From the NCBI GenBank assembly GCA_904419285.1, contig CAJFQZ010000007.1, positions 1 to 64,000 of the forward strand: a DNA stretch of 64,000 bases. The letters run 5' to 3'. Below the pieces are notes generated by a model. It saw only the letters and a program-made list of their open reading frames with translations. It made no database searches and was not told the DNA's origin. A program made the position numbers and the translations under genes. Numbering within the stretch: the stretch's first letter is position 1; each line of letters starts with the position of its first letter. Below, one piece after another: positions 1-64,000 of the stretch. The DNA comes from Lachnospiraceae bacterium UBA1818. GTDB lineage: Bacteria; Bacillota; Clostridia; Lachnospirales; Lachnospiraceae.

Positions 1-111
1 CTTGAAATTTCAGAAATGGCAAAAGCGAAAAAAGAAGAAGCTGTAATTAATATGAACTTTGCAAAACAAAGTGAGGATGCATATAAAGAAGAAATGCAAA
101 GCTTTGAGTAA
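1..111 (+). CDS. C-terminal fragment of an unrecognised AT-rich gene (5' end outside window)
   Basis: The forward frame is open from base 1 to a TAA at 109-111 and gives 36 residues. They are Lys/Glu/Ala-rich and look helical, ending in Q-S-F-E. Base composition is far more AT-rich than comEC downstream. I do not recognise a family from so short a tail. Its position beside a disrupted gene suggests it is the last gene of an integrated element, where recombinase genes often lie, but nothing in the fragment identifies a recombinase. Confidence 0.5.
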   Translation, partial: LEISEMAKAKKEEAVINMNFAKQSEDAYKEEMQSFE

Positions 112-193
112 AGGGTCAATGTATTTCTGATAATTGTTAAGAATATAAAACAGATATTTATACATGATCTACATATGTAAATAGTGTTAGATT

Positions 194-270
194 GGCTATT
201 TTGCGTAGGTTTTACACAGAGTACATTTCAAAAATAGATGTATATTGTGTAGAAAGCCTGTGAAATAGCC
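194..270. repeat. Imperfect palindrome near the element end
   Basis: Arms 194-218 and 246-270 are inverted copies with eight identical outer bases and five identical inner bases (acaca/tgtgt). A further inner pair, 222-226 (tacat) and 238-242 (atgta), continues the symmetry. It could be a recombinase arm-binding site, a terminator-like hairpin for the gene ending at 111, or an operator. No T-tract follows. Confidence 0.45.
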
Positions 271-285
271 ATTTTCACTCTTTGG

Positions 286-2028
286 GTGGTGCCGAAAATT
301 ATCTCCGGCCTTCATATGTCGTTTATCGGCATGGGGATTTACGGCATTCTGAGAAAAGCAGGGCTTTCCTTTATCCCTGCGGGGATCATGGGAAGTGTGG
401 TGCTGGGGCTGTATACCCTGATGATCGGAGCCGGTGTGTCCAGTCTCAGAGCGCTTGTTATGTTTTTGATGCGGATCGGGGCGGATATGACAGGAAGGGA
501 TTATGATCTTCCGACAAGCCTTTCCCTGGCGGCCGCGGCAGTCTGCGCATGGCAGCCGCTCTATCTGGCAGATGCTGGATTCCTGCTGTCCTTCGGAGCT
601 ATTCTCGGAATCTGTCTTTTCAGTCCTGTCTTTTCAGAAATGTTCACCGGAGAAAAGCAAAAGCAGAAGAACAGCAGAAACGGGGACGTGAGCGTGCGGG
701 AAAAGCTTAGGAGGGCTGTCCTGGGACTGGCGGAAAGCCTCAGTTCCAGTATGGCGGTCAGTCTGATGCTCCTGGGACCGACGCTGTATTTCTATTTTGA
801 GATCCCGCCTTACTCGGTGTTCCTGAATATCCTGGTGATCCCGGTGATGCCGCTTGCCATGGGGGCAGGGCTTACCGGTCTGCTGCTCTGTCCGGTGTCA
901 GAGCCGGCAGGCGCCGCTGTCCTTCAGGTCTGCCGCGGAGTCCTGTGGTTTTACGACAGGGCTTGTACTGCGGCCGGAAACCTTCCGGGGAGCCGGATTG
1001 TTACCGGACAGCCGGCCTTATCCTGGCTGTTCATCTATTACAGTATGCTTTTCCTGCTCGCTGCAGGATTTTTTCGCCTCCTGGAAGTGCGCAGGAGGGA
1101 GGGAGAACGGTTCAGGAGAAGAAAGCTGATCCGGGGGACAGGGGCGGTCCTGCTTCTGTTCGGAGGGATCATGACAGCAGCGTGCAGGGCGGGACATGCA
1201 GGGAAAAATGAAGTCCGGGTGACAGTGCTGGATGTGGGACAGGGGGATGGGATCCACGTCCGGGGACCATCGGGGATCAATTATTTTATTGACGGGGGGA
1301 GCAGTGATGTCTCGTCAGTGGGAATATACCGGATCGAGCCGTATCTTCTGAGCAGAGCTGTGGACTGTCTGGATTATGTTTTTGTCACCCATGGAGATCT
1401 GGATCATTACAGCGGGATCATGGAGCTGATGGAGGATCAGGAACTCGGAGTCCGTATCCGCACGCTCGTGCTGCCACCGGAAGAGTGCCGGGATGAGAGG
1501 CTTCGGGAACTGGGACGGACAGCGGCTGTGAACGGGATACGCGTTGTCGAGATTGCTGCAGGGCAGTCCCTGGAGGAAAAGAACGGAAGATTTTCCATTG
1601 CCTGCCTTGCTCCGGAGGCGGGAGCGGGGATTCAGCCCGGAAACGCGGCATCCCTGGTGCTGGAGCTGAGATTCGGGGCGTTCGGCATGCTGCTGACAGG
1701 AGATGTGGAGGCGGAAGGGGAAGAGGCTCTTTTGAAGAGCGGGCGCCTGGGACGATGCCAGATCCTCAAGGCAGCCCACCACGGATCGAAAAATTCCGGT
1801 TCGGAAGCATTTCTGGAAAAAGTCAGACCGGCTGTGGCGATTATATCTGCGGGTGTGGGAAACAGATATGGACATCCTCACCGGGAGACACTGGAAAGGC
1901 TTTCCGAGGCTGGATGCAGCGTTTGTTCCACGCAGGAATCAGGGGCTGTCACAGTCGTAAGCGACGGAAATTCGATCAGGCTTGGAGGCTTTCTCGGGAC
2001 AGACGAAAAAGCACAGGATGGGAGCTAA
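286..2028 (+). CDS. comEC: ComEC/Rec2 DNA-uptake channel protein, 5'-truncated by insertion
   Basis: ComEC carries single-stranded DNA across the cytoplasmic membrane during natural transformation. What remains starts at the S-G-L-H-M motif of the competence domain (residues about 7-11 counted from GTG 286). Hydrophobic segments follow to about residue 300. The last 270 residues are a metallo-beta-lactamase-like domain with D-V-G-Q-G-D (about 313), T-H-G-D-L-D-H (about 367) and A-H-H-G-S (about 497). Family members usually have 700-800 residues, so the N-terminal OB-like region and first membrane segments are missing. GTG 286 has no good ribosome site and is only the start of the open frame; the gene is probably not functional while the element is present. 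Excision could restore it. Confidence 0.8.
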   Translation: MVPKIISGLHMSFIGMGIYGILRKAGLSFIPAGIMGSVVLGLYTLMIGAGVSSLRALVMFLMRIGADMTGRDYDLPTSLSLAAAAVCAWQPLYLADAGFLLSFGAILGICLFSPVFSEMFTGEKQKQKNSRNGDVSVREKLRRAVLGLAESLSSSMAVSLMLLGPTLYFYFEIPPYSVFLNILVIPVMPLAMGAGLTGLLLCPVSEPAGAAVLQVCRGVLWFYDRACTAAGNLPGSRIVTGQPALSWLFIYYSMLFLLAAGFFRLLEVRRREGERFRRRKLIRGTGAVLLLFGGIMTAACRAGHAGKNEVRVTVLDVGQGDGIHVRGPSGINYFIDGGSSDVSSVGIYRIEPYLLSRAVDCLDYVFVTHGDLDHYSGIMELMEDQELGVRIRTLVLPPEECRDERLRELGRTAAVNGIRVVEIAAGQSLEEKNGRFSIACLAPEAGAGIQPGNAASLVLELRFGAFGMLLTGDVEAEGEEALLKSGRLGRCQILKAAHHGSKNSGSEAFLEKVRPAVAIISAGVGNRYGHPHRETLERLSEAGCSVCSTQESGAVTVVSDGNSIRLGGFLGTDEKAQDGS

Positions 2029-2103
2029 GGCCGCGCAGAGGAGCGAACCGGCGGCGTCCGCCTGTACCGGCAGATGGTTTTCTTCTTTACACAACAGAAA
2101 CTC

Positions 2104-2133
2104 TTGTCAAAACAATCCTGTTTCTTATATAAT
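2104..2133 (+). promoter_or_regulatory. Promoter of holA, -10 very close to the start codon
   Basis: TTGTCA at 2104-2109, an 18-base spacer and a perfect TATAAT at 2128-2133. The ATG of holA is at 2143, so transcription would start about 3 bases before it, giving a leaderless or nearly leaderless mRNA. Confidence 0.65.
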
Positions 2134-2142
2134 AGAGAAGTT

Positions 2143-3126
2143 ATGAAAAGCTTGAATGAAGATTTAAAAACAGGAAATTTTAAACAGATCTATCTTCTCT
2201 ACGGGGAGGAGGGCTATCTGAAGAAGCAGTATAAAGAGCGCTTTGTCAAGGCTATGGTCGCCGAGGGCGATACCATGAATTATGCCTATTATGAAGGCAG
2301 GAATACAGATGTAAAGCAGGTGATCGACCTGGCAGAGACCATGCCCTTCTTTGCGGAACGCAGGCTGATCGTGTTTGAGAACACAGGCTTTTTCAAAAAC
2401 GCGGGGGCAGAACTGGCGGACTATATTAAGGAAATGCCGGAGACGACGTACTTTATTTTCGTGGAAAATGAAGTGGACAAGCGCAGTAAGCTGTATAAGG
2501 CAGTGAAGGCGAAAGGGCATATCGTTGAGCTTTCCGCTCAGGATGAAGGCACACTGAAGCGCTGGATCCAGGGCATTATCCGCGGGGAGAAGAAACAGAT
2601 GGCGGACTCCGTGATCCTGTATTTTCTCGGAAAAGTCGGAACAGACATGGAGAATATCCGGAAAGAGCTGGAGAAGCTGGTCTGCTACGCCCTGGATCGG
2701 GAGACGATCACAAAAGAGGATGTAGATGCGGTCTGTGTGACCCAGATCTCCAACCATATCTTTGATATGGTGAATGCGGTAGCAGACAAGGATCAGCGAA
2801 GGGCGCTGGATCTCTACTATGACCTGCTCGCTCTGAAAGAGCCGCCCATGAGGATCCTCTTTCTTATGATCCGGCAGTACCGCATCCTGTTCCAGGTGAA
2901 AGCGCTCCTGCAGCAGGGCTACGGGAAGAAAGAGATCGCGTCAAAGGCGGGGCTTCACCCCTTTGCGGCAGGGAAATATATGGAGCAGGCTAAGCGGTTC
3001 CGGATTCAGGAGCTCAGGGCTGTCATGGAAGACGGAGCAGACATTGAGCAGAGAGTAAAGACGGGACTTCTCACGGACAATCTGGCGGTGGAGCTTTTTA
3101 TCGTCAAGTATTCAGGCAAGGCATAG
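2143..3126 (+). CDS. holA: DNA polymerase III subunit delta
   Basis: The delta subunit is the clamp-loader arm that opens the sliding clamp. The protein has 327 residues, normal for the family, and starts M-K-S-L-N-E-D-L. The Y-L-L-Y-G-E-E segment near residue 20 is typical of the N-terminal AAA-like domain, which lacks a working Walker A. The frame is open upstream to 2074, but those residues are not delta-like. ATG 2143 is chosen because homology begins there, although only a weak purine run (agagaag) precedes it. It follows comEC as in many Firmicutes. rpsT, often next to holA, is not between holA and lepA here. Confidence 0.88.
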
Positions 3127-3142
3127 ATTTGGAGGAATAAAA

Positions 3143-4957
3143 TTGGCAGTAATAGACCAGAAGAAAATAAGAAACTTTTGTATTATCGCGCATATCGATC
3201 ACGGAAAATCCACACTGGCAGACCGGATCATCGAGATGACAGGACTTCTGACGAGCAGAGAGATGCAGGCTCAGGTCCTGGACAACATGGACCTTGAGAG
3301 GGAGAGAGGAATCACGATCAAGGCGCAGGCAGTGCGTACTGTCTATAAGGCGGATGATGGGGAAGAATATATATTTAACCTGATCGATACACCGGGACAT
3401 GTGGATTTCAACTATGAGGTCTCCCGAAGCCTGGCGGCATGCGACGGAGCGATCCTTGTCGTGGATGCGGCGCAGGGGGTGGAGGCGCAGACGCTGGCGA
3501 ACGTCTATCTTGCACTGGACCATGATCTGGACGTCATGCCCGTCATCAACAAGATTGATCTGCCCAGCGCAGACCCTGAGAGAGTGAAGGAGGAGATCGA
3601 GGATGTGATCGGACTGGACGCCGAGGACGCGCCGCTGATCTCGGCGAAGACAGGACAGAATGTACACGAGGTGCTTGAGCAGATCGTAAAGAAGATCCCG
3701 GCTCCGACAGGAGACCCGGATGCACCGCTCAAGGCCCTGATCTTTGATTCGAAATATGATTCCTACAAAGGTGTCATCGTATTCTGCAGGATCATGGAAG
3801 GAACAGTGAGAAAGGGAACGCCGATGCTCATGATGGCGACGGGAGCCAAGGCGGATGTTGTGGAGGTCGGAACGTTCGGGGCAGGACAGTTTATCCCCTG
3901 CGAAGAACTGAGCGCCGGCATGGTAGGTTACATTACCGCCAGCCTGAAGAACGTGAAAGACACTCATGTAGGAGATACGATCACAAACTCTGAGAATCCC
4001 TGTGCGGAACCGCTGCCGGGTTATAAGAAAGTGAACCCGATGGTCTACTGCGGCCTGTATCCTGCTGACGGCGCCAAGTACCCGGATCTCAGGGACGCTC
4101 TGGAGAAACTGCAGCTCAACGATGCGGCGCTTCAGTTCGAGGCAGAGACGTCTGCGGCCCTTGGCTTTGGATTCCGCTGCGGTTTCCTCGGACTCCTCCA
4201 TCTTGAGATCATTCAGGAGAGACTGGAGCGGGAGTACAATCTTGACCTTGTGACCACAGCGCCAAGCGTTATCTATAAGATACACAAGACTAACGGAGAG
4301 GTGATCGATCTGACCAATCCGACCAACATGCCGGATCCGGCGGAGATCGATTACATGGAAGAGCCTATGGTGAAGGCGGAGATCATGGTGACGTCAGAAT
4401 ACATCGGAGCGATCATGGATCTGTGTCAGGAGCGCCGCGGGATCTACCAGAGCATGGAATATATTGAAGAGAAGCGCGCTGTCCTGCACTATCATCTTCC
4501 GCTCAATGAGATCATCTACGATTTCTTTGATGCACTGAAATCAAGATCCAGGGGGTATGCTTCCTTTGACTATGAGATGATGGGATACCAGAGATCCGAG
4601 CTTGTCAAGCTTGACATCCTGATCAATAAAGAGGAAGTGGACGCCCTCTCCTTTATCGTGTTTGCAGGAAGCGCCTACGAGAGAGGAAGAAAGATGTGCG
4701 AGAAGCTGAAACAGGAAATTCCGAGACAGCTCTTCGAGATCCCGATCCAGGCGGCGGTAGGCAGCAAGATCATCGCCCGCGAGACTGTGAAGGCGATGCG
4801 CAAAGATGTGCTTGCAAAATGCTACGGGGGCGATATTTCCCGTAAGAAGAAATTGCTGGAAAAGCAGAAGGAAGGAAAGAAGCGCATGCGCCAGGTGGGA
4901 AATGTAGAGATTCCGCAGAAGGCGTTTATGAGTGTGCTGAAGCTGGATGATGATTAG
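3143..4957 (+). CDS. lepA: Elongation factor 4 (LepA) back-translocase GTPase
   Basis: LepA is a ribosome-binding GTPase that resembles EF-G and affects stalled or mistranslocated ribosomes and initiation. All GTPase motifs are present: A-H-I-D-H-G-K-S-T (16-24), D-T-P-G-H (about 81-85) and N-K-I-D (about 135). The LepA-specific C-terminal domain is complete, ending in the usual [14 protein letters not shown] region. Length is 604 residues, normal. Translation starts at TTG 3143 behind a GGAGGA site at 3131. The 3' end overlaps hemW by 11 bases, so the two are probably translated together. Confidence 0.97.
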
Positions 4958-6146
4958 AAAAGAACTTGAACTGTATGTGCATATTCCGTTCTGCGTGCGG
5001 AAATGTGCATACTGCGATTTCCTCTCGGCTCCGGCGGGAGCGGATGAGCGGTCTGCCTATGTAGATGCGCTCATCCGGGAGATCGGGTGTATGAAAAAGA
5101 ATTACAGTGAATATCGTGTGAGCACGGTTTTTATGGGCGGGGGAACTCCATCTGTTCTGGACGGGGATGACACCGCCCGCATTTTTGACGCACTGCACAG
5201 AAACTTTGACATTGACGGGCACGCTGAGGTGACCATGGAAGTAAACCCAGGTACAGTGACAGAGGATAAGCTGGGCATCTGGAGAACATCCGGGGTCAAC
5301 AGGCTCAGTATCGGACTGCAGTCGGCGGATGACCGTGAGCTGAAGATGCTGGGGAGGATCCATACCTATCAGGATTTCCTTGAAACTTATGTCCTCGCGA
5401 GAAAAGCGGGATTCGGAAATATCAATGTAGATCTGATCTCAGCGGTTCCGGGACAGACGGAAAAAGCCTGGGAGAAAACGCTTCGGACTGTCGCAGAGCT
5501 GGGACCGGAGCATATTTCCGCATACAGTCTTATTATAGAAGAAGGGACTCCGTTTTTCGAGCACTACGGGGAGAGCGGAAAGCGGGCAGAGGGGGACGGG
5601 CCGGCATGGCCTCCGCTTCCGGATGAAGACGAAGACAGGGCTATCTATGAAGCTACAGCTGTCCTGCTTCAGAAGTACGGTTATCACAGATATGAGATCT
5701 CCAACTATGCGAAGGACGGGTATGAATGCCGTCACAATCTGGGATACTGGGAACGAAAAGAATACCTTGGCCTCGGGCTGGGCGCTTCCTCTCTGATCCG
5801 GGAATGCAGATTTCACAATACAGCGGATATGGAGAAGTATCTGAGCGCATTCTCCGGACGGGGACAGGATATTTCTGAAGCCTGCTGTGAAAAGATACGG
5901 GAGGAGAAAGAATCCCTCACAGTGGAAGAGCAGATGGCGGAATTCATGTTTCTGGGCCTGCGGAAGATGAGGGGAGTCAGCGCAAACGAATTCCGCCGTG
6001 CTTTCGGAGCAGAGATGGAGCAGGTCTATGGAGGACAGATCAGAAAGCTGAAGGAGGAAGGGCTTCTGGAAGAGCAGAACGGATGGCTGTATCTCACAGG
6101 CCGCGGGATCGATATCAGTAATTATGTGTTTTGTGAGTTTGTATAA
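4947..6146 (+). CDS. hemW: Radical SAM heme chaperone HemW (coproporphyrinogen oxidase-like)
   Basis: HemW binds heme and a 4Fe-4S cluster and is thought to deliver heme to target proteins. It was formerly annotated as oxygen-independent coproporphyrinogen III oxidase. The radical SAM C-x3-C-x2-C motif is at residues 16, 20 and 23 (F-C-V-R-K-C-A-Y-C), followed by G-G-G-T-P near 63. Length is 399, typical of HemW and shorter than true HemN. The start overlaps lepA; the tandem ATG at 4947/4950 leaves the exact first codon open. The lepA-hemW-hrcA order is conserved in Firmicutes. Confidence 0.93.
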
Positions 6147-6153
6147 CAGTTAG

Positions 6154-6233
6154 TTACAGTTCACACCGTACTCAGGGATAGGAAACTGCATTGTCATGCC
6201 TGCATGCGGGCGGCGGTTAGGTGTGAACAGTAA
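6154..6233. repeat. 80-base palindromic intergenic unit
   Basis: A 14-base arm at 6154-6167 is inverted at 6220-6233 with one mismatch (13/14). Between them a smaller GC-rich near-palindrome lies at about 6199-6212. No T-tract follows. It lies between hemW and the hrcA promoter. It could be a mobile palindromic repeat (REP/MITE-like) or an mRNA 3'-end structure. Confidence 0.5.
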
Positions 6234-6272
6234 CAACAGTTACGGGTTTATCTAAAAAAATCATAAACACGG

Positions 6273-6301
6273 TTGACAAACGGAAAACAGGGTGCTATCT
6301 T
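6273..6301 (+). promoter_or_regulatory. SigA-type promoter of the hrcA operon
   Basis: Perfect TTGACA at 6273-6278, 17-base spacer, TATCTT at 6296-6301. The CIRCE operator begins 16 bases downstream of the -10, at about the transcription start, which is the usual layout for HrcA repression. Confidence 0.75.
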
Positions 6302-6316
6302 AATATACGAAAGGTG

Positions 6317-6343
6317 TTAGCACTCGAAAGAAAAGAGTGCTAA
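6317..6343. promoter_or_regulatory. CIRCE operator (HrcA binding site), perfect match
   Basis: TTAGCACTC, a nine-base spacer, then GAGTGCTAA. This equals the consensus in all 18 arm positions. HrcA dimers bind here and repress until heat stress; the GroE chaperonin usually modulates HrcA. It controls the hrcA-grpE-dnaK-dnaJ operon that follows. Confidence 0.98.
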
Positions 6344-6433
6344 TAACCTGAAGGGATCAGTTCCCGGCGGGGAACGGATTCCGAAGACACCAAATTCAAA
6401 CGACAGATAATATTTCGGAGAGGAGGCAGAGCT

Positions 6434-7483
6434 GTGGCAGCGGAGACAACGTTAAGCGAGAGAAAGCTTATCATATTGAAGGCCATCATACAGAACTACC
6501 TCGAAACAGGTGAACCGGTAGGTTCCAGGACTCTCACGAAATATACGAACCTGAATCTGAGTTCCGCGACGATCCGGAATGAGATGGCGGATCTTGAAGA
6601 CCTGGGATATATCTTTCAGCCCCATACCTCGGCAGGAAGGATTCCTTCAGACAAGGGATACCGGCTGTATGTGGATATGCTGATGGAAGAGAAAGAACAG
6701 GAGATCACGGAGCGCGAGAACGGACTGCTGGAGAAGACAGACAAGGTCGAGCAGGTCCTTCGCCAGGCAGCCAAAGTGCTGGCGGCGAACACGAACTATG
6801 CCACCATGGTCTCGTCCCCGGTGAACAACCGCAACACGCTGAAGTTCATCCAGCTCTCACAGGTGGATGCAGAACAGATCGTAGCGGTCATTGTCCTGGG
6901 AGGCAATGTGATCAAGAATAAAATAATTGAAGTTGGTGAAACACTAAGCAATGAGAATCTGCTGAAGCTGAATATGCTTCTCAATACCACGCTGAATGGG
7001 ATGTCCATCGATCAGATCACACTCGGATTGATCGCGAGACTGAAAGAACAGGCAGGGATCCACAGCGAAGTGGTCGGTCATGTACTGGATGCGGTCGCAG
7101 AGATCATCCATGTGGAAGACGATATGGAGATCTACACAAGCGGAGCGACGAACATTTTCAAATATCCGGAGCTGAGCGACAAGCAGAGCGCACAGGAGAT
7201 CATCAGTGCGTTTGAGGAAAAACAGCAGCTGGCAGATCTGGTCACGGAGACGCTCGCAAGTGAAGACAATCATGGAATACAGGTCTATATCGGAGACGAG
7301 ACGCCTGTGAAGACTATGAAGGACTGCAGCGTTGTGACAGCTACTTACGAACTGGGTGAGGGCATGAAGGGGACGATCGGAATCATCGGACCGAAACGAA
7401 TGGATTATGAACATGTCATGAAGACGCTGAAGACTCTGCAGAGCGAGTTGGATGCGATTTATAATAAAGACCCCAAAGAATAG
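6434..7483 (+). CDS. hrcA: Heat-inducible transcription repressor HrcA
   Basis: HrcA is the CIRCE-binding repressor of class I heat-shock genes. The 349-residue protein has the N-terminal winged helix (S-E-R-K-L-I-I-L-K-A-I-I, then the E-P-V-G-S-R-T-L and S-x-A-T-I-R-N-E-M segments). The H-T-S-A-G-R-I-P-S-D-K-G-Y-R motif sits near residues 72-86. The GAF-like regulatory domain fills the C-terminal two thirds. Start is GTG 6434 behind AGGAGG. It is the first gene of its operon, with CIRCE about 90 bases upstream, so it represses itself. Confidence 0.97.
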   Translation: MAAETTLSERKLIILKAIIQNYLETGEPVGSRTLTKYTNLNLSSATIRNEMADLEDLGYIFQPHTSAGRIPSDKGYRLYVDMLMEEKEQEITERENGLLEKTDKVEQVLRQAAKVLAANTNYATMVSSPVNNRNTLKFIQLSQVDAEQIVAVIVLGGNVIKNKIIEVGETLSNENLLKLNMLLNTTLNGMSIDQITLGLIARLKEQAGIHSEVVGHVLDAVAEIIHVEDDMEIYTSGATNIFKYPELSDKQSAQEIISAFEEKQQLADLVTETLASEDNHGIQVYIGDETPVKTMKDCSVVTATYELGEGMKGTIGIIGPKRMDYEHVMKTLKTLQSELDAIYNKDPKE

Positions 7484-7498
7484 GAAGGTGGAAAGCTG

Positions 7499-8170
7499 GT
7501 GACAGAGATGAGCAAAGAAGATATGGTAAAGGAAGCCGTTGAAGAGGCAAAATCCAAGGCGGCAGAAGAATCAGCTGAGGAGGCTGCGCCTGAGGAGACG
7601 GCGGAAGAAGCGGCGGATACAGAAGAAGCTGCGGAACAGACAGCAGACGATTCTGAGCCTGAGTCAGGCGAAGATAAGGACGAGGAATTGAAAGCAGAGA
7701 AAAAGAAGCTCTTCGGAAAGAAGAACAAGAAAGATAAAAAGGACGAGAAGATCGAGGAACTTACAGATCGGCTTACCCGTCAGATGGCAGAGTTTGATAA
7801 CTTCCGCAAACGTACGGAAAAGGAGAAATCCCAGATGTACGAGATCGGTGCGAGAGATATCATAGAAAAGATTCTTCCGATCGTCGATAACTTCGAACGC
7901 GGACTGTCGTCCATGCCGGAAGAAGAAAAAGCCACTCCGTTTGCCGAAGGCATGGAGAAGGTTTACAAACAGCTTATGACCACTCTGGAATCGATCGATG
8001 TAAAACCGATCGAGGCGGTGGGAAAGGAATTTGATCCCGATTTCCACAATGCAGTGATGCATGTAGAGGATGAGGAGCTCGGTGAGAACATCATTGCCGA
8101 AGAATTCCAGAAAGGCTACACATACCGTAATAATGTCGTAAGGCACAGCATGGTAAAAGTAGCGAACTGA
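7499..8170 (+). CDS. grpE: Nucleotide exchange factor GrpE
   Basis: GrpE releases ADP from DnaK and acts as a thermosensor of the chaperone cycle. Residues 1-60 are an unusually acidic, Glu/Ala-rich tail. Residues about 75-130 form the long dimerising helix (L-T-D-R-L-T-R-Q-M-A-E-F-D-N-F-R-K-R-T). The C-terminal beta domain ends with G-Y-T-Y-R-N-N-V-V-R-H-S-M-V-K-V-A. Length is 223. The start is GTG 7499 just behind GGTGGAAAG; an internal ATG at 7508 is an alternative. It lies 15 bases after hrcA in the same operon. Confidence 0.95.
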   Translation: MTEMSKEDMVKEAVEEAKSKAAEESAEEAAPEETAEEAADTEEAAEQTADDSEPESGEDKDEELKAEKKKLFGKKNKKDKKDEKIEELTDRLTRQMAEFDNFRKRTEKEKSQMYEIGARDIIEKILPIVDNFERGLSSMPEEEKATPFAEGMEKVYKQLMTTLESIDVKPIEAVGKEFDPDFHNAVMHVEDEELGENIIAEEFQKGYTYRNNVVRHSMVKVAN

Positions 8171-8225
8171 CATTACATTAAGACATCAACTATATTTAGT
8201 ATTTATAAAAAAGAAAATCATTTAA

Positions 8226-10021
<1,796 letters not shown>

Positions 10022-10055
10022 GCAAGATGATAAGATAAACTGTTGCGGCAGTTCT

Positions 10056-10084
10056 GCCGGCCGGGGAGTTTTTCTCCGGCCGGC
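10056..10084 (+). other. GC-rich hairpin between dnaK and dnaJ
   Basis: Perfect nine-base arms (GCCGGCCGG at 10056-10064, CCGGCCGGC at 10076-10084) enclose an 11-base T-rich loop. No T-tract follows the stem, so it is not a standard terminator. It may slow transcription or stabilise the upstream mRNA. Confidence 0.6.
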
Positions 10085-10094
10085 GGGAGCCGTG

Positions 10095-10146
10095 ACTAAA
10101 GATTCTACGGAACCGTATAAAACGACGGCTGCGTAGAATTTTTAGT
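10095..10146 (+). other. Second hairpin upstream of dnaJ, possible attenuator
   Basis: A 15-base arm at 10095-10109 is inverted at 10132-10146 with one G-to-A difference that can pair as G-U in RNA. A small inner ACCGT/ACGG pair adds to the stem. The right arm contains a run of five T, so it has partial terminator character. dnaJ starts 28 bases further on. Confidence 0.55.
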
Positions 10147-10173
10147 GATAATGAAAGGTAGAGTAGTAGTATT

Positions 10174-11361
10174 ATGGCAGAGTCAAAGAGAGATTACTAT
10201 GAAGTGCTCGGTGTAAGCAGGAATGCCACTGACGCAGAGATCAAGAAGGCATACCGTACGCTTGCCAAGAAATATCATCCCGATATGAATCCGGGTGACA
10301 AAGAGGCTGAAAAAAAGTTCAAAGAGGCTTCAGAAGCATATGCTGTCTTGAGTGATTCTGAAAAACGCCGTCAGTATGATCAGTTCGGTCATGCTGCCTT
10401 TGAGGGCGGAGCCGGCGGTGCAGGCGGATTCGGAGGATTTGATTTCAGCGGAGCAGATTTCAGCGATATCTTCGGAGATATTTTCGGAGATCTGTTCGGT
10501 GGCGGGGGCGCCCGCCGGGGACGCGGCAGTGGTCCAATGAAAGGCGCCAATATCAGGAAGAGCATCCGTATCACATTTGAGGAGGCCGTCTTCGGATGTG
10601 AGAAAGAACTCGATCTTGTACTGAAGGATCCATGCAGTTCCTGTAACGGAACAGGTGCTAAGCCGGGTACATCACCGGAAACATGCCCGAAGTGCGGCGG
10701 TAAAGGACAGGTCGTATACACTTCACAGTCCTTCTTCGGCACTGTCCAGAATGTGCAGACGTGTCCGAACTGCGGCGGTTCAGGAAAGATCATCAAAGAG
10801 AAATGTCCGGACTGTGCAGGAACAGGATATACGTCTAGCAGAAAGAAGATCAAAGTCACGATTCCGGCAGGTATCGATAACGGACAGAGCGTACGCATCC
10901 GTGACAAGGGTGAACCGGGCGTAAACGGCGGTCCGAGAGGAGATCTTCTTGTGGAGATCAATGTGTCGAGACATCCGATCTTCCAGAGACAGGACGTCCA
11001 TATCTTCTCAACAGTTCCGATCTCATTTGCAGTGGCGGCGCTGGGCGGTGATGTACGCATCCCGACTGTTGATGGCGACGTGATCTACACAGTAAAGCCG
11101 GGAACCAAGACAGATACAAAAGTACGCCTGAAGGGGAAAGGCGTTCCTTCTCTTCGCAATTCTCAGGTGAGAGGAGATCACTATGTCACCTTAGTCATCC
11201 AGACTCCGGAGCACCTGAGCGCTGAGGCAAAGGAGGCGCTGAAACGCTTCGATGAACTGACGGGAAACACTCTGCATCAGAATGATACAGAGCCGGAGAA
11301 AGGTGAGAAAAAGAAGAAAAAGGGCTTCATGGATAAAGTAAAGGAAGTCTTTGAAGAGTAA
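10174..11361 (+). CDS. dnaJ: Molecular chaperone DnaJ (Hsp40)
   Basis: DnaJ binds unfolded clients and stimulates the ATPase of DnaK. The J domain spans residues 5-70 with H-P-D at 35-37. A Gly/Phe-rich linker follows (about 75-115). Four zinc-binding C-x2-C-x-G-x-G repeats lie at about 153-215 (C-S-S-C, C-P-K-C, C-P-N-C, C-P-D-C), then two beta-sandwich client-binding domains. Length is 395, normal for type I DnaJ. It ends in a lysine-rich tail. It is the last gene of the chaperone operon and is followed by long palindromes. Confidence 0.97.
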
Positions 11362-11509
11362 ATTTCGGGCTGTATGGACAGTTCCGGCCAAGAATATCAT
11401 CCGAAAACAGGGGAAGCTGTTGGAAGAATTCCTTCTACGATAGGAGGACAGTTTCCTCTGTTTTCTGCTTTATTCCGACCAGAGCTGTCTGTACTACCTC
11501 GGAATTTAC
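11358..11509. repeat. Long imperfect palindrome (about 150 bases) overlapping the dnaJ stop
   Basis: Outer arms begin with GTAAATT at 11358 and end with AATTTAC at 11509; the pairing has many transition differences that remain pairable as G-U in RNA. Inner arms 11404-11419 and 11449-11464 match in 14 of 16 positions, and both differences are G-U compatible. This pattern points to selection on RNA structure. It may end transcription of the chaperone operon. Confidence 0.7.
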
Positions 11510-11544
11510 CCTAAAATCACAAAGTACAGCTGGGGTCTCGTTTT

Positions 11545-11894
11545 AAATCTCCGGGATTGTCGGACGGGTTTCCGATATGGAGAGATTAGAAACCGGCGGG
11601 ATGGGATGTAGAGAACTTTCGGAGATGAGGGGTGGGGGATTCTGGTGACTTTGAAGAAGGATTTAGAAAATCTTAAAGCTTCGGAAGATGGCGTTAATCC
11701 GAAAAACAGTATTGTCTGAGCGTCAGCGAGTTCGGATTGCTTTTAGCCGTCTTTCGAAGCTTTTAGTTTTTCTTATCCTTCGGAACGGAGCCTGAATCCC
11801 CCACCCCTCATCGCAGAATAGATTATAGTTACATCCCATCCCGCTGGTTTCGGATGTGAGTCAGATCAGAGACCTGCGCCGACAATCCGAATTT
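11545..11894. repeat. Very long imperfect palindrome (about 350 bases) between convergent genes
   Basis: Arm pairs, from outside in: 11554-11563 with 11879-11888 (10/10); 11589-11610 with 11830-11851 (21/22, the mismatch G-U compatible); 11624-11642 with 11794-11812 (19/19); about 11672-11692 with about 11747-11767 (most positions). Near the tip AATCCGAA pairs with TTCGGATT around the sequence TGAGCGTCAGCGAGT. The right end runs into the stop codon of the minus-strand debranching gene. It could be a two-way terminator, a structured RNA or a palindromic mobile repeat. Confidence 0.8.
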
Positions 11895-14007
11895 ATTTCG
11901 TCCGCTGCCCGGTAAATATGATCACCGACCGTTCTCCCAGAAGCAGATGTTTCTGAGTGTACGGCATTTCTTTTTCTGCGAATGTCTGCTGTTTCGGATC
12001 CCCGGTGTTGACAGCGATCTTCCAGCAGTATCCTTCTGGAAGATCGGGCAGCGTCATCTCGGCTGCATTCCAGTGAGCGTTCACAGCCACATAGATGAGG
12101 TCTTCGCGGGCATTCTCTTCGTCATACCCGGAGAAGAGAACGCAGGATACATAGTCGCTTTCCGGAGCGTCAGGCTCCCAGGGAGTCAGGCCATGGATGC
12201 TCATGGACGGAAAACCGATATAACTTGGCTCCAGATCTCTGCGGACAGCAGGGTGATCCATACGGAAGGCGATCATATAGCGGAAGAATTCAAACATATC
12301 CCGATTCTTCTCGAAAAGGCTCCAGTCCAGCCAGGAGATCGCATTGTCCTGGCAGTAGGGATTGTTATTTCCGTAGCGTGTGTCGCAGAATTCATCGCCG
12401 GAGAGGAACATGGGAGTTCCGCGGCTGCACATGAGAACTGCGCAGGCATTCATCATCATCTTTCTTCGGAGTGCGAGGACGTTCGGATCATCCGTGTCTC
12501 CTTCCACACCGCAGTTCCAGCTGTTATTGTCGTCGAAACCGTCTGTGTTGTTCCAGCCGTTTGCCTCATTGTGTTTCTGATTATAGCTGTACAGGTCGTT
12601 CAGGGTGAAGCCGTCATGACAGGTCAGGAAGTTGACAGATGCGTTCCCGCCGCGGTAGACCGGGTCATAGAGATCCGGCGAACCGGTCATACGCTGAGCT
12701 GCGATGCCGGACATCCCGGGATCGCCTTTCAGGAAGCACCGCATATCGTCCCGGTACCGTCCGTTCCATTCTGCCCATCGTTTCCAGGATGGGAAAGAAC
12801 CGACCTGGTAGAGCCCGCCCGCATCCCACGCCTCAGCGATCAGTTTGACATTTCCGAGAATGGGATCAAAGGCAAGGCTTCGCAGAAGAGGCGGCTGGTT
12901 CAGCGGCGTCCCGTTCTCGCTCCGGCCCAGGATGGAGGCAAGGTCAAAGCGGAATCCATCTACCCGGTAATCTGTTACCCAGTAGCGAAGGCAGTCCAGG
13001 ATCAGTTCCTGGACTACCGGATGATTGCAGTTCAGTGTATTTCCGCAGCCGCTGAAATTATAGTATTTTCCGTCCGGTGTGAGCATGTAGTAGATATTGT
13101 TGTCAAAACCTTTAAAGCAGAAGGAAGGTCCCATCTCGTTCCCTTCCGCCGTGTGGTTGAATACCACGTCGAGGATCACATCGATCTCGTTGTCATGGAG
13201 TGCCTTGATCAGGTGCTTTAACTCCATACCCTCCCGGTTGTATTCCACACCGGATGCGTAGCTTGTGTTGGGGGCGAAAAAACAGACCGGGTTGTATCCC
13301 CAGTAGTCCAGAAGTTTATTTTCATCGATCAGCCGGGCGTCCCGCATCTCGTCAAATTCGAACACCGGCATCAGTTCCACGGCGTTGATCCCGAGCTTCT
13401 TCAGATAAGGGATCTTTTCCTCCAGTCCACGGAAGGTGCCGGGACAGGAGACGTTGGATGTGGGAGATTTGGTAAAACCCCGGACATGGAGCTCATAGAT
13501 CACAAGATCCTCCATGGGAATTGGTTCGCTGCGCTCCAGTCCCCAGTCAAAGTTGTTCTGTACGACCCGGGCACGGTAGCTGTGCTGAGGATTGTTCTTG
13601 CACCCCCACTGGCTCTGTCCGGTGACGGCTCTGGCATAAGGGTCGAGCAGGATCTTGGACTTGTCGAAACGAAGTCCTTTCTTTTCATCGTAAGGCCCGT
13701 CGAGGCGGTAGGCGTACTCAAATTCCTCCACATCCAGACCGAACACGATCATAGAGTAGACAAATCCGATCTTATAGTTATCCGGAAATTTCAGGGCGGC
13801 AAAGGGCTCCTCCGCCTCCCGGTGGAAGAGGAGCAGCTCACAGGATGTTGCCCCGTGGGACTGGATCGTAAAATTGACTCCGCCCGGGATGATAGTTGCT
13901 CCGAAGAAACGGAAGAATCCGGGGCGTACCTGAAATCCGGATATGTTATCCAATGGTTTTAGCTGGCGGCCGGGAACGAGCACCAGGTCAGATGTATGCA
14001 GTGACAT
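11893..14007 (-). CDS. glgX: Glycogen debranching enzyme, GH13 isoamylase type
   Basis: Predicted to hydrolyse alpha-1,6 branches of glycogen or related glucans. It has an N-terminal CBM48-like beta domain (P-G-G-V-N-F-T-I-Q-S). The GH13 barrel follows with D-V-V-F-N-H-T-A-E-G, G-F-R-F-D-L-A (catalytic Asp), A-E-A-W-D-A (catalytic Glu) and L-T-C-H-D-G (third acid). An ATG at 14016 directly abuts the GGAG site. The ATG at 14007 has a nine-base spacing and is preferred, giving 704 residues. It is a single gene, convergent with dnaJ and divergent from the PurF-like gene. Substrate range (glycogen, starch or pullulan) cannot be settled from sequence. Confidence 0.88.
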   Translation of the reverse strand: MSLHTSDLVLVPGRQLKPLDNISGFQVRPGFFRFFGATIIPGGVNFTIQSHGATSCELLLFHREAEEPFAALKFPDNYKIGFVYSMIVFGLDVEEFEYAYRLDGPYDEKKGLRFDKSKILLDPYARAVTGQSQWGCKNNPQHSYRARVVQNNFDWGLERSEPIPMEDLVIYELHVRGFTKSPTSNVSCPGTFRGLEEKIPYLKKLGINAVELMPVFEFDEMRDARLIDENKLLDYWGYNPVCFFAPNTSYASGVEYNREGMELKHLIKALHDNEIDVILDVVFNHTAEGNEMGPSFCFKGFDNNIYYMLTPDGKYYNFSGCGNTLNCNHPVVQELILDCLRYWVTDYRVDGFRFDLASILGRSENGTPLNQPPLLRSLAFDPILGNVKLIAEAWDAGGLYQVGSFPSWKRWAEWNGRYRDDMRCFLKGDPGMSGIAAQRMTGSPDLYDPVYRGGNASVNFLTCHDGFTLNDLYSYNQKHNEANGWNNTDGFDDNNSWNCGVEGDTDDPNVLALRRKMMMNACAVLMCSRGTPMFLSGDEFCDTRYGNNNPYCQDNAISWLDWSLFEKNRDMFEFFRYMIAFRMDHPAVRRDLEPSYIGFPSMSIHGLTPWEPDAPESDYVSCVLFSGYDEENAREDLIYVAVNAHWNAAEMTLPDLPEGYCWKIAVNTGDPKQQTFAEKEMPYTQKHLLLGERSVIIFTGQRTK

Positions 14008-14395
14008 AAAGGTCATCTCCTTTTCAAATCAACAGGTCGGTTCCATGAAGCCTGATATGGGAACAGTGCGGCTGGCACCGTCATTTCCCTTCCGATGCTG
14101 TATGACTCCATTATAGACCATAAAAAGAAGAAAGCAAAGGAAAACAATACTGCAGAATGATATAGCGGCGCAGCAGAGCCGGCGAAAAACAGATGAGGGA
14201 TATTTGAGACAGCCTGCGGGCCGGAATTGGAAGGAGTCTTCCTTATAAAAACATATAAGTATTAATGAAGAATGCAGAGGGAAAGGTTATTGACTTTTCC
14301 CCTGCATTTACTTTATGCTGTATGAGTAAAGTGGGACAGCCTGCGAAGGATACAGTGCGGTCCCGGTTGGAGCGATATGAAGGAGGATATGTTTA
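14008..14395. other. Divergent intergenic region between the debranching gene and the PurF-like gene
   Basis: No gene is seen here. A TATAAT for the minus-strand gene lies at 14110-14115 (read on the minus strand) with only a weak -35 to its right. The plus-strand promoter is described separately. The sequence gacagcctgcg occurs twice (about 14209 and 14335). Nothing else stands out. Confidence 0.5.
14290..14319 (+). promoter_or_regulatory. Promoter of the PurF-like gene
   Basis: TTGACT at 14290-14295, 18-base spacer, TATGCT at 14314-14319. The gene starts at 14396 behind AGGAGG, leaving a leader of about 70 bases. Confidence 0.55.
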
Positions 14396-15808
14396 ATGGG
14401 CGGTTTTTTTGGCGTTGCATCGAAAAAGGATTGTGTGCTGGAGCTTTTTTACGGAGTGGATTATCATTCTCATCTGGGTACAAGAAGAGGAGGAATGGCA
14501 GTTTATGGAGCGGGCGGATTCAACCGCGCCATACATAATATAGAAAATTCTCCCTTCCGGACAAAGTTTGAACGGGATGTGGAGGAACTGCAGGGAAATC
14601 TGGGAATCGGCTGTATCTCAGACTATGAGCCCCAGCCGCTGCTGCTCCAGTCCCATCTGGGAAGCTTTGCGATCACAACAGTCGGCAAGATCAATAATCA
14701 GGAGGAAATCCTTGACAAGGCGTATAAAGACGGCAGGACACATTTCCTCGAGATGAGCGGCGGACAGATCAATGCGACGGAGCTGATCGGATCCCTGATC
14801 TGCAGTCAGGAGTCTATCACTGAGGGAATCAAATATGTGCAGGAACTGGTGGACGGTTCTATGTCGATCCTGATCATGACGAAGGAAGGAATCTATGCGG
14901 CGAGAGATCTTCATGGAAGAACTCCTGTGGTGATCGGAAGAAAAGAGGACGCCTACTGCGTCTCCTTCGAAAATTTTGCCTATCTGAATCTGGGATATGA
15001 ACACTATCGGGAACTGGGACCCGGGGAGATCGTATATATCACGCCGGAGAGCGCTGTGACTCTTGTGGAGCCCCGGAAAGAGATGAAGATCTGTTCTTTC
15101 CTGTGGGTATACTATGGATACCCTACCTCTTCCTATGAAGGAGTCAATGTGGAGGAAATGCGCTATCACTGCGGCAGCATGCTTGCAAAGAGGGACGGAG
15201 ACACCGTGCATCCTGACATTGTGGCGGGAGTGCCGGATTCCGGCGTGGCTCACGCGATCGGGTATGCCAATGAGTCAGGGATCCCGTATGCGAGACCGTT
15301 TATCAAATATACTCCGACGTGGCCGAGATCATTTATGCCGACTAACCAGAGCCAGCGGGATCTGATCGCAAGGATGAAACTGATCCCGGTACAGGCCCTG
15401 ATCGAGAATAAGCGTCTTCTGCTGATCGACGATTCGATCGTGCGCGGCACACAGCTTCGGGAGACGACAGAGTTTCTCTACAGGAGTGGCGCAAAGGAAG
15501 TCCATGTCCGTCCTGCATGCCCACCTCTCGTATACGGATGTAAGTATCTGAATTTCTCCCGCTCAAAATCAGAGCTGGAGCTGATCACAAGAAGGGTAAT
15601 CAGGGAGAGAGAGGGAGACAACTGCCCGGCGGAGATCCTGGAAGAGTATACGAATCCGGATACCTGCCGTTATGCGCAGATGATAGAGGATATCCGGAGA
15701 CAGCAGAATTTTACTACCCTTCGGTACCACAGGCTGGATGATCTTCTGGCATCTATCGGTATTGAACCGTGCAAGGTATGTACCTACTGTTTTAATGGAA
15801 AAGAGTGA
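14396..15808 (+). CDS. PurF-like amidophosphoribosyltransferase paralogue without the catalytic N-terminal Cys
   Basis: PurF makes phosphoribosylamine from PRPP and glutamine; its glutaminase uses a Cys exposed at the N-terminus. Here the protein begins M-G-G-F-F-G-V where PurF has M-C-G-V/I-F-G, so the nucleophile is Gly. The H-R-G-Q glutamine-site motif is also changed (T-R-R-G-G at about 27-31). The phosphoribosyltransferase half is well kept, with L-L-I-D-D-S-I-V-R-G-T at about 341-351, and the C-terminal C-x2-C-x2-C-F-N-G-K remains. ATG 14396 has a strong ribosome site, and no in-frame start upstream would supply a Cys. It may use ammonia or have another PRPP-dependent or regulatory role. 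It is a single gene with its own promoter and terminator. Confidence 0.85.
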   Translation: MGGFFGVASKKDCVLELFYGVDYHSHLGTRRGGMAVYGAGGFNRAIHNIENSPFRTKFERDVEELQGNLGIGCISDYEPQPLLLQSHLGSFAITTVGKINNQEEILDKAYKDGRTHFLEMSGGQINATELIGSLICSQESITEGIKYVQELVDGSMSILIMTKEGIYAARDLHGRTPVVIGRKEDAYCVSFENFAYLNLGYEHYRELGPGEIVYITPESAVTLVEPRKEMKICSFLWVYYGYPTSSYEGVNVEEMRYHCGSMLAKRDGDTVHPDIVAGVPDSGVAHAIGYANESGIPYARPFIKYTPTWPRSFMPTNQSQRDLIARMKLIPVQALIENKRLLLIDDSIVRGTQLRETTEFLYRSGAKEVHVRPACPPLVYGCKYLNFSRSKSELELITRRVIREREGDNCPAEILEEYTNPDTCRYAQMIEDIRRQQNFTTLRYHRLDDLLASIGIEPCKVCTYCFNGKE

Positions 15809-15840
15809 CAGCCAGCCTTGGAGAGCTGCGATATAAGAAT

Positions 15841-15882
15841 AAGACCGGAATGCGGAATAAGCCCCCATTCTGGTCTTTCTAT
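15841..15882 (+). terminator. Rho-independent terminator after the PurF-like gene
   Basis: Arms 15841-15852 (aagaccggaatg) and 15866-15877 (cattctggtctt) pair with one G-U, followed by a T-rich stretch to about 15884. Confidence 0.8.
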
Positions 15883-15930
15883 TTAAAAAATGAAAGGTTT
15901 CTAAAGCCTATTAAAGAAATGTGAACTCTA

Positions 15931-15958
15931 TTGACTCGCGGCTGTTTTATAGTATTAT
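15931..15958 (+). promoter_or_regulatory. Promoter of the second dnaK
   Basis: TTGACT at 15931-15936, 16-base spacer, TATTAT at 15953-15958. No CIRCE element is present. Confidence 0.6.
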
Positions 15959-15976
15959 TTAATATTAGGGATAAAC

Positions 15977-16036
15977 TGCCGAAATGGGGCCGCGCACAGA
16001 GACAGACCGTGCGGCCGCAGGAGAAACATTCCGGCA
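15977..16036 (+). other. Hairpin in the 5' leader of the second dnaK
   Basis: Outer arms 15977-15986 (tgccgaaatg) and 16027-16036 (cattccggca) pair with one G-U. Inner arms 15988-15997 and 16009-16016 form a GC-rich stem with a small bulge. The structure ends just before the GAAGGAG ribosome site at about 16040, which stays unpaired in this fold. Confidence 0.55.
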
Positions 16037-16057
16037 TCAGGAAGGAGCAACAAAAGC

Positions 16058-17815
16058 ATGGGAAAAGTAATCGGGATCGATCTGGGCACAACGAACAGCT
16101 GTGTCTCTGTGATCGAGAACAATGTACCGGTGATCATACCAGGAGCATCCGGAAGCATGACTACACCGAGCGTGGTCGCATTTACAAAGAACGGGGAGAG
16201 ACTGATCGGTGAGAGCGCCAGGAGGCAGGCTGTCACCAATCCGGATCGGACAATCAGCTCAGTGAAGCGCCATATGGGAACAGACTGGAGCGTGAAGATC
16301 GACGGGAAAGAATACAAGCCGCAGACGATCAGCGCCATGATCTTAAGGCAGCTGAAAAAGGATGCGGAAGAATTTACCGGCGAGGAAGTGACAGAGGCTG
16401 TGATCACGGTTCCCGCGTATTTTAATGATATACAGAGGCAGGCGACCAAGGATGCAGGAAGGATCGCCGGGCTGAATGTGAAGCGTATTATCAATGAGCC
16501 CACCAGTGCTGCTCTTTCCTATGGACTGAACCACGGCGAAGCGCAGAAAGTCATGGTTTTTGATCTGGGCGGCGGTACATTTGACGTCTCCATCATCGAG
16601 ATTGGCGACGGAGTGGTAGAGGTCCTTGCAACAGCAGGGGATAATCATCTCGGGGGAGATGATTTTGACGACAGGATCGCCGGCTGGATCGTTCAGAATT
16701 TTAAGGCGGAGCACAGGGTAGATCTGAGCAGGGACTTTGCCGCCATGCAGAGAGTGCGGGATGCGGCGGAGCGGACGAAGAAGGAGCTGTCCTCTTCAGG
16801 CAGTTCCCACATCATCCTTCCATACCTGACCCAGGTGAAGGGAGAGCCGGTGCACCTCGATCTGACGCTCACGCGGGCGAAGTTCGAGGAGCTTGTGAGC
16901 GATCTGATCGAGCGGACTGCACAGCCGGTGAGAAACGCGCTGAATGATGCCCGGATCAGTCCCTCCCAGCTTGGAAGAGTGCTGCTCGTAGGAGGATCCA
17001 CCAGGATACCGGCGATCCAGAACAAGGTAAGGGAGTTGACTGGAAAGGAACCGTCCAAGAATATCAATCCGGATGAGTGTGTGGCAAAGGGAGCGGCGAT
17101 CCTGGGAAGCACACTGCAGGGGAATGGGATCGTTGCGGCGGATACCGGGAAAGACCTGCTGCTTCTGGATGTGACGCCCATGAGTCTTTCCATTGAGACA
17201 GTAGGAGGCGTGGCGACCCGCCTGGTGGAGAGGAATTCCACACTCCCGACCCGGTACTCCAGGATCTTTTCTACTGCCGCGCCGTATCAGCGGACCGTGG
17301 AGATCCATGTCCTCCAGGGGGAGAGACCCATGGCGAGGGATAACAAGACGATTGGAAAATTTAAACTCAAAGGCATAAAACCGGCGCCCGCAGGCGTCCC
17401 TCAGATCGAAGTGACGTTTGATATCGATGCCAACGGGATACTGAAAGTATCAGCAAGAGATATGGACACAGGAAAGGAACAGTCCATAACCATTACCGCG
17501 AATGACAGGATGTCTGAGGAAGAGATCCGGCAGGCGATGGCGGATGCCCAGAATTATGCGGGGCAGGATCAGATCCGCCGGGAAGCGATGGAGGTGCTGA
17601 ACGACTCCCAGAACCTGCTGGCGAGGACAGAACAGGCCGTGAAGAACGCCGGAAAACTGCTGGATAAAAATGTAAAGAAACAGGTGAAGGCCGATATCAG
17701 CCGGCTGAGAAAGCTTGTTATGAAATGCCGGCTGGACAGGGTGACGGAAGCAGATGTGGAGGAGATGAGGAATGCCAGAGCCCAGCTGGAGAGCAGCGCG
17801 GCGCAGATCGGGTAA
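16058..17815 (+). CDS. Second DnaK (Hsp70), stand-alone paralogue
   Basis: This is an ATP-driven Hsp70 chaperone. The complete ATPase domain has [10 protein letters not shown] (5-14), the T-T-P-S-V-V-A-F block, [10 protein letters not shown] (about 168-177) and G-G-S-T-R-I-P. The substrate-binding domain includes [15 protein letters not shown]. Length is 585 residues; it lacks the Gly/Pro-rich tail and terminal D-x-V-D-x-D-Y-x-E-V seen in the operon copy (ending at 10021), and its C-terminal helical lid is shorter. It is monocistronic and lacks CIRCE, so its control differs from the hrcA operon. It may take over or specialise, especially if the operon dnaK is truly broken. Confidence 0.93.
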
Positions 17816-17882
17816 GGAAGCGTTTGTAACTGTTCAGAGTAACAAGCTCTTAAAGTAGTGTACAAGATCTGCTGAAATATGG

Positions 17883-17888
17883 TATACT
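17883..17888 (+). promoter_or_regulatory. -10 box for the Mrp gene
   Basis: TATACT at 17883-17888; the best -35 (TGTACA, 17859-17864, 18-base spacer) is weak. The gene starts at 17930. Confidence 0.4.
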
Positions 17889-17929
17889 ATCGGAGTAACC
17901 AAAAAAATATCAGAGAGAAGGTAGTAAAA

Positions 17930-18784
17930 ATGTCAGAAGTACAGAACAATGAAGGATGTACGGAAGAGTCCTGCGCGGGATGTGCACATGCGGATTCCTG
18001 CAGCAGCAAGAAAACAGATTTCAGAGAGCCGGCAAATAAGTATTCCAATATAAAGAAAGTGATCGGCGTTGTCAGCGGCAAGGGAGGAGTAGGAAAGTCA
18101 CTTGTCACAGCATCGCTCGCCAGGATGATGCGCAAAAAGGGATATACAGTAGGTATCCTGGATGCGGATATTACGGGACCATCGATCCCGAAGATGTATG
18201 GAGTTCACGATAAGGCGGCGGGCGCGGAAGATTCGATCTTCCCGTGTGTTGCAAAAGATGAGACACGGATCATGTCAGTGAATCTGCTGCTTCCGGATGA
18301 GTCGGCGCCTGTCATCTGGCGCGGACCGATCATCGCAGGGGTGGTTAAACAGTTCTGGACAGATGTCATCTGGGGAGACATCGACTATCTGTTTGTGGAT
18401 ATGCCGCCCGGAACAGGCGACGTTCCGCTGACTGTATTTCAGTCTCTGCCGGTGGACGGCGTGGTCATCGTGACATCACCGCAGGATCTGGTGAAGATGA
18501 TCGTGAAGAAAGCTGCGAATATGGCTGCCCAGATGAATATTCCGGTTCTCGGGATCGTGGAGAACTACAGTTATGTGAAATGTCCTGACTGCGGAAAGGA
18601 GATCAGGATATTCGGTGAGAGCCATATCGACGAGACAGCCGGCGAGATGGGAATCCCGGTACTCGGAAAAATGCCGATTGACGCGGATCTCGCGGCAAAG
18701 GTCGAGGACGAGAAGTTTTATGAGGCGGAGAATCCGTATCTGGATGAAGAAAAGATCATAACCTGTTTTGAGAATACAAAATAA
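17930..18784 (+). CDS. Mrp/NBP35-type ATP-binding Fe-S cluster carrier
   Basis: Mrp/ApbC proteins bind a 4Fe-4S cluster as dimers and pass it to apo-proteins using ATP. The N-terminus carries four Cys at 10, 15, 18 and 24, an added ferredoxin-like motif common in anaerobes. The deviant P-loop G-K-G-G-V-G-K-S is at about 49-56, D-M-P-P-G-T-G-D near 161, and the conserved C-x2-C (K-C-P-D-C-G) near 220. The frame is open to 17879, but ATG 17930 with an upstream agaaggtag is the likely start (284 residues). It is followed by a terminator, so it is a single gene. Confidence 0.9.
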   Translation: MSEVQNNEGCTEESCAGCAHADSCSSKKTDFREPANKYSNIKKVIGVVSGKGGVGKSLVTASLARMMRKKGYTVGILDADITGPSIPKMYGVHDKAAGAEDSIFPCVAKDETRIMSVNLLLPDESAPVIWRGPIIAGVVKQFWTDVIWGDIDYLFVDMPPGTGDVPLTVFQSLPVDGVVIVTSPQDLVKMIVKKAANMAAQMNIPVLGIVENYSYVKCPDCGKEIRIFGESHIDETAGEMGIPVLGKMPIDADLAAKVEDEKFYEAENPYLDEEKIITCFENTK

Positions 18785-18792
18785 CAGACGTG

Positions 18793-18832
18793 ACAGCTCC
18801 TGCCATTGACCGGCGGGGGCTGTTCCTTTTTT
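18793..18832 (+). terminator. Rho-independent terminator after the Mrp gene
   Basis: Arms 18793-18804 (acagctcctgcc) and 18812-18823 (ggcgggggctgt), pairing with G-U, followed by ttcctttttt. Confidence 0.85.
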
Positions 18833-18886
18833 GGGGAAGGAAATGGGCAGAGGGGTCTGTTTTGTGGAGAGGAGAGAAAAGATTTT

Positions 18887-19882
18887 ATGATAGGACAGAG
18901 AGTTGAAATATGGAGAGAAGATGAGTATGCGTACCCGGCGGCCTGGGGCTTTATTCCGGTCATGGTCACCTATCTTCATGAGGACACGGACGTGCACCCG
19001 GCGATGCTGGTCGTCCCGGGAGGCGCCTACCGCTATGTCTCCCCGTCGGAAGGAGATGTCGTGGCGCGCCGGTTCTATGAGAAGAATTACAATGTCTTTG
19101 TTCTGGCTTATACGGTAAATTATTTTGACGAACCGCTGAGAATGCAGCCGCTCAACGATATTTCCAGGGCGGTGCGCATTATACGGACTCATGCGGAAAA
19201 GCTGCATATCGATCCGAAAAAGCTGGCTGTGTGCGGATTTTCGGCAGGAGGACACCTGTGCGCGAGCCTCTGCGTGCACTACAAAGATATCAGTGATCCA
19301 AGACCGGAATTTGCCGGAGTTTCCAACCGGCCGGATGCTGCAGTTCTTTCCTATCCGGTCATCACATCAGGCGAATATGCGAACAGGGAATCATTTCTTG
19401 CGCTTCTGGGAAAAGATGCTTCAGAGGAAGATCTCGAGTATATGAGCCTTGAAAAGCAGGTGACAGAGGATACGCCGCCCTGTTTTCTCTGGCAGACTGC
19501 GACAGACAGAAGTGTTCCGGTGGAGAACAGCTGCCTTTTTGCAGAGGCGCTGAGAAAATGCGGCGTTCCATATGCACATCATATATTTTCCGACGGGGTT
19601 CATGGAATGTCGGTCGCCAGCGAGGAATGGCTGGAAGGAAAATACAGAGATACCTATACACTGGAACAGATCAAAAAGCTGGCGGCTGCTGTCAGAGAAG
19701 GAAAGACAGACTATCCGCCGGAAAAGGCAGATGAAATCCTCAGGGAATTCGGGCTGGATGGAAACAGACCGGACAAGTGGACGCCGGAAGAAAAGGAACG
19801 GCTTCGAGGCATCCTGCCGGAAGTCGGGGTATGGCCTGAACTGGCGGAGAAATGGCTGGAAAGAGAATGGGCAGGACAGTGA
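18887..19882 (+). CDS. Alpha/beta-hydrolase, acetyl-esterase-like
   Basis: Likely a cytoplasmic carboxylesterase, perhaps removing acetyl groups from sugars (BD-FAE or acetyl-xylan esterase-like family). The oxyanion segment V-V-P-G-G-A-Y is at about 43-49. The nucleophile elbow G-F-S-A-G-G is at about 117-122, with Ser about 119. The catalytic His is probably in the V-H-G-M-S segment near 239. No signal peptide is seen. The frame is open to 18806 through the terminator, so ATG 18887 behind ggagaggag is the better start (331 residues). The true substrate is unknown. The next gene follows after about 60 bases and may be co-transcribed. Confidence 0.8.
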   Translation: MIGQRVEIWREDEYAYPAAWGFIPVMVTYLHEDTDVHPAMLVVPGGAYRYVSPSEGDVVARRFYEKNYNVFVLAYTVNYFDEPLRMQPLNDISRAVRIIRTHAEKLHIDPKKLAVCGFSAGGHLCASLCVHYKDISDPRPEFAGVSNRPDAAVLSYPVITSGEYANRESFLALLGKDASEEDLEYMSLEKQVTEDTPPCFLWQTATDRSVPVENSCLFAEALRKCGVPYAHHIFSDGVHGMSVASEEWLEGKYRDTYTLEQIKKLAAAVREGKTDYPPEKADEILREFGLDGNRPDKWTPEEKERLRGILPEVGVWPELAEKWLEREWAGQ

Positions 19883-19943
19883 GATATACAGCGGCGGGCA
19901 GAGATCAAACGCCTGTCAGAAATCGAAATAAGGAGGAAGAAAG

Positions 19944-20717
19944 ATGCGGATCTTGTTTATCCGGCACGGCGATCCGGATTATGCGAACGATACACTTACG
20001 GAGAAAGGACACCGGGAGGCAGCGCTCCTTGCTGAAAGAGCAGAGTCACTGAATATGGGAGAATGCTTTGTCTCTCCGCTGGGGCGTGCCAGACATACGG
20101 CAGACTACTGTCTGAAAAAGACCGGGAAAGATGCACGGATCCTGAGCTGGCTGGAAGAATTCCCTGCCCGTGTGGATCTGAACAGGGATGCGCACCTGTG
20201 CTGCGCGTATCAGAATGTCAGAAAAGAGAACGGCTTATTTGTTCCCAAAGTAGTGTGGGATATGGTGCCTTCCTACTGGACGGAACATCCGGAATATTTT
20301 GACAGGGAGGGATGGCGTACATCAGAAGTCGCCCGCTGTTCGGATATTGTTCCGCTTTATGACAGTGTGACTGAGAATTTCGACAGGTTCCTCGCAGAGC
20401 ATGGATATGTCAGGGAAAACGCCCATTACCGTGTTGAGCGTGCATCTGCGGAGACAGTGACCTTTTTCTGTCATTTCGGTATAACCTGCGTGCTCCTTTC
20501 ACATTTGTGGAGCGTATCGCCGTTTGTGCTTTGGCACAGTTTTGCGTTCGCGCCGACTTCTGTGACAGAAGTCGTGACTGAAGAGCGACAGAGAGGGACT
20601 GCGTATTTTCGCGGGCTGAAGCTGGGAGACGTGTCACATCTTTATGCCGGAAATGAGCCGGTTTCATTTGCCGCGCGGTTCGCAGAGATCTACGATGACA
20701 TGGAACACAGACACTGA
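19944..20717 (+). CDS. Histidine phosphatase family protein
   Basis: The R-H-G motif at residues 7-9, within L-F-I-R-H-G-D-P, and the later S-P-L-G-R-A-R-H-T-A (about 44-53) mark the phosphoglycerate-mutase-like branch. These enzymes use a phospho-histidine intermediate. The C-terminal catalytic His is probably in F-F-C-H-F-G-I-T. At 257 residues it is longer than simple cobalamin phosphatases. No membrane segment is seen and the substrate is unknown. Start is ATG 19944 behind AAGGAGG. It follows the esterase gene closely. Confidence 0.85.
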   Translation: MRILFIRHGDPDYANDTLTEKGHREAALLAERAESLNMGECFVSPLGRARHTADYCLKKTGKDARILSWLEEFPARVDLNRDAHLCCAYQNVRKENGLFVPKVVWDMVPSYWTEHPEYFDREGWRTSEVARCSDIVPLYDSVTENFDRFLAEHGYVRENAHYRVERASAETVTFFCHFGITCVLLSHLWSVSPFVLWHSFAFAPTSVTEVVTEERQRGTAYFRGLKLGDVSHLYAGNEPVSFAARFAEIYDDMEHRH

Positions 20718-20767
20718 CAATCCGGCGCCCGTATGCATAAGATAAAGAAAAAAGGAGTTTTTCTGTT

Positions 20768-21247
20768 ATGGCATACGAGACGTTCGAGAAGATAGAGGGA
20801 GTTATCCAGAGTATTAACAGGGGAGATTCCTGCTGCTCTATGATGCTCTCCCTGATCAGTAATTCCAATATTGTAAATGTAGTCGTATCCGGAGACACGA
20901 CAATCATAGATAATGTACGGCTGCGCGCAGGTCTGCGTGTCGCCGTATTTTATGATGCGAATCTTCCGACTCCGGCAGTCTATCCGCCGCAGTATCGCGC
21001 GGAGATCATTACTTCCCTGCGGAGAGGGCAGCAGGCGGTGCTCGGCTACTTTGATGAGAACCTTACCTCAGAAGACAATTCTCTCCAGCTGAATATCGGA
21101 CCCATGACAAATATAGTCACTCTGAATGGGCAGCCCTACATCTGCAGTCCGGAGAATTCGGAGCTTCTTGTATATTATACAAATACAACGTTCAGTATTC
21201 CGGCAATGACAACACCTCAGAAAATTGTAGTAATGTGTCAATATTAG
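20768..21247 (+). CDS. Unrecognised conserved-looking protein of 159 residues
   Basis: I do not recognise the family. The protein starts M-A-Y-E-T-F-E-K-I-E-G behind AAAGGAG and is rich in alternating hydrophobic and polar residues, suggesting a beta fold. An I-V-N-V-V-V-S-G-D-T segment lies at about 36-45 and a Y-F-D-E-N-L-T segment near 97. It has a C-C pair at about 22-23 and no signal peptide or long membrane helix. The C-terminal half, with a N-G-Q-P-Y stretch, may be a second beta sheet. It lies just upstream of a Spo0A-domain protein, so a sporulation or envelope role is possible but not shown. Confidence 0.65.
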   Translation: MAYETFEKIEGVIQSINRGDSCCSMMLSLISNSNIVNVVVSGDTTIIDNVRLRAGLRVAVFYDANLPTPAVYPPQYRAEIITSLRRGQQAVLGYFDENLTSEDNSLQLNIGPMTNIVTLNGQPYICSPENSELLVYYTNTTFSIPAMTTPQKIVVMCQY

Positions 21248-21345
21248 AGAGGTTGAAAATAGTCGAATAAATACTATTGTTTGCAATATCTTTCCAATTT
21301 ACGATATTAAAGGAACAGGGACTCAAGGGCGGGAGGATATTGTTA

Positions 21346-21813
21346 ATGAACTACAGAAGAACGATCACCAGCATCCTGGATTCACTGGGCGCGAACAAGT
21401 CATACACAGGCTACGATTATGTTGTCTACGGTCTGCTGCTGATGCTGGAAGACAAAGAAAGCGTAACCTGTATCACGAAATCCCTGTATATTGATATTGC
21501 AAAACAGTATAATACTACATGGAACTGTGTAGAGAAGAATATCAGAACTGTCGTAAAATCGGTCTGGAATTCCATGAACAGTGACCTGCTGAAGCTGATT
21601 TTCAAAAGGTCGACCAAGGAAAAGAAGCCGACCAATAAAGAATTCTTTAAATATATGTATGATTATATCGCCGAGATGGATGGAAATCCGAATGCGGATA
21701 AGAGCTGGATTTCTGTGATCTGTCCGATTTCCAAAAGATACTGCGAGTCGTTGTCGGTCTATTATGCAAAATTATTAAACACACTTGGAGATGAGCAGAC
21801 AAAAGCAGTCTGA
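21346..21813 (+). CDS. Stand-alone Spo0A C-terminal DNA-binding domain protein
   Basis: Residues about 4-75 match the Spo0A effector domain: T-S-I-L-D-S-L-G-A-N-K-S-Y-T-G-Y-D-Y, then the I-A-K-Q-Y-N-T-T-W-N-C-V-E-K-N-I-R recognition-helix region. In Spo0A this domain binds 0A boxes and starts sporulation. The receiver domain that normally precedes it is absent. Instead about 75 residues of unknown type follow. The frame is open to 21277, but ATG 21346 behind GGGAGGATATT is the proper start (155 residues). It may compete with or tune Spo0A, or act on its own targets. A terminator follows. Confidence 0.82.
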   Translation: MNYRRTITSILDSLGANKSYTGYDYVVYGLLLMLEDKESVTCITKSLYIDIAKQYNTTWNCVEKNIRTVVKSVWNSMNSDLLKLIFKRSTKEKKPTNKEFFKYMYDYIAEMDGNPNADKSWISVICPISKRYCESLSVYYAKLLNTLGDEQTKAV

Positions 21814-21815
21814 AA

Positions 21816-21864
21816 TCAAAAAAGCATTCACAGACGGAATAATGCCGGTGAATGCTTTTTTTGA
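21816..21864. terminator. Terminator shared by the Spo0A-domain gene and the tRNA gene
   Basis: Arms about 21817-21831 (A-run, then gcattcac) and 21848-21863 (gtgaatgc, then T-run). The A/T runs on both sides allow it to work in both directions. Confidence 0.85.
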
Positions 21865-21950
21865 CGGAGACGGAGGGATTCGAACCCTCGTGCCCCGGAG
21901 GGCAAACGCATTTCGAGTGCGCCCCGTTATGACCACTTCGATACGTCTCC
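21865..21950 (-). tRNA. tRNA-Ser (anticodon CGA)
   Basis: Read on the minus strand, the 86-base gene starts GGAGACG and ends CGTCTCC plus discriminator G, which suits serine. The anticodon loop CTCGAAA gives CGA, read as codon UCG. The long variable arm typical of tRNA-Ser is present (around TGCCCTCCGGGGCACGA), and the T-arm reads GGGTTCGAATCCC. CCA is not encoded. Confidence 0.96.
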
Positions 21951-22266
21951 ATTCTCTGTGCTGAGGGAAATCTTATCTATGCAATTTTCCACAGCTTTCT
22001 TATTATAGCAGACTTTCCTGCAAAAGAAAACCCTGAAATGAAAAAACGCCTGAAAAAAATAGGACAAGTTTACATTTGGAGAAGATCCGAAATCCTGCTT
22101 GTCAACATTTTTGCTTCTTTCTGTACCAGTTGTGCTTAAAATCGTGCAGGTTGTGCAAAAATCGGTTCGATTTATTAAAAATATGTTAAAATTTGTGGCA
22201 TGAAGAAACGAAATGCTCTGATGAGCAGTCTGCGATTCATCAAATTAACAGAATGGAGGAAGTGTT
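21951..22266. other. Intergenic region before the GtrA-like gene
   Basis: No gene is seen. The stretch is AT-rich with several TTGT-starting hexamers (for example TTGTCA near 22099). An A/T-rich -10-like sequence lies near 22187-22194, from which the GtrA-like gene may be transcribed; the pairing of -35 and -10 is uncertain. The tRNA promoter should lie at the left end, read on the minus strand. Confidence 0.35.
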
Positions 22267-22884
22267 ATGAACAGTATCAAGGAACGATGGATGAATGCAT
22301 GGGGAGGTTTTGAAAAGAAGCATCCAAAGCTGGCAAAATGGGTTTATCAGATCTTTTACTTCTTTGTATTCAGTATGGGTGTAACGATCTTTCAGTATCT
22401 TGTATTTACGATCATGCCTCATATATTGGGAAAGGGGCTTGCGGGAACTGAGTTTATGTGGCCTCAGGTGGATCTGGAACTTTTTGGAGTACCGTTTACC
22501 TGGAGCCTGCTGGGATACAACGTTGTAAGAGATGCTAGCGGAGCAGTCATGATCGGAGGCGGCCTCGGATACTTCATCAGCTATGAGGTGGGATCCTTCC
22601 TGGCGCAGTGCATCAATTTCCCGCTCCAGAGAAATATTACGTTCAAGAGCAAAGGAAATCCGGTTTATCAGGCAATGTGGTATTTTATCGCATGGGTTGT
22701 GATCTCGCTGATCTGCAACGGATTCAACAACCTGTGGATGCCGATCGCAGCGGCGTATGTGGCGCCGGCGATCTACAATCTTCTTGTAACATTTATTACC
22801 GGCGGTGTCTCCATGGTTATCTTTTTCTTTGTATTCAAGATCATTTTCCCGGAGGGCGAGCCGGATAAGAAGGAAACAAAGTAA
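22267..22884 (+). CDS. GtrA-like four-helix membrane protein
   Basis: GtrA-family proteins are small polytopic membrane proteins linked to lipid-linked sugar transfer. The 205-residue protein has about four hydrophobic segments (near 25-50, 95-118, 140-160 and 170-192). The family-like Q-C-I-N-F-P-L-Q-R-N-I-T-F-K segment sits at about 118-131. The N-terminal 25 residues are polar and charged. A GH3 glycosidase follows 53 bases later and is probably in the same transcript, hinting at a glycoside-related role. The exact function is unknown. Confidence 0.7.
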   Translation: MNSIKERWMNAWGGFEKKHPKLAKWVYQIFYFFVFSMGVTIFQYLVFTIMPHILGKGLAGTEFMWPQVDLELFGVPFTWSLLGYNVVRDASGAVMIGGGLGYFISYEVGSFLAQCINFPLQRNITFKSKGNPVYQAMWYFIAWVVISLICNGFNNLWMPIAAAYVAPAIYNLLVTFITGGVSMVIFFFVFKIIFPEGEPDKKETK

Positions 22885-22937
22885 ATACGGTATATTACTG
22901 ATAAACGGAGAGTTCATGATCAAAAAGGAGAATTACT

Positions 22938-25364
22938 GTGAAACATAAAAATCTGGTTGATAAAATGACATTAGAAGAGAAGGCTGCTATTTTAAGCGGT
23001 TCATCAGAGTGGACGTCAAGGGAGATCAAGCGACTCGGAATTCCTTCGATCTTCTGTTCCGACGGACCTCACGGAATCAGAAAACAGGCGGGAGAGGGAG
23101 ATCACCTCGGACTGAATCCGTCTCTTCCTGCGACCTGTTTCCCTACTGCGGCTACTATTGCAAACAGCTGGGATCCGGAGCTTGGAGAGGAAGTGGGACG
23201 GGCGCTTGGAGAAGAGGCTTCCGTACAGGAGGTAAACGTACTTCTGGGACCGGGACTCAATATCAAGAGAAGTCCGCTGTGCGGCCGGAATTTTGAATAT
23301 TTCTCAGAGGATCCATACCTTGCGGGAAAGATGGCTGCATCCTACGTAAGAGGAATCCAGAGTCAGGGAGTTTATGCCTGCCCCAAGCATTTTGCGGTGA
23401 ACAGCCAGGAGCTGAGGCGTATGGCCATGAATGCGGTTCTGGATGAACGTACGCTCCGCGAGATCTATCTGACAGGCTTCGAGATCGCGGTCAAAGAGGG
23501 CGGCGCCAAAGCGATCATGACAAGTTACAATCAGGTTAACGGAACCTATGCAAATGAAAATAAGCATCTTCTCAAGGATATCCTGAGAGGAGAATGGGGG
23601 TATGACGGTATAGTTATCACTGACTGGGGCGGTTCAAACGATCATGTGCAGGGAGTGGCTGCAGGATCCAATCTTGAGATGCCGACGCCGGGACTGGACT
23701 CTGCCAGGGAGATCCTGGAAGCAGTGGAGAGCGGAAGGCTTTCCATGGAAGCTCTGGATGAGTGCGTGGATACCTTCCTTGACGCTGTCCTTACCCTGAC
23801 AGGCGATAAGAAAGAAAAGAAGACTGATTTTGATAAAGAGGCTCATCACAGACTTGCCAGAAAAGCGGCTGCCCAGAGTATCGTTATGCTGAAAAATGAT
23901 GTGGATCCGGTACCGATCCTTCCGCTGAAAGAGGGAACGAGAGTCGCACTGATCGGTGATTTCGCAAAGACACCGAGATATCAGGGAGCCGGATCATCCA
24001 TGGTCAATCCGACCAGAGTGGAGACCATGGCAGAGAAGATCAGCGAGTATCCTCTGACCTGTCTCGGATGTGCAGAAGGCTACAGGCGGACAGGAGAAGC
24101 GGATGAGGAACTCAAGAAAACCGCACTTGATCTGGCTGCAAGCGCAGATGTCGTCATCTACTGCTTCGGCCTGGATGAGATCAGCGAGTCGGAAGGACTT
24201 GACAGAACACATATGCGGATACCGCAGAACCAGATTGAGCTTCTGGAAGCTCTGGTCAAGGTAAATCCGAATATCGTCGGTGTGCTGAGCGCAGGTTCCG
24301 CGATCGAGATGCCCTGGCATTACTGCTGCAGAGCGATCCTTCACGGATACCTTGGCGGACAGGCAGGGGCAGGGGCAATGCTCGATGTTCTTACCGGGAA
24401 AGAGAATCCTTCGGGCAGGCTGAGCGAGACATATCCGATCCGTTATGAGGATACGCCTGCATTCCGCAATTTCCCGAGTACAGAGAGAAATTCTGAATAC
24501 AGAGAGAGTATTTTTGTCGGATACAGATATTATGATACGAGCAAGGTAAGAGTGCAGTATCCGTTCGGATACGGGCTTTCTTATACAGAGTTTACCTATT
24601 CTGATCTGAAAGTGACTGATCAGGGCGCCGAGTTCGTGATTGCCAACACGGGCAGCATGGACGGAGCGGAGGTTGCACAGCTCTATGTAGGCGCGCCGAA
24701 CAAGAGGATCTTCCGTCCGGATAAGGAACTGAAAGGATTTCAGAAAGTGTTCCTGAAGGCAGGGGAACAGAAAAAGGTGACGATTCCCTTTGATGATAAG
24801 ACCTTCCGTTACTGGAATACAAAGACGAACTCCTGGGAGATCGAAGCAGGAGAGTATACGGTCTATATCGGTGCCAATGTAGCGGATATCCGCCTGGAAG
24901 AAAAGGTGCTTGTAGAAGGAACGACGGAAGAATTTCCGTATGATCCGGAAGAAATGCCTCTTTATTTCTCCGGACTTGTGCAGGATGTGCCGGATGATCA
25001 GTTTGAGAAGCTTCTCGGGACACCGATTCCGTCAGGAAAGTGGTCCGGTGAACTGGGAGTCAATGACGCGTTCTGCCAGATGTATTACGCAAAGAGCGCC
25101 ATCGCCAGATTTATCTATAAGAAGCTGACACAGATGAAAAAGAAGAGCGAGGATGCAGGAAAACCGGATCTGAACATTCTATTTATTTATAACATGCCGT
25201 TCCGCGCTGTGGCGAAGATGACCGGCGGCGCTGTCAGTATGGAGATGGTCCACGGGATCGTGGATGCTGTGAACGGGCATCTGTTCCGGGGGCTCAGAAA
25301 GATCATAGGAGGGTATTTCCGAAACGCGAAAGCAAATAAAGCTTATGAGAAAAAGCTCTCGTAA
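22938..25364 (+). CDS. Glycoside hydrolase family 3, beta-glucosidase-like
   Basis: GH3 enzymes release terminal beta-linked sugars with retention. The 808-residue protein has the (beta/alpha)8 domain with the nucleophile Asp at about 228 (G-I-V-I-T-D-W-G-G). The alpha/beta sandwich domain follows; acid/base Glu candidates are in the E-R-N-S-E-Y-R-E-S-I-F region near 515-525. A fibronectin-III-like domain covers about 570-680. After it comes an extra 120-residue C-terminal extension of unknown role (N-M-P-F-R-A-V-A-K-M). No signal peptide is present, so it acts inside the cell. Start is GTG 22938 behind AAAAGGAG. Substrate cannot be fixed from sequence. Confidence 0.92.
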   Translation: MKHKNLVDKMTLEEKAAILSGSSEWTSREIKRLGIPSIFCSDGPHGIRKQAGEGDHLGLNPSLPATCFPTAATIANSWDPELGEEVGRALGEEASVQEVNVLLGPGLNIKRSPLCGRNFEYFSEDPYLAGKMAASYVRGIQSQGVYACPKHFAVNSQELRRMAMNAVLDERTLREIYLTGFEIAVKEGGAKAIMTSYNQVNGTYANENKHLLKDILRGEWGYDGIVITDWGGSNDHVQGVAAGSNLEMPTPGLDSAREILEAVESGRLSMEALDECVDTFLDAVLTLTGDKKEKKTDFDKEAHHRLARKAAAQSIVMLKNDVDPVPILPLKEGTRVALIGDFAKTPRYQGAGSSMVNPTRVETMAEKISEYPLTCLGCAEGYRRTGEADEELKKTALDLAASADVVIYCFGLDEISESEGLDRTHMRIPQNQIELLEALVKVNPNIVGVLSAGSAIEMPWHYCCRAILHGYLGGQAGAGAMLDVLTGKENPSGRLSETYPIRYEDTPAFRNFPSTERNSEYRESIFVGYRYYDTSKVRVQYPFGYGLSYTEFTYSDLKVTDQGAEFVIANTGSMDGAEVAQLYVGAPNKRIFRPDKELKGFQKVFLKAGEQKKVTIPFDDKTFRYWNTKTNSWEIEAGEYTVYIGANVADIRLEEKVLVEGTTEEFPYDPEEMPLYFSGLVQDVPDDQFEKLLGTPIPSGKWSGELGVNDAFCQMYYAKSAIARFIYKKLTQMKKKSEDAGKPDLNILFIYNMPFRAVAKMTGGAVSMEMVHGIVDAVNGHLFRGLRKIIGGYFRNAKANKAYEKKLS

Positions 25365-25392
25365 ACATTTAGAGTTATAGTGATTCAATATG

Positions 25393-25441
25393 GAAGAGCG
25401 GGAAGATGGCGGCTCACAGGAGCATCCTCTTCCCGCTCTTC
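25393..25441 (+). terminator. Hairpin terminator after the GH3 gene
   Basis: Perfect 14-base arms 25393-25406 (gaagagcgggaaga) and 25428-25441 (tcttcccgctcttc) with a 21-base loop. The T content after the stem is modest. Confidence 0.7.
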
Positions 25442-25604
25442 TGTATTACACGGGAGAGAGAAAAGCAGAAATCTTAAGTTTTGTTTAAAATTAGTTAGGA
25501 TTGTCTGACTTGTATTGATTCTGCTGTGTATCAATGCTATTTTTATGTATGTAAGAGTTATGCGGATCATCGTATGACAAATTTAGAATACAGAAGAGAA
25601 GACA

Positions 25605-27086
25605 ATGCAGGAAAAACATAAAAGAACCAGTCCCCGGGAGCGGGGAAAAATAGAAAAACAGACACACGGCAGGAAAAACAGCAGAAGGATGAAGCAGCTT
25701 CGGAGAAGGAGGAGAAGGCTGATCGCTGCGATGCTGCTCATTCTTCTTATTCCGGCAGGGGGTCTGCTGCTCTTCCTCAATCTTCATCCCCTGTTCCTTA
25801 AGGATGACACGATCGAGCTGGAACTCCAGGGAAGTTTTGACCCGGCGGAAAATATCCGCTATGTATTTGGCGGGAACGCGGATCAGGTCAGGACAGAGGG
25901 CAGTGCAGATCTGGCGAAGCCGGGAGATTATACTGTTACATATATATACAAAAAATACAGGCGCAGCGTGACTGTCAGAGTGCAGGATACGATTCCGCCG
26001 GAACTTGATCTGCATCCGTATACAGCGGATCTGACAGAAGAGATCACACCGGAGAAATTTGTCGAAAAGGTCTCTGATGCATCGGATGTTTCGCTGCGGT
26101 TTCAGGATCCGCAGAAGTGGGATGAGGCAAAAGAGTACCGCATCGGGATCGTGGCTGAGGATGCATCGGGAAATAAGACAGTGAAAGATACGACTCTCAC
26201 GAGGATAAAAGATGAGACAGGTCCCGTGATCAGCGGCGCAGATGATATAGAGATCCTCCAGGGAAAATATGTTGACTTTTCAAGCGGGATCACAGTCAGC
26301 GATGACATAGATCCGAACCCTTCGCTGGATATAGATGATAAGAAAGCGGATCTGAATACGCCGGGCACCTATTATGTAGTCTACACGGCAAAGGACAGGT
26401 CCGGAAATGTCACTGAACTTCAGCGGAAGGTCACTGTGGACGAGAATCCGGAGTGGAAGGAAAAAGCCGTTTATCTCACGTTTGATGACGGACCTTCGGA
26501 AAATACCGGAAGAATCCTTGACATTTTGAAGCAATATAATATAAAGGCAACTTTTTTTGTGACCGGGAATAATCAGGAGCATGACGATATGATAAAGAGA
26601 GCGTTTGATGAGGGACATTCGATCGGACTTCATACCTATACGCATGATTATGCATCTGTTTATACGTCAGAGGAAGCTTATTTTGACGATCTGAAAAAGA
26701 TATCTGATCTTGTGGAGAGCATTATCGGACAGAAATCATACCTGATCCGTTTTCCTGGCGGTTCAAGCAATACTGTCAGTGCAGAATATACCCCGGGCAT
26801 CATGACAGACCTGACAAAGAAGGTGCTGGAAGAGGGGTATCAGTACTTTGACTGGAACTGTGATTCCACGGATGCGGAGGGCAATAACGTTCCGGTGGAG
26901 AAAATTGTAAAAAATGCATCTTCCGCGGACTGTATGCACATCAATATCCTGATGCATGATACGGATGCGAAGGACACGACGGTGGAGGCGCTTCCGCAGA
27001 TCATAGAACATTATCGGGATATGGGATACTCTTTTAAAGCACTGACTACAGAGTCCTATGCGCCGCACCACCATATCAATAACTGA
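25605..27086 (+). CDS. Membrane-anchored polysaccharide deacetylase with Ig-like domains
   Basis: Likely an N-deacetylase of peptidoglycan or another surface glycan. The N-terminus is very basic (to residue about 44) and followed by one membrane helix (about 45-65) that anchors it outside the cell. Two or three DUF5011-like Ig-type beta domains follow (repeated D-x-x-P-P-E-L and G-x-Y-x-V-x-Y-x-A-x-D-x-x-G-N patterns, about 80-280). The NodB domain starts at about 285, with T-F-D-D-G-P at 292-297 and the H-T-Y-T-H metal-binding motif near 343-347. Length is 493. Start is ATG 25605 behind gaagagaag. It is convergent with the metal ATPase gene. Confidence 0.88.
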   Translation: MQEKHKRTSPRERGKIEKQTHGRKNSRRMKQLRRRRRRLIAAMLLILLIPAGGLLLFLNLHPLFLKDDTIELELQGSFDPAENIRYVFGGNADQVRTEGSADLAKPGDYTVTYIYKKYRRSVTVRVQDTIPPELDLHPYTADLTEEITPEKFVEKVSDASDVSLRFQDPQKWDEAKEYRIGIVAEDASGNKTVKDTTLTRIKDETGPVISGADDIEILQGKYVDFSSGITVSDDIDPNPSLDIDDKKADLNTPGTYYVVYTAKDRSGNVTELQRKVTVDENPEWKEKAVYLTFDDGPSENTGRILDILKQYNIKATFFVTGNNQEHDDMIKRAFDEGHSIGLHTYTHDYASVYTSEEAYFDDLKKISDLVESIIGQKSYLIRFPGGSSNTVSAEYTPGIMTDLTKKVLEEGYQYFDWNCDSTDAEGNNVPVEKIVKNASSADCMHINILMHDTDAKDTTVEALPQIIEHYRDMGYSFKALTTESYAPHHHINN

Positions 27087-27116
27087 ATCGATCACTGACA
27101 GAGCAGCAGACAAGAG

Positions 27117-27148
27117 ACAGCCCCGGCGCCAGGAGACGCCGGGGCTGT
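27117..27148. terminator. Hairpin between convergent genes
   Basis: Perfect 12-base GC-rich arms 27117-27128 and 27137-27148 with an eight-base loop. There is no T-run on either side, so termination would be intrinsic-weak or Rho-assisted. Confidence 0.6.
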
Positions 27149-27171
27149 CCTGCTGAAACGGGAAAAAAACG

Positions 27172-29061
27172 TCAGGATTTTTTCCATTTCAGCAGAAGCG
27201 CGGAATTTATAATGACAAGAACAGATCCTGCGTTGTGGACCAGTGCTCCGACGACAGGATTTAAGATCCCTGTGATCGCGAGCAGGATCGCGATGAAGTT
27301 CAGAGTCATCGAAAATGTCAGGTTGAGGCGGATCGTCCTCATCATTTTTCCCGACAGCCGCAGCAGATGGGGCAGTTCGCTGATATCATCGTTCACGAGT
27401 GCGATATCGGCTGCATCCACGGCAATATCACTGCCAATCCCTCCCATCGCGATTCCCACACATGCCTTTTTCAGTGAAGGAGCATCGTTGATCCCGTCGC
27501 CGATCATGCAGACCGGGCGTCCATTCTTCTCAAAGGTGTCGATCCAGCGGAGCTTTTCCTCGGGCAGGCAGTTCGCATGCACTTCACTGATATGAAGCTG
27601 CTCCGCAATGTGGCGGGCAGCGCTCTCGTGATCTCCCGTGAGCAGGACAGGGACTGCTCTGGCTGCCTTGACTTCGTCGATCGTGTGCTGCGCATCCGGG
27701 CGTACTGTGTCAGAGAGGGCAATCAGACCTGCGGCAGTTCCGTCGACAGCAAGATAGATGACGGTGCAGCCCTCGCTCTCAAAAGCTCCGGCTCTGTCAC
27801 GCATGGCAGGCGGAAGCAGGATACCGTTTTCTGAGAGAAGCTCGGGATTTCCCGCAAGGATCTCTTTTCCGCCTGCAAGAGCGCGCACGCCGCGCCCGGG
27901 AAGCATCCGGAATTCCTCAGGGGATACCGGTGCTTTGCTTCCTTCGGTAGAAGACGCATCATTCTCCCTGTTATAACAGCGGACGACTGCTTTTCCCAGA
28001 GGATGCTCAGAATTCATTTCGGCAGAGGCAGCGGCAGCATAGAGCTCATGGTCTGTCAGCTGAGGAAGAAAGCTCTCCACAGCAGTGACTTCAGGAGTTC
28101 CGAAGGTCAAAGTGCCGGTCTTATCAAAGGTGATATTTTTTACGGAAGCCAGCCTCTCCAGCGCGTCGCCCTCGCGGACAAGAAAGCCGTGCTTCGTCGC
28201 ATTGCCGATGGCAGCCATGATCGCGGTAGGCGTGGCGAGCACCAGGGCGCAGGGGCAGAAGACGACAAGGATCGTGACAGCACGTATGATCTCGCCGGAG
28301 ATCAGCCAGGTGAGTACAGCGGCGCTCAGAGCGATCACGACGATCCATGTCGCCCAGCGGTCGGCGATCCCCACAATCTTTGCCTTGCCGGCATCAGCAG
28401 ACTGGACCAGCCGTATCATACGCTGTATGGAGCTGTCCTCGCCGACTTTCGAGGCGCGCATCTCAAAGGCGCCGAACTGATTTACGGTACCGCTTGAGAC
28501 CTCATCGCCGGGACCTTTGTCCACGGGAAGTGATTCTCCGGTCATGACGGCCTGGTCAACAGAAGTCTCGCCGGAGAGGATCACGCCGTCCACAGGGATC
28601 GATTCCCCGGGAAGAACACGGAGAATATCTCCTACCTGTACCTCCTCCGCGGGGACAGTCTCCTCGGAGGAGCCTGTGAGCCTGCGCGCAGTGCGGGGAG
28701 TGAGGTGTACCAGCTTTTCAATCCCTGCGCGTGCTTTAGCAACGGTCAGATCCTCAAGCAGTGCGCCAAGCTGCATGATAAAAGCGACCTCGCCGGCGGC
28801 AAAATCCTCGCCAATGATGACCGAGGCGGCAAGTGCGATCGAGACAAGAACGTCGGCCTTGATGTCAAATGCAGTGACAAGGCCGATGAATGCCTCAAGG
28901 ATGATCGGGATCCCGCAGAGGATAATGGCGATCCACGCCATGTCAAAAGGAAAAGGGGAGATACCGGCAATACTTAAGAGCAGCGCGGCTCCCGAGATAA
29001 CAAGAAAAATGATATCCCGTTTTGTCCCTCCCAATTCCAGCAGTTCTTCTAATTTCTGCAA
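27172..29061 (-). CDS. P1B-type heavy-metal exporting ATPase
   Basis: This pump uses an aspartyl-phosphate cycle to move soft or transition metals across the membrane. C-P-C is at about 267-269, D-K-T-G-T-L-T at about 313-319, and G-D-G-I-N-D-A-P near 515. The protein starts directly with membrane helices and has no N-terminal metal-binding domain. The last helix reads H-N-A-G-S rather than the D-x-G of zinc/cadmium pumps or the M-x2-S-S of copper pumps, so the metal is uncertain. TTG 29061 is the start: AAGGAGG lies seven bases upstream, although the frame is open to 29103 (629 residues). The gene lies downstream of a CsoR-type regulator and has its own promoter with an operator-like palindrome. 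Confidence 0.9.
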   Translation of the reverse strand: MQKLEELLELGGTKRDIIFLVISGAALLLSIAGISPFPFDMAWIAIILCGIPIILEAFIGLVTAFDIKADVLVSIALAASVIIGEDFAAGEVAFIMQLGALLEDLTVAKARAGIEKLVHLTPRTARRLTGSSEETVPAEEVQVGDILRVLPGESIPVDGVILSGETSVDQAVMTGESLPVDKGPGDEVSSGTVNQFGAFEMRASKVGEDSSIQRMIRLVQSADAGKAKIVGIADRWATWIVVIALSAAVLTWLISGEIIRAVTILVVFCPCALVLATPTAIMAAIGNATKHGFLVREGDALERLASVKNITFDKTGTLTFGTPEVTAVESFLPQLTDHELYAAAASAEMNSEHPLGKAVVRCYNRENDASSTEGSKAPVSPEEFRMLPGRGVRALAGGKEILAGNPELLSENGILLPPAMRDRAGAFESEGCTVIYLAVDGTAAGLIALSDTVRPDAQHTIDEVKAARAVPVLLTGDHESAARHIAEQLHISEVHANCLPEEKLRWIDTFEKNGRPVCMIGDGINDAPSLKKACVGIAMGGIGSDIAVDAADIALVNDDISELPHLLRLSGKMMRTIRLNLTFSMTLNFIAILLAITGILNPVVGALVHNAGSVLVIINSALLLKWKKS

Positions 29062-29129
29062 ATAAATACCTCCTTCCGGTATAAGACAGTCACGGTAATA
29101 CAAATAGCATAGGTATTACTGTCTGCATA

Positions 29130-29160
29130 ATTATATACCTATAGGTGTATGGGTTGTCAA
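29130..29160 (-). promoter_or_regulatory. Metal-ATPase promoter with 19-base spacer and palindromic operator
   Basis: On the minus strand: TTGACA (29160-29155), a 19-base spacer, TATAAT (29135-29130). Both boxes are perfect but the spacing is long. The spacer holds a near-palindrome (29134-29150, centred on CCTATAGG), resembling CsoR-family operators with A/T ends and a G/C-tract centre. Repression by the neighbouring CsoR-type protein is the simplest reading. Confidence 0.65.
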
Positions 29161-29195
29161 CAAAACGGGATTAATTGAGAAAAAAAGTAGAATTA

Positions 29196-29471
29196 CTACT
29201 TCATATTGGCAAATCGTTCCACTGCCTTGGTGAAATTTGCAATCGTCTGTTCTACATCACCGTGTTCAATGCCGTCCTTGACACAGTGGTTGATATGACC
29301 TTCAAGTACGATCTGGCCAACTTTGTGAAGTGCGGATTTTGCGGCGTTTATCTGCGAGAGGATATCTTCACAGGGGATATCCTCATCGATCATCCGGTCG
29401 ATCGCCTGTACCTGGCCGACGATTTTCTTCAGACGACGGTGCAGATTATCAGAATCCATGCATTGTCTCAT
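29196..29471 (-). CDS. CsoR/DUF156-family metal-sensing repressor
   Basis: CsoR-family proteins are all-helical tetramers that leave DNA when they bind Cu(I), Ni or other effectors. The Cys-His-Cys ligand set is visible: C in D-I-P-C-E-D near residue 36, then H and C spaced by four in E-G-H-I-N-H-C near 61-65. This fits the copper-sensing pattern. The start is taken as ATG 29471 (M-R-Q-C-M-D-S-D), because AGGAGGT lies seven bases before it; the frame is open to 29507. The length is 91 residues. It sits directly upstream of the P1B ATPase and probably controls it. The effector metal is inferred, not proven. Confidence 0.85.
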   Translation of the reverse strand: MRQCMDSDNLHRRLKKIVGQVQAIDRMIDEDIPCEDILSQINAAKSALHKVGQIVLEGHINHCVKDGIEHGDVEQTIANFTKAVERFANMK

Positions 29472-29508
29472 TGGAAGCACCTCCTGACATTTTGCGTGAT
29501 AAGTCAAT

Positions 29509-29527
29509 GTGATCCGGAGTGGATCAC
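29509..29527. promoter_or_regulatory. Palindrome in the csoR-like gene leader
   Basis: GTGATCC, five bases, GGATCAC: perfect seven-base arms between the promoter and the start of the regulator gene. It may be an autoregulatory operator or a small mRNA hairpin. Confidence 0.4.
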
Positions 29528-29548
29528 GCGTTTATTCTGCTGAATCAC

Positions 29549-29577
29549 ATTATCTGCCATCGCACAAAATTTGTCAA
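29549..29577 (-). promoter_or_regulatory. Promoter of the CsoR-type regulator gene
   Basis: On the minus strand TTGACA (29577-29572), 17-base spacer, GATAAT (29554-29549). It overlaps the end of the galT terminator region. Confidence 0.65.
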
Positions 29578-29620
29578 GAAATAAAGAACATGGGCAGCCG
29601 CGCGGGCATGCCCATGTTCT
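29575..29620 (-). terminator. Rho-independent terminator of galK-galT
   Basis: Perfect 12-base arms 29585-29596 and 29609-29620; on the minus strand the stem is followed by ttatttctt. It lies 12 bases after the galT stop. Confidence 0.85.
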
Positions 29621-29631
29621 GATCCAATGAT

Positions 29632-31122
29632 CTACAGTACACTGATAAAACGGTGGAAGGCTTCGAGCCCTTCCGGTGTGTATTTATAAACTCCTGCGTC
29701 CTCAAGCACCTGACAGAAGACCTTTCCGACTTCCTGCTCAAGAATATGCTCGATATTTCCTTCGTTGATATCCGGATAGGAGGGCAGGAACTCGTCTACC
29801 CAGTCCGCGTGCTTAGCGATCTGCTCATTGCTGCGGATATCTTTTCCGGCGAGGATATATTCTTTTAAAAGCTCCATCTCACCCTTCAGGCGGGCGGGGA
29901 GAACGGCAAGACCCATAACCTCGATCAGACCGATGTTCTCCTTCTTGATATGATGAAGCTTTGCATGCGGATGATACACACCGAGCGGATGCTCATCTGT
30001 TGTGATATTGTTGCGCAGAGTCAGGTCAAGCTCGTAGAGATCGCCGCGTTTTCTGGCGATCGGCGTGATCGTGCTGTGAGGCGTCCCGTCCGTCTCTGCG
30101 AAGATGAAAGCTTCTTCATCGGTGTAGCCGCGCCATTTGTTCAGGATGTGCTCGGCAAGGTCGATGATGCGCTCTGTATCCCTGCCCTGAAGCCGGATCA
30201 CGGAGAGCGGCCATTTTACGATACCTGCCGTAACATCCTCATATCCTGCTACTGTAAAGTTCTCGATAATGGGAGCTTTTGCCATGGCAAAGGTGTAGTT
30301 TCCTCCCTGGAAATGATCGTGGCTTAAGATAGAGCCTCCTACGATCGGAAGATCCGCGTTGGAACCGAGGAAATAGTGCGGGAAGAGTTTGATAAAGTCA
30401 AACAGTTTCGCAAATGCATTCCGGTCGATCTTCATCGGAACGTGCTCGCCGTTAAATACGATACAGTGCTCGTTGTAGTAAACATACGGGGAATACTGGA
30501 AGCCCCATTTCTTGCCCTGGATCGTGATCGGGATGATCCTGTGGTTTTCTCTTGCGGGATGGTTTGTCCGTCCGGCATATCCCTCGTTTTCCATACAGAG
30601 CTGACATTTTGGATAGGAGGCGGATTTTGCTTTCCCGGCAGCAGCGATAGCCTTCGGATCCTTCTCCGGCTTGGAGAGGTTGATGGTGATATCGAGAGTG
30701 CCGTACTGAGTCTCGACAGTCCACTTTCTGTCTTTCTTGATCCTGTAACGGCGGATATAATCGCTGTCCTGGCTTAACTTATAGTAATATGCGGTGGCAG
30801 CTTCCGGAGATTTCTCGTATTCTTTCCAGAATTTTTCCTGGATCTGTGCGGGACGGGGCATCAGGCAGTTCATGAGCCGTGTGTCAAAGAGATCCCTGTA
30901 TGTAATGCTGTCTTCGATAATGCCTCGTTTGACAGCCTCATCCAGAAGATCTGCAAGAACATCTTCCAGGACGATGTGATCGAGATCGCAGTCCACGTCC
31001 TCGTAGTCGTCTTCCTTCATCACATCGAGAAGGAGATTGGTTGTATAGATCCTTTCAGATTCCGGTGTGATTCCGTTGTCTATTCCGTACTGCACCAGTT
31101 TTTTTATTGATTCATAGAGCAT
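29632..31122 (-). CDS. galT: UDP-glucose--hexose-1-phosphate uridylyltransferase, Firmicute class II GalT
   Basis: GalT exchanges UMP between UDP-glucose and galactose-1-phosphate in the Leloir pathway. The 496-residue length and overall sequence fit the Firmicute-type GalT rather than the 350-residue enterobacterial form. The H-P-H active-site motif is in G-V-Y-H-P-H-A-K-L-H-H, about 115 residues from the C-terminus. Start is ATG 31122 (M-L-Y-E-S-I-K-K) behind AAGGAGG; the frame runs to 31143. It is second in the galK-galT operon. galE is not in the window. Confidence 0.95.
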   Translation of the reverse strand: MLYESIKKLVQYGIDNGITPESERIYTTNLLLDVMKEDDYEDVDCDLDHIVLEDVLADLLDEAVKRGIIEDSITYRDLFDTRLMNCLMPRPAQIQEKFWKEYEKSPEAATAYYYKLSQDSDYIRRYRIKKDRKWTVETQYGTLDITINLSKPEKDPKAIAAAGKAKSASYPKCQLCMENEGYAGRTNHPARENHRIIPITIQGKKWGFQYSPYVYYNEHCIVFNGEHVPMKIDRNAFAKLFDFIKLFPHYFLGSNADLPIVGGSILSHDHFQGGNYTFAMAKAPIIENFTVAGYEDVTAGIVKWPLSVIRLQGRDTERIIDLAEHILNKWRGYTDEEAFIFAETDGTPHSTITPIARKRGDLYELDLTLRNNITTDEHPLGVYHPHAKLHHIKKENIGLIEVMGLAVLPARLKGEMELLKEYILAGKDIRSNEQIAKHADWVDEFLPSYPDINEGNIEHILEQEVGKVFCQVLEDAGVYKYTPEGLEAFHRFISVL

Positions 31123-31167
31123 GATGTTTTTCCTCCTTATCATTCTGTTTCAGTTTCGGTTGCTCGG

Positions 31168-32340
31168 TCAGCCGTCCAGGCGGGAAGCGCCGTCGCCGAT
31201 ATCTACGGTATAGAATTCAGCCTCATGTCCGACTTTTTCTTTGTATGCCTCACCGATCGTCTCAATGAACGTGTCTACGGCGTCATTTTTCACGATGCTT
31301 ACTGTACAGCCGCCGAATCCGCCGCCGGTGATGCGGGAACCTATCACTCCAGGGATCTTCCAGGCAAGGTCCACCAGAATATCGATCTCTTCGCAGGATA
31401 CTTCATAATCATCGCGGAGTGATATGTGGGACTGGTTCATCAGTTCTCCGAACCGTTCGATATTGCCTTCCTTCAGAGCGGAGACGGCATCGATCGTGCG
31501 CTGATTTTCATATACAGCATGTTTCGCACGTTTGAGACGGACGGGATCCTTGATCAGGCTCTTGTGAGACTCAAATTCTTCCGGTGTAAGATCGCCCAGA
31601 GAATCGATCTCGACCCCGGCCTGAAGCTCGGCAAGAGCTTCGGCACACTCCCTCCGCCTGTCATTGTATGCGGAATCTACAAGGCTGTGCTTTACTTTGC
31701 TGTTCGTGATAATGATCTTCGCATCCTTCAGTTTGATCGGAGCGTACTCATATTTTAACGTACTTGTATCGAGGAAGATGGCGTTGTCCTTTTTCCCCAT
31801 AGCTACGGCAAACTGATCCATGATGCCGCAGTTGCATCCGTTGAAATTGTTCTCAGAGTACTGCCCGATCAGTGCAAGATCGGTCATTGTCAGATCTGTG
31901 ATGCCGAAGAGGTCAGTGAGGATCACTCCGGTAAGAACTTCCAGGGACGCGGATGAAGAAAGTCCGGAACCATTCGGGATATTTCCCCAGATCACCATGT
32001 CAAATCCCTGGTCCAGCTTGTAGCCTTTCTCTGCAAATGCCCAGACAACTCCAAGCGGATAGTTGGCCCAGTTATAAGCCTTTTTGTTTGTCAGATCATC
32101 CAGCGAAGCCTCTACAATGCCGAAGGAATCCAGGTTCATGGAATAGAAATGGAGTTTCCGGTCATCTCTGCGGCGCGCAGCCCCATAGGTGCCGAGAGTC
32201 AGTGCGCATGGAAAAACATGTCCTCCGTTGTAGTCTGTGTGTTCGCCGATCAGATTGACACGTCCCGGTGAAAAATAGAAACGGGCGCCATCTGCGTTTC
32301 CAAACAGCTCTGCGAATTTGTCAAACAGCTTTTCTTTCAT
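31168..32340 (-). CDS. galK: Galactokinase
   Basis: GalK phosphorylates galactose at C1 with ATP. The galactose signature G-R-V-N-L-I-G-E-H-T-D-Y is at about 26-37. The GHMP ATP-binding motif P-N-G-S-G-L-S-S-S-A is at about 121-130, and the C-terminal G-S-R-I-T-G-G-G-F-G-G motif is near 336-346. Length is 390, normal. Start is ATG 32340 with GAGGAGG about 12 bases upstream. It is the first gene of the galK-galT operon and is divergent from an AraC-type regulator gene. Confidence 0.96.
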   Translation of the reverse strand: MKEKLFDKFAELFGNADGARFYFSPGRVNLIGEHTDYNGGHVFPCALTLGTYGAARRRDDRKLHFYSMNLDSFGIVEASLDDLTNKKAYNWANYPLGVVWAFAEKGYKLDQGFDMVIWGNIPNGSGLSSSASLEVLTGVILTDLFGITDLTMTDLALIGQYSENNFNGCNCGIMDQFAVAMGKKDNAIFLDTSTLKYEYAPIKLKDAKIIITNSKVKHSLVDSAYNDRRRECAEALAELQAGVEIDSLGDLTPEEFESHKSLIKDPVRLKRAKHAVYENQRTIDAVSALKEGNIERFGELMNQSHISLRDDYEVSCEEIDILVDLAWKIPGVIGSRITGGGFGGCTVSIVKNDAVDTFIETIGEAYKEKVGHEAEFYTVDIGDGASRLDG

Positions 32341-32403
32341 TTTGTCATTTCCTCCTCAAAATAGTAATCGCATTACACAGGATATACATTGTATCTATAA
32401 GCC

Positions 32404-32432
32404 ATTATAAATGCAGGGATGAAAACAGTCTA
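32404..32432 (-). promoter_or_regulatory. Promoter of galK-galT
   Basis: Minus strand: TAGACT (32432-32427), 17-base spacer, perfect TATAAT (32409-32404). The weak -35 would suit activation by the divergent AraC-type protein. Confidence 0.55.
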
Positions 32433-32463
32433 TAAAAAATACGTGCAAGTACATGTAAAAATG

Positions 32464-32492
32464 TTGCTTGAGGAGCGGACACGATCTATAAT
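32464..32492 (+). promoter_or_regulatory. Promoter of the AraC-type regulator
   Basis: TTGCTT at 32464-32469, 17-base spacer, perfect TATAAT at 32487-32492. Between this and the galK promoter lies a tacatgta palindrome (about 32450-32457) and a repeated gcaagt/gcttg motif that could be the regulator's site. Confidence 0.6.
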
Positions 32493-32529
32493 GGTCTTGT
32501 GTGTTTGAACCAGAAAAGGAGGCGCTGCA

Positions 32530-33372
32530 GTGACAGAATCATACAAGCATTCATATAAGGCGAGGGAAAGCCTGATGAACTCACTTTCGGTATATAATGT
32601 GGGATATCAGAAATGCGAACCGGAATATCAGTGGGGCCCCGGTGTCAGGGACCACTACTGTATCCATTACATTCTGTCAGGGAGCGGGTATTATTCCTCA
32701 GGGGATAAGTCCTGCCGCCTGACAGCAGGGGATACGTTCATCATCTATCCCGGGGCAGAAGTAAAATATTATGCTGACAAAGAGGAGCCGTGGGAGTACG
32801 CATGGGCAGGTTTTATGGGGACAGACGCATCTTTCATCATCAGGAACACGGACTTCAGCAAAGAGAAGCCGTATATAAAAAAAGGGAAGATCCCGGGGAA
32901 TAAGATCCGGGACGGGATTGAGGAGATCTATTCCGTCAAGGGAAATACCTATGAGGCCACGGTGGCGATGGCGGGAGCGCTGTACAGTCTGCTGGCGGTC
33001 TTCATGCATTATTGTGACAAAGAAGAAAAAGAAAAGGATGTGCAGATGTCCTATGTAGAGAAGGCTGAGCTCTATATCGAGACGAATTATTCCTATCCGA
33101 TCACGGTGGAGGACATTGCAGCTTATGTGGGGATCAGCCGGAGCCATCTTTTCCGGTCTTTCCAGGCACATATGGGTAAATCTCCCAAGGAATATCTGTC
33201 AGAATACCGGATCCGTCAGGCTTGTCATCTGCTGAAGGAGACCGGGCTTTCTGTCTCAACGATCGCCTATTCGGTCGGATTTGAGAATAATCTCTATTTC
33301 TCAAAGGCGTTTAAGAAACAGAAGAAGATCAGTCCGTCGGAATACAGGCAGACCCATCTGATGCGGAGCTGA
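32530..33372 (+). CDS. AraC-family transcriptional regulator of the gal locus
   Basis: The N-terminal 160 residues form a cupin-like sugar-sensing domain (H-Y-I-L-S-G-S-G-Y-Y, then G-D-T-F-I-I-Y-P-G). The last 100 residues hold two helix-turn-helix motifs (V-E-D-I-A-A-Y-V-G-I-S-R-S-H-L-F-R and V-S-T-I-A-Y-S-V-G-F-E-N-N-L-Y-F-S-K). Length is 280. The start is GTG 32530 behind AGGAGG. Being divergent from galK, it most likely activates galK-galT in response to a galactoside; the inducer is inferred. Confidence 0.9.
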   Translation: MTESYKHSYKARESLMNSLSVYNVGYQKCEPEYQWGPGVRDHYCIHYILSGSGYYSSGDKSCRLTAGDTFIIYPGAEVKYYADKEEPWEYAWAGFMGTDASFIIRNTDFSKEKPYIKKGKIPGNKIRDGIEEIYSVKGNTYEATVAMAGALYSLLAVFMHYCDKEEKEKDVQMSYVEKAELYIETNYSYPITVEDIAAYVGISRSHLFRSFQAHMGKSPKEYLSEYRIRQACHLLKETGLSVSTIAYSVGFENNLYFSKAFKKQKKISPSEYRQTHLMRS

Positions 33373-33475
33373 GGAAAGTCGTCGGGTTCGGCGAATGAGG
33401 ACGGGCAGAAAATCATATGTATATCAGAGAGGAGCCGCCCGCAGCCTGACGGGCGTGTCTTGAATTTTAGAAGAA

Positions 33476-34246
33476 ATGAGATGGGAAGACGGCATGGGCT
33501 CAGAAAGAAGCTGGATCGGGCGGGCGCACCTTACGCGCTGGATGCAGGCTCTCGGGCTGGTCTATGTGCTGATGTTTCTGCCGGTGCGCGGATACGGCGG
33601 CGCGGATGCCGGAGCTGTGGACGCAGGGAGCATACAGACGGATGCGGAAGGCATGGCAGACGGAGGAGAAGCGGCGGCACAGCAGGAGCCGATGATCGCC
33701 CTTACATTTGACGACGGTCCGGATTCAGTCTGTACGCCCATGCTCCTGGACGGTCTGAAAGCGAGAGGCGTTAAGGCAACTTTCTTTCTGATCGGGGAAA
33801 ATATTGTAAAGGACGGAAACCAGAAGATTGTAAAGAGAATGGAAGAGGAGGGACATCTGATCGGAAATCACACCTACCACCATGTGGATCTCTCCAGGCT
33901 GAGCGGAGAAGAAGCCCATCAGGAGCTGGCCCTGACAGATAATCTGATCCGTGAGATCACGGGGCATGAGACGCAGATCGTCAGACCGCCGTTCGGAGCG
34001 TTCCCGGACAGGATGCAAGAAGAGATCGATAAGCTGTATGTAAAATGGACGGTAGATCCTCTTGACTGGATGACGCAGAATTCTGATGAAATTGTCCGAC
34101 GGGTAGTGACGGAGACAGAGGAAAATGATATCATTCTTCTGCATGACTGCTATGAGAGTTCAGTAAAGGCAGCCCTGCGCATTATAGATGTACTCCGGGG
34201 AAAGGGGTATGAATTTGTCACTGCGGACCGGCTCCTGCTGGAGTAG
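33476..34246 (+). CDS. Secreted polysaccharide deacetylase (NodB domain)
   Basis: A predicted extracytoplasmic glycan or peptidoglycan deacetylase. A hydrophobic stretch near residues 20-38 acts as a signal peptide or anchor. A Gly/Ala-rich linker follows. The NodB domain has T-F-D-D-G-P-D at about 76-82, the H-T-Y-H-H metal motif near 131-135 and R-P-P-F-G-A near 166. Length from ATG 33476 is 256. That start has a poor ribosome site; ATG 33494 (M-G-S-E-R-S-W) has gggaag upstream and may be used instead. A GC-rich weak hairpin (about 33435-33460) precedes the gene. Confidence 0.85.
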   Translation: MRWEDGMGSERSWIGRAHLTRWMQALGLVYVLMFLPVRGYGGADAGAVDAGSIQTDAEGMADGGEAAAQQEPMIALTFDDGPDSVCTPMLLDGLKARGVKATFFLIGENIVKDGNQKIVKRMEEEGHLIGNHTYHHVDLSRLSGEEAHQELALTDNLIREITGHETQIVRPPFGAFPDRMQEEIDKLYVKWTVDPLDWMTQNSDEIVRRVVTETEENDIILLHDCYESSVKAALRIIDVLRGKGYEFVTADRLLLE

Positions 34247-34316
34247 GAGAGCAAGGAGCGGCAGCACTCAGCGGGGAGAAACGGTGCAGGAGAATAAAGA
34301 AACACGGAGAGAAGAT

Positions 34317-35036
34317 ATGATAAATGAATATTCAAGAACAGAACTCCTGATCGGAGGGGAAGGGATCCGGCGGCTGAGAGAGTCCACGGTACTCGTCTTC
34401 GGCGTGGGCGGCGTGGGCTCCCACTGCATAGAGGCGCTCGCCCGAAGCGGCGTTGGACGCCTTGTCCTTGTGGATAATGATAAGATTTCACTGACCAATA
34501 TCAACCGTCAGTCCATTGCTCTGCACAGCACGGTGGGCAGATATAAGACGGAAGTCATGAAGGAGAAGATTCGTGATATCGACCCTTCGATCAGGGTGGA
34601 TACATACGAGACCTTTGTGCTCCCGGACAATGTAGAGGAGACGTTCAGGGAAAATCCTGATTATGTCATCGATGCCATCGACACAGTGACGGCAAAGCTT
34701 GCGGTTATAGAGACCTCTCTGAAAAGAGGAGTCCCGGTGATCAGCAGCATGGGGACAGGCAATAAGCTCCATCCGGAGCAGTTTGAGATCGCTGACATTT
34801 CAAAGACAAGTGTCTGCCCTCTCTGCAGAGTGATGCGCAGAGAGCTGAGGGCGAGAGGGATAGAGCATCTGAAAGTAGTCTATTCCAGGGAAAAGCCGAT
34901 CGATACTTCCGGCAGGACGACGGGAGAAGATACGGGGATGAGACGCTCTGTGCCGGGCAGTATTTCATTTGTGCCGCCGGCGGCAGGCCTTCTGATCGCA
35001 GGCGAAGTGATACGCTCTCTGTCAGGGATCGAATGA
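34317..35036 (+). CDS. tcdA: tRNA threonylcarbamoyladenosine dehydratase
   Basis: TcdA cyclises t6A to ct6A at position 37 of ANN-decoding tRNAs, using ATP. It is an E1/ThiF-like fold with G-V-G-G-V-G-S at 29-35 and the D-N-D-x-I-S-x-T-N-x-N-R-Q segment near 53-65. A C-P-L-C pair (near 164-167) fits the family. Start is ATG 34317 behind ggagagaag; the frame is open much further upstream without homology. Length is 239, a little shorter than E. coli TcdA. rarA follows 48 bases later. Confidence 0.88.
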   Translation: MINEYSRTELLIGGEGIRRLRESTVLVFGVGGVGSHCIEALARSGVGRLVLVDNDKISLTNINRQSIALHSTVGRYKTEVMKEKIRDIDPSIRVDTYETFVLPDNVEETFRENPDYVIDAIDTVTAKLAVIETSLKRGVPVISSMGTGNKLHPEQFEIADISKTSVCPLCRVMRRELRARGIEHLKVVYSREKPIDTSGRTTGEDTGMRRSVPGSISFVPPAAGLLIAGEVIRSLSGIE

Positions 35037-35084
35037 GCAGGGTGTGCCGCCGAAACGAATACGATATAAATTGGAGGGAACAGA

Positions 35085-36401
35085 ATGGACCTTTTTGATT
35101 ATATGAGAGAGACTAATAAGGAGAAAGAAGCACCGCTTGCATCAAGGATGCGCCCGGAAACGCTTGATGAAGTCGTGGGGCAGCAGCACATTATCGGAAA
35201 AGACAAGCTTCTCTACCGCGCCATCAAGGCGGACAAGCTGCGTTCGGTGATCTTCTACGGTCCGCCGGGAACCGGCAAGACGACGCTTGCAAAGGTGATC
35301 GCCAATACGACGAGCGCCGAGTTCAGGCAGATCAACGCCACTGTGGCCGGCAAGAAGGATATGGAGGAAGTGATCAGACAGGCAAAGGATCTGCAGGGAA
35401 TGTACGGGAGGAAGACGATTCTCTTTATCGATGAGATCCACCGGTTCAATAAGGGGCAGCAGGACTATCTGCTTCCGTTTGTGGAAGATGGTACAGTCAT
35501 CCTGATCGGAGCGACCACGGAGAATCCGTATTTTGAAGTGAACAGCGCGCTTCTGTCCAGATCCAGTATCTTTGAATTAAAGCCTCTGTCGAAAGATGAT
35601 ATAAAAACCCTTTTGAAACGGGCGGTCTATGACAAAGAGAAAGGTATGGGGAGTTTCCGTGCCGATATCGACGGAGACGCACTGGATTTTCTCGCAGACA
35701 TTTCCGGCGGAGACGCGAGGAGCGCTCTGAACGCGGCAGAACTGGGAATCCTGACAACGGACAGATCGGAGGACGGCATCATCCACATTACCCTCGAAGT
35801 GGCTTCGGAGTGCATCCAGAAACGGGCGGTCAATTACGACAGAAAAGGTGACAACCACTACGACATCATCTCGGCTTTTATAAAAAGCATGAGAGGATCC
35901 GATCCTGATGCCGCGGTATTCTATCTGGCCAAAATGCTTTACGCGGGCGAGGACGTGAAGTTTATTGCGCGCCGTATCATGATCTGCGCCTCAGAGGATG
36001 TGGGAAACGCGGATCCGATGGCGCTTACGGTAGCGGTGTCGGCCGCACAGGCTGTGGAGCGCATCGGTATGCCCGAGGGACAGATCATACTGGCACAGGC
36101 CGTCACTTATGTTGCGTCCGCGCCGAAGAGCAATTCTGCGGTCAATGCGATCTTCGTCGCCAATGAAGCAGTGCGCTCCGTCCGGACGACGGTGCCCTCC
36201 CATCTTCAGGACGCTCATTACAAAGGGGCGCAGAAGCTTGGGCACGGAGCCGGGTACAAGTATGCCCATGATTATCCCGGACATTATGTGAAACAGCAGT
36301 ATCTGCCGGATGAAATAAAAGACGCCAGATTCTATGAACCCGGCGTCCTGGGATATGAAAAAAAGATCAAAGAACATTTAGAGGAGCTCCGCAAGCAGTG
36401 A
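35085..36401 (+). CDS. rarA: Replication-associated recombination protein A (AAA+ ATPase)
   Basis: RarA/MgsA/WRNIP1-type ATPases act at stalled replication forks. Walker A is G-P-P-G-T-G-K-T at 59-66, Walker B is L-F-I-D-E-I-H-R-F near 112-120, and the sensor T-T-E-N-P-Y-F-E follows near 143. The clamp-loader-like C-terminal region ends with Y-L-P-D-E-I-K-D-A-R-F-Y-E-P. Length is 438, normal. Start is ATG 35085 behind TTGGAGG. Its last 24 bases overlap the 3' end of the opposite-strand DUF4364 gene. Confidence 0.95.
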   Translation: MDLFDYMRETNKEKEAPLASRMRPETLDEVVGQQHIIGKDKLLYRAIKADKLRSVIFYGPPGTGKTTLAKVIANTTSAEFRQINATVAGKKDMEEVIRQAKDLQGMYGRKTILFIDEIHRFNKGQQDYLLPFVEDGTVILIGATTENPYFEVNSALLSRSSIFELKPLSKDDIKTLLKRAVYDKEKGMGSFRADIDGDALDFLADISGGDARSALNAAELGILTTDRSEDGIIHITLEVASECIQKRAVNYDRKGDNHYDIISAFIKSMRGSDPDAAVFYLAKMLYAGEDVKFIARRIMICASEDVGNADPMALTVAVSAAQAVERIGMPEGQIILAQAVTYVASAPKSNSAVNAIFVANEAVRSVRTTVPSHLQDAHYKGAQKLGHGAGYKYAHDYPGHYVKQQYLPDEIKDARFYEPGVLGYEKKIKEHLEELRKQ

Positions 36402-36890
36402 GGTGTAGATCTCCTGGCTCTTATGAGACCAGCTGCGGACAATGGTTTCAGCCTCTTTTTCGGTCGGGACTGTGAGTTTCAGATCGATCAGGCTGAAGCC
36501 GTTCTCAACGATCTGGCATCTGACCTCGAATTCCCTGTTCGTGTTCAGATAATAATCTGCCTTTACAGACACTTCTTCTTTCAGATCATACTGCTTTTCC
36601 TTCAGAAAATCATCAATATCCTTCCGGATGGCCGGAGAGATCTTGTTGCTGAAAAAATGGATCGTCTCAGCGCCGTTTTCAGTCAGGTGATACAGTGTCC
36701 GGTTGTGAGTCGTCTCCACCTTCAGCAGATCTGATTCCGCCAGCTCGGACAGTGTCTCCTGGAGCTTGAAGTAAGATGTATATCCTTTATCCAGTATGAA
36801 TTCCGAGATCTGTGACGTGGTGAGCGGAAAATCGATCTTGTCCAGCATGTACAGTATGATCAGTTTATATAATGTATATGTTTCAGCCAT
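36378..36890 (-). CDS. DUF4364 family protein (winged-helix-like)
   Basis: The 170-residue protein has an N-terminal winged-helix-like region (L-Y-K-L-I-I-L-Y-M-L-D to Y-H-L-T-E-N-G, residues about 8-75) similar to PadR/MarR-type modules. An alpha/beta C-terminal part follows. This matches the Clostridia-wide DUF4364 family, whose function is unknown. The start M-A-E-T-Y-T is preceded by AGGAGAAAGG. The gene overlaps the rarA end tail-to-tail by 24 bases. Two direct repeats lie just upstream. Confidence 0.85.
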   Translation of the reverse strand: MAETYTLYKLIILYMLDKIDFPLTTSQISEFILDKGYTSYFKLQETLSELAESDLLKVETTHNRTLYHLTENGAETIHFFSNKISPAIRKDIDDFLKEKQYDLKEEVSVKADYYLNTNREFEVRCQIVENGFSLIDLKLTVPTEKEAETIVRSWSHKSQEIYTSLLAELL

Positions 36891-37200
36891 AAAATCCTTT
36901 CTCCTGATTGATGTTTATAAAGAATATCATTAATGTTTACGCAGAATATCATAACACTCTGCACGGTTCTTCGCAATAAAAGCTTTTGAATAAAAAGAGT
37001 TGAAAATGTTCCTGAAGAAATATAAAAATTAAAAAAGTGCTTTCTTTTTCAGAGGACATGCTGTATAATACAACCATATTTGATGCAATTTTCGATTGGA
37101 GTCAATTCAGACTAAACTTCCCGAAGCATTTGTTAAAAAACATGAAAGAGCAGTTGCGATACTGCGATACAATTTGATTCGACAGGAAAGGAATGATCTT
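36891..37200. other. Divergent AT-rich region between the DUF4364 gene and rho
   Basis: No gene is seen. Besides the tandem repeats there is a perfect TATAAT at 37064-37069 for rho with a poor -35 (tttctt, 37041-37046). A tandem tgcgatac repeat lies at about 37155-37170 in the rho leader. The rho frame is open through 37096-37200, but those residues are not Rho-like. The leader of about 125 bases could carry autoregulation. Confidence 0.5.
36911..36952. repeat. Two tandem 20-base direct repeats upstream of the DUF4364 gene
   Basis: 36911-36930 and 36933-36952 match in 17 of 20 positions, with a 22-base period (two helical turns). The location 20-60 bases before the start codon suggests an operator for a DNA-binding protein, possibly DUF4364 itself. 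Confidence 0.55.
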
Positions 37201-38550
37201 ATGACAAGAGAAAAATATGAATCCCTGCCCCTTGCAACATTGAAAGATCTTGCGAAAGCCAGAAAAATGCGCGGGATCTCAGGAATGAAAAAAGGGGAGC
37301 TGATCGACGCCATGCTCGCGCTGGATGAGAAAGAGAAGCAGAAAGAAGCGAGCGAAGAGGCGAAGGAAGAAGTCAGGGAAGAGATGAAGGAGAAAAAAGA
37401 AGAGACGGATATCGAGCAGCTGGACAGCGGCCATACGGCAAACGGCATACTTGAGGTGCTTCAGGACGGCTATGGATTCATCCGAAGCGAGAATTATCTT
37501 CCGGGAGAGAATGATGTCTATGTGTCTCCGTCCCAGATCCGAAGATTCGGACTGAAGACAGGCGATATTATTATGGGAAACACCAGGATTAAGACACAGG
37601 GGGAGAAGTTCAGCGCACTGCTGTATGTATCCACCATCAACGGCATGCGCCCTTCAGAGGCAATGAAGAGAAAGAATTTCGAGGATCTTACACCGATCTT
37701 CCCGAATAAGAGAATCCGCCTGGAAACGCCGGGGTGCACCACGGCGATGCGGATCGTGGATCTTATCTCTCCGATCGGGAAAGGGCAGAGGGGAATGATC
37801 GTCTCTCCGCCGAAGGCAGGAAAGACAACGCTCCTTAAAGAGGTGGCGCTCTCTGTGCAGAAGACGGAACCAAAGATGCATCTTCTTATCCTTCTGATCG
37901 ATGAACGTCCGGAGGAGGTAACGGATATCAAGGAGGCGATCGAAGGCCCCAATGTGGAAGTGATCTATTCTACCTTTGATGAACTTCCGGAACACCACAA
38001 AAGAGTGTCAGAGATGGTCATCGCCCGTGCAAAGCGGCTTGTGGAGCATGGAAAAGACGTTATGATCCTGCTGGACAGTATCACCAGACTGGCCAGAGCG
38101 TACAATCTTACTGTTCCGCCGTCAGGAAGGACGCTCTCCGGAGGCCTTGATCCGGCGGCTCTCTACAGCCCGAAGCGTTTCTTCGGCGCAGCGAGAAACA
38201 TGAGAGAGGGCGGAAGCCTTACCATCCTCGCCACGGCGCTGGTGGAGACTGGAAGCAAGATGGACGACGTGGTCTATGAGGAGTTCAAGGGAACGGGCAA
38301 CATGGAGCTGATGCTGGACCGCAGGCTTCAGGAAAAGAGGGTGTTCCCTGCTATCGACATCCCGAAATCAGGAACAAGGCGGGAAGATCTGCTGCTCGAT
38401 AAAGAGGAGCAGGAAGCAGCATATATCATACGGCGTGCGATGAACGGCATGAAGGCTGAGGAGGCTGTTGACAATCTTCTGAACATGTTCGCGAGGACAA
38501 AATCCAATGCTGAACTGGTGCATCAGGTGATTCGTCAGAAGTTTATTTAA
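37201..38550 (+). CDS. rho: Transcription termination factor Rho
   Basis: Rho is the hexameric RNA helicase that ends transcription. An N-terminal Rho-N domain ([13 protein letters not shown]) is followed by a Lys/Glu-rich insert (about 55-80). The cold-shock-like RNA-binding domain [14 protein letters not shown] follows. Walker A is P-P-K-A-G-K-T-T at about 203-210 and D-S-I-T-R-L-A-R-A is near 290-298. Start is ATG 37201, giving 449 residues, a normal size; aaagga lies upstream. rpmE follows, a common Firmicute pairing. Confidence 0.96.
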
Positions 38551-38557
38551 AAAAGTA

Positions 38558-38586
38558 TTGCAAAAGGAAATGTCTTGTGCTACAAT
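38558..38586 (+). promoter_or_regulatory. Promoter of rpmE
   Basis: TTGCAA at 38558-38563, 17-base spacer, TACAAT at 38581-38586. Confidence 0.65.
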
Positions 38587-38640
38587 TAAGAGGCTGTTTA
38601 GAGATTATACTAATTATTTTAAAATAGAGAGGTGAAAATC

Positions 38641-38841
38641 ATGCGCGAAGGAATCCATCCAGAGTACCATCAGGCAACAGTGACTTGCAACTGCGGGAAC
38701 ACATTTGTGACAGGTTCTACAAACAAGAGTATCCACGTGGAAATCTGCTCCAAGTGCCATCCGTTCTACACAGGCCAGCAGAAAGCGGCACAGGCTCGCG
38801 GCCGTGTTGATAAGTTCAACAAAAAGTATGGTATTAAATAA
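38641..38841 (+). CDS. rpmE: 50S ribosomal protein L31, zinc-binding type
   Basis: L31 sits at the ribosomal subunit interface. This is the zinc-containing (C+) form, with Cys at 16, 18, 36 and 39. The C+ form is usually replaced by a Cys-less paralogue under zinc starvation; none is seen here. The 66-residue protein starts at ATG 38641 (M-R-E-G-I-H-P); a GTG nine bases upstream is in frame but lies inside the gagaggtg ribosome site. It has its own promoter after rho. Confidence 0.96.
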
Positions 38842-38973
38842 GAATGATACGTTGCAGGCTGAGGTGAAGAACATCTCAGCCTGTTTGTTTTGATGCCGGA
38901 TTTTCAGCGGCGGGGCGTGCCTGCGAGGAACCCGGCGGACATATACAGATACATACAGACAGTAGGAGGCAGT

Positions 38974-39888
38974 ATGAAATCATCAAATATTGGCGGACAG
39001 GCGGTCCTCGAAGGCATAATGATGAGGAACGGCGGAAAATATTCCGTTGCTGTGCGCAGGACGGACGGAGAGATCGCCGTGGACGTACAGGATTATAAAA
39101 GTGTTATTCCGTGGAAGACCCCGCTTAAAATACCTTTTATCCGGGGGATTTTTAATTTTGTGGACTCTCTTGTGCTGGGGATGAAGACGCTTACCTATTC
39201 CGCCTCTTTTTTTGAGGAAGACGAGGAAGAAGTGCTCACAGAAGAAGAGGCGGCCAAAAGAGAGAAGATGGACAGGCTGCTCATGAACCTGACGGTTGCC
39301 GCAGCAGTGGTCATCGCGGTGGCGATCTTTATGGTCCTGCCTTATTTCCTGAGCAGTATCGTGGAGAGATATACATCCTCCCGCATGCTCATGACTGTGT
39401 TTGAGGGAGTGATCCGGGTTGCGGTCTTTCTGCTCTATATTTTCCTGATCTCAAGAACGAAGGATATCAAGCGGACGTTTATGTACCACGGAGCGGAGCA
39501 TAAGTGCATCAACTGCATCGAGCACGGACTTGAGCTGAATGTGGAGAATGTGCGGAAGAGTTCAAAGCAGCATAAACGCTGCGGTACCAGTTTCCTGTTT
39601 TTTGTCGTGATCGTGAGTATTATTTTCTGTTTCTTTATAACCGCAGAGTCACAGATCCTCAGAGTGATCATCCGGATCGCTCTCCTGCCTTTGATCGCAG
39701 GGGTGTCCTATGAGATCATCCGCCTTGCGGGAAACAGTGACAATCCGGTCATCAACGCGCTGAGCAGACCAGGCATGTGGATACAGAATATGACGACGAA
39801 AGAGCCGGACGACAGCATGATCGAAGTAGGGATCCGCGCAGTGGAGGAAGTCTTCGACTGGCGGACCTGGCAGAGGGAAAACCTATGA
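38974..39888 (+). CDS. DUF1385 (YqhQ-like) membrane protein
   Basis: This conserved Firmicute family of unknown function begins with the signature G-G-Q-A-V-L-E-G-I-M-M-R. Length is 304. It has several hydrophobic segments (about 105-130, 145-165, 210-235). The conserved Y-H-G-A-E-H-K and C-I-N-C-I-E segment near 171-182, with its His, Glu and Cys residues, suggests metal binding. Start is ATG 38974 behind AGGAGG. The stop overlaps prmC by four bases (ATGA), so the two are translationally coupled. Confidence 0.88.
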   Translation: MKSSNIGGQAVLEGIMMRNGGKYSVAVRRTDGEIAVDVQDYKSVIPWKTPLKIPFIRGIFNFVDSLVLGMKTLTYSASFFEEDEEEVLTEEEAAKREKMDRLLMNLTVAAAVVIAVAIFMVLPYFLSSIVERYTSSRMLMTVFEGVIRVAVFLLYIFLISRTKDIKRTFMYHGAEHKCINCIEHGLELNVENVRKSSKQHKRCGTSFLFFVVIVSIIFCFFITAESQILRVIIRIALLPLIAGVSYEIIRLAGNSDNPVINALSRPGMWIQNMTTKEPDDSMIEVGIRAVEEVFDWRTWQRENL

Positions 39889-40778
39889 CGCTGAAGGAGG
39901 CTTACACAGAGGCCGGAAGAAGGCTGAAAGAGCGCGGGATCCCGGAGGCGTCTCTGGATGCATGGCTTCTTCTGGAATATGTGACAGGGGTTTCAAGGGC
40001 GTCGTATTACGCAGATCCGGACCGGGAGATGAACGGAACGGACCTGAAAAGGTACAGATTCCTGATCGGACAGAGGGCAGAGCATATTCCGCTGCAGCAC
40101 CTGACAGGAACACAGGAATTCATGGGGCTTGAATTCGCGGTGAATGATCAGGTCCTTATCCCAAGACAGGATACAGAGATCCTGGTGGAGCAGGCGCTTG
40201 CCGTCCTGAAGAACGGAGAGGTTCCGGCGGAAAGAGGGCATATCCGTATTCTGGACATGTGCACGGGATCAGGATGCATTCTGCTGAGCGTGCTGCATTG
40301 GAGCAGGAAGATGCTGCAGAATCGTACAGCGGGCGGACAGGATATTTTAATAGAAGGAACAGGAGCAGATGTCTCGCCAGGAGCACTGGCCACGGCTGAA
40401 GAAAACGCACGCCGTCTGGGCGTGAAAGCGGAATTTGTGCAGAGTGACCTGTTCGACAGCATTTCCGGACGATACGGAATGATCCTGTCAAATCCGCCAT
40501 ATATCAGGACTGCGGAGATAGAAAACCTGCAGGAGGAGGTAAGGCTCCACGATCCTGTCCTTGCCCTGGATGGAAGAGAGGACGGACTGTATTTTTACCG
40601 GAGGATCGTGAGGGAGAGCTGCGGCTGCCTGGAAAATGGCGGCATGCTGATGTTTGAGATCGGTTTTGATCAGGCGGAAGCAGTCTCCGGTCTTATGAGA
40701 GACGCAGGCTTTGCCGGGATCGCAGTGAAAAAGGATCTGGCGGGACTTGACCGTGTCGTGTCAGGCGTGTTAAAGTGA
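39885..40778 (+). CDS. prmC: Peptide chain release factor N5-glutamine methyltransferase
   Basis: PrmC methylates the Gln of the GGQ motif in release factors, using S-adenosylmethionine. The SAM site is D-M-C-T-G-S-G-C (about 124-131) and the catalytic N-P-P-Y is at about 203-206. Length is 297. The ATG 39885 overlaps the stop of the DUF1385 gene; an upstream open frame to 39777 overlaps that gene and is not real. Its substrate gene prfA follows 40 bases later. Confidence 0.95.
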   Translation: MTLKEAYTEAGRRLKERGIPEASLDAWLLLEYVTGVSRASYYADPDREMNGTDLKRYRFLIGQRAEHIPLQHLTGTQEFMGLEFAVNDQVLIPRQDTEILVEQALAVLKNGEVPAERGHIRILDMCTGSGCILLSVLHWSRKMLQNRTAGGQDILIEGTGADVSPGALATAEENARRLGVKAEFVQSDLFDSISGRYGMILSNPPYIRTAEIENLQEEVRLHDPVLALDGREDGLYFYRRIVRESCGCLENGGMLMFEIGFDQAEAVSGLMRDAGFAGIAVKKDLAGLDRVVSGVLK

Positions 40779-40818
40779 TGCAGAAAAGAAATAATGTTTT
40801 AGAAAAGGATAGATTAGA

Positions 40819-41889
40819 ATGTTTGACAGATTGGATGATCTACTGATTCGATATGAAGAAGTAATGGGAGAGCTTCAGGAGCCGGATGTGGCAAACGATT
40901 CCGAGCGGTTCCGGAAGCTCATGAAGGAGCAGAGCGATCTCGCTCCGATCGTGGAAGCTTATAAAGAATATAAGGACTGCCGTCAGAATATAGAAGACAG
41001 CCTTGCGATGCTGGAGGAAGAGTCGGACGAGGAGATGCGGGAACTGGCGAAGGAAGAGCTCAGCGAGTCCAGGAGCCGTGTGGAGGAACTGGAGCAGAAG
41101 CTGAAGATCCTTCTTCTTCCGAAAGACCCGAATGATGACAAAAACGTTATCGTTGAGATCCGCGCCGGCGCCGGCGGAGATGAGGCTGCGCTGTTTGCGG
41201 CGGAGATCTATCGTATGTACGTCCACTACGCGGACAGCCGCGGATGGAAGACGGAGCTGATCTCCCTGAATGAGAACGGGATCGGCGGATTTAAGGAGTG
41301 CGTGTTCATGATCACGGGACAGGGCGCGTATTCCAGACTGAAATATGAAAGTGGTGTGCACCGTGTGCAGAGAGTTCCGGAGACGGAGAGCGGCGGCAGA
41401 ATCCATACGTCTACGATCACTGTGGCGATCATGCCGGAAGCAGAGGAAGTGGATGTCGTGATCGATGAGAAGGATATCCGTATCGATGTGATGAGGGCAT
41501 CCGGAAACGGAGGACAGTGTGTCAACACAACAGACTCTGCAGTCCGTCTGACTCATTATCCGACAGGGATCGTGATCTACAGCCAGACAGAAAAGTCTCA
41601 GCTGCAGAATAAGGAGAAGGCATTCCGGCTGCTCCGTTCCAAGCTTTACGATCTGGAACTTGAGAAGCAGCAGGCATCTGAGGCGGAAGCAAGAAGGAGC
41701 CAGATCGGAACAGGAGACCGTTCCGAGAAGATCCGTACTTATAACTTCCCGCAGGGAAGGGTTACTGATCACCGTATCAAACTGACCCTCCACAAGCTGG
41801 ACAGCATACTGAACGGCGACCTGGACGAGATCATCGACAGCCTGATCGCAGCAGATCAGACTGCCAAGCTGGCAAAGATGGAGGATTAA
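40819..41889 (+). CDS. prfA: Peptide chain release factor 1
   Basis: RF1 reads UAA and UAG and triggers peptide release. The catalytic G-G-Q is at about 231-233 inside [16 protein letters not shown]. Length is 356, normal for RF1. No programmed frameshift of the RF2 type is present. Start is ATG 40819 behind aaaagga. One base separates its stop from the next gene. Confidence 0.97.
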
Positions 41890-41890
41890 T

Positions 41891-42805
41891 ATGGAGTATG
41901 AATTTAAGCGCCCGGAGCTGGAAGACAAAGAACTGATCAGTTCCTATTTTGCCAAAGCGCCTGGCAGAAGCTGTGAGAGAACTTTCGTGAATGTCTACCT
42001 CTGGTCCAGGCATTATAAAGTGAAATTTGCTGTGATCGAGGATGCTCTTGTATTTCGGGATGAGGGGGACGGATTTGCGTTTTCCTACCCGGCAGGGAAA
42101 GATGAGGCAGTAAAGAAGGCGCTGGAGGCGTTGATGGAGTACTGCAGGGAAAGAAAGTGCCCGTTCCGGCTTTACAATGTGACGGAAGAGCATTTTGCCC
42201 AGCTCTGCGGATGGTTTCCGGACAGATTCCAGATCCGGTATGACAGAGACGCCGCGGACTATGTCTACGAGACAGAGAAGCTGGCGACCCTTGCCGGCAA
42301 GAAGCTTCACGGCAAACGAAACCATATCAATAAGTTCAAGGCTCTGTATCCGGACTGGTCCTATGAGAGCCTGAACGACGACAATGTGGAAGAATGTTTT
42401 CAGATGGCTCTGAAGTGGAGAAATCAGAACGGATGCGATGATGATGCGGAAAAGAATGCGGAGATGTGCGTGACGCTCAATTCTCTGCGGCTCTATAAAG
42501 AACTGGGGCTAAGAGGAGGCGTTCTGAAGATCGGAGAAAAGATCGCGGCGTTTTCTGTGGGCGAGCCCCTGTGCAGCGATACATTTGTAGTACACATTGA
42601 GAAAGCCTTCCCGGATATCGAAGGGGCATACCCCATGATCAACCAGCAGTTTGTGCTGCATGAGTGCATGGATTATACTTATGTGAACCGGGAGGAGGAT
42701 ACAGGCGCGGAGGGACTCAGAAAGGCAAAGCTGTCCTACCGTCCGGTATTTATGGTAGAGAAAGGGATCGTTACGGAAAAGACCGGAAATGATCCAGAAG
42801 AGTAA
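41891..42805 (+). CDS. DUF2156 (phosphatidylglycerol lysyltransferase-like) protein
   Basis: The 304-residue protein has a doubled GNAT-like fold like the C-terminal domain of MprF and FemX-type acyltransferases. Typical segments are K-L-H-G-K-R-N-H-I-N-K-F (about 137-148) and A-A-F-S-V-G-E near 217. No membrane helices are present, so it is a soluble version. Substrate is unknown; aminoacyl or acyl transfer is only inferred. It starts one base after prfA and is co-transcribed with prmC-prfA. Confidence 0.82.
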   Translation: MEYEFKRPELEDKELISSYFAKAPGRSCERTFVNVYLWSRHYKVKFAVIEDALVFRDEGDGFAFSYPAGKDEAVKKALEALMEYCRERKCPFRLYNVTEEHFAQLCGWFPDRFQIRYDRDAADYVYETEKLATLAGKKLHGKRNHINKFKALYPDWSYESLNDDNVEECFQMALKWRNQNGCDDDAEKNAEMCVTLNSLRLYKELGLRGGVLKIGEKIAAFSVGEPLCSDTFVVHIEKAFPDIEGAYPMINQQFVLHECMDYTYVNREEDTGAEGLRKAKLSYRPVFMVEKGIVTEKTGNDPEE

Positions 42806-42834
42806 ATCAGAGTAAAAGAAATGGAGTGACAGAG

Positions 42835-44022
42835 ATGATTTCAAAGAAAATGGAAAATATGGTGGCGAACAGTTCGGCGATCCGGGCGATGTTTGAAGAA
42901 GGAAACCGACTTGCAAAGATCTACGGCGCAGAGAATGTATATGATTTCAGTCTCGGCAATCCGAATGTCCCTGCTCCGGAAGCTGTAAAAAACGCGATCA
43001 TCGATCTCCTGAACGAAGAAGATCCGGTGGTCCTTCACGGATATACCAACAGCAATGCAGGCTATGAGGATGTACGGCAGGCAGTGGCAGAGTCTCTGAA
43101 CGAACGCTTCGGCACGGCATTCTCAGGAAAGAACATCACGATGACCGTGGGCGCCGCCGGAGGCCTGAATGTGATCCTGAAGGCTCTCCTTAATCCGGGG
43201 GATGAAGTGATCACATTCGTTCCGTATTTCGGCGAGTACAGAAGTTATGTGGATAATTATGACGGCGTTCTCGTGGAAATCTCTCCGGACACATCCACAT
43301 TCCAGCCGAAACTGGATGAGTTTGAGGCGAAGATCACTCCCAGGACGAGAGCCGTCATCGTCAACACTCCGAACAATCCGACAGGAGTCGTTTACTCTGA
43401 GGACACGATCAGAAAGATGGCTGCCGTGATGGAGAAAAAGCAGAAAGAATACGGCACGGACATCTATCTGATCTCCGACGAGCCCTACAGAGAGCTCGCT
43501 TACGATGGAGTTGAGGTCCCTTATCTGACGAAATATTATGCAAACACGGTGGTCGGGTATTCCTACAGTAAATCTCTTTCCCTTCCGGGAGAAAGGATCG
43601 GGTATCTGGTCATCCCGGATGAGGCGGCAGACAGTGAGAATCTTATCTCGGCGGTCAATGTTGCTACAAGGATCCTGGGCTTTGTCAATGCACCGACTCT
43701 TCAGCAGAAAGTCGTAAAAGCATGTCTGAATGAGAAGACGGATATCTCTTTCTATGACAGGAACAGGGAGACTCTTTACAATGGGCTGAAGGAACTTGGC
43801 TTTGACTGCATCAAACCGGAAGGCGCGTTCTATCTCTTCGTCAAATCACCGACAGAGGACGAGAAAGAGTTCTGCGCGGCGGCGAAGAAGTATAATATCC
43901 TCCTTGTGCCGGGAAGCTCCTTCGGATGCCCGGGATATGTAAGGATCGCATACTGCGTGGCATACGAGACGATCGTAAATTCCCTGCCGAAGTTTGCAGA
44001 ACTGGCGAAAGAATACAGATAA
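42835..44022 (+). CDS. PLP-dependent aminotransferase, class I/II
   Basis: An aspartate-aminotransferase-fold enzyme with the PLP lysine in S-Y-S-K-S-L-S-L-P-G at about 246. N-T-P-N-N-P-T-G-V is near 178-186 and the R-I-A-Y-C arginine segment near the C-terminus. The start is ATG 42835 (eight bases after GGAG) rather than GTG 42826; the length is 395. It lies next to hisC, 30 bases away. Substrate cannot be fixed: aspartate, alanine or aromatic amino acids are possible. Confidence 0.88.
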   Translation: MISKKMENMVANSSAIRAMFEEGNRLAKIYGAENVYDFSLGNPNVPAPEAVKNAIIDLLNEEDPVVLHGYTNSNAGYEDVRQAVAESLNERFGTAFSGKNITMTVGAAGGLNVILKALLNPGDEVITFVPYFGEYRSYVDNYDGVLVEISPDTSTFQPKLDEFEAKITPRTRAVIVNTPNNPTGVVYSEDTIRKMAAVMEKKQKEYGTDIYLISDEPYRELAYDGVEVPYLTKYYANTVVGYSYSKSLSLPGERIGYLVIPDEAADSENLISAVNVATRILGFVNAPTLQQKVVKACLNEKTDISFYDRNRETLYNGLKELGFDCIKPEGAFYLFVKSPTEDEKEFCAAAKKYNILLVPGSSFGCPGYVRIAYCVAYETIVNSLPKFAELAKEYR

Positions 44023-44052
44023 GAGATCAATCAGAACAGGGGGATCACAACA

Positions 44053-45117
44053 ATGACGATAAGACCAGAACTAATGAAAAATATCCGGACAACAGAGCCC
44101 TATGTTCCGGGAGAGCAGCCCCAGAATAAAGTGATCAAGCTGAACACAAACGAGAATCCCTATCCGCCGGCTCCAGGAGTTGAGGAAATGCTGAAGAAGA
44201 TAGATACGGACCGCTTGAGACTGTATCCGGACCCGGCGGCGGGCAGCCTCGTCAGGGCCCTGGCCGAGCATTATGGAGTCGGGGAGGATCAGGTGTTCGT
44301 GGGAGTCGGATCTGATGATGTGCTCAGCATGTGCTTCCTTACCTTTTTTAATTCCGACAGACCGGTCCTGTTCCCGGACATTACATATTCCTTCTATAAA
44401 GTCTGGGCGGACCTCTATAGGATCCCGTATGAGACAGTTCCTCTTGATGAAAACTTCAGGATCGTGAGGGAGGATTATTACAGAGAAAACGGAGGAATCA
44501 TTTTCCCGAATCCGAATGCTCCCACAGCAGTCTATGAAGAGCTTGATTTTGTGGAAGATATCCTTTCCCATAACAGAGATTCTATTGTTATCGTGGACGA
44601 GGCTTATGTGGATTTTGCGGGCAGATCCGCCATGGAACTGGTCGAAAAATATGATAATCTGATCGTAGTCCAGACATTTTCGAAGGCGCGGAGCATGGCA
44701 GGGATGCGGATCGGGTATGCTGTTTCTAATCCGGAACTGATCCGCTGCCTGAATGACGTGAAGTATTCGGTGAATTCCTATACAATGAATATGCCGTCTA
44801 TCCTGTGCGGCGCTGAGGCACTGAAGGATACGGAATATTTTGAAACGACTGTCCGTAAGATAGTAGAGACGAGAGAGTGGGCAAAGGAAGAACTGAAAAG
44901 GCTCGGTTTCGTATTCCCGGATGCAAAGGCAAATTTTATTTTTGCAAGGCATCCTGAAGTTGATGCAGATGAACTGTTCGAGGCTCTGAAGGAACACGAT
45001 ATCTATGTAAGGCACTGGAAAGGCGGGAGGATCGGACAGTATCTCCGTATTACGGTGGGAACTCGCCGGGAGATGAAGGCATTGTTTGATTTTCTCGGTG
45101 AATATATGAAAAAATAA
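44053..45117 (+). CDS. hisC: Histidinol-phosphate aminotransferase
   Basis: HisC forms histidinol phosphate in histidine synthesis; homologues also act on aromatic amino acids. L-N-T-N-E-N-P-Y-P-P is at about 31-40, and the PLP lysine is in Q-T-F-S-K-A-R-S at about 211. A C-terminal G-x-Y-L-R-I-T-V-G-T segment is present. Length is 354, normal. Start is ATG 44053 behind CAGGGGG. No other his genes are in the window, so a broader aminotransferase role is possible. Confidence 0.85.
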   Translation: MTIRPELMKNIRTTEPYVPGEQPQNKVIKLNTNENPYPPAPGVEEMLKKIDTDRLRLYPDPAAGSLVRALAEHYGVGEDQVFVGVGSDDVLSMCFLTFFNSDRPVLFPDITYSFYKVWADLYRIPYETVPLDENFRIVREDYYRENGGIIFPNPNAPTAVYEELDFVEDILSHNRDSIVIVDEAYVDFAGRSAMELVEKYDNLIVVQTFSKARSMAGMRIGYAVSNPELIRCLNDVKYSVNSYTMNMPSILCGAEALKDTEYFETTVRKIVETREWAKEELKRLGFVFPDAKANFIFARHPEVDADELFEALKEHDIYVRHWKGGRIGQYLRITVGTRREMKALFDFLGEYMKK

Positions 45118-45131
45118 GGAGAATTATATTT

Positions 45132-45641
45132 ATGAGTGAAGCTATGATAGACTGGCTTGTCCAGAATCTCGGCGGGAGGATCGGCAAAGAATTTATCGCA
45201 TTTATCATTTCCATGATACCGATCCTTGAACTGAGGGGAGGACTGCTGGCCGCAGGCCCGGCGATCCTTGATATCCCAATGTGGCAGGCAATTCCGATCT
45301 GTGTGATCGGAAATCTTCTCCCTATCCCGTTTATCCTTCTTCTTATCACGAAGATCTTTGACTGGATGAAGGGGACAAAGAAGCTGAAGCCAATAGTTGA
45401 GAAGCTTGAGAAAAAGGCGCTGAGCAAGAGCGACCAGATCGAGAAATATGAATTCTGGGGACTGGTCATCTTTGTGGGGATCCCGCTTCCCGGAACGGGT
45501 GCGTGGACGGGCGCGCTGATCGCGGCGCTTCTCGGAATCAGGTTCCGCAAAGCGTTTCCGGCGATCGTGATCGGAGTCTGCCTCGCAGCGTTTATCATGA
45601 CTGTACTGTCATATGGATTCCTTGGAGCTCTGTTCGGCTAG
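45132..45641 (+). CDS. Small multidrug-export family membrane protein (COG2426-like)
   Basis: The 169-residue protein has about four hydrophobic segments. The family-typical sequence S-M-I-P-I-L-E-L-R-G-G near 31-41 and G-I-P-L-P-G-T-G-A-W-T-G near 117-128 are clear. Such re-entrant Pro/Gly motifs are typical of this group and of DedA-like proteins. Transport function is only assumed by family name. Start is ATG 45132 behind AAGGAG, 14 bases after hisC. Confidence 0.82.
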   Translation: MSEAMIDWLVQNLGGRIGKEFIAFIISMIPILELRGGLLAAGPAILDIPMWQAIPICVIGNLLPIPFILLLITKIFDWMKGTKKLKPIVEKLEKKALSKSDQIEKYEFWGLVIFVGIPLPGTGAWTGALIAALLGIRFRKAFPAIVIGVCLAAFIMTVLSYGFLGALFG

Positions 45642-45682
45642 GCGGAACAGAATGCATTTCAGATGGAAGGGGAGATGTGAGC

Positions 45683-46123
45683 ATGCTAATGAATAACAGT
45701 GAAGAAAAAAGGAACACAGCCTGGAGAACTGTCATGACAGTGTCTTCCGTACTGATCATCATTGTTGCAGTATTCTTTGTGATCAAGCTTTTTACAGCTA
45801 ATCCCGTGGAAGGGACCTGGGTCAGTGAAGAGGGAGATGTCACCCTGGTGATCGATGACAGTGCGGACATGCTCGTGAAGGACGGCGACATCAGCGCCCG
45901 GACAGCGTATACGGTGGATAAAAGGACAAAAGTCCTGACTATCCATGTCAGCGAGGAAGGGATCAGGGAGCAGGCAGAAGCATCCGACGGCAGTGTGACA
46001 GAAGGACAGATTCGGGATCTGCTGGAATCTGTAGAAGGAACATACGATTATAATATTGAGAGCAATATCCTTACTCTGTCGGAGAGAGAGTACGGAAATC
46101 AGATGGTTTTTGAAAAAGAATAA
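45683..46123 (+). CDS. Unrecognised membrane-anchored protein
   Basis: The 146-residue protein has a short basic N-terminus, one membrane helix (about 17-37) and an extracytoplasmic part of about 105 residues. The outer part looks like a small beta-barrel (G-T-W-V-S-E-E-G-D-V-T-L-V-I at about 45-58, later N-I-L-T-L-S-E-R-E-Y), as in lipocalin-like or DUF5640-type domains. Start is ATG 45683 (M-L-M-N-N-S) behind GGGGAGATG. Function is unknown. Confidence 0.7.
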   Translation: MLMNNSEEKRNTAWRTVMTVSSVLIIIVAVFFVIKLFTANPVEGTWVSEEGDVTLVIDDSADMLVKDGDISARTAYTVDKRTKVLTIHVSEEGIREQAEASDGSVTEGQIRDLLESVEGTYDYNIESNILTLSEREYGNQMVFEKE

Positions 46124-46131
46124 TGGCGGTA

Positions 46132-46211
46132 TTCCCGCATGATGTGAGCAGAAGAGTTTCGAAAAATGGGACTCTTCTGTACTTACATATACAGGATGTA
46201 TTCTGCGGGAA
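46132..46211 (+). other. Nested inverted repeats upstream of ispG
   Basis: Outer arms 46132-46139 (ttcccgca) and 46204-46211 (tgcgggaa); inner arms 46150-46157 (agaagagt) and 46171-46178 (actcttct), both perfect. The structure ends just before the ispG ribosome site (AAAGGAG), so it may affect initiation, or it may be a terminator of the gene before. Confidence 0.45.
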
Positions 46212-46229
46212 GGGAAAGGAGCAGGATTG

Positions 46230-47285
46230 ATGTACAGAAATCAGACAAAGGAGATACAGATCGGAAATGTGAAGATCGGCGGGGATAATCCGGTGGCGAT
46301 CCAGTCTATGACAAATACAAAGACAGAGGATGTCTCTGCGACTGTGGAGCAGATCCTGCGGCTCGAGGCTGCGGGCTGCGAGATCATCCGATGTGCGGTG
46401 CCGACCATGGATGCTGCCGCGGCTCTTGGAGAAATCAAGAAAAGAATTCATATTCCGCTTGTGGCGGATATCCATTTCGATTACAGACTTGCCATAGCAG
46501 CCATAGAGAACGGCGCGGACAAGATCCGGATCAACCCGGGAAACATCGGGTCTCCCGAGAAGGTGCAGGCTGTGGTGGACAAGGCAAAAGAATACGGCGT
46601 ACCGATCCGTGTGGGAGTCAACAGCGGATCCCTGGAGAAACATCTGCTGGAAAAATACGGCGGCGTTACTGCAGAAGGGATTGTCGAGAGTGCACTTGAT
46701 AAGGTGCATATGATCGAGGAAATGGGATATGACAATCTTGTCGTGAGCATCAAGTCCTCAGATGTCATGATGTGCGTCAGAGCTCACGAGCTGATCGCAG
46801 AGCAGTGCCCTTATCCGCTCCACGTAGGCATCACGGAATCGGGAACTGTCTACTCGGGAAACGTCAAGTCTTCCGTAGGACTTGGAATCATCCTCTATGA
46901 AGGGATCGGCAACACGATCCGGGTGTCTCTCACCGGCGATCCGGTGGAGGAGATCCGGACGGCAAAGCTGATCCTCAAGACGCTGGGACTGAGAAAAGGC
47001 GGCATTGAGGTTGTATCCTGTCCCACCTGCGGCAGGACCAGGATCGATCTGATCAGTCTGGCGAACGAGGTGGAAAAGATGGTGGCGGACATTCCTCTGG
47101 ATATCAAAGTGGCTGTCATGGGATGCGTGGTGAATGGTCCGGGAGAAGCGAAAGAAGCGGATATCGGTATCGCGGGAGGCATAGGAGAAGGCCTGCTCAT
47201 CAAAAAAGGACAGATCGTGAAAAAGGTGAAGGAAGAAGAGCTTCTCAGTACACTGCGTCAGGAGTTGTTAAATTGGAAAGAGTAA
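46230..47285 (+). CDS. ispG: 4-hydroxy-3-methylbut-2-enyl diphosphate synthase (flavodoxin)
   Basis: IspG is the Fe-S enzyme of the penultimate MEP-pathway step. The [10 protein letters not shown] motif is at about 25-34. The three cluster Cys are in C-P-T-C-G-R (about 264 and 267) and G-C-V-V-N-G-P-G-E (about 299). Length from ATG 46230 is 351. The ATG is preferred over TTG 46227 because of spacing to AAAGGAG. It overlaps polC by 13 bases. Confidence 0.95.
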
Positions 47286-50200
47286 AGAGTGAAAAGACTT
47301 TTTTTAATGTGTTCCCCACATTAAAGGTAGATAAGGACATGCAGATCCTCTTTGCGGACGTGGAGGTGAAGAAGATCACGACGAATTCCAGCCGTGATTT
47401 TCTGCGCGTACATATCCTCAGCACACACCTGATCCAGAAAAAGCAGATCTGGCAGATGGAGCAGAGGATCAAGGAGCAGCTGTTCGGGACTACACCGGTC
47501 GAAGTGAGGATTGAAGAACGGTATGAGCTGTCAGAGCAGTACACTCCGGAAGCGCTGATCCGGGAATACAGAGAAAGCATCATACAGGAGCTGAAAACAG
47601 TGAGCATTCTGGCTGCCAATATGTTCGCGCAGGCGGAGATCCGGTTTGAGGAGGACGGGATCGTGCATCTGGGATTGATTGATACGATCGTCTCAGAGGG
47701 GCGCAGGGACGAGATCCTCACGCTTCTGGAAGAAATATTTCAGCACCGCTTTCATATCAACGCGGATATCCGTATCTCCTACCGTAAACCGGAAGGGAAT
47801 TCAAACCGCGAATATGACGAACAGAGGGTTCAGCAGGAGATCAATGCAATCTTTGAACGGCGGGCAATGCAGAAGGGCCTGGAGCCTCAGTCTTCTGATG
47901 AGCAGAAGAGCGGCGGAAAGACAGAGGAACGGAAGAAAAAAGGCGTCACACACACCGGCAGAGCCGGTTCCGGCGGCAAGAAAGAATATGGCAGGAAAGA
48001 GTTCCGGAAGAAGGACTACTATCGTCCTGTCAAGACCGGGGACGATCCGAATCTGATCTACGGAAAAAGCTTTGACGACGAACCCATCGCTCTGGAACAG
48101 GTCGTGACGGAGATGGGAGAGATCACTGTCCACGGCAAGATCATCAGCTTTGAAACAAGAGAGATCCGGAATGAAAAGACGATCATCATGTTCGCCGTGA
48201 CGGATTTCACTGATACGATCACAGTAAAAATGTTTGCAAGGAATGAGCAGCTGCCCGAGATACTTGGAGAGCTGAAGAAAGGCGCCTTTATAAAGATCAA
48301 GGGCGTGACGACCATAGATAAGTTTGACGGTGAACTCACCATCGGATCCGTGACCGGTATCAAGAAGATCGGAGATTTTACTGTGTCGAGGAAGGATCTA
48401 AGCCCCGCAAAGCGGGTGGAGCTTCACTGTCACACAAAGATGAGCGATATGGACGGCGTGTCAGAGGTGAAGGATATCGTAAAAAGGGCTCATGACTGGG
48501 GGCATCCGGCCATCGCGATCACAGACCACGGTGTCGCGCAGGCGTTCCCGGACGCGAATCACTATATCGAGACGCTTCCTCCGGACGATCCCTTCAAGGT
48601 GATCTACGGTGTGGAGGGATATGTGGTGGATGATCTGACGGATATCGCCGTCAATGCCGGAGAGCAGACGCTGGATGATACATATATTGTTTTCGATATT
48701 GAGACGACAGGATTCAGTTCCATCAGAGACAGGATCATTGAGATCGGGGCAGTCAAAGTGGTGAACGGCGAGATCGTGGACCGGTTCAGCACCTTTGTCA
48801 ATCCGGAGCGCCCGATCCCCTTTGAGATCACGAATCTTACGAGCATCACAGATCAGATGGTCATGGAATATCCTGCGATCGAGACGATCCTCCCGCAGTT
48901 TCTGGAGTTTGTCGGCGACGGAGTCCTCGTAGCGCACAACGCGGGCTTTGACGTCGGGTTTATAGAACAGAACTGCAGAAACCAGGCGATCGAACAGAAA
49001 TTTACCTATGTGGATACGGTCGCGCTGGCGAGAGTCCTCCTGCCGACGCTCTCAAAATACAAGCTGAACATTGTCGCCAAGGCGCTGGGCATCTCTCTGG
49101 AAAACCATCACAGAGCAGTGGATGACGCCGGGGCGACAGCTGAGATCTTCGTTAAATTTGTCGAGATGCTCAAGGACAGGAATATCACCACACTGAAGGA
49201 GATGAACCATTTCGGGGACAGAAATGTGAACGCCATCCGGAAGATGGCGACCCATCATATCATCATCCTGGCGAAAAACGATATCGGCAGATACAACCTC
49301 TACCAGCTGATCACCGAGTCCCATATCACCTACTATGCGAGACGGCCTCGTATTCCGAAGAGCCTTCTGAACGAGCACAGGGAAGGGCTGATCATCGGGA
49401 GTGCCTGTGAGGCGGGTGAGCTCTACCAGGCGGTCCTCGAAAAACGGTCCGCGGAGCAGATCGCCAGGCTGGCAGATTTCTATGACTATTATGAGATACA
49501 GCCTCTTGGGAACAACCAGTTCATGATCGAGAGCGACCGCGTTTCAGATGTGAATTCGGACGAGGATCTGATGGAACTGAACCGCCAGATCGTAGAGCTG
49601 GGAGAAAAGTTTAAGAAGCCGGTGGTCGCCACCTGCGATGTCCATTTCCTCGATCCCGAGGATGAGGTGTACCGCAGGATCATCATGGCGGGAAAAGGGT
49701 TCGACGATGCCGACACTCAGCCGCCCCTGTTCCTGCGGACAACGGAGGAGATGCTGGACGAGTTCGCCTATCTGGGATCTGCAAAGGCAAGAGAGATCGT
49801 GATCGACAATCCAAATAAGATCGCAAGAATGGTGGAGAAGATCTCGCCGGTCAATCCCAACAAGTGCCCTCCGGTCATCGAAAACTCAGACCAGGAGCTG
49901 AGGGACATCTGTTACAGGAAGGCACATGAGATGTACGGGGAAGACCTGCCCGAGCAGGTGTCATCGCGTCTTGAGAAAGAGCTGAATTCCATCATATCAA
50001 ATGGATATGCCGTCATGTACATCATCGCCCAGAAGCTTGTGTGGAAGTCCAATGCGGACGGTTATCTGGTGGGATCCAGAGGGTCTGTCGGCTCTTCCTT
50101 CGTCGCGACGATGGCGGGAATCACCGAGGTAAATCCGCTGAGCCCCCACTATTACTGTAAAAAATGTCATTACAGTGATTTTGACTCGGAGGAAGTGCGC

Positions 50201-51796
50201 GCGTTCGCAGGCGGCTGCGGCTATGATATGCCGGACAGGAACTGCCCGGTGTGCGGCGAGAAGCTGGTGAAGGCGGGATTTGATATTCCCTTCGAGACTT
50301 TCCTTGGGTTCAAGGGAGATAAGGAGCCGGATATCGACCTGAACTTCTCCGGAGATTACCAGGCAAAGGCTCATAAATATACCGAGGTGCTCTTCGGAGA
50401 GGGGCATACGTTCAAGGCAGGGACGATCGGAACGCTGGCGGATAAGACCGCGTTCGGATTCGTAAAGAATTATTATGAGGAACACGGCCAGAGAAAGAGA
50501 AAGTGCGAGATTGACAGGATCACCCTGGGGTGTACGGGAATACGAAGGAGCACCGGACAGCACCCGGGAGGTATCGTCGTTCTGCCCCACGGACACAGCA
50601 TCAACGAGTTCACGCCGGTGCAGCACCCGGCAAACGATATGGAGTGCGGGATCACCACGACCCACTTTGACTACCACTCGATCGACCACAACCTGCTCAA
50701 GCTGGACATCCTCGGACACGATGATCCGACCATGATCCGTACACTGGAGGACTACATCACCTCAGATGCGATGGACAATGAATACAATGCGGAGCATCCC
50801 TTCATTGCGACAGAGATCCCGCTGGATGACAAGCAGGTCATCGAGCTGTTCCACGGGACAGAGGTGCTGGGGATCAAGCCGGAGGACATTGACGGCTGCA
50901 AGCTGGGATGTCTCGGGATCCCTGAGTTCGGTACAGATTTCGTTATCCAGATGGTGGAGGATACAAAGCCTCAGACGCTGTCTGATCTGATCCGTATCTC
51001 CGGGCTGTCCCACGGTACGAATGTATGGCTGGGAAACGCCCAGGAACTGGTAAAATCAGGGAAGGCGACCATCTCCACGGCAATCTGTACCCGAGACGAT
51101 ATCATGATCTATCTGATCAATCAGGGCGTAGAGAGTGCTCTGGCGTTCACTATCATGGAGAGCGTGCGAAAAGGAAAAGGATTGAAGCCCGAGTGGGAAG
51201 AGGCAATGAAAGAAAAGAATGTGCCTGACTGGTATATCTGGTCCTGCAAGAAGATCAGCTATATGTTCCCGAAGGCGCATGCAGCGGCATATGTCATGAT
51301 GGCATACCGTATCGCCTACTGCAAGATCAACTATCCGCTTGCCTATTATGCGGCTTACTTCGGGATCCGCGCGGATGCATTTTCCTATGAGATCATGTGT
51401 CAGGGCAAGGACAAGCTGGACTATTACATGAAAGATTATAAGAAACGCAGTGATTCCCTCAGTAAAAAGGAACAGGATGTTATGAAGGACATGAAGATCG
51501 TCCAGGAGATGTACGCGAGAGGTTTTGAGTTCATGCCCATCGACATATACAGGGCGAAGGCAAAGATGTTCCAGATCATCGACGGAAAACTGATGCCGTC
51601 CCTTGCAAGTATAGAAGGAATGGGCGACAAAGCCGCAGAGGCGGTGGAGGAGGCATCCAAAGACGGTCCATATCTGTCGCTGGATGATTTCCGGCAGCGG
51701 ACCAAGGTCAGCAAGACCGTGATCGATCTGATGGCAGACCTGGGACTCTTTGGCGACCTGCCCCAGAGCAATCAGCTCTCGCTGTTTGATTTTTAA
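47273..51796 (+). CDS. polC: DNA polymerase III PolC-type alpha subunit
   Basis: PolC is the main replicative polymerase of low-GC Gram-positives and has its own proofreading exonuclease. From TTG 47273 (behind CAGGAG, inside the end of ispG) it has 1507 residues. An N-terminal domain and OB fold (about 280-375) are followed by a PHP domain starting [11 protein letters not shown] at about 384. The DEDD exonuclease (F-D-I-E-T-T-G near 474) is inserted into PHP. A zinc-binding Cys cluster (about 962-1000) and the polymerase palm with D-I-D-L-N-F-S-G (about 1022) follow. The frame is open to 47123, but that part overlaps ispG and is not homologous. Confidence 0.97.
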
Positions 51797-51803
51797 AGAT
51801 ACA

Positions 51804-51852
51804 GTTCCTCTTTTCGGAAGCTGGCGTACAGTTTTCGAAAAGGGGAATTTTT
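51804..51852 (+). terminator. Rho-independent terminator of polC
   Basis: Arms 51804-51815 (ttcctcttttcg) and 51835-51846 (cgaaaaggggaa) pair with one G-U, followed by six T. Confidence 0.85.
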
Positions 51853-51905
51853 TATGTAAGAAAATGCACGGTGGCTGTGTCTAATAAGTGAAAGGGGGAT
51901 GAAAG

Positions 51906-52397
51906 ATGCCGGCAGATGACCTTTTGGAGAGAATGATCAGAGATTACGGAGACGCGCTCCTGAGGACTTGTTATCTGTATCTGAAGGACTACCATCTTGC
52001 GGAGGATGCGGTCCAGGAGACTCTTATCAAAGTCATGAAGCATTACGGCGGGTTCCGCCATCATTCCGATGAAAAGACATGGCTGACGCGCATTGCGATC
52101 AACTGCTGTAAAAATATGATAAGGAAAAAATGGTACAGGCAGGAGCGGGAAGAGCTTGACGGCGCCGCTTCTCCCGATACGGAGGATGCGATCAACGAGC
52201 TGATCGAGAAAAGCTGCGTTTCCCAGGGGATCATGCAGCTGGATCCGGATGACAGAGAAATCCTCATACTTTTCTATTATCAGGAGCTGACGCTGAAAGA
52301 GATCGCATCCGTGATCGGAAGATCTGAAAATGCATCGATGCAGAGACTGAGCAGAGCAAGAAAAAGGCTGAAAAAGATTTTGGAGGGATTGTCTTGA
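51906..52397 (+). CDS. ECF-type RNA polymerase sigma factor
   Basis: The 163-residue protein has region 2 (L-A-E-D-A-V-Q-E-T-L-I-K-V, about 36-48) and region 4 (L-T-L-K-E-I-A-S-V-I-G-R-S-E-N-A-S-M-Q-R, about 129-148) of the sigma-70 ECF class. It redirects RNA polymerase to a small stimulus-specific regulon. Start is ATG 51906 behind AAAGGGGG. The stop overlaps the downstream membrane protein gene by four bases, the usual layout for a sigma factor and its anti-sigma. Confidence 0.93.
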   Translation: MPADDLLERMIRDYGDALLRTCYLYLKDYHLAEDAVQETLIKVMKHYGGFRHHSDEKTWLTRIAINCCKNMIRKKWYRQEREELDGAASPDTEDAINELIEKSCVSQGIMQLDPDDREILILFYYQELTLKEIASVIGRSENASMQRLSRARKRLKKILEGLS

Positions 52398-53254
52398 AAA
52401 ATAGTAAGATCAGGGAAAAAATCGATCGTGAGCTGAGCGCTATCGCGCTCAGCGATGAAATGAAAGAGAAGATCCGCTTGGCGGCGGGTGGAGAGAAAAA
52501 GCAGACCAGAAAAATGATGCAGACTGCAGCCGCGGTGGCAGCAGTCATGATCTTCGGCGGCACATGCGTATATGCAGGATACAGCCTGCTCGGCATCACG
52601 CATGTAAATGACACGGAGCTCCCGGCGCTCGATCCGATGAAGAAGGTGTCCGCAGGAGAAATCCCGGGCAGCTGTGATGAAAGCGGGCAGATCTTTCAGG
52701 ACTACAGCTCCTACGATGAGGTGAATGAGCTTCTGGGCGGCATTCTCCTGGACTCTCCTCTTGCCGAGGAGAATCCATATATGCAGGTCAGCGTCCAGAC
52801 GGACAACAAGGATTACGGGATCGTGACAGTCGAAAACTATATCCTCGGCGATACACATGATTACCAGCTTGTTTCCGATATCGGCAGGTACAACTGCGAA
52901 TCCGGTGAAGAATATGGCTCATCCATATCTCTGGAGACAGCCTATATGCTCAGCAGCGATCAGGAAGCGGCCGGCTGGAATACAGATTATCTGGGGTATT
53001 ACGAATATGCAGGTTCTTATGTGTCCGAGAAAGAATATAAGGTAAATCTCATCCGGAGTACGACAGATACGGCAGATTCCAGCGGGGAGTTATGCGCGGT
53101 CTTTGTCGCGGACGGGATCCAGTATACATTAAAGGGCAGAGTGACGGAGGATACGATGAAAGAAATCGTGGACAGCATGACGAGCGCGGACCGCGCTGAA
53201 GATCAGATCACAGGCGGCAGTGAAAATGAAATTGCAGACAGCGCTGCGAATTAA
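52394..53254 (+). CDS. Probable anti-sigma factor, single-pass membrane protein
   Basis: The first 40 residues are a charged cytosolic region that would bind the sigma factor. One membrane helix follows (about 41-66, M-M-Q-T-A-A-A-V-A-A-V-M-I-F). The remaining 220 residues are outside the cell and acidic, with many Tyr, and end in a low-complexity tail. No zinc-binding H-x3-C-x2-C motif of the ZAS type is seen. Start is TTG 52394 within the sigma stop, behind TGGAGG. The signal it senses is unknown. Confidence 0.75.
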   Translation: MKNSKIREKIDRELSAIALSDEMKEKIRLAAGGEKKQTRKMMQTAAAVAAVMIFGGTCVYAGYSLLGITHVNDTELPALDPMKKVSAGEIPGSCDESGQIFQDYSSYDEVNELLGGILLDSPLAEENPYMQVSVQTDNKDYGIVTVENYILGDTHDYQLVSDIGRYNCESGEEYGSSISLETAYMLSSDQEAAGWNTDYLGYYEYAGSYVSEKEYKVNLIRSTTDTADSSGELCAVFVADGIQYTLKGRVTEDTMKEIVDSMTSADRAEDQITGGSENEIADSAAN

Positions 53255-53258
53255 ATCG

Positions 53259-53287
53259 TAGACGAAGCCGGCGCACCGTGTTATAAT
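53259..53287 (+). promoter_or_regulatory. Promoter of glyA
   Basis: TAGACG at 53259-53264, 17-base spacer, perfect TATAAT at 53282-53287. Confidence 0.55.
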
Positions 53288-53344
53288 CAGCTTTATAGGC
53301 AGCGCCGTATGGCGGGCAAGATTATGATATGGAGGAGAATGAAA

Positions 53345-54580
53345 ATGTACGACTTCGATGAAATCAAGACAACAGATCCGGAGATCGCGGACGCGATCAA
53401 GGCGGAAATGGAGAGACAGAACTCACACATTGAACTGATCGCATCTGAGAACTGGGTGAGCAAGGCTGTCATGGCTGCAATGGGAAGCCCGCTGACGAAC
53501 AAATACGCAGAGGGGTATCCGGGTAAGAGATACTACGGCGGATGCCAGTGTGTGGACATCGTAGAGAATCTTGCAAGAGAGCGCGCGAAAGAACTCTTCG
53601 GCTGTGAGTATGCGAATGTCCAGCCGCATTCCGGAGCACAGGCGAACATGGCTGTATTTTTCGCTATGCTTCAGCCGGGAGACACTTATATGGGTATGAA
53701 TCTGGATCACGGCGGCCATCTCACCCATGGTTCACCGGTCAACATGTCCGGAAAGTATTTCCATGTAGTTCCGTACGGCGTGAACGAGGACGGCGTGATC
53801 GATTACGACAAGGTCCTTGAGATCGCGAAGGAATGCCATCCGAAGCTGATCGTTGCAGGAGCCAGCGCATATGCGCGCACGATTGATTTCAAGCGTTTCC
53901 GTGAGATCGCGGACGAGGTCGGCGCTTACCTCATGGTAGATATGGCGCATATTGCAGGTCTTGTGGCGGCAGGACTTCATCCGAGCCCGATCCCGTATGC
54001 ACATGTCACAACGACGACGACTCACAAGACACTGCGCGGACCCCGCGGAGGAATGATCCTTTCCAGCAATGAGGTGAATGAGAAGTTTAACTTCAACAAA
54101 GCAGTGTTCCCGGGAATCCAGGGGGGACCGCTGATGCATGTGATCGCGGCAAAGGCAGTCTGCTTCAAGGAAGCGCTCCAGCCTGAGTTCAAGGAGTATC
54201 AGAAGCAGATCCTCAGAAATGCCAAGGCGCTCTGCGAGGGACTCAAGAAGCGCGGCGTGAAGATCGTATCCGGAGATACGGACAACCATCTGATGCTGGT
54301 GGATCTGACAGATGCCGGCGTCAGCGGGAAGGAGCTTGAGAAACGCCTCGACGACGCGCATGTGACATGCAACAAGAATACGATCCCGAACGATCCACGT
54401 TCCCCGTTCGTTACAAGCGGCGTGAGACTTGGTACTCCGGCCGTGACGACCCGCGGCATGAAAGAGGACGACATGGACAAGATCGCTGAGATCATTGCTA
54501 TGGTGATTCAGAGTGAGGATAATGTGGAAGCCGCAAGGAAGATGGTGGCAGAACTCACAGAGAAATACCCTTTATGTTAG
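53345..54580 (+). CDS. glyA: Serine hydroxymethyltransferase
   Basis: GlyA interconverts serine and glycine with tetrahydrofolate and supplies one-carbon units. The PLP lysine is in [14 protein letters not shown] at about 226. The N-terminal I-A-S-E-N-W-V-S and [15 protein letters not shown] motifs are intact. ATG 53345 is eight bases after GGAGGA and gives 411 residues, the family norm; ATG 53339 is too close to the ribosome site. It is a single gene; an AT-rich foreign-looking stretch follows at once. Confidence 0.96.
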
Positions 54581-54820
54581 GCATAGATCGTAAATATAAA
54601 TTGGGATCAAATTTATGGAACTGTATTTTTGAATATGAAAAGTGAAAATATTCAAGGATAGTAAAATGTTAAGGCTTCGAGAGATGATTGCAGTACAAAT
54701 TTGATGAAAGATGCACTGTTTGAATCTATTTTCGAAGCTTTAATTTATGCAAAAACAATTCAGCTGAAGAGCATAACATAGCAAGTTGTCGAAATTATAG
54801 AGTTTTATATTCTAATACAA
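54581..54820. other. AT-rich intergenic stretch before the KAP gene
   Basis: No gene is seen. The composition changes right after the glyA stop. An inverted pair, 54671-54683 (aaggcttcgagag) and 54729-54741 (ttttcgaagcttt), pairs fully if G-U is allowed and may end glyA transcription. Promoter-like hexamers (TTGTCG at 54786, TATATT or TCTAAT at 54806-54816) precede the KAP gene but have poor spacing. Confidence 0.4.
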
Positions 54821-56170
54821 ATGAGGGTGAAGATAGTGAAAAAATTACTCGATCCTACAGAGAAGAATATTTTTCTTTCAATTAAGAAGGATACCTTACA
54901 AAGAAGTCGAGATGTTAAAGATTTTATTTTACTTTTGGAAAGAATAGATTATAATGCTTTTATTGCTATTGATGGAGACTGGGGGGATGGAAAAACTTTT
55001 TTTATAAAGGAAATAGAGTTTACTTTGCGATATTATAGAAGAAAAAAATTAAACATGGCAGTAAGCAAAGAAGAAAATGATGCTTTTTCCCATAATTCTA
55101 TTTTGGGGAATATAGACGATTTAGAAGTTAGATCTACATATCTACCATTATATTTTAATGCATGGCTTTACGATAATCATGGAGACCCTTTAGCTGCATT
55201 ATTGCTATCACTAACCAAACAAATAGAAAAAGATGTTAATACGACATTAGCTTCGTCTATAATAGATAAAATTGCCTCCGTAATGGATAGTCTTCAGTTT
55301 TGGGAGAGCAAGAATTGGACTAATCTAATAAAAACAATGAAAGGGAAAAATATTTTGGAAAACGCTATCCTTCTTGAAGATATTAAAGCCTTGACCTCAG
55401 ATATTTTTCAAGAGATATTAGCTGAAGAAGGAAAGCGTATGGTTGTTTTTATCGATGAATTAGATCGTTGTAAACCTACATTTGCAGTTGAATTATTAGA
55501 AAGGATTAAACACTATTTTGATAATAATCAGATTGTTTTTGTAATATCTATAAACAAACACGAATTGATTCAAACTATACGAAAATACTATGGCGATAGT
55601 TTTAATGCAAATAGGTATTTAAACAAATTTTTTGATTTGCAATTTCAGCTTCCGGTGGGAAATATAGCTCGTCATCTAGAATCAATCGAATTAACAAAGC
55701 ATAGGGATGACGATATTATGATTGATATCTCTAATAGTTTGCAAATGAGTTATCACCTTTCTTTGAGAGATACAATACTTTATTTTGATAAAGTGCAAGT
55801 TATAGCCAGCAAACTTGAAAGAGAAAAAATCGAATCAGGAGTCAAAAGATTGCTGAATATAATGATTCCTATAATATGTATCTTTGATATAAATGATAAC
55901 GAAAAAAAGCAGCAGATACTTGACGGGACAGGTGTAGAAATAGTAAAAGCTGTTGTTTCGAATAATGAGATAATCCAAAAATATCTTTTGGAGTTAAAGG
56001 AAGAAAATAAATTAACTCCAATTAATGTGCAGGGGATATTACGAGAAGTAGAAAATGCGTATAAAGTTGCGTTTGGAAAAAATAGATATGGACAATATTT
56101 TCAGGGACGCTTGTTTGAAGTTGATGCTTCGTTTGTGAAGTTTTGTATTAGAGTTTGTAACGGAATGTAA
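54821..56170 (+). CDS. KAP-family P-loop NTPase
   Basis: Walker A is D-G-D-W-G-D-G-K-T-F at about 50-59 and Walker B is V-V-F-I-D-E-L-D-R-C-K-P at about 207-218. The Y-F-N-A-W-L-Y-D-N segment near 110-118 is a typical KAP signature. Unlike many KAP proteins there is no obvious membrane helix between the Walker motifs. Length is 449, or 444 if GTG 54836 (behind gaggg) is used. Codon use is strongly AT-biased compared with both neighbours, indicating recent transfer. Related NTPases occur in phage-defence loci, so a defence role is a reasonable guess, but no partner nuclease or toxin gene is adjacent. Confidence 0.85.
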   Translation: MRVKIVKKLLDPTEKNIFLSIKKDTLQRSRDVKDFILLLERIDYNAFIAIDGDWGDGKTFFIKEIEFTLRYYRRKKLNMAVSKEENDAFSHNSILGNIDDLEVRSTYLPLYFNAWLYDNHGDPLAALLLSLTKQIEKDVNTTLASSIIDKIASVMDSLQFWESKNWTNLIKTMKGKNILENAILLEDIKALTSDIFQEILAEEGKRMVVFIDELDRCKPTFAVELLERIKHYFDNNQIVFVISINKHELIQTIRKYYGDSFNANRYLNKFFDLQFQLPVGNIARHLESIELTKHRDDDIMIDISNSLQMSYHLSLRDTILYFDKVQVIASKLEREKIESGVKRLLNIMIPIICIFDINDNEKKQQILDGTGVEIVKAVVSNNEIIQKYLLELKEENKLTPINVQGILREVENAYKVAFGKNRYGQYFQGRLFEVDASFVKFCIRVCNGM

Positions 56171-56219
56171 TGTAAGGGTTTAATATATCTTTTTAATTTG
56201 TTGATATTAATAAACCCAA

Positions 56220-56247
56220 AGGGCGGATTCAATTTTTTCTCCGCCCT
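56220..56247 (+). terminator. Hairpin after the KAP gene
   Basis: Perfect eight-base arms 56220-56227 (agggcgga) and 56240-56247 (tccgccct). The six-T run lies in the loop rather than after the stem, so it is not a standard terminator. Confidence 0.45.
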
Positions 56248-56301
56248 GCCGGTCTCGGACATTATACCATCCGACAGCCTCCCGATTGAAGGTTCTGCTG
56301 A

Positions 56302-56516
56302 CCGGATGAGTGTGAGTTAAAGGGGCGGATGTTATAAAACAGGGACTTCAAGTGGAGCGTTCCGAATACAGTTTGCTCAGGTTGTTAAAGACCGTGGAAA
56401 ATGGGTTTCCAATGGAACACTTTTTCTACGGTCTTGTTACAACCTTTCAAACGGATGAGGTAGAGCGGAACGGTCCCGCGTTATAACATCCGCCCCTTTG
56501 ACGTCTCATTCATCCG
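56302..56516. repeat. Long imperfect palindrome (about 215 bases) between the KAP gene and the ior operon
   Basis: Arm pairs from outside in: 56303-56309 with 56510-56516 (7/7); 56319-56336 with 56482-56499 (18/18); 56380-56401 with 56422-56444 (nearly complete, one bulge); and a tip pair GTTTCC/GGAAC. The organisation resembles the 350-base palindrome at 11545-11894, though the sequences differ. The rest of 56171-56608 holds no gene. Confidence 0.78.
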
Positions 56517-56562
56517 CTCAGAAAACCTGAATTTTTCACTTTAATTCGGCAAAGTATTATGT

Positions 56563-56568
56563 TATACT
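56563..56568 (+). promoter_or_regulatory. -10 box of the arylacetate operon
   Basis: TATACT at 56563-56568, about 40 bases before the first ligase start. No good -35 lies at the right distance (tttaat at 56540-56545), so an activator may be needed. Confidence 0.4.
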
Positions 56569-56608
56569 GAACAAAGCGAATGTTTACAGCGAAGGAGGTA
56601 TACTGGCA

Positions 56609-57919
56609 ATGATTTGGGCAAAGGAAGAAACTCTGCCGAGAAGTGAGATTGAGGCCATTCAGCTTGCAAAGCTGAAGGAGTCGGTCAGATATATTTACGA
56701 CCGTGTGAAGCCTTATCGGGAAAAGATGGATGCAGCGGGAGTTAAGCCGGAAGACATCCGGACTCTTGAAGATCTGAAAAAGCTGCCTTTTACATATAAA
56801 GCAGACTTCAAAGACAATTATCCGGACGGGCTTTTTGCCGTGGATAAAAAAGAGATCGTACGCTATCATGCAAGCTCCGGTACGACAGGAAAACCTACGG
56901 TAGTCGGATATACAAGGAACGATCTTGATATATGGCTGAACAATGTGGCCAGGATCGCCTGTATGGGAGGAGCATCCTCGGATGATGTGGCGCAGATCTC
57001 GTTTGGCTATGGTACATTTACAGGGGCTCTGGGACTTCACGGCGGACTGGAAAAGATCGGAGCGTCCGTAATCCCGATGTCGTCCGGCAATACGAACAAA
57101 CAGATCATGTTCCTCCAGGATATGGGAGTGACTCTTCTGGTGGCCACCCCTTCCTATGCGCTTCATCTCGGTGAGGAGATCCGGAAGAGAGGGATCGATC
57201 CGTCCAGGGACCTGAAGATCCGGATCGGACTTTTCGGCGGAGAAGGAATGACGGAGCCGATGCGGGATGAGATGCACAAAGTATGGGGCGAACAGTTTGT
57301 CTGTACACAGAATTATGGAATGAGCGAGCTGTGCGGCCCGGGAGTGGCAGGAGAATGTACGGAACTCTGCGGCATGCACGTGAATGAAGACTGGTTCATA
57401 CCGGAGATCATTGATCCGAAGACGGAGGAAGTTCTTCCGCCGGGCGAACGCGGGGAACTTGTTGTGACCTGCCTGGGCAAGGAAGCTCTGCCGCTTATGA
57501 GATACCGCACCGGGGATATGACGAGACTGATGTATGAGCCGTGCAGATGCGGGCGGACGACAGCCCGGATCGAGAACCTGTCAGGACGTGCAGATGACAT
57601 GCTGGTGATCCGCGGCGTCAATGTATTCCCGACACAGATTGAGGAAGTGCTGCTTAAGATCGAGGAGATCGGACCTCACTACGAGATTCTTGTGGAGCGG
57701 AAGAACCGTCTTGATGTTATGACGATCAGTGTAGAACTTATTGATGACAGACTGCTCGACAGCTACGCGAAACTGAGCGAACTGGAGGCAAGGATCAAGG
57801 CTGCTCTGAAGTCACAGCTGGGACTCGCCACTCAGATCCGGCTTGTAGCCCCGAATTCACTGAAGCGGTTCGAGGGAAAGGCAAAGAGAGTGACAGATTT
57901 ACGAAAGGATGGACTGTAA
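56609..57919 (+). CDS. Phenylacetate-CoA ligase family protein (first copy)
   Basis: An AMP-forming acyl-CoA synthetase of the PaaK type, joining arylacetates to CoA with ATP; in anaerobes it may also run with aryl-acetyl-CoA made by the adjacent oxidoreductase. The ATP motif S-S-G-T-T-G-K-P-T is at about 89-97, and the adenylation motifs L-M-R-Y-R-T-G-D and R-G-V-N-V-F-P-T-Q-I are near 294-301 and 332-341. Length is 436. Start is ATG 56609 behind GAAGGAGG. It is the first gene of a six-gene operon; the next gene starts right at its stop. Confidence 0.92.
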   Translation: MIWAKEETLPRSEIEAIQLAKLKESVRYIYDRVKPYREKMDAAGVKPEDIRTLEDLKKLPFTYKADFKDNYPDGLFAVDKKEIVRYHASSGTTGKPTVVGYTRNDLDIWLNNVARIACMGGASSDDVAQISFGYGTFTGALGLHGGLEKIGASVIPMSSGNTNKQIMFLQDMGVTLLVATPSYALHLGEEIRKRGIDPSRDLKIRIGLFGGEGMTEPMRDEMHKVWGEQFVCTQNYGMSELCGPGVAGECTELCGMHVNEDWFIPEIIDPKTEEVLPPGERGELVVTCLGKEALPLMRYRTGDMTRLMYEPCRCGRTTARIENLSGRADDMLVIRGVNVFPTQIEEVLLKIEEIGPHYEILVERKNRLDVMTISVELIDDRLLDSYAKLSELEARIKAALKSQLGLATQIRLVAPNSLKRFEGKAKRVTDLRKDGL

Positions 57920-57920
57920 A

Positions 57921-59666
57921 ATGGCAGAAAAAGTGATTATGCTGGGAAATGAAGCGATCGCACGCGGAGCCTATGAGGCAGGCGTCAAGGTGTCGTCGGC
58001 ATACCCGGGTACACCCAGCACGGAGATAAGCGAATATCTGGTCCAGTACCGGAATGATGTATATGAGGAATGGGCGCCAAACGAGAAGGTGGCGACAGAG
58101 GTTGCCGTAGGCGCCAGCCTGGCAGGAGTGCGGGCAATGGCGTGTATGAAGCACGTGGGACTGAATGTGGCGGCAGATCCGCTGTATTCTGTATCCTATA
58201 TGGGTGTAAACGGCGGTCTTGTCATTGTAGTGGCAGATGATCCGGGACTCTACAGCTCACAGAACGAGCAGGACACAAGAATGGTCGCAAGAGCGGCGCA
58301 GATTCCGGTCATTGAACCGTCAGACAGTTCAGAGGCAAAGGAGTTCTTCAAGACAGCATTTGAGCTGAGCGAGAAATTTGACCGACCGTTTATCTTCCGG
58401 ACCACTACAAGGCTTGCACACTCCCAGGGACTGGTCGAGCTTGAGGAGAGGAAAGAGCCTGAGGACAGGCCTTATGTGAAGAATATCCAGAAAAATGTTA
58501 TGATGCCCGGCAATGCCAAGATCCGGCACATCGAGATTGAAAAACTGAATCTTGCACTGGCAGAAGCTGCCAATACGCTGCCGATCAACAGAGTTGAGAT
58601 GAATGACACGAAGATCGGAGTTATCACGAGCGGGATCCCGTACCAGTATGTCAAGGAAGCACTTCCTGAAGCGTCTGTGCTGAAGCTGGGCATGGTGAAT
58701 CCGCTCCCGCGGAAACTGATCGAAGAATTCGCTTCCAAAGTCGATACGCTCTATGTTGTCGAGGAACTGGATCCGGTGATCGAGGAGCAGGTGAAATCCT
58801 GGGGCATCGATGTGATCGGAAAAGAGATCTTTACGGTTCAGGGAGAATATAGTGCGAATATGCTGCGGAAGTCGATTCTGAAAGAAGATCTCGGACTTCA
58901 GGCACCGGCAGATGTTCCCGGAAGACCTCCGATCCTCTGCCCGGGATGTCCTCACAGAAGTGTGTTCTATGTCCTGAACAGGCTGAAAATGCACGCTGCA
59001 GGCGATATAGGCTGCTATACTCTGGGAGCTGTCGCTCCGCTGAGCGTGATCGATACGACAATGTGCATGGGATCGAGCATCTCAACACTTCACGGCATGG
59101 AGAAGGCAAAAGGAAAAGAATATATCAAGAACTGGGTGGCAGTGATCGGAGATTCTACCTTTATGCATACAGGTGTTAATTCTCTGATGAACATGGTCTA
59201 TAATCAGGCAACCGGTACAGTGATCATCCTGGACAACTCCACAACAGGAATGACCGGACACCAGGATCACGCGGCGACAGGAAAGACACTGCAGGGCGAT
59301 CCGACCTATGCGATCAGCATCCCGGGCATCTGCCGCGCAATGGGCGTTAAGAATGTCTATGAGATCAATGCCTTTGACATCAAGCTTCTTGAGAAGACGA
59401 TCAAGGAAGAGACTGCAAAGGATGAGATCTCTGTCATCATCACCAAGACACCCTGCGTCCTCCTTGATAAGAGAAAGAAGCCTCTGTATATTGCACATCC
59501 GGACAAATGTAAAAAGTGCGGCATGTGCATGAAGCCGGGATGTCCTGCGATGACTAAAAATGCAGATGGAACGATCCATATTGACGATACGATGTGCACC
59601 GGCTGCGGCCTGTGCGAGACACTGTGCAAATTCGATGCGATAGAACTTGTAAAGGCGGGTGAATAG
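57921..59666 (+). CDS. iorA: Indolepyruvate:ferredoxin oxidoreductase alpha subunit
   Basis: IorA and IorB decarboxylate aryl-pyruvates made by transamination of Trp, Phe or Tyr to aryl-acetyl-CoA, reducing ferredoxin. The protein has the pyrimidine-binding and TPP domains (T-P-S-T-E-I-S-E-Y near 32-40; G-D-S-T-F-M-H-T near 411-418). Two C-terminal 4Fe-4S motifs follow, C-x2-C-x2-C-x4-C-P at about 529 and C-x2-C-x2-C-x3-C at about 559. Start is ATG 57921 (581 residues), directly after the ligase stop; an in-frame ATG at 57909 overlaps the ligase. It requires IorB, encoded next. Confidence 0.95.
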   Translation: MAEKVIMLGNEAIARGAYEAGVKVSSAYPGTPSTEISEYLVQYRNDVYEEWAPNEKVATEVAVGASLAGVRAMACMKHVGLNVAADPLYSVSYMGVNGGLVIVVADDPGLYSSQNEQDTRMVARAAQIPVIEPSDSSEAKEFFKTAFELSEKFDRPFIFRTTTRLAHSQGLVELEERKEPEDRPYVKNIQKNVMMPGNAKIRHIEIEKLNLALAEAANTLPINRVEMNDTKIGVITSGIPYQYVKEALPEASVLKLGMVNPLPRKLIEEFASKVDTLYVVEELDPVIEEQVKSWGIDVIGKEIFTVQGEYSANMLRKSILKEDLGLQAPADVPGRPPILCPGCPHRSVFYVLNRLKMHAAGDIGCYTLGAVAPLSVIDTTMCMGSSISTLHGMEKAKGKEYIKNWVAVIGDSTFMHTGVNSLMNMVYNQATGTVIILDNSTTGMTGHQDHAATGKTLQGDPTYAISIPGICRAMGVKNVYEINAFDIKLLEKTIKEETAKDEISVIITKTPCVLLDKRKKPLYIAHPDKCKKCGMCMKPGCPAMTKNADGTIHIDDTMCTGCGLCETLCKFDAIELVKAGE

Positions 59667-59668
59667 AG

Positions 59669-60241
59669 ATGGCAGTAAAGAATATTATGATCGTCGGCGT
59701 CGGCGGTCAGGGAACACTGCTCACCAGCCGCGTTCTCGGCGGACTGGCAATGGCAGGAGGATATGATGTGAAACTCTCCGAAGTACACGGCATGGCGCAG
59801 AGAGGAGGAAGCGTTGTCACATTCGTCCGCTACGGTGATCGGGTCGCGGAGCCTATCGTGGAAGAGGGACAGGCAGATGTCATCATTGCGTTTGAACGTC
59901 TGGAGGCGCTCAGGTATGCACATTTCCTCAAAAAAGACGGAGTGCTTATCGTCAACGACTGGAGGATCGATCCGATGCCTGTGGTGATAGGAAATGCAGA
60001 GTATCCGGAGCATATCCTGGAAGATCTTGAAAAGAAATATAAAGTATATAAGGTGGACGCGACAGACGAGGCGAAGAAGCTGGGCAATCCGAAGGTGTTC
60101 AACCTGGTCGTCCTTGGGATCGCGGCACAGCATATGGATTTTACGAAAGAGCAGTGGTATGATGTCATTGAGAAGACAGTACCTCCGAAGACGATAGAGA
60201 TCAATAAGAAAGCGTTTGACAGGGGATACAGCATTGTGTAA
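59669..60241 (+). CDS. iorB: Indolepyruvate:ferredoxin oxidoreductase beta subunit
   Basis: IorB supplies the CoA-binding gamma-type domain of the 2-oxoacid oxidoreductase family. The 190-residue protein starts I-M-I-V-G-V-G-G-Q-G-T-L-L-T-S-R, the family signature. H-G-M-A-Q-R-G-G-S-V follows at about 41-50. It begins two bases after the iorA stop, so the two subunits are made together. Length matches the family. Confidence 0.95.
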   Translation: MAVKNIMIVGVGGQGTLLTSRVLGGLAMAGGYDVKLSEVHGMAQRGGSVVTFVRYGDRVAEPIVEEGQADVIIAFERLEALRYAHFLKKDGVLIVNDWRIDPMPVVIGNAEYPEHILEDLEKKYKVYKVDATDEAKKLGNPKVFNLVVLGIAAQHMDFTKEQWYDVIEKTVPPKTIEINKKAFDRGYSIV

Positions 60242-60277
60242 GAGAGAGGCATTAGGGAAAGGAAGGTGAGGGATGCA

Positions 60278-60697
60278 TTGATCAGACAGATATCAGTGTT
60301 TGTGGAAAATCAGCCGGGAAGCATGATGCGCGTAACTTCTGTACTTACGGAGGCGCGTGTCAATATCCGGGCGATCTCAACGTTCGATACACCGGAGTTC
60401 AGTATCATGAGGCTGATCGTTGACGAACCGGAGCGGGCGAAGGCAGGCCTGACCGAGAAGGGATTCGTGACCCGTGTGAGTGATGTGATCGGAGTGGAAC
60501 TCAAAGATGAGAAGGGGAATCTGAACCAGATGCTGAAAATACTCGCGGATGGCCAGATCAACGTAAATTACATTTATTCCTTTGTCATCCGGGAGGGAAA
60601 AGCTCCTGTTATGATCTTCCATACGGATGATTTTGAGAAGGCGGAACAGGTGCTGGAATCAGCGGATGTAAAGCTGGTCGAGGAAGCGGACATTTAG
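60278..60697 (+). CDS. Tandem ACT-domain protein (first copy)
   Basis: ACT domains bind amino acids and usually regulate metabolic enzymes. Two ACT repeats are visible: I-R-Q-I-S-V-F-V-E-N-Q-P-G-S-M at the start, and a second from about 70 (G-N-L-N-Q-M-L-K-I-L-A-D-G-Q-I-N-V-N-Y-I-Y). No enzyme domain is attached. The start is uncertain: TTG 60278 has gtgaggg at good spacing, GTG 60266 would add four residues. Placed between iorB and the second ligase, it may sense aromatic amino acids or tune these enzymes. Confidence 0.85.
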   Translation: MIRQISVFVENQPGSMMRVTSVLTEARVNIRAISTFDTPEFSIMRLIVDEPERAKAGLTEKGFVTRVSDVIGVELKDEKGNLNQMLKILADGQINVNYIYSFVIREGKAPVMIFHTDDFEKAEQVLESADVKLVEEADI

Positions 60698-60745
60698 AGA
60701 GGCTCCTCAGAAAGAAAGAGAAACAGTCAGAAGGAGACAGAAGAA

Positions 60746-62077
60746 ATGGCGGCAGTATCATTGGAAAACTGGGTCGAGAGAATCAGAGACCCGAAAATTG
60801 AGTGTATGAGCAGAGATGAGATGTCTGTTCTGCAGAGCAGACGTCTGATCGACGTTGTCAACAGAGTATATAATAATGTGGAGTTTTACCGCAGGAAAAT
60901 GCAGGATATCGGCGTCGAGCCGGGAGACATCAAATCCATTGAGGATATTGACAAGTTACCGTTTACGACAAAAGAGGATCTGAAGAACAATTATCCCTTC
61001 GGTCTTCTTGCAATTCCGATGAAAGACGTTGTGAGAGTTCAGGGAACATCGGGAACGACCGGCAAGCTGACGATCGCTCCGTATTCTCAGAAAGATGTGG
61101 ATGTGTGGGGGGAGTGTGTCGCAAGAGGGCTTGTGATGGCAGGCCTCACAGCAGAGGATATTATCCATGTATGCTATGGATATGGGCTGTTCACCGGCGG
61201 CATGGGCCTGGACTTCGGTGCGAAAGCGCTCGGCGCAACAGCAATCCCGATGTCTGCAGGAAATACGAAAAGACAGATGATGTGCATGGAAGATCTTGGA
61301 GCGACAGCGTTTGCATGTACCCCTTCCTACGCGCTGTATCTTGCCGAATCCCTTCAGGAAGCAGGCGCAGTGGACCGTCTGAAGCTGAAGGCCGGTATCC
61401 ACGGAGCTGAGCCATGGACAGAAGAAATGAGAAAAAAGATCGAAAGCATCCTTCATATCAACTGTTTCGACATCTACGGTCTCTGTGAAGTGACCGGGCC
61501 GGGCGTTGCACAGGACTGCATACATCATGCAGGGCTGCATGTTCATGAGGATTACTTCTATCCGGAAGTCCTTGATCCGACGACCCATGAGAAGTGCGCT
61601 GACGGACAGACCGGGGAGCTTGTATTTACCACTCTGGCAAAAGAAGCGATGCCGCTGATCCGCTACCGCACAAAAGACCTGACAAGCATTGATCACAGTA
61701 CCTGTGAGTGCGGAAGAACACTTCCGAGGATCTCCAAGTTCACCGGAAGGACAGATGATATGAAAGTCATCCGCGGCGTGAATGTATTCCCGACACAGGT
61801 TGAGACAGCGCTCCTCAGCATGGGCGGAGCTGTTGCACCGCATTATATGATGATTGTTGACAGAGAGGACAATATGGATGTCCTGACCGTGATGGTAGAA
61901 GTGGACGAGAGAATGTTCTCGGATGAGATCCGGAAACTGGATGCACTCAGGAATAAGATCGCGGCTGTTCTCAAGACTGCCCTCGGAATATCTGTAAGAG
62001 TGAAGCTTGTTGAGCCGAAATCGATCCAGAGAAGCGAAGGAAAAGCAGTCCGCGTTATCGACAACAGGAATCTGTAG
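60746..62077 (+). CDS. Phenylacetate-CoA ligase family protein (second copy)
   Basis: A second PaaK-type ligase of 443 residues with G-T-S-G-T-T-G-K-L-T at about 98-107, L-I-R-Y-R-T-K-D-L near 305 and R-G-V-N-V-F-P-T-Q-V near 343-352. The sequence is clearly related to the first ligase but diverged throughout, so this is an old duplication, not a recent copy. The two may differ in substrate (for example indoleacetate and phenylacetate). Start is ATG 60746 behind AAGGAG. It is the fifth gene of the operon. Confidence 0.92.
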   Translation: MAAVSLENWVERIRDPKIECMSRDEMSVLQSRRLIDVVNRVYNNVEFYRRKMQDIGVEPGDIKSIEDIDKLPFTTKEDLKNNYPFGLLAIPMKDVVRVQGTSGTTGKLTIAPYSQKDVDVWGECVARGLVMAGLTAEDIIHVCYGYGLFTGGMGLDFGAKALGATAIPMSAGNTKRQMMCMEDLGATAFACTPSYALYLAESLQEAGAVDRLKLKAGIHGAEPWTEEMRKKIESILHINCFDIYGLCEVTGPGVAQDCIHHAGLHVHEDYFYPEVLDPTTHEKCADGQTGELVFTTLAKEAMPLIRYRTKDLTSIDHSTCECGRTLPRISKFTGRTDDMKVIRGVNVFPTQVETALLSMGGAVAPHYMMIVDREDNMDVLTVMVEVDERMFSDEIRKLDALRNKIAAVLKTALGISVRVKLVEPKSIQRSEGKAVRVIDNRNL

Positions 62078-62094
62078 GAAGGGGGATAAGAACG

Positions 62095-62547
62095 ATGGGT
62101 ATAACTATACAGCAGTTATCAGTATTTCTGGAGAACCGTCAGGGACGGCTTGACGAAGTGCTGTCCGTGCTTGCGGGAAATGACATTAATATTGTTGCGC
62201 TCAGTCTCGCAGATACAACCGAATACGGCATGCTCAGGATGATCGTATCCGATCCGAACAAGGGGAAAGCCGTTCTGAAAGATAACGGGATCACGGCAAT
62301 GCTCACTGACGTGGTGGCACTGCGCGTGCCGCATGAGACCGGTTCTCTGAGCCGAGCCATGCATCAGATCGTGGAAGGCGATGTAAATATAGAGTATATG
62401 TATGCTTTTGCCAACGGGGAGGATGCGTCAGCTGTCCTGAAGACGGATGACCCTGCAAGAGTCGTGGATATTTTACGCGGCAGCGGCTTCGATGTCTGGG
62501 AGGCTTCTGAGGCGTATGTGTCGAACATCAAGGCAAAGGGCATGTGA
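62095..62547 (+). CDS. Tandem ACT-domain protein (second copy)
   Basis: A 150-residue protein with two ACT repeats: I-Q-Q-L-S-V-F-L-E-N-R-Q-G-R-L at about 5-19, and a second starting near 78 (T-G-S-L-S-R-A-M-H-Q-I-V-E-G-D-V-N-I-E-Y-M-Y). It is homologous to the first ACT protein of the operon but diverged, so ligase and ACT gene were probably duplicated as a pair. Start is ATG 62095 behind GAAGGGGG. It is the last gene and is followed by a terminator. Confidence 0.88.
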   Translation: MGITIQQLSVFLENRQGRLDEVLSVLAGNDINIVALSLADTTEYGMLRMIVSDPNKGKAVLKDNGITAMLTDVVALRVPHETGSLSRAMHQIVEGDVNIEYMYAFANGEDASAVLKTDDPARVVDILRGSGFDVWEASEAYVSNIKAKGM

Positions 62548-62575
62548 CCGAAAGAAGAAAAAATCAGAAAAAAGC

Positions 62576-62612
62576 GCCGCCGGATAACTGAAAAGCTATC
62601 CGGCGGCACTTT
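62576..62612 (+). terminator. Rho-independent terminator of the arylacetate operon
   Basis: Perfect 11-base arms 62576-62586 (gccgccggata) and 62597-62607 (tatccggcggc), followed by actttctt. Confidence 0.85.
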
Positions 62613-62710
62613 CTTAATCTCATTTCTCTGTATTGCTTTTTAATATTAAATGCCTGTCTGATTTATATATTAAAAGGTACATTAAAAAATCTGATTAAAG
62701 TTTTACTACG

Positions 62711-62878
62711 TTAGTTGCCTGCCTCTGTCACTTCAAATTCGACAGCCTGGCCTTCTTCCAGGGTTTTGAATCCATCCATTACAAGCCCTGAATAGTGAAC
62801 GAAGATATCGTTGCCTTCAGAATCTGAGATAAATCCGTACCCCTTCTGGTTGTTAAACCATTTTACTGTACCTGTCAT
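62711..62878 (-). CDS. Cold-shock protein with a frameshifted C-terminus
   Basis: A CspA-type OB-fold RNA chaperone. RNP1 (K-G-Y-G-F-I, about 13-18) and RNP2 (D-I-F-V-H-Y, about 25-30) are intact. The start is ATG 62878 (M-T-G-T-V-K-W-F), behind GGAGGG; the frame is open to 62893. The protein stops after E-V-T-E-A-G-N at only 55 residues, where the family has about 65. The expected last strand (Q-A-T-N-V-V-K-L then TAA) is encoded in another frame, ending at 62695. A small deletion (about 14 bases by comparison with typical family members) explains this. It is either a real truncation or a sequence error. Confidence 0.85.
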
Positions 62879-62941
62879 TGTGTAACCCTCCATAAAAATA
62901 ATAAGTTCATATCAGCGCATAACTTGTACTGATACTGTGAC

Positions 62942-62970
62942 AGTGTAGCATGTTTAACAATAAAAGTCAA
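62942..62970 (-). promoter_or_regulatory. Promoter of the cold-shock gene
   Basis: Minus strand: TTGACT (62970-62965), 17-base spacer, TACACT (62947-62942). The leader is about 60 bases, shorter than in E. coli cspA. Confidence 0.6.
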
Positions 62971-63017
62971 TGAAATTGTTTTGGTATTCGTAAAAATATA
63001 CAAAAACTGTCGAAACC

Positions 63018-63045
63018 TTGTATTTAGAGAAAAGAATGGTACAAT
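63018..63045 (+). promoter_or_regulatory. Promoter of cysK
   Basis: TTGTAT at 63018-63023, 16-base spacer, TACAAT at 63040-63045. The 80-base leader is too short for a T-box and shows no clear riboswitch. Confidence 0.55.
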
Positions 63046-63131
63046 AGATAAACAGAGAAAATGCAGTGAATAACAGGATCCTTTGAGAAGGTTTCTGGGA
63101 TATGTTCCTGCAGGCAAGGAGGAAAGACAAA

Positions 63132-64000
63132 ATGGCGGCAGTCTATAAAAGTGTGACTGAACTGATAGGAAAGACACCTCTTTTTGAGGCGGTGAATCTT
63201 GAAAAAGAACTGGGGCTTAAGGCAAGGATTCTCCTGAAGCTGGAATATTTTAACCCGGCGGGAAGTGTGAAAGACCGTGTGGCGCTGAATATGATCGAGG
63301 AGGCGGAGCGCGCGGGAAAGATCGGGCCGGGCGCCGTGATCATTGAACCGACCAGCGGGAACACAGGAATCGGGCTCGCGGCAGTAGCCGCATCCAGAGG
63401 GTACAGGGCAGTGTTTGTCATGCCTGAGACCATGAGCATTGAGCGGAGAAAACTTCTTCTGGGCTATGGGGCGGAGATCGTGCTCACAGACGGGAAAAAG
63501 GGCATGGCAGGCGCTATAGAAAAAGCTGCGGAGATGGAGAAGGAACTGGAAAATGCCATCGTGCTCGGACAGTTTGTGAATAAGGCGAATCCAGAGGCGC
63601 ACTACCGGACCACAGGCCCGGAAATATGGGAAGATACAGAAGGAAAGATCGACCTCTTTATAGCCGGTGTCGGCACCGGAGGCACGATCACTGGGACTGG
63701 GAAGTATCTGAAAGAGAAGAATCCAGGCATCAGGGTGATCGCCGTGGAGCCGTATGGTTCACCAGTCCTTTCCGGCGGGAAGCCGGGTCCTCACGGACTT
63801 CAGGGGATCGGTGCCGGATTTGTGCCGGAAGTGCTGGATACAGACATCTATGATGAAATCTGTACCGTTAAGGACGAGGACGCCTACAAAGCGGCAAGGA
63901 TGCTGGCGCGGAGAGAGGGGCTCCTGACGGGTATTACTTCCGGCGCTGCACTGCACACCGCACTGCTGGAAGCGGCAAAAGAAGAGAATGCCGGAAAAGT
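63132..64000 (+). CDS. cysK: Cysteine synthase (O-acetylserine sulfhydrylase), 3' end outside window
   Basis: CysK joins sulfide to O-acetylserine to make cysteine. The PLP lysine is in [10 protein letters not shown] at about 46. The substrate loop T-S-G-N-T-G is near 74-79 and the PLP-phosphate loop [10 protein letters not shown] near 179-188. The 289 residues present nearly complete the family length of 300-310. Start is ATG 63132 behind AAGGAGG. Homologues include CysM, but S-V-K-D-R-V and the length favour CysK. Confidence 0.93.

Follow-up and report, generated by a model that had tools for sequence, protein, structure and literature searches.

What interrupts comEC at the edge of this contig, and what kind of DNA is it? 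The window, by which we mean the whole 64,000-nucleotide stretch analysed here, is the start of contig C7 (G000:C7:1-64000) in a Lachnospiraceae assembly, G000, of 2.77 Mb in 51 contigs. A preliminary description of this DNA had placed an AT-rich element inside comEC at a conserved S-G-L-H motif and had likened it to the prophages that occupy comK in Listeria. We conclude that bases 1-300 are probably the right end of a mobile, horizontally transferred element, inserted site-specifically at the AT of the isoleucine codon in the L-A-I-S-G-L-H motif of Mediterraneibacter comEC. We use class C as a working name for the kind of element whose right end is window bases 1-300.

An AT-rich element end abuts comEC in the window

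The features at the junction are as follows:

1..300, plus strand: right-hand part of a class C element, truncated by the contig start; GC 0.307, without ComEC similarity
1..111, plus strand: 3' end (36 codons and the stop) of a gene of the element, heading towards comEC; reading frame open from the contig start
161..302, plus strand: conserved right end of class C, a long imperfect hairpin; 81-83% identity to each of five other genomes
286..2028, plus strand: 3' part of comEC, an open reading frame of 580 aa with PF03772 positions 28-265 and a metallo-beta-lactamase-like domain
301..302, no strand: AT found at both junctions, the crossover or insertion point; its partner is on contig C24 (L004 400-401)

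The match to the ComEC profile PF03772, the single one in the G000 assembly at E <= 0.001, begins at window base 301, from profile position 28 onward, in agreement with the earlier reading that comEC becomes recognisable only from about there; the boundary of the element, the AT at 301-302, likewise lies where that reading had put it. The sharp change in composition that it described was borne out, with a GC content of 0.307 in bases 1-300 and 0.567 in bases 303-2028, and among 1268 other 300-bp windows only 1.7% reach the AT content of bases 1-300. The 36-codon frame upstream, described as not ComEC-like, indeed has no match in Pfam, and none in the phage or plasmid collections. Within the open reading frame at 286..2028, host comEC accounts for 303-2028, and the possible GTG start at 286 comes from the element. 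Elsewhere in the window, a second AT-rich stretch lies at 54304-56800 (1-kb GC 0.30-0.40).

The two halves of comEC rejoin at a shared AT

The preliminary description had pointed to the far side of the element as the place to look for the 5' part of comEC, and the missing part was found there, on contig C24 of the same assembly, by its DUF4131 match. The C24 frame reads KNGIGHLLA and then runs into the left end of the element, AT-rich foreign DNA with an early stop. The left junction reads CTGGCCAT, then AAATAATACC; the right junction, in the window, reads GAAAATTAT, then CTCCGG. When the two flanks are fused in silico at the AT they yield a single open comEC frame of 780 residues, reading HLLAISGLHMSF (HLLAISGLH) across the join, and the motif L-A-I-S-G-L-H is the same in 29 of the 30 intact loci fetched from the genus. 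Since the assembly holds one split comEC, we infer that C7 and C24 belong together; the element between them is spanned by no contig. The two G000 junctions have just this AT in common, and nothing beyond these 2 bp corresponds to the short duplicated core that had been anticipated at both ends.

Class C ends recur at the same codon beside diverged comEC genes

A search with the 143-bp right end found it abutting comEC at the same codon in G010, G045, G048 and G051 (4 of 98 relatives, own genome apart), and it does so too in Candidatus Blautia faecavium. The preliminary description had named a chimeric join at bases 1-297 as what would undo it. Apart from the fact that the window begins at a contig end, little speaks for a chimeric join or another assembly artefact, which is refuted by like junctions in five further assemblies, that of the Blautia included; we give this explanation practically no weight. 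In all, 10 of 99 genomes matched in the right-end search, own included, and the matches in G075, G095, G079, G093 and G017 (there at another place), all short and with E between 3e-4 and 9e-4, were dropped as chance.

Class C left ends abut the 5' half of comEC in G000, G010, G029, G045, G047 and G051. The left type stands beside the 5' half in all six left junctions and the right type beside the 3' half in all six right junctions, to which G047 adds one divergent right end; orientation is thus constant in all class C junctions, which at this codon come from eight genomes and two genera. The left-end search over 58 genomes matched nine, where G038, G041 and G048:C185 cover the inner leader only and G007 is short, so that these were left uncounted. 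The G045 left end was missed by this search and rests on the split-comEC and junction readings, and that of G047 rests on the search and is absent from the left-end alignment. In G000 the bases common to both junctions are AT; G010, G045 and G051 have three such bases, with that AT among them.

Comparison of the ends with the genes beside them gives the pattern of an element whose ends are fixed and which has recently been transferred horizontally, as near-identical ends stand beside far-diverged comEC. In G010 and G048, the 326 bp up to the junction are 100% identical and the comEC 3' halves 60.2%; in G045 and G051, 786 bp are 98.6% identical and comEC 58.3%; in G045 and Blautia, 179 bp are 99.4% identical and comEC 44.8%. 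In these three pairs near-identity ends exactly at the junction. The window's own right end is 81-83% like the others, next to comEC genes that are 45-66% alike. This comparison and the pair G045/G048, with a right end of 86.0% identity and a comEC of 82.7% (747 positions), are less telling, and we count both against our preferred explanation.

Beyond the genus, a right-end search of 397 family genomes was convincing only in G000 and G010 (a short match in G174 was dropped). An exact-pattern scan of 84,980 species genomes, which divergent ends would escape, returned seven loci, of which five were true, all lying no more than about 2.2 kb from the end of their contig. The remaining pattern matches (L043, L046) and a match in a viral contig (L047) were unrelated sequence and were dropped. 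Neither bases 1-297, nor the 36-aa frame, nor the end patterns had a true match in the phage and plasmid collections or viral contigs, and no complete class C element was found in the family-genome search or the species-genome pattern scan.

Right ends fold and left ends carry repeats

Three of the six right ends were folded, and all three gave structures far more stable than those of shuffled sequence, with RNA z-scores of -5.0, -5.8 and -5.8 and DNA z-scores of -3.2, -5.1 and -4.8; the window's own right end (161..302) has the RNA value of -5.0 and the DNA value of -3.2. The left ends are without such folding (DNA z -1.3, -1.4 and -0.9; three of six folded) and carry TGTGTTTTGTGT-type repeats about 35 and 100 bp from the junction. 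In the right-end alignment, whose six rows include few independent ones, 4 of 49 consensus pairs are changed on both sides, and none of the eight loci tested had a match in Rfam.

Before the cargo genes, the left ends of G000 and G010, and weakly that of G051, show a promoter-like stretch and a short terminator-like hairpin (L004 120-260 in G000:C24, minus strand; L034 5840-5951; L033; L031 127-233). Without a class C end, the same stretch also occurs in G041 and G048, next to a eutP-like gene, and in G038, in the neighbourhood of an asparagine-synthase gene, these genes being named by eye.

Cargo in three class C genomes resembles defence genes

Cargo could be read in three relatives. In G051 it comprises two SIR2-like proteins, one of which, of 1307 aa, combines SIR2-like and AAA domains and found no counterpart in the phage collection. 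The left cargo of G045 comprises a regulator, a NUDIX protein, an adenylosuccinate synthetase, a deoxynucleoside kinase, a HicB-like antitoxin and a weak TIR-like match, and its right cargo a weak Tmn-like match; the right cargo of G047 includes an HD-CE domain protein. PADLOC matches to the cargo were weak, and the cargo of these three genomes looks defence-like mostly by name. By analogy, the window's own element may hold similar cargo. The element in G045 exceeds 9 kb, and its left 9.2-kb part, searched in 58 genus genomes, returned repeats and the G047 end only, with no second copy of the island. This G045 island also contains a 300-bp non-coding repeat with inverted ends (L091 10041-10340) that resembles a miniature inverted-repeat element and recurs partly in G000:C29, G040, G019 and G046.

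The recombinase gene that had been expected for the window's element was not found. No recombinase domain was seen in the 9.2 kb at the G045 left end (all nine frames of at least 80 aa), in the two main frames of the 6 kb at the G051 left end, or in two frames of the 2.2 kb at the G045 right end. About 400 bp inside the G047 left end lie an IS91-type transposase and a tyrosine recombinase (L030 230-2276, G047:C93), which we read as a secondary insertion. The recombinase domain PF07508 is missing from both the G000 and the G047 assembly, and among its carriers (G010, G029, G045, G048, G051 and Blautia) the best between-genome identity is 45%; a serine recombinase common to class C genomes was thus looked for and not found. 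The missing interior was also sought in 60 contigs of G010, read over their first 20 kb or entirely (contigs up to C63; long contigs at their starts), where contig-start overlap gave no recognisable piece; a lone end-motif match among these contigs was taken as chance.

Prophages occupy the same motif

In the genus, PF03772 was matched in 57 of 58 genomes, with matches spanning the motif in 46 and a split at the motif in 11. Seven of the 11 splits are class C (G000, G010, G029, G045, G047, G048 and G051, with a single junction seen in G029 and G048); the other four are prophages, of class A in G017 and G034 and class B in G056 and G039 (right side only). Three prophages are complete, with both comEC halves on one contig, 73.6 kb apart in the single-contig genome G017, 56 kb in G034 and 55.7 kb in G056. 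The G034 prophage encodes terminase, portal, capsid and lysin domains, and phage structural genes in the G017 and G056 prophages were judged by eye from frames. It also encodes three large serine recombinases (Resolvase and Recombinase domains), whose homologues are 91-95% identical in G017 and 56-69% identical in G056. The prophage junctions share the GG of a glycine codon, 6 bp from the class C AT. The likeness to comK prophages proposed earlier thus holds for the genus as a whole, given the complete prophages with serine recombinases that G017, G034 and G056 carry at the motif. In the parts of class C elements that could be read, no phage gene was recognised.

A family-wide sample matched PF03772 in 387 of 397 genomes, and we re-examined 27 genomes picked for two PF03772 matches or weak scores. 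Foreign DNA stands at the motif in G296, G485 and G305 (in the last for some 20 bases), and the contigs of G255, G265 and G292 stop at the motif without foreign DNA; resting on these 27, the family tally is 5 of 387 genomes with an insertion seen (G000 and G010 included) and 3 with a break. The prophage in G485, a single-contig genome of another genus, is of class A and aligns to that of G034 over 40 kb at 90%, and G296 has class B ends. In G292 (C5/C15) and G255 (C11/C33), at loci L156-L159, the contigs stop precisely at the motif and overlap by 2 bp, which a mixture of occupied and empty sites would give; trimmed prophages would look alike. The comEC motif is a recurrent docking site for at least two unlike kinds of element. 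Site-specific integration into comEC, as the preliminary description had it, agrees with the repeated use of the same codon and with flanks that rejoin into one open frame.

Split comEC genes show no detectable loss of constraint

The full-length ComEC frame is lost in the split genomes. We compared pN/pS in the 3' halves of 11 split sequences (Blautia included) with that of 29 of 46 intact genomes, leaving out G052 (locus dropped because its motif was not located) and 16 intact genomes without a fetched locus. The median was 0.432 both across the 319 split-intact pairs and across the 406 intact-intact pairs, in a test that is weak, with synonymous sites near saturation in many pairs; no loss of constraint in the split 3' halves is detectable by this weak test. 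Among the 11 split 3' halves, that of G048 alone is frameshifted. Such an undetected loss of constraint is compatible with recent insertion, with excision, or with parts that have retained function.

How class C may enter comEC

In the mechanism that we favour, the element would insert at the AT of the isoleucine codon in comEC L-A-I-S-G-L-H by site-specific recombination, catalysed by a recombinase presumably encoded in the unassembled interior and flanked on both sides by cargo in the style of a staphylococcal cassette chromosome. Precise excision would restore comEC. In the integrated state the full-length DNA channel would be lost, and this loss would also block the host from removing the element by transformation.

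The nature of this recombinase may be narrowed by the junctions. One candidate is a large serine recombinase whose gene would lie in the unassembled interior; AT would be its crossover dinucleotide, and the layout would be like that of SCC cassette chromosomes, which carry internal ccr recombinase genes. The junction overlap of just two or three bases with no longer duplication, the serine recombinases and shared 2-bp GG of the prophages at the same motif, and the cargo at both ends of the G045 element all speak for it, and we regard it as a substantial possibility that falls somewhat below an even chance. However, the crossover dinucleotide of a serine integrase must be asymmetric to set direction, and AT is palindromic, yet orientation is constant; self-complementary AT and fixed orientation together fit a plain serine integrase poorly. 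The absence of PF07508 from the G000 and G047 assemblies and the lack of a near-identical copy among class C genomes argue against it as well. Classical tyrosine-integrase elements have an identical 6-8 bp overlap at both junctions, and Tn7-like transposons make a 5-bp target duplication, so that the short overlap argues against both; no TnsB or TniQ was noticed in the frames scanned near class C ends. A tyrosine recombinase of another habit, acting through a heterology-tolerant overlap as in CTnDOT and Tn916 or on a folded single-stranded right end as in integron attC sites, is a possibility of only slightly lower weight. It would suit the constant orientation, the two or three shared bases and the contrast between folded right ends and unfolded left ends (three of each), and the joined G000 site reads, by eye, as an imperfect dyad around the junction. 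Apart from the IS91-associated gene of G047, no such gene was seen close to an end, and the right junctions carry the host's own codons with no carried-over coupling sequence, both of which count against it.

The site might instead be a passive hotspot, with ends placed once and cargo swapped by homologous recombination in the absence of a live recombinase. Conserved ends around different cargo in G000, G010/G048 and G045/G051, contigs that break inside the ends and the failure to find a recombinase would all agree with this, but near-identical ends meet diverged comEC exactly at the AT, once across genera, and homologous exchange would be expected to drag the comEC flank along; we consider a passive hotspot unlikely. 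A more far-reaching version of active movement holds that class C is an orientation-locked mobile defence island whose folded single-stranded right end recombines, attC-like, at the comEC AT, that it spreads across gut Lachnospiraceae genera and swaps cargo, and that its leaving restores the channel, which would make defence content and competence exclusive and switchable. Taken as a whole, this scenario is speculative and distinctly improbable.

Relation to known elements in competence genes

Among the closest parallels to the prophages are those in streptococci. According to the available parts of the source, Phi1207.3 of S. pyogenes uses a GA dinucleotide in comEC as its integration target and encodes three serine recombinases, two of which form a tandem pair (PMC4260502), and 1207.3 elements in comEC are reported in accessible text elsewhere (PMC12587576). 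As far as that first account extends, Phi1207.3 and Phi10394.4 resemble the prophages of G017, G034 and G056 in outline, with a 2-bp comEC target, three serine recombinases and a tandem pair after the lysis genes, whereas the target is GA in Phi1207.3, GG in these prophages and AT in class C, and the third recombinase lies in the left arm of Phi1207.3 but beyond the tandem pair in the prophages; the class C parts seen, unlike Phi1207.3, have no phage gene or serine recombinase (PMC4260502). The NatCom gut prophages are a further parallel: one G034 recombinase is 91% identical to one in PV036410.1, and 6 of the 11 comEC-matching phage records are NatCom. These records are prophages, like classes A and B, whereas class C is not recognisably phage. 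In PV036434.1 (L163), filed under Ca. Heliusvirales, a host comEC 3' fragment adjoins the phage and is annotated as a phage hypothetical protein; the words comEC, recombinase, serine and competence are absent from the main text of the paper on this group (PMC9226167).

In Listeria, the comK prophages split a competence gene at one site and excision restores the frame, as it does for comEC here in silico, but regulated excision has been demonstrated there, and comK encodes a regulator and comEC a channel, on the excerpts consulted (PMC6872733). The AbaR and other islands in comM of Acinetobacter, in what is accessible of their description, interrupt a competence gene with resistance or defence islands (CBASS, Zorya), as class C does; the AbaR islands are Tn7-like (PMC11472951), whereas the overlap at class C junctions is two or three bases rather than five. 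Tn1207.1 of the pneumococcus is a cargo element that splits comEC, in cells described in the part available as unable to import DNA; it is a 7.2-kb resistance element, whereas class C exceeds 9 kb in G045 and has other ends and cargo (PMC8321556). Partial texts also discuss insertions in comYC, comK, comFA, comM and comEC (PMC4774983) and prophage sites that inhibit pneumococcal transformation (PMC12637031). Among the matches listed from the openly accessible literature, none reports this comEC site in Lachnospiraceae.

Implications

Elements in competence genes are an already known kind, as are prophages in comEC (streptococci, Phi1207.3). We found no earlier description of a comEC hotspot in Lachnospiraceae that receives different kinds of element, or of one like class C, which joins comEC at an AT and has asymmetric ends, the right one folded. 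Class C appears to be a carrier of defence-like genes, and the single-contig prophage carriers G017 and G485 make excision directly testable. To our knowledge, competence has hardly been studied in Lachnospiraceae. In the accessible accounts from streptococci, Listeria and Acinetobacter, the insertion of mobile elements into competence genes is recognised as a mark of the conflict that sets transformation against mobile DNA; here, in a large family of gut bacteria, two or more unlike kinds of element have used the same comEC motif again and again.
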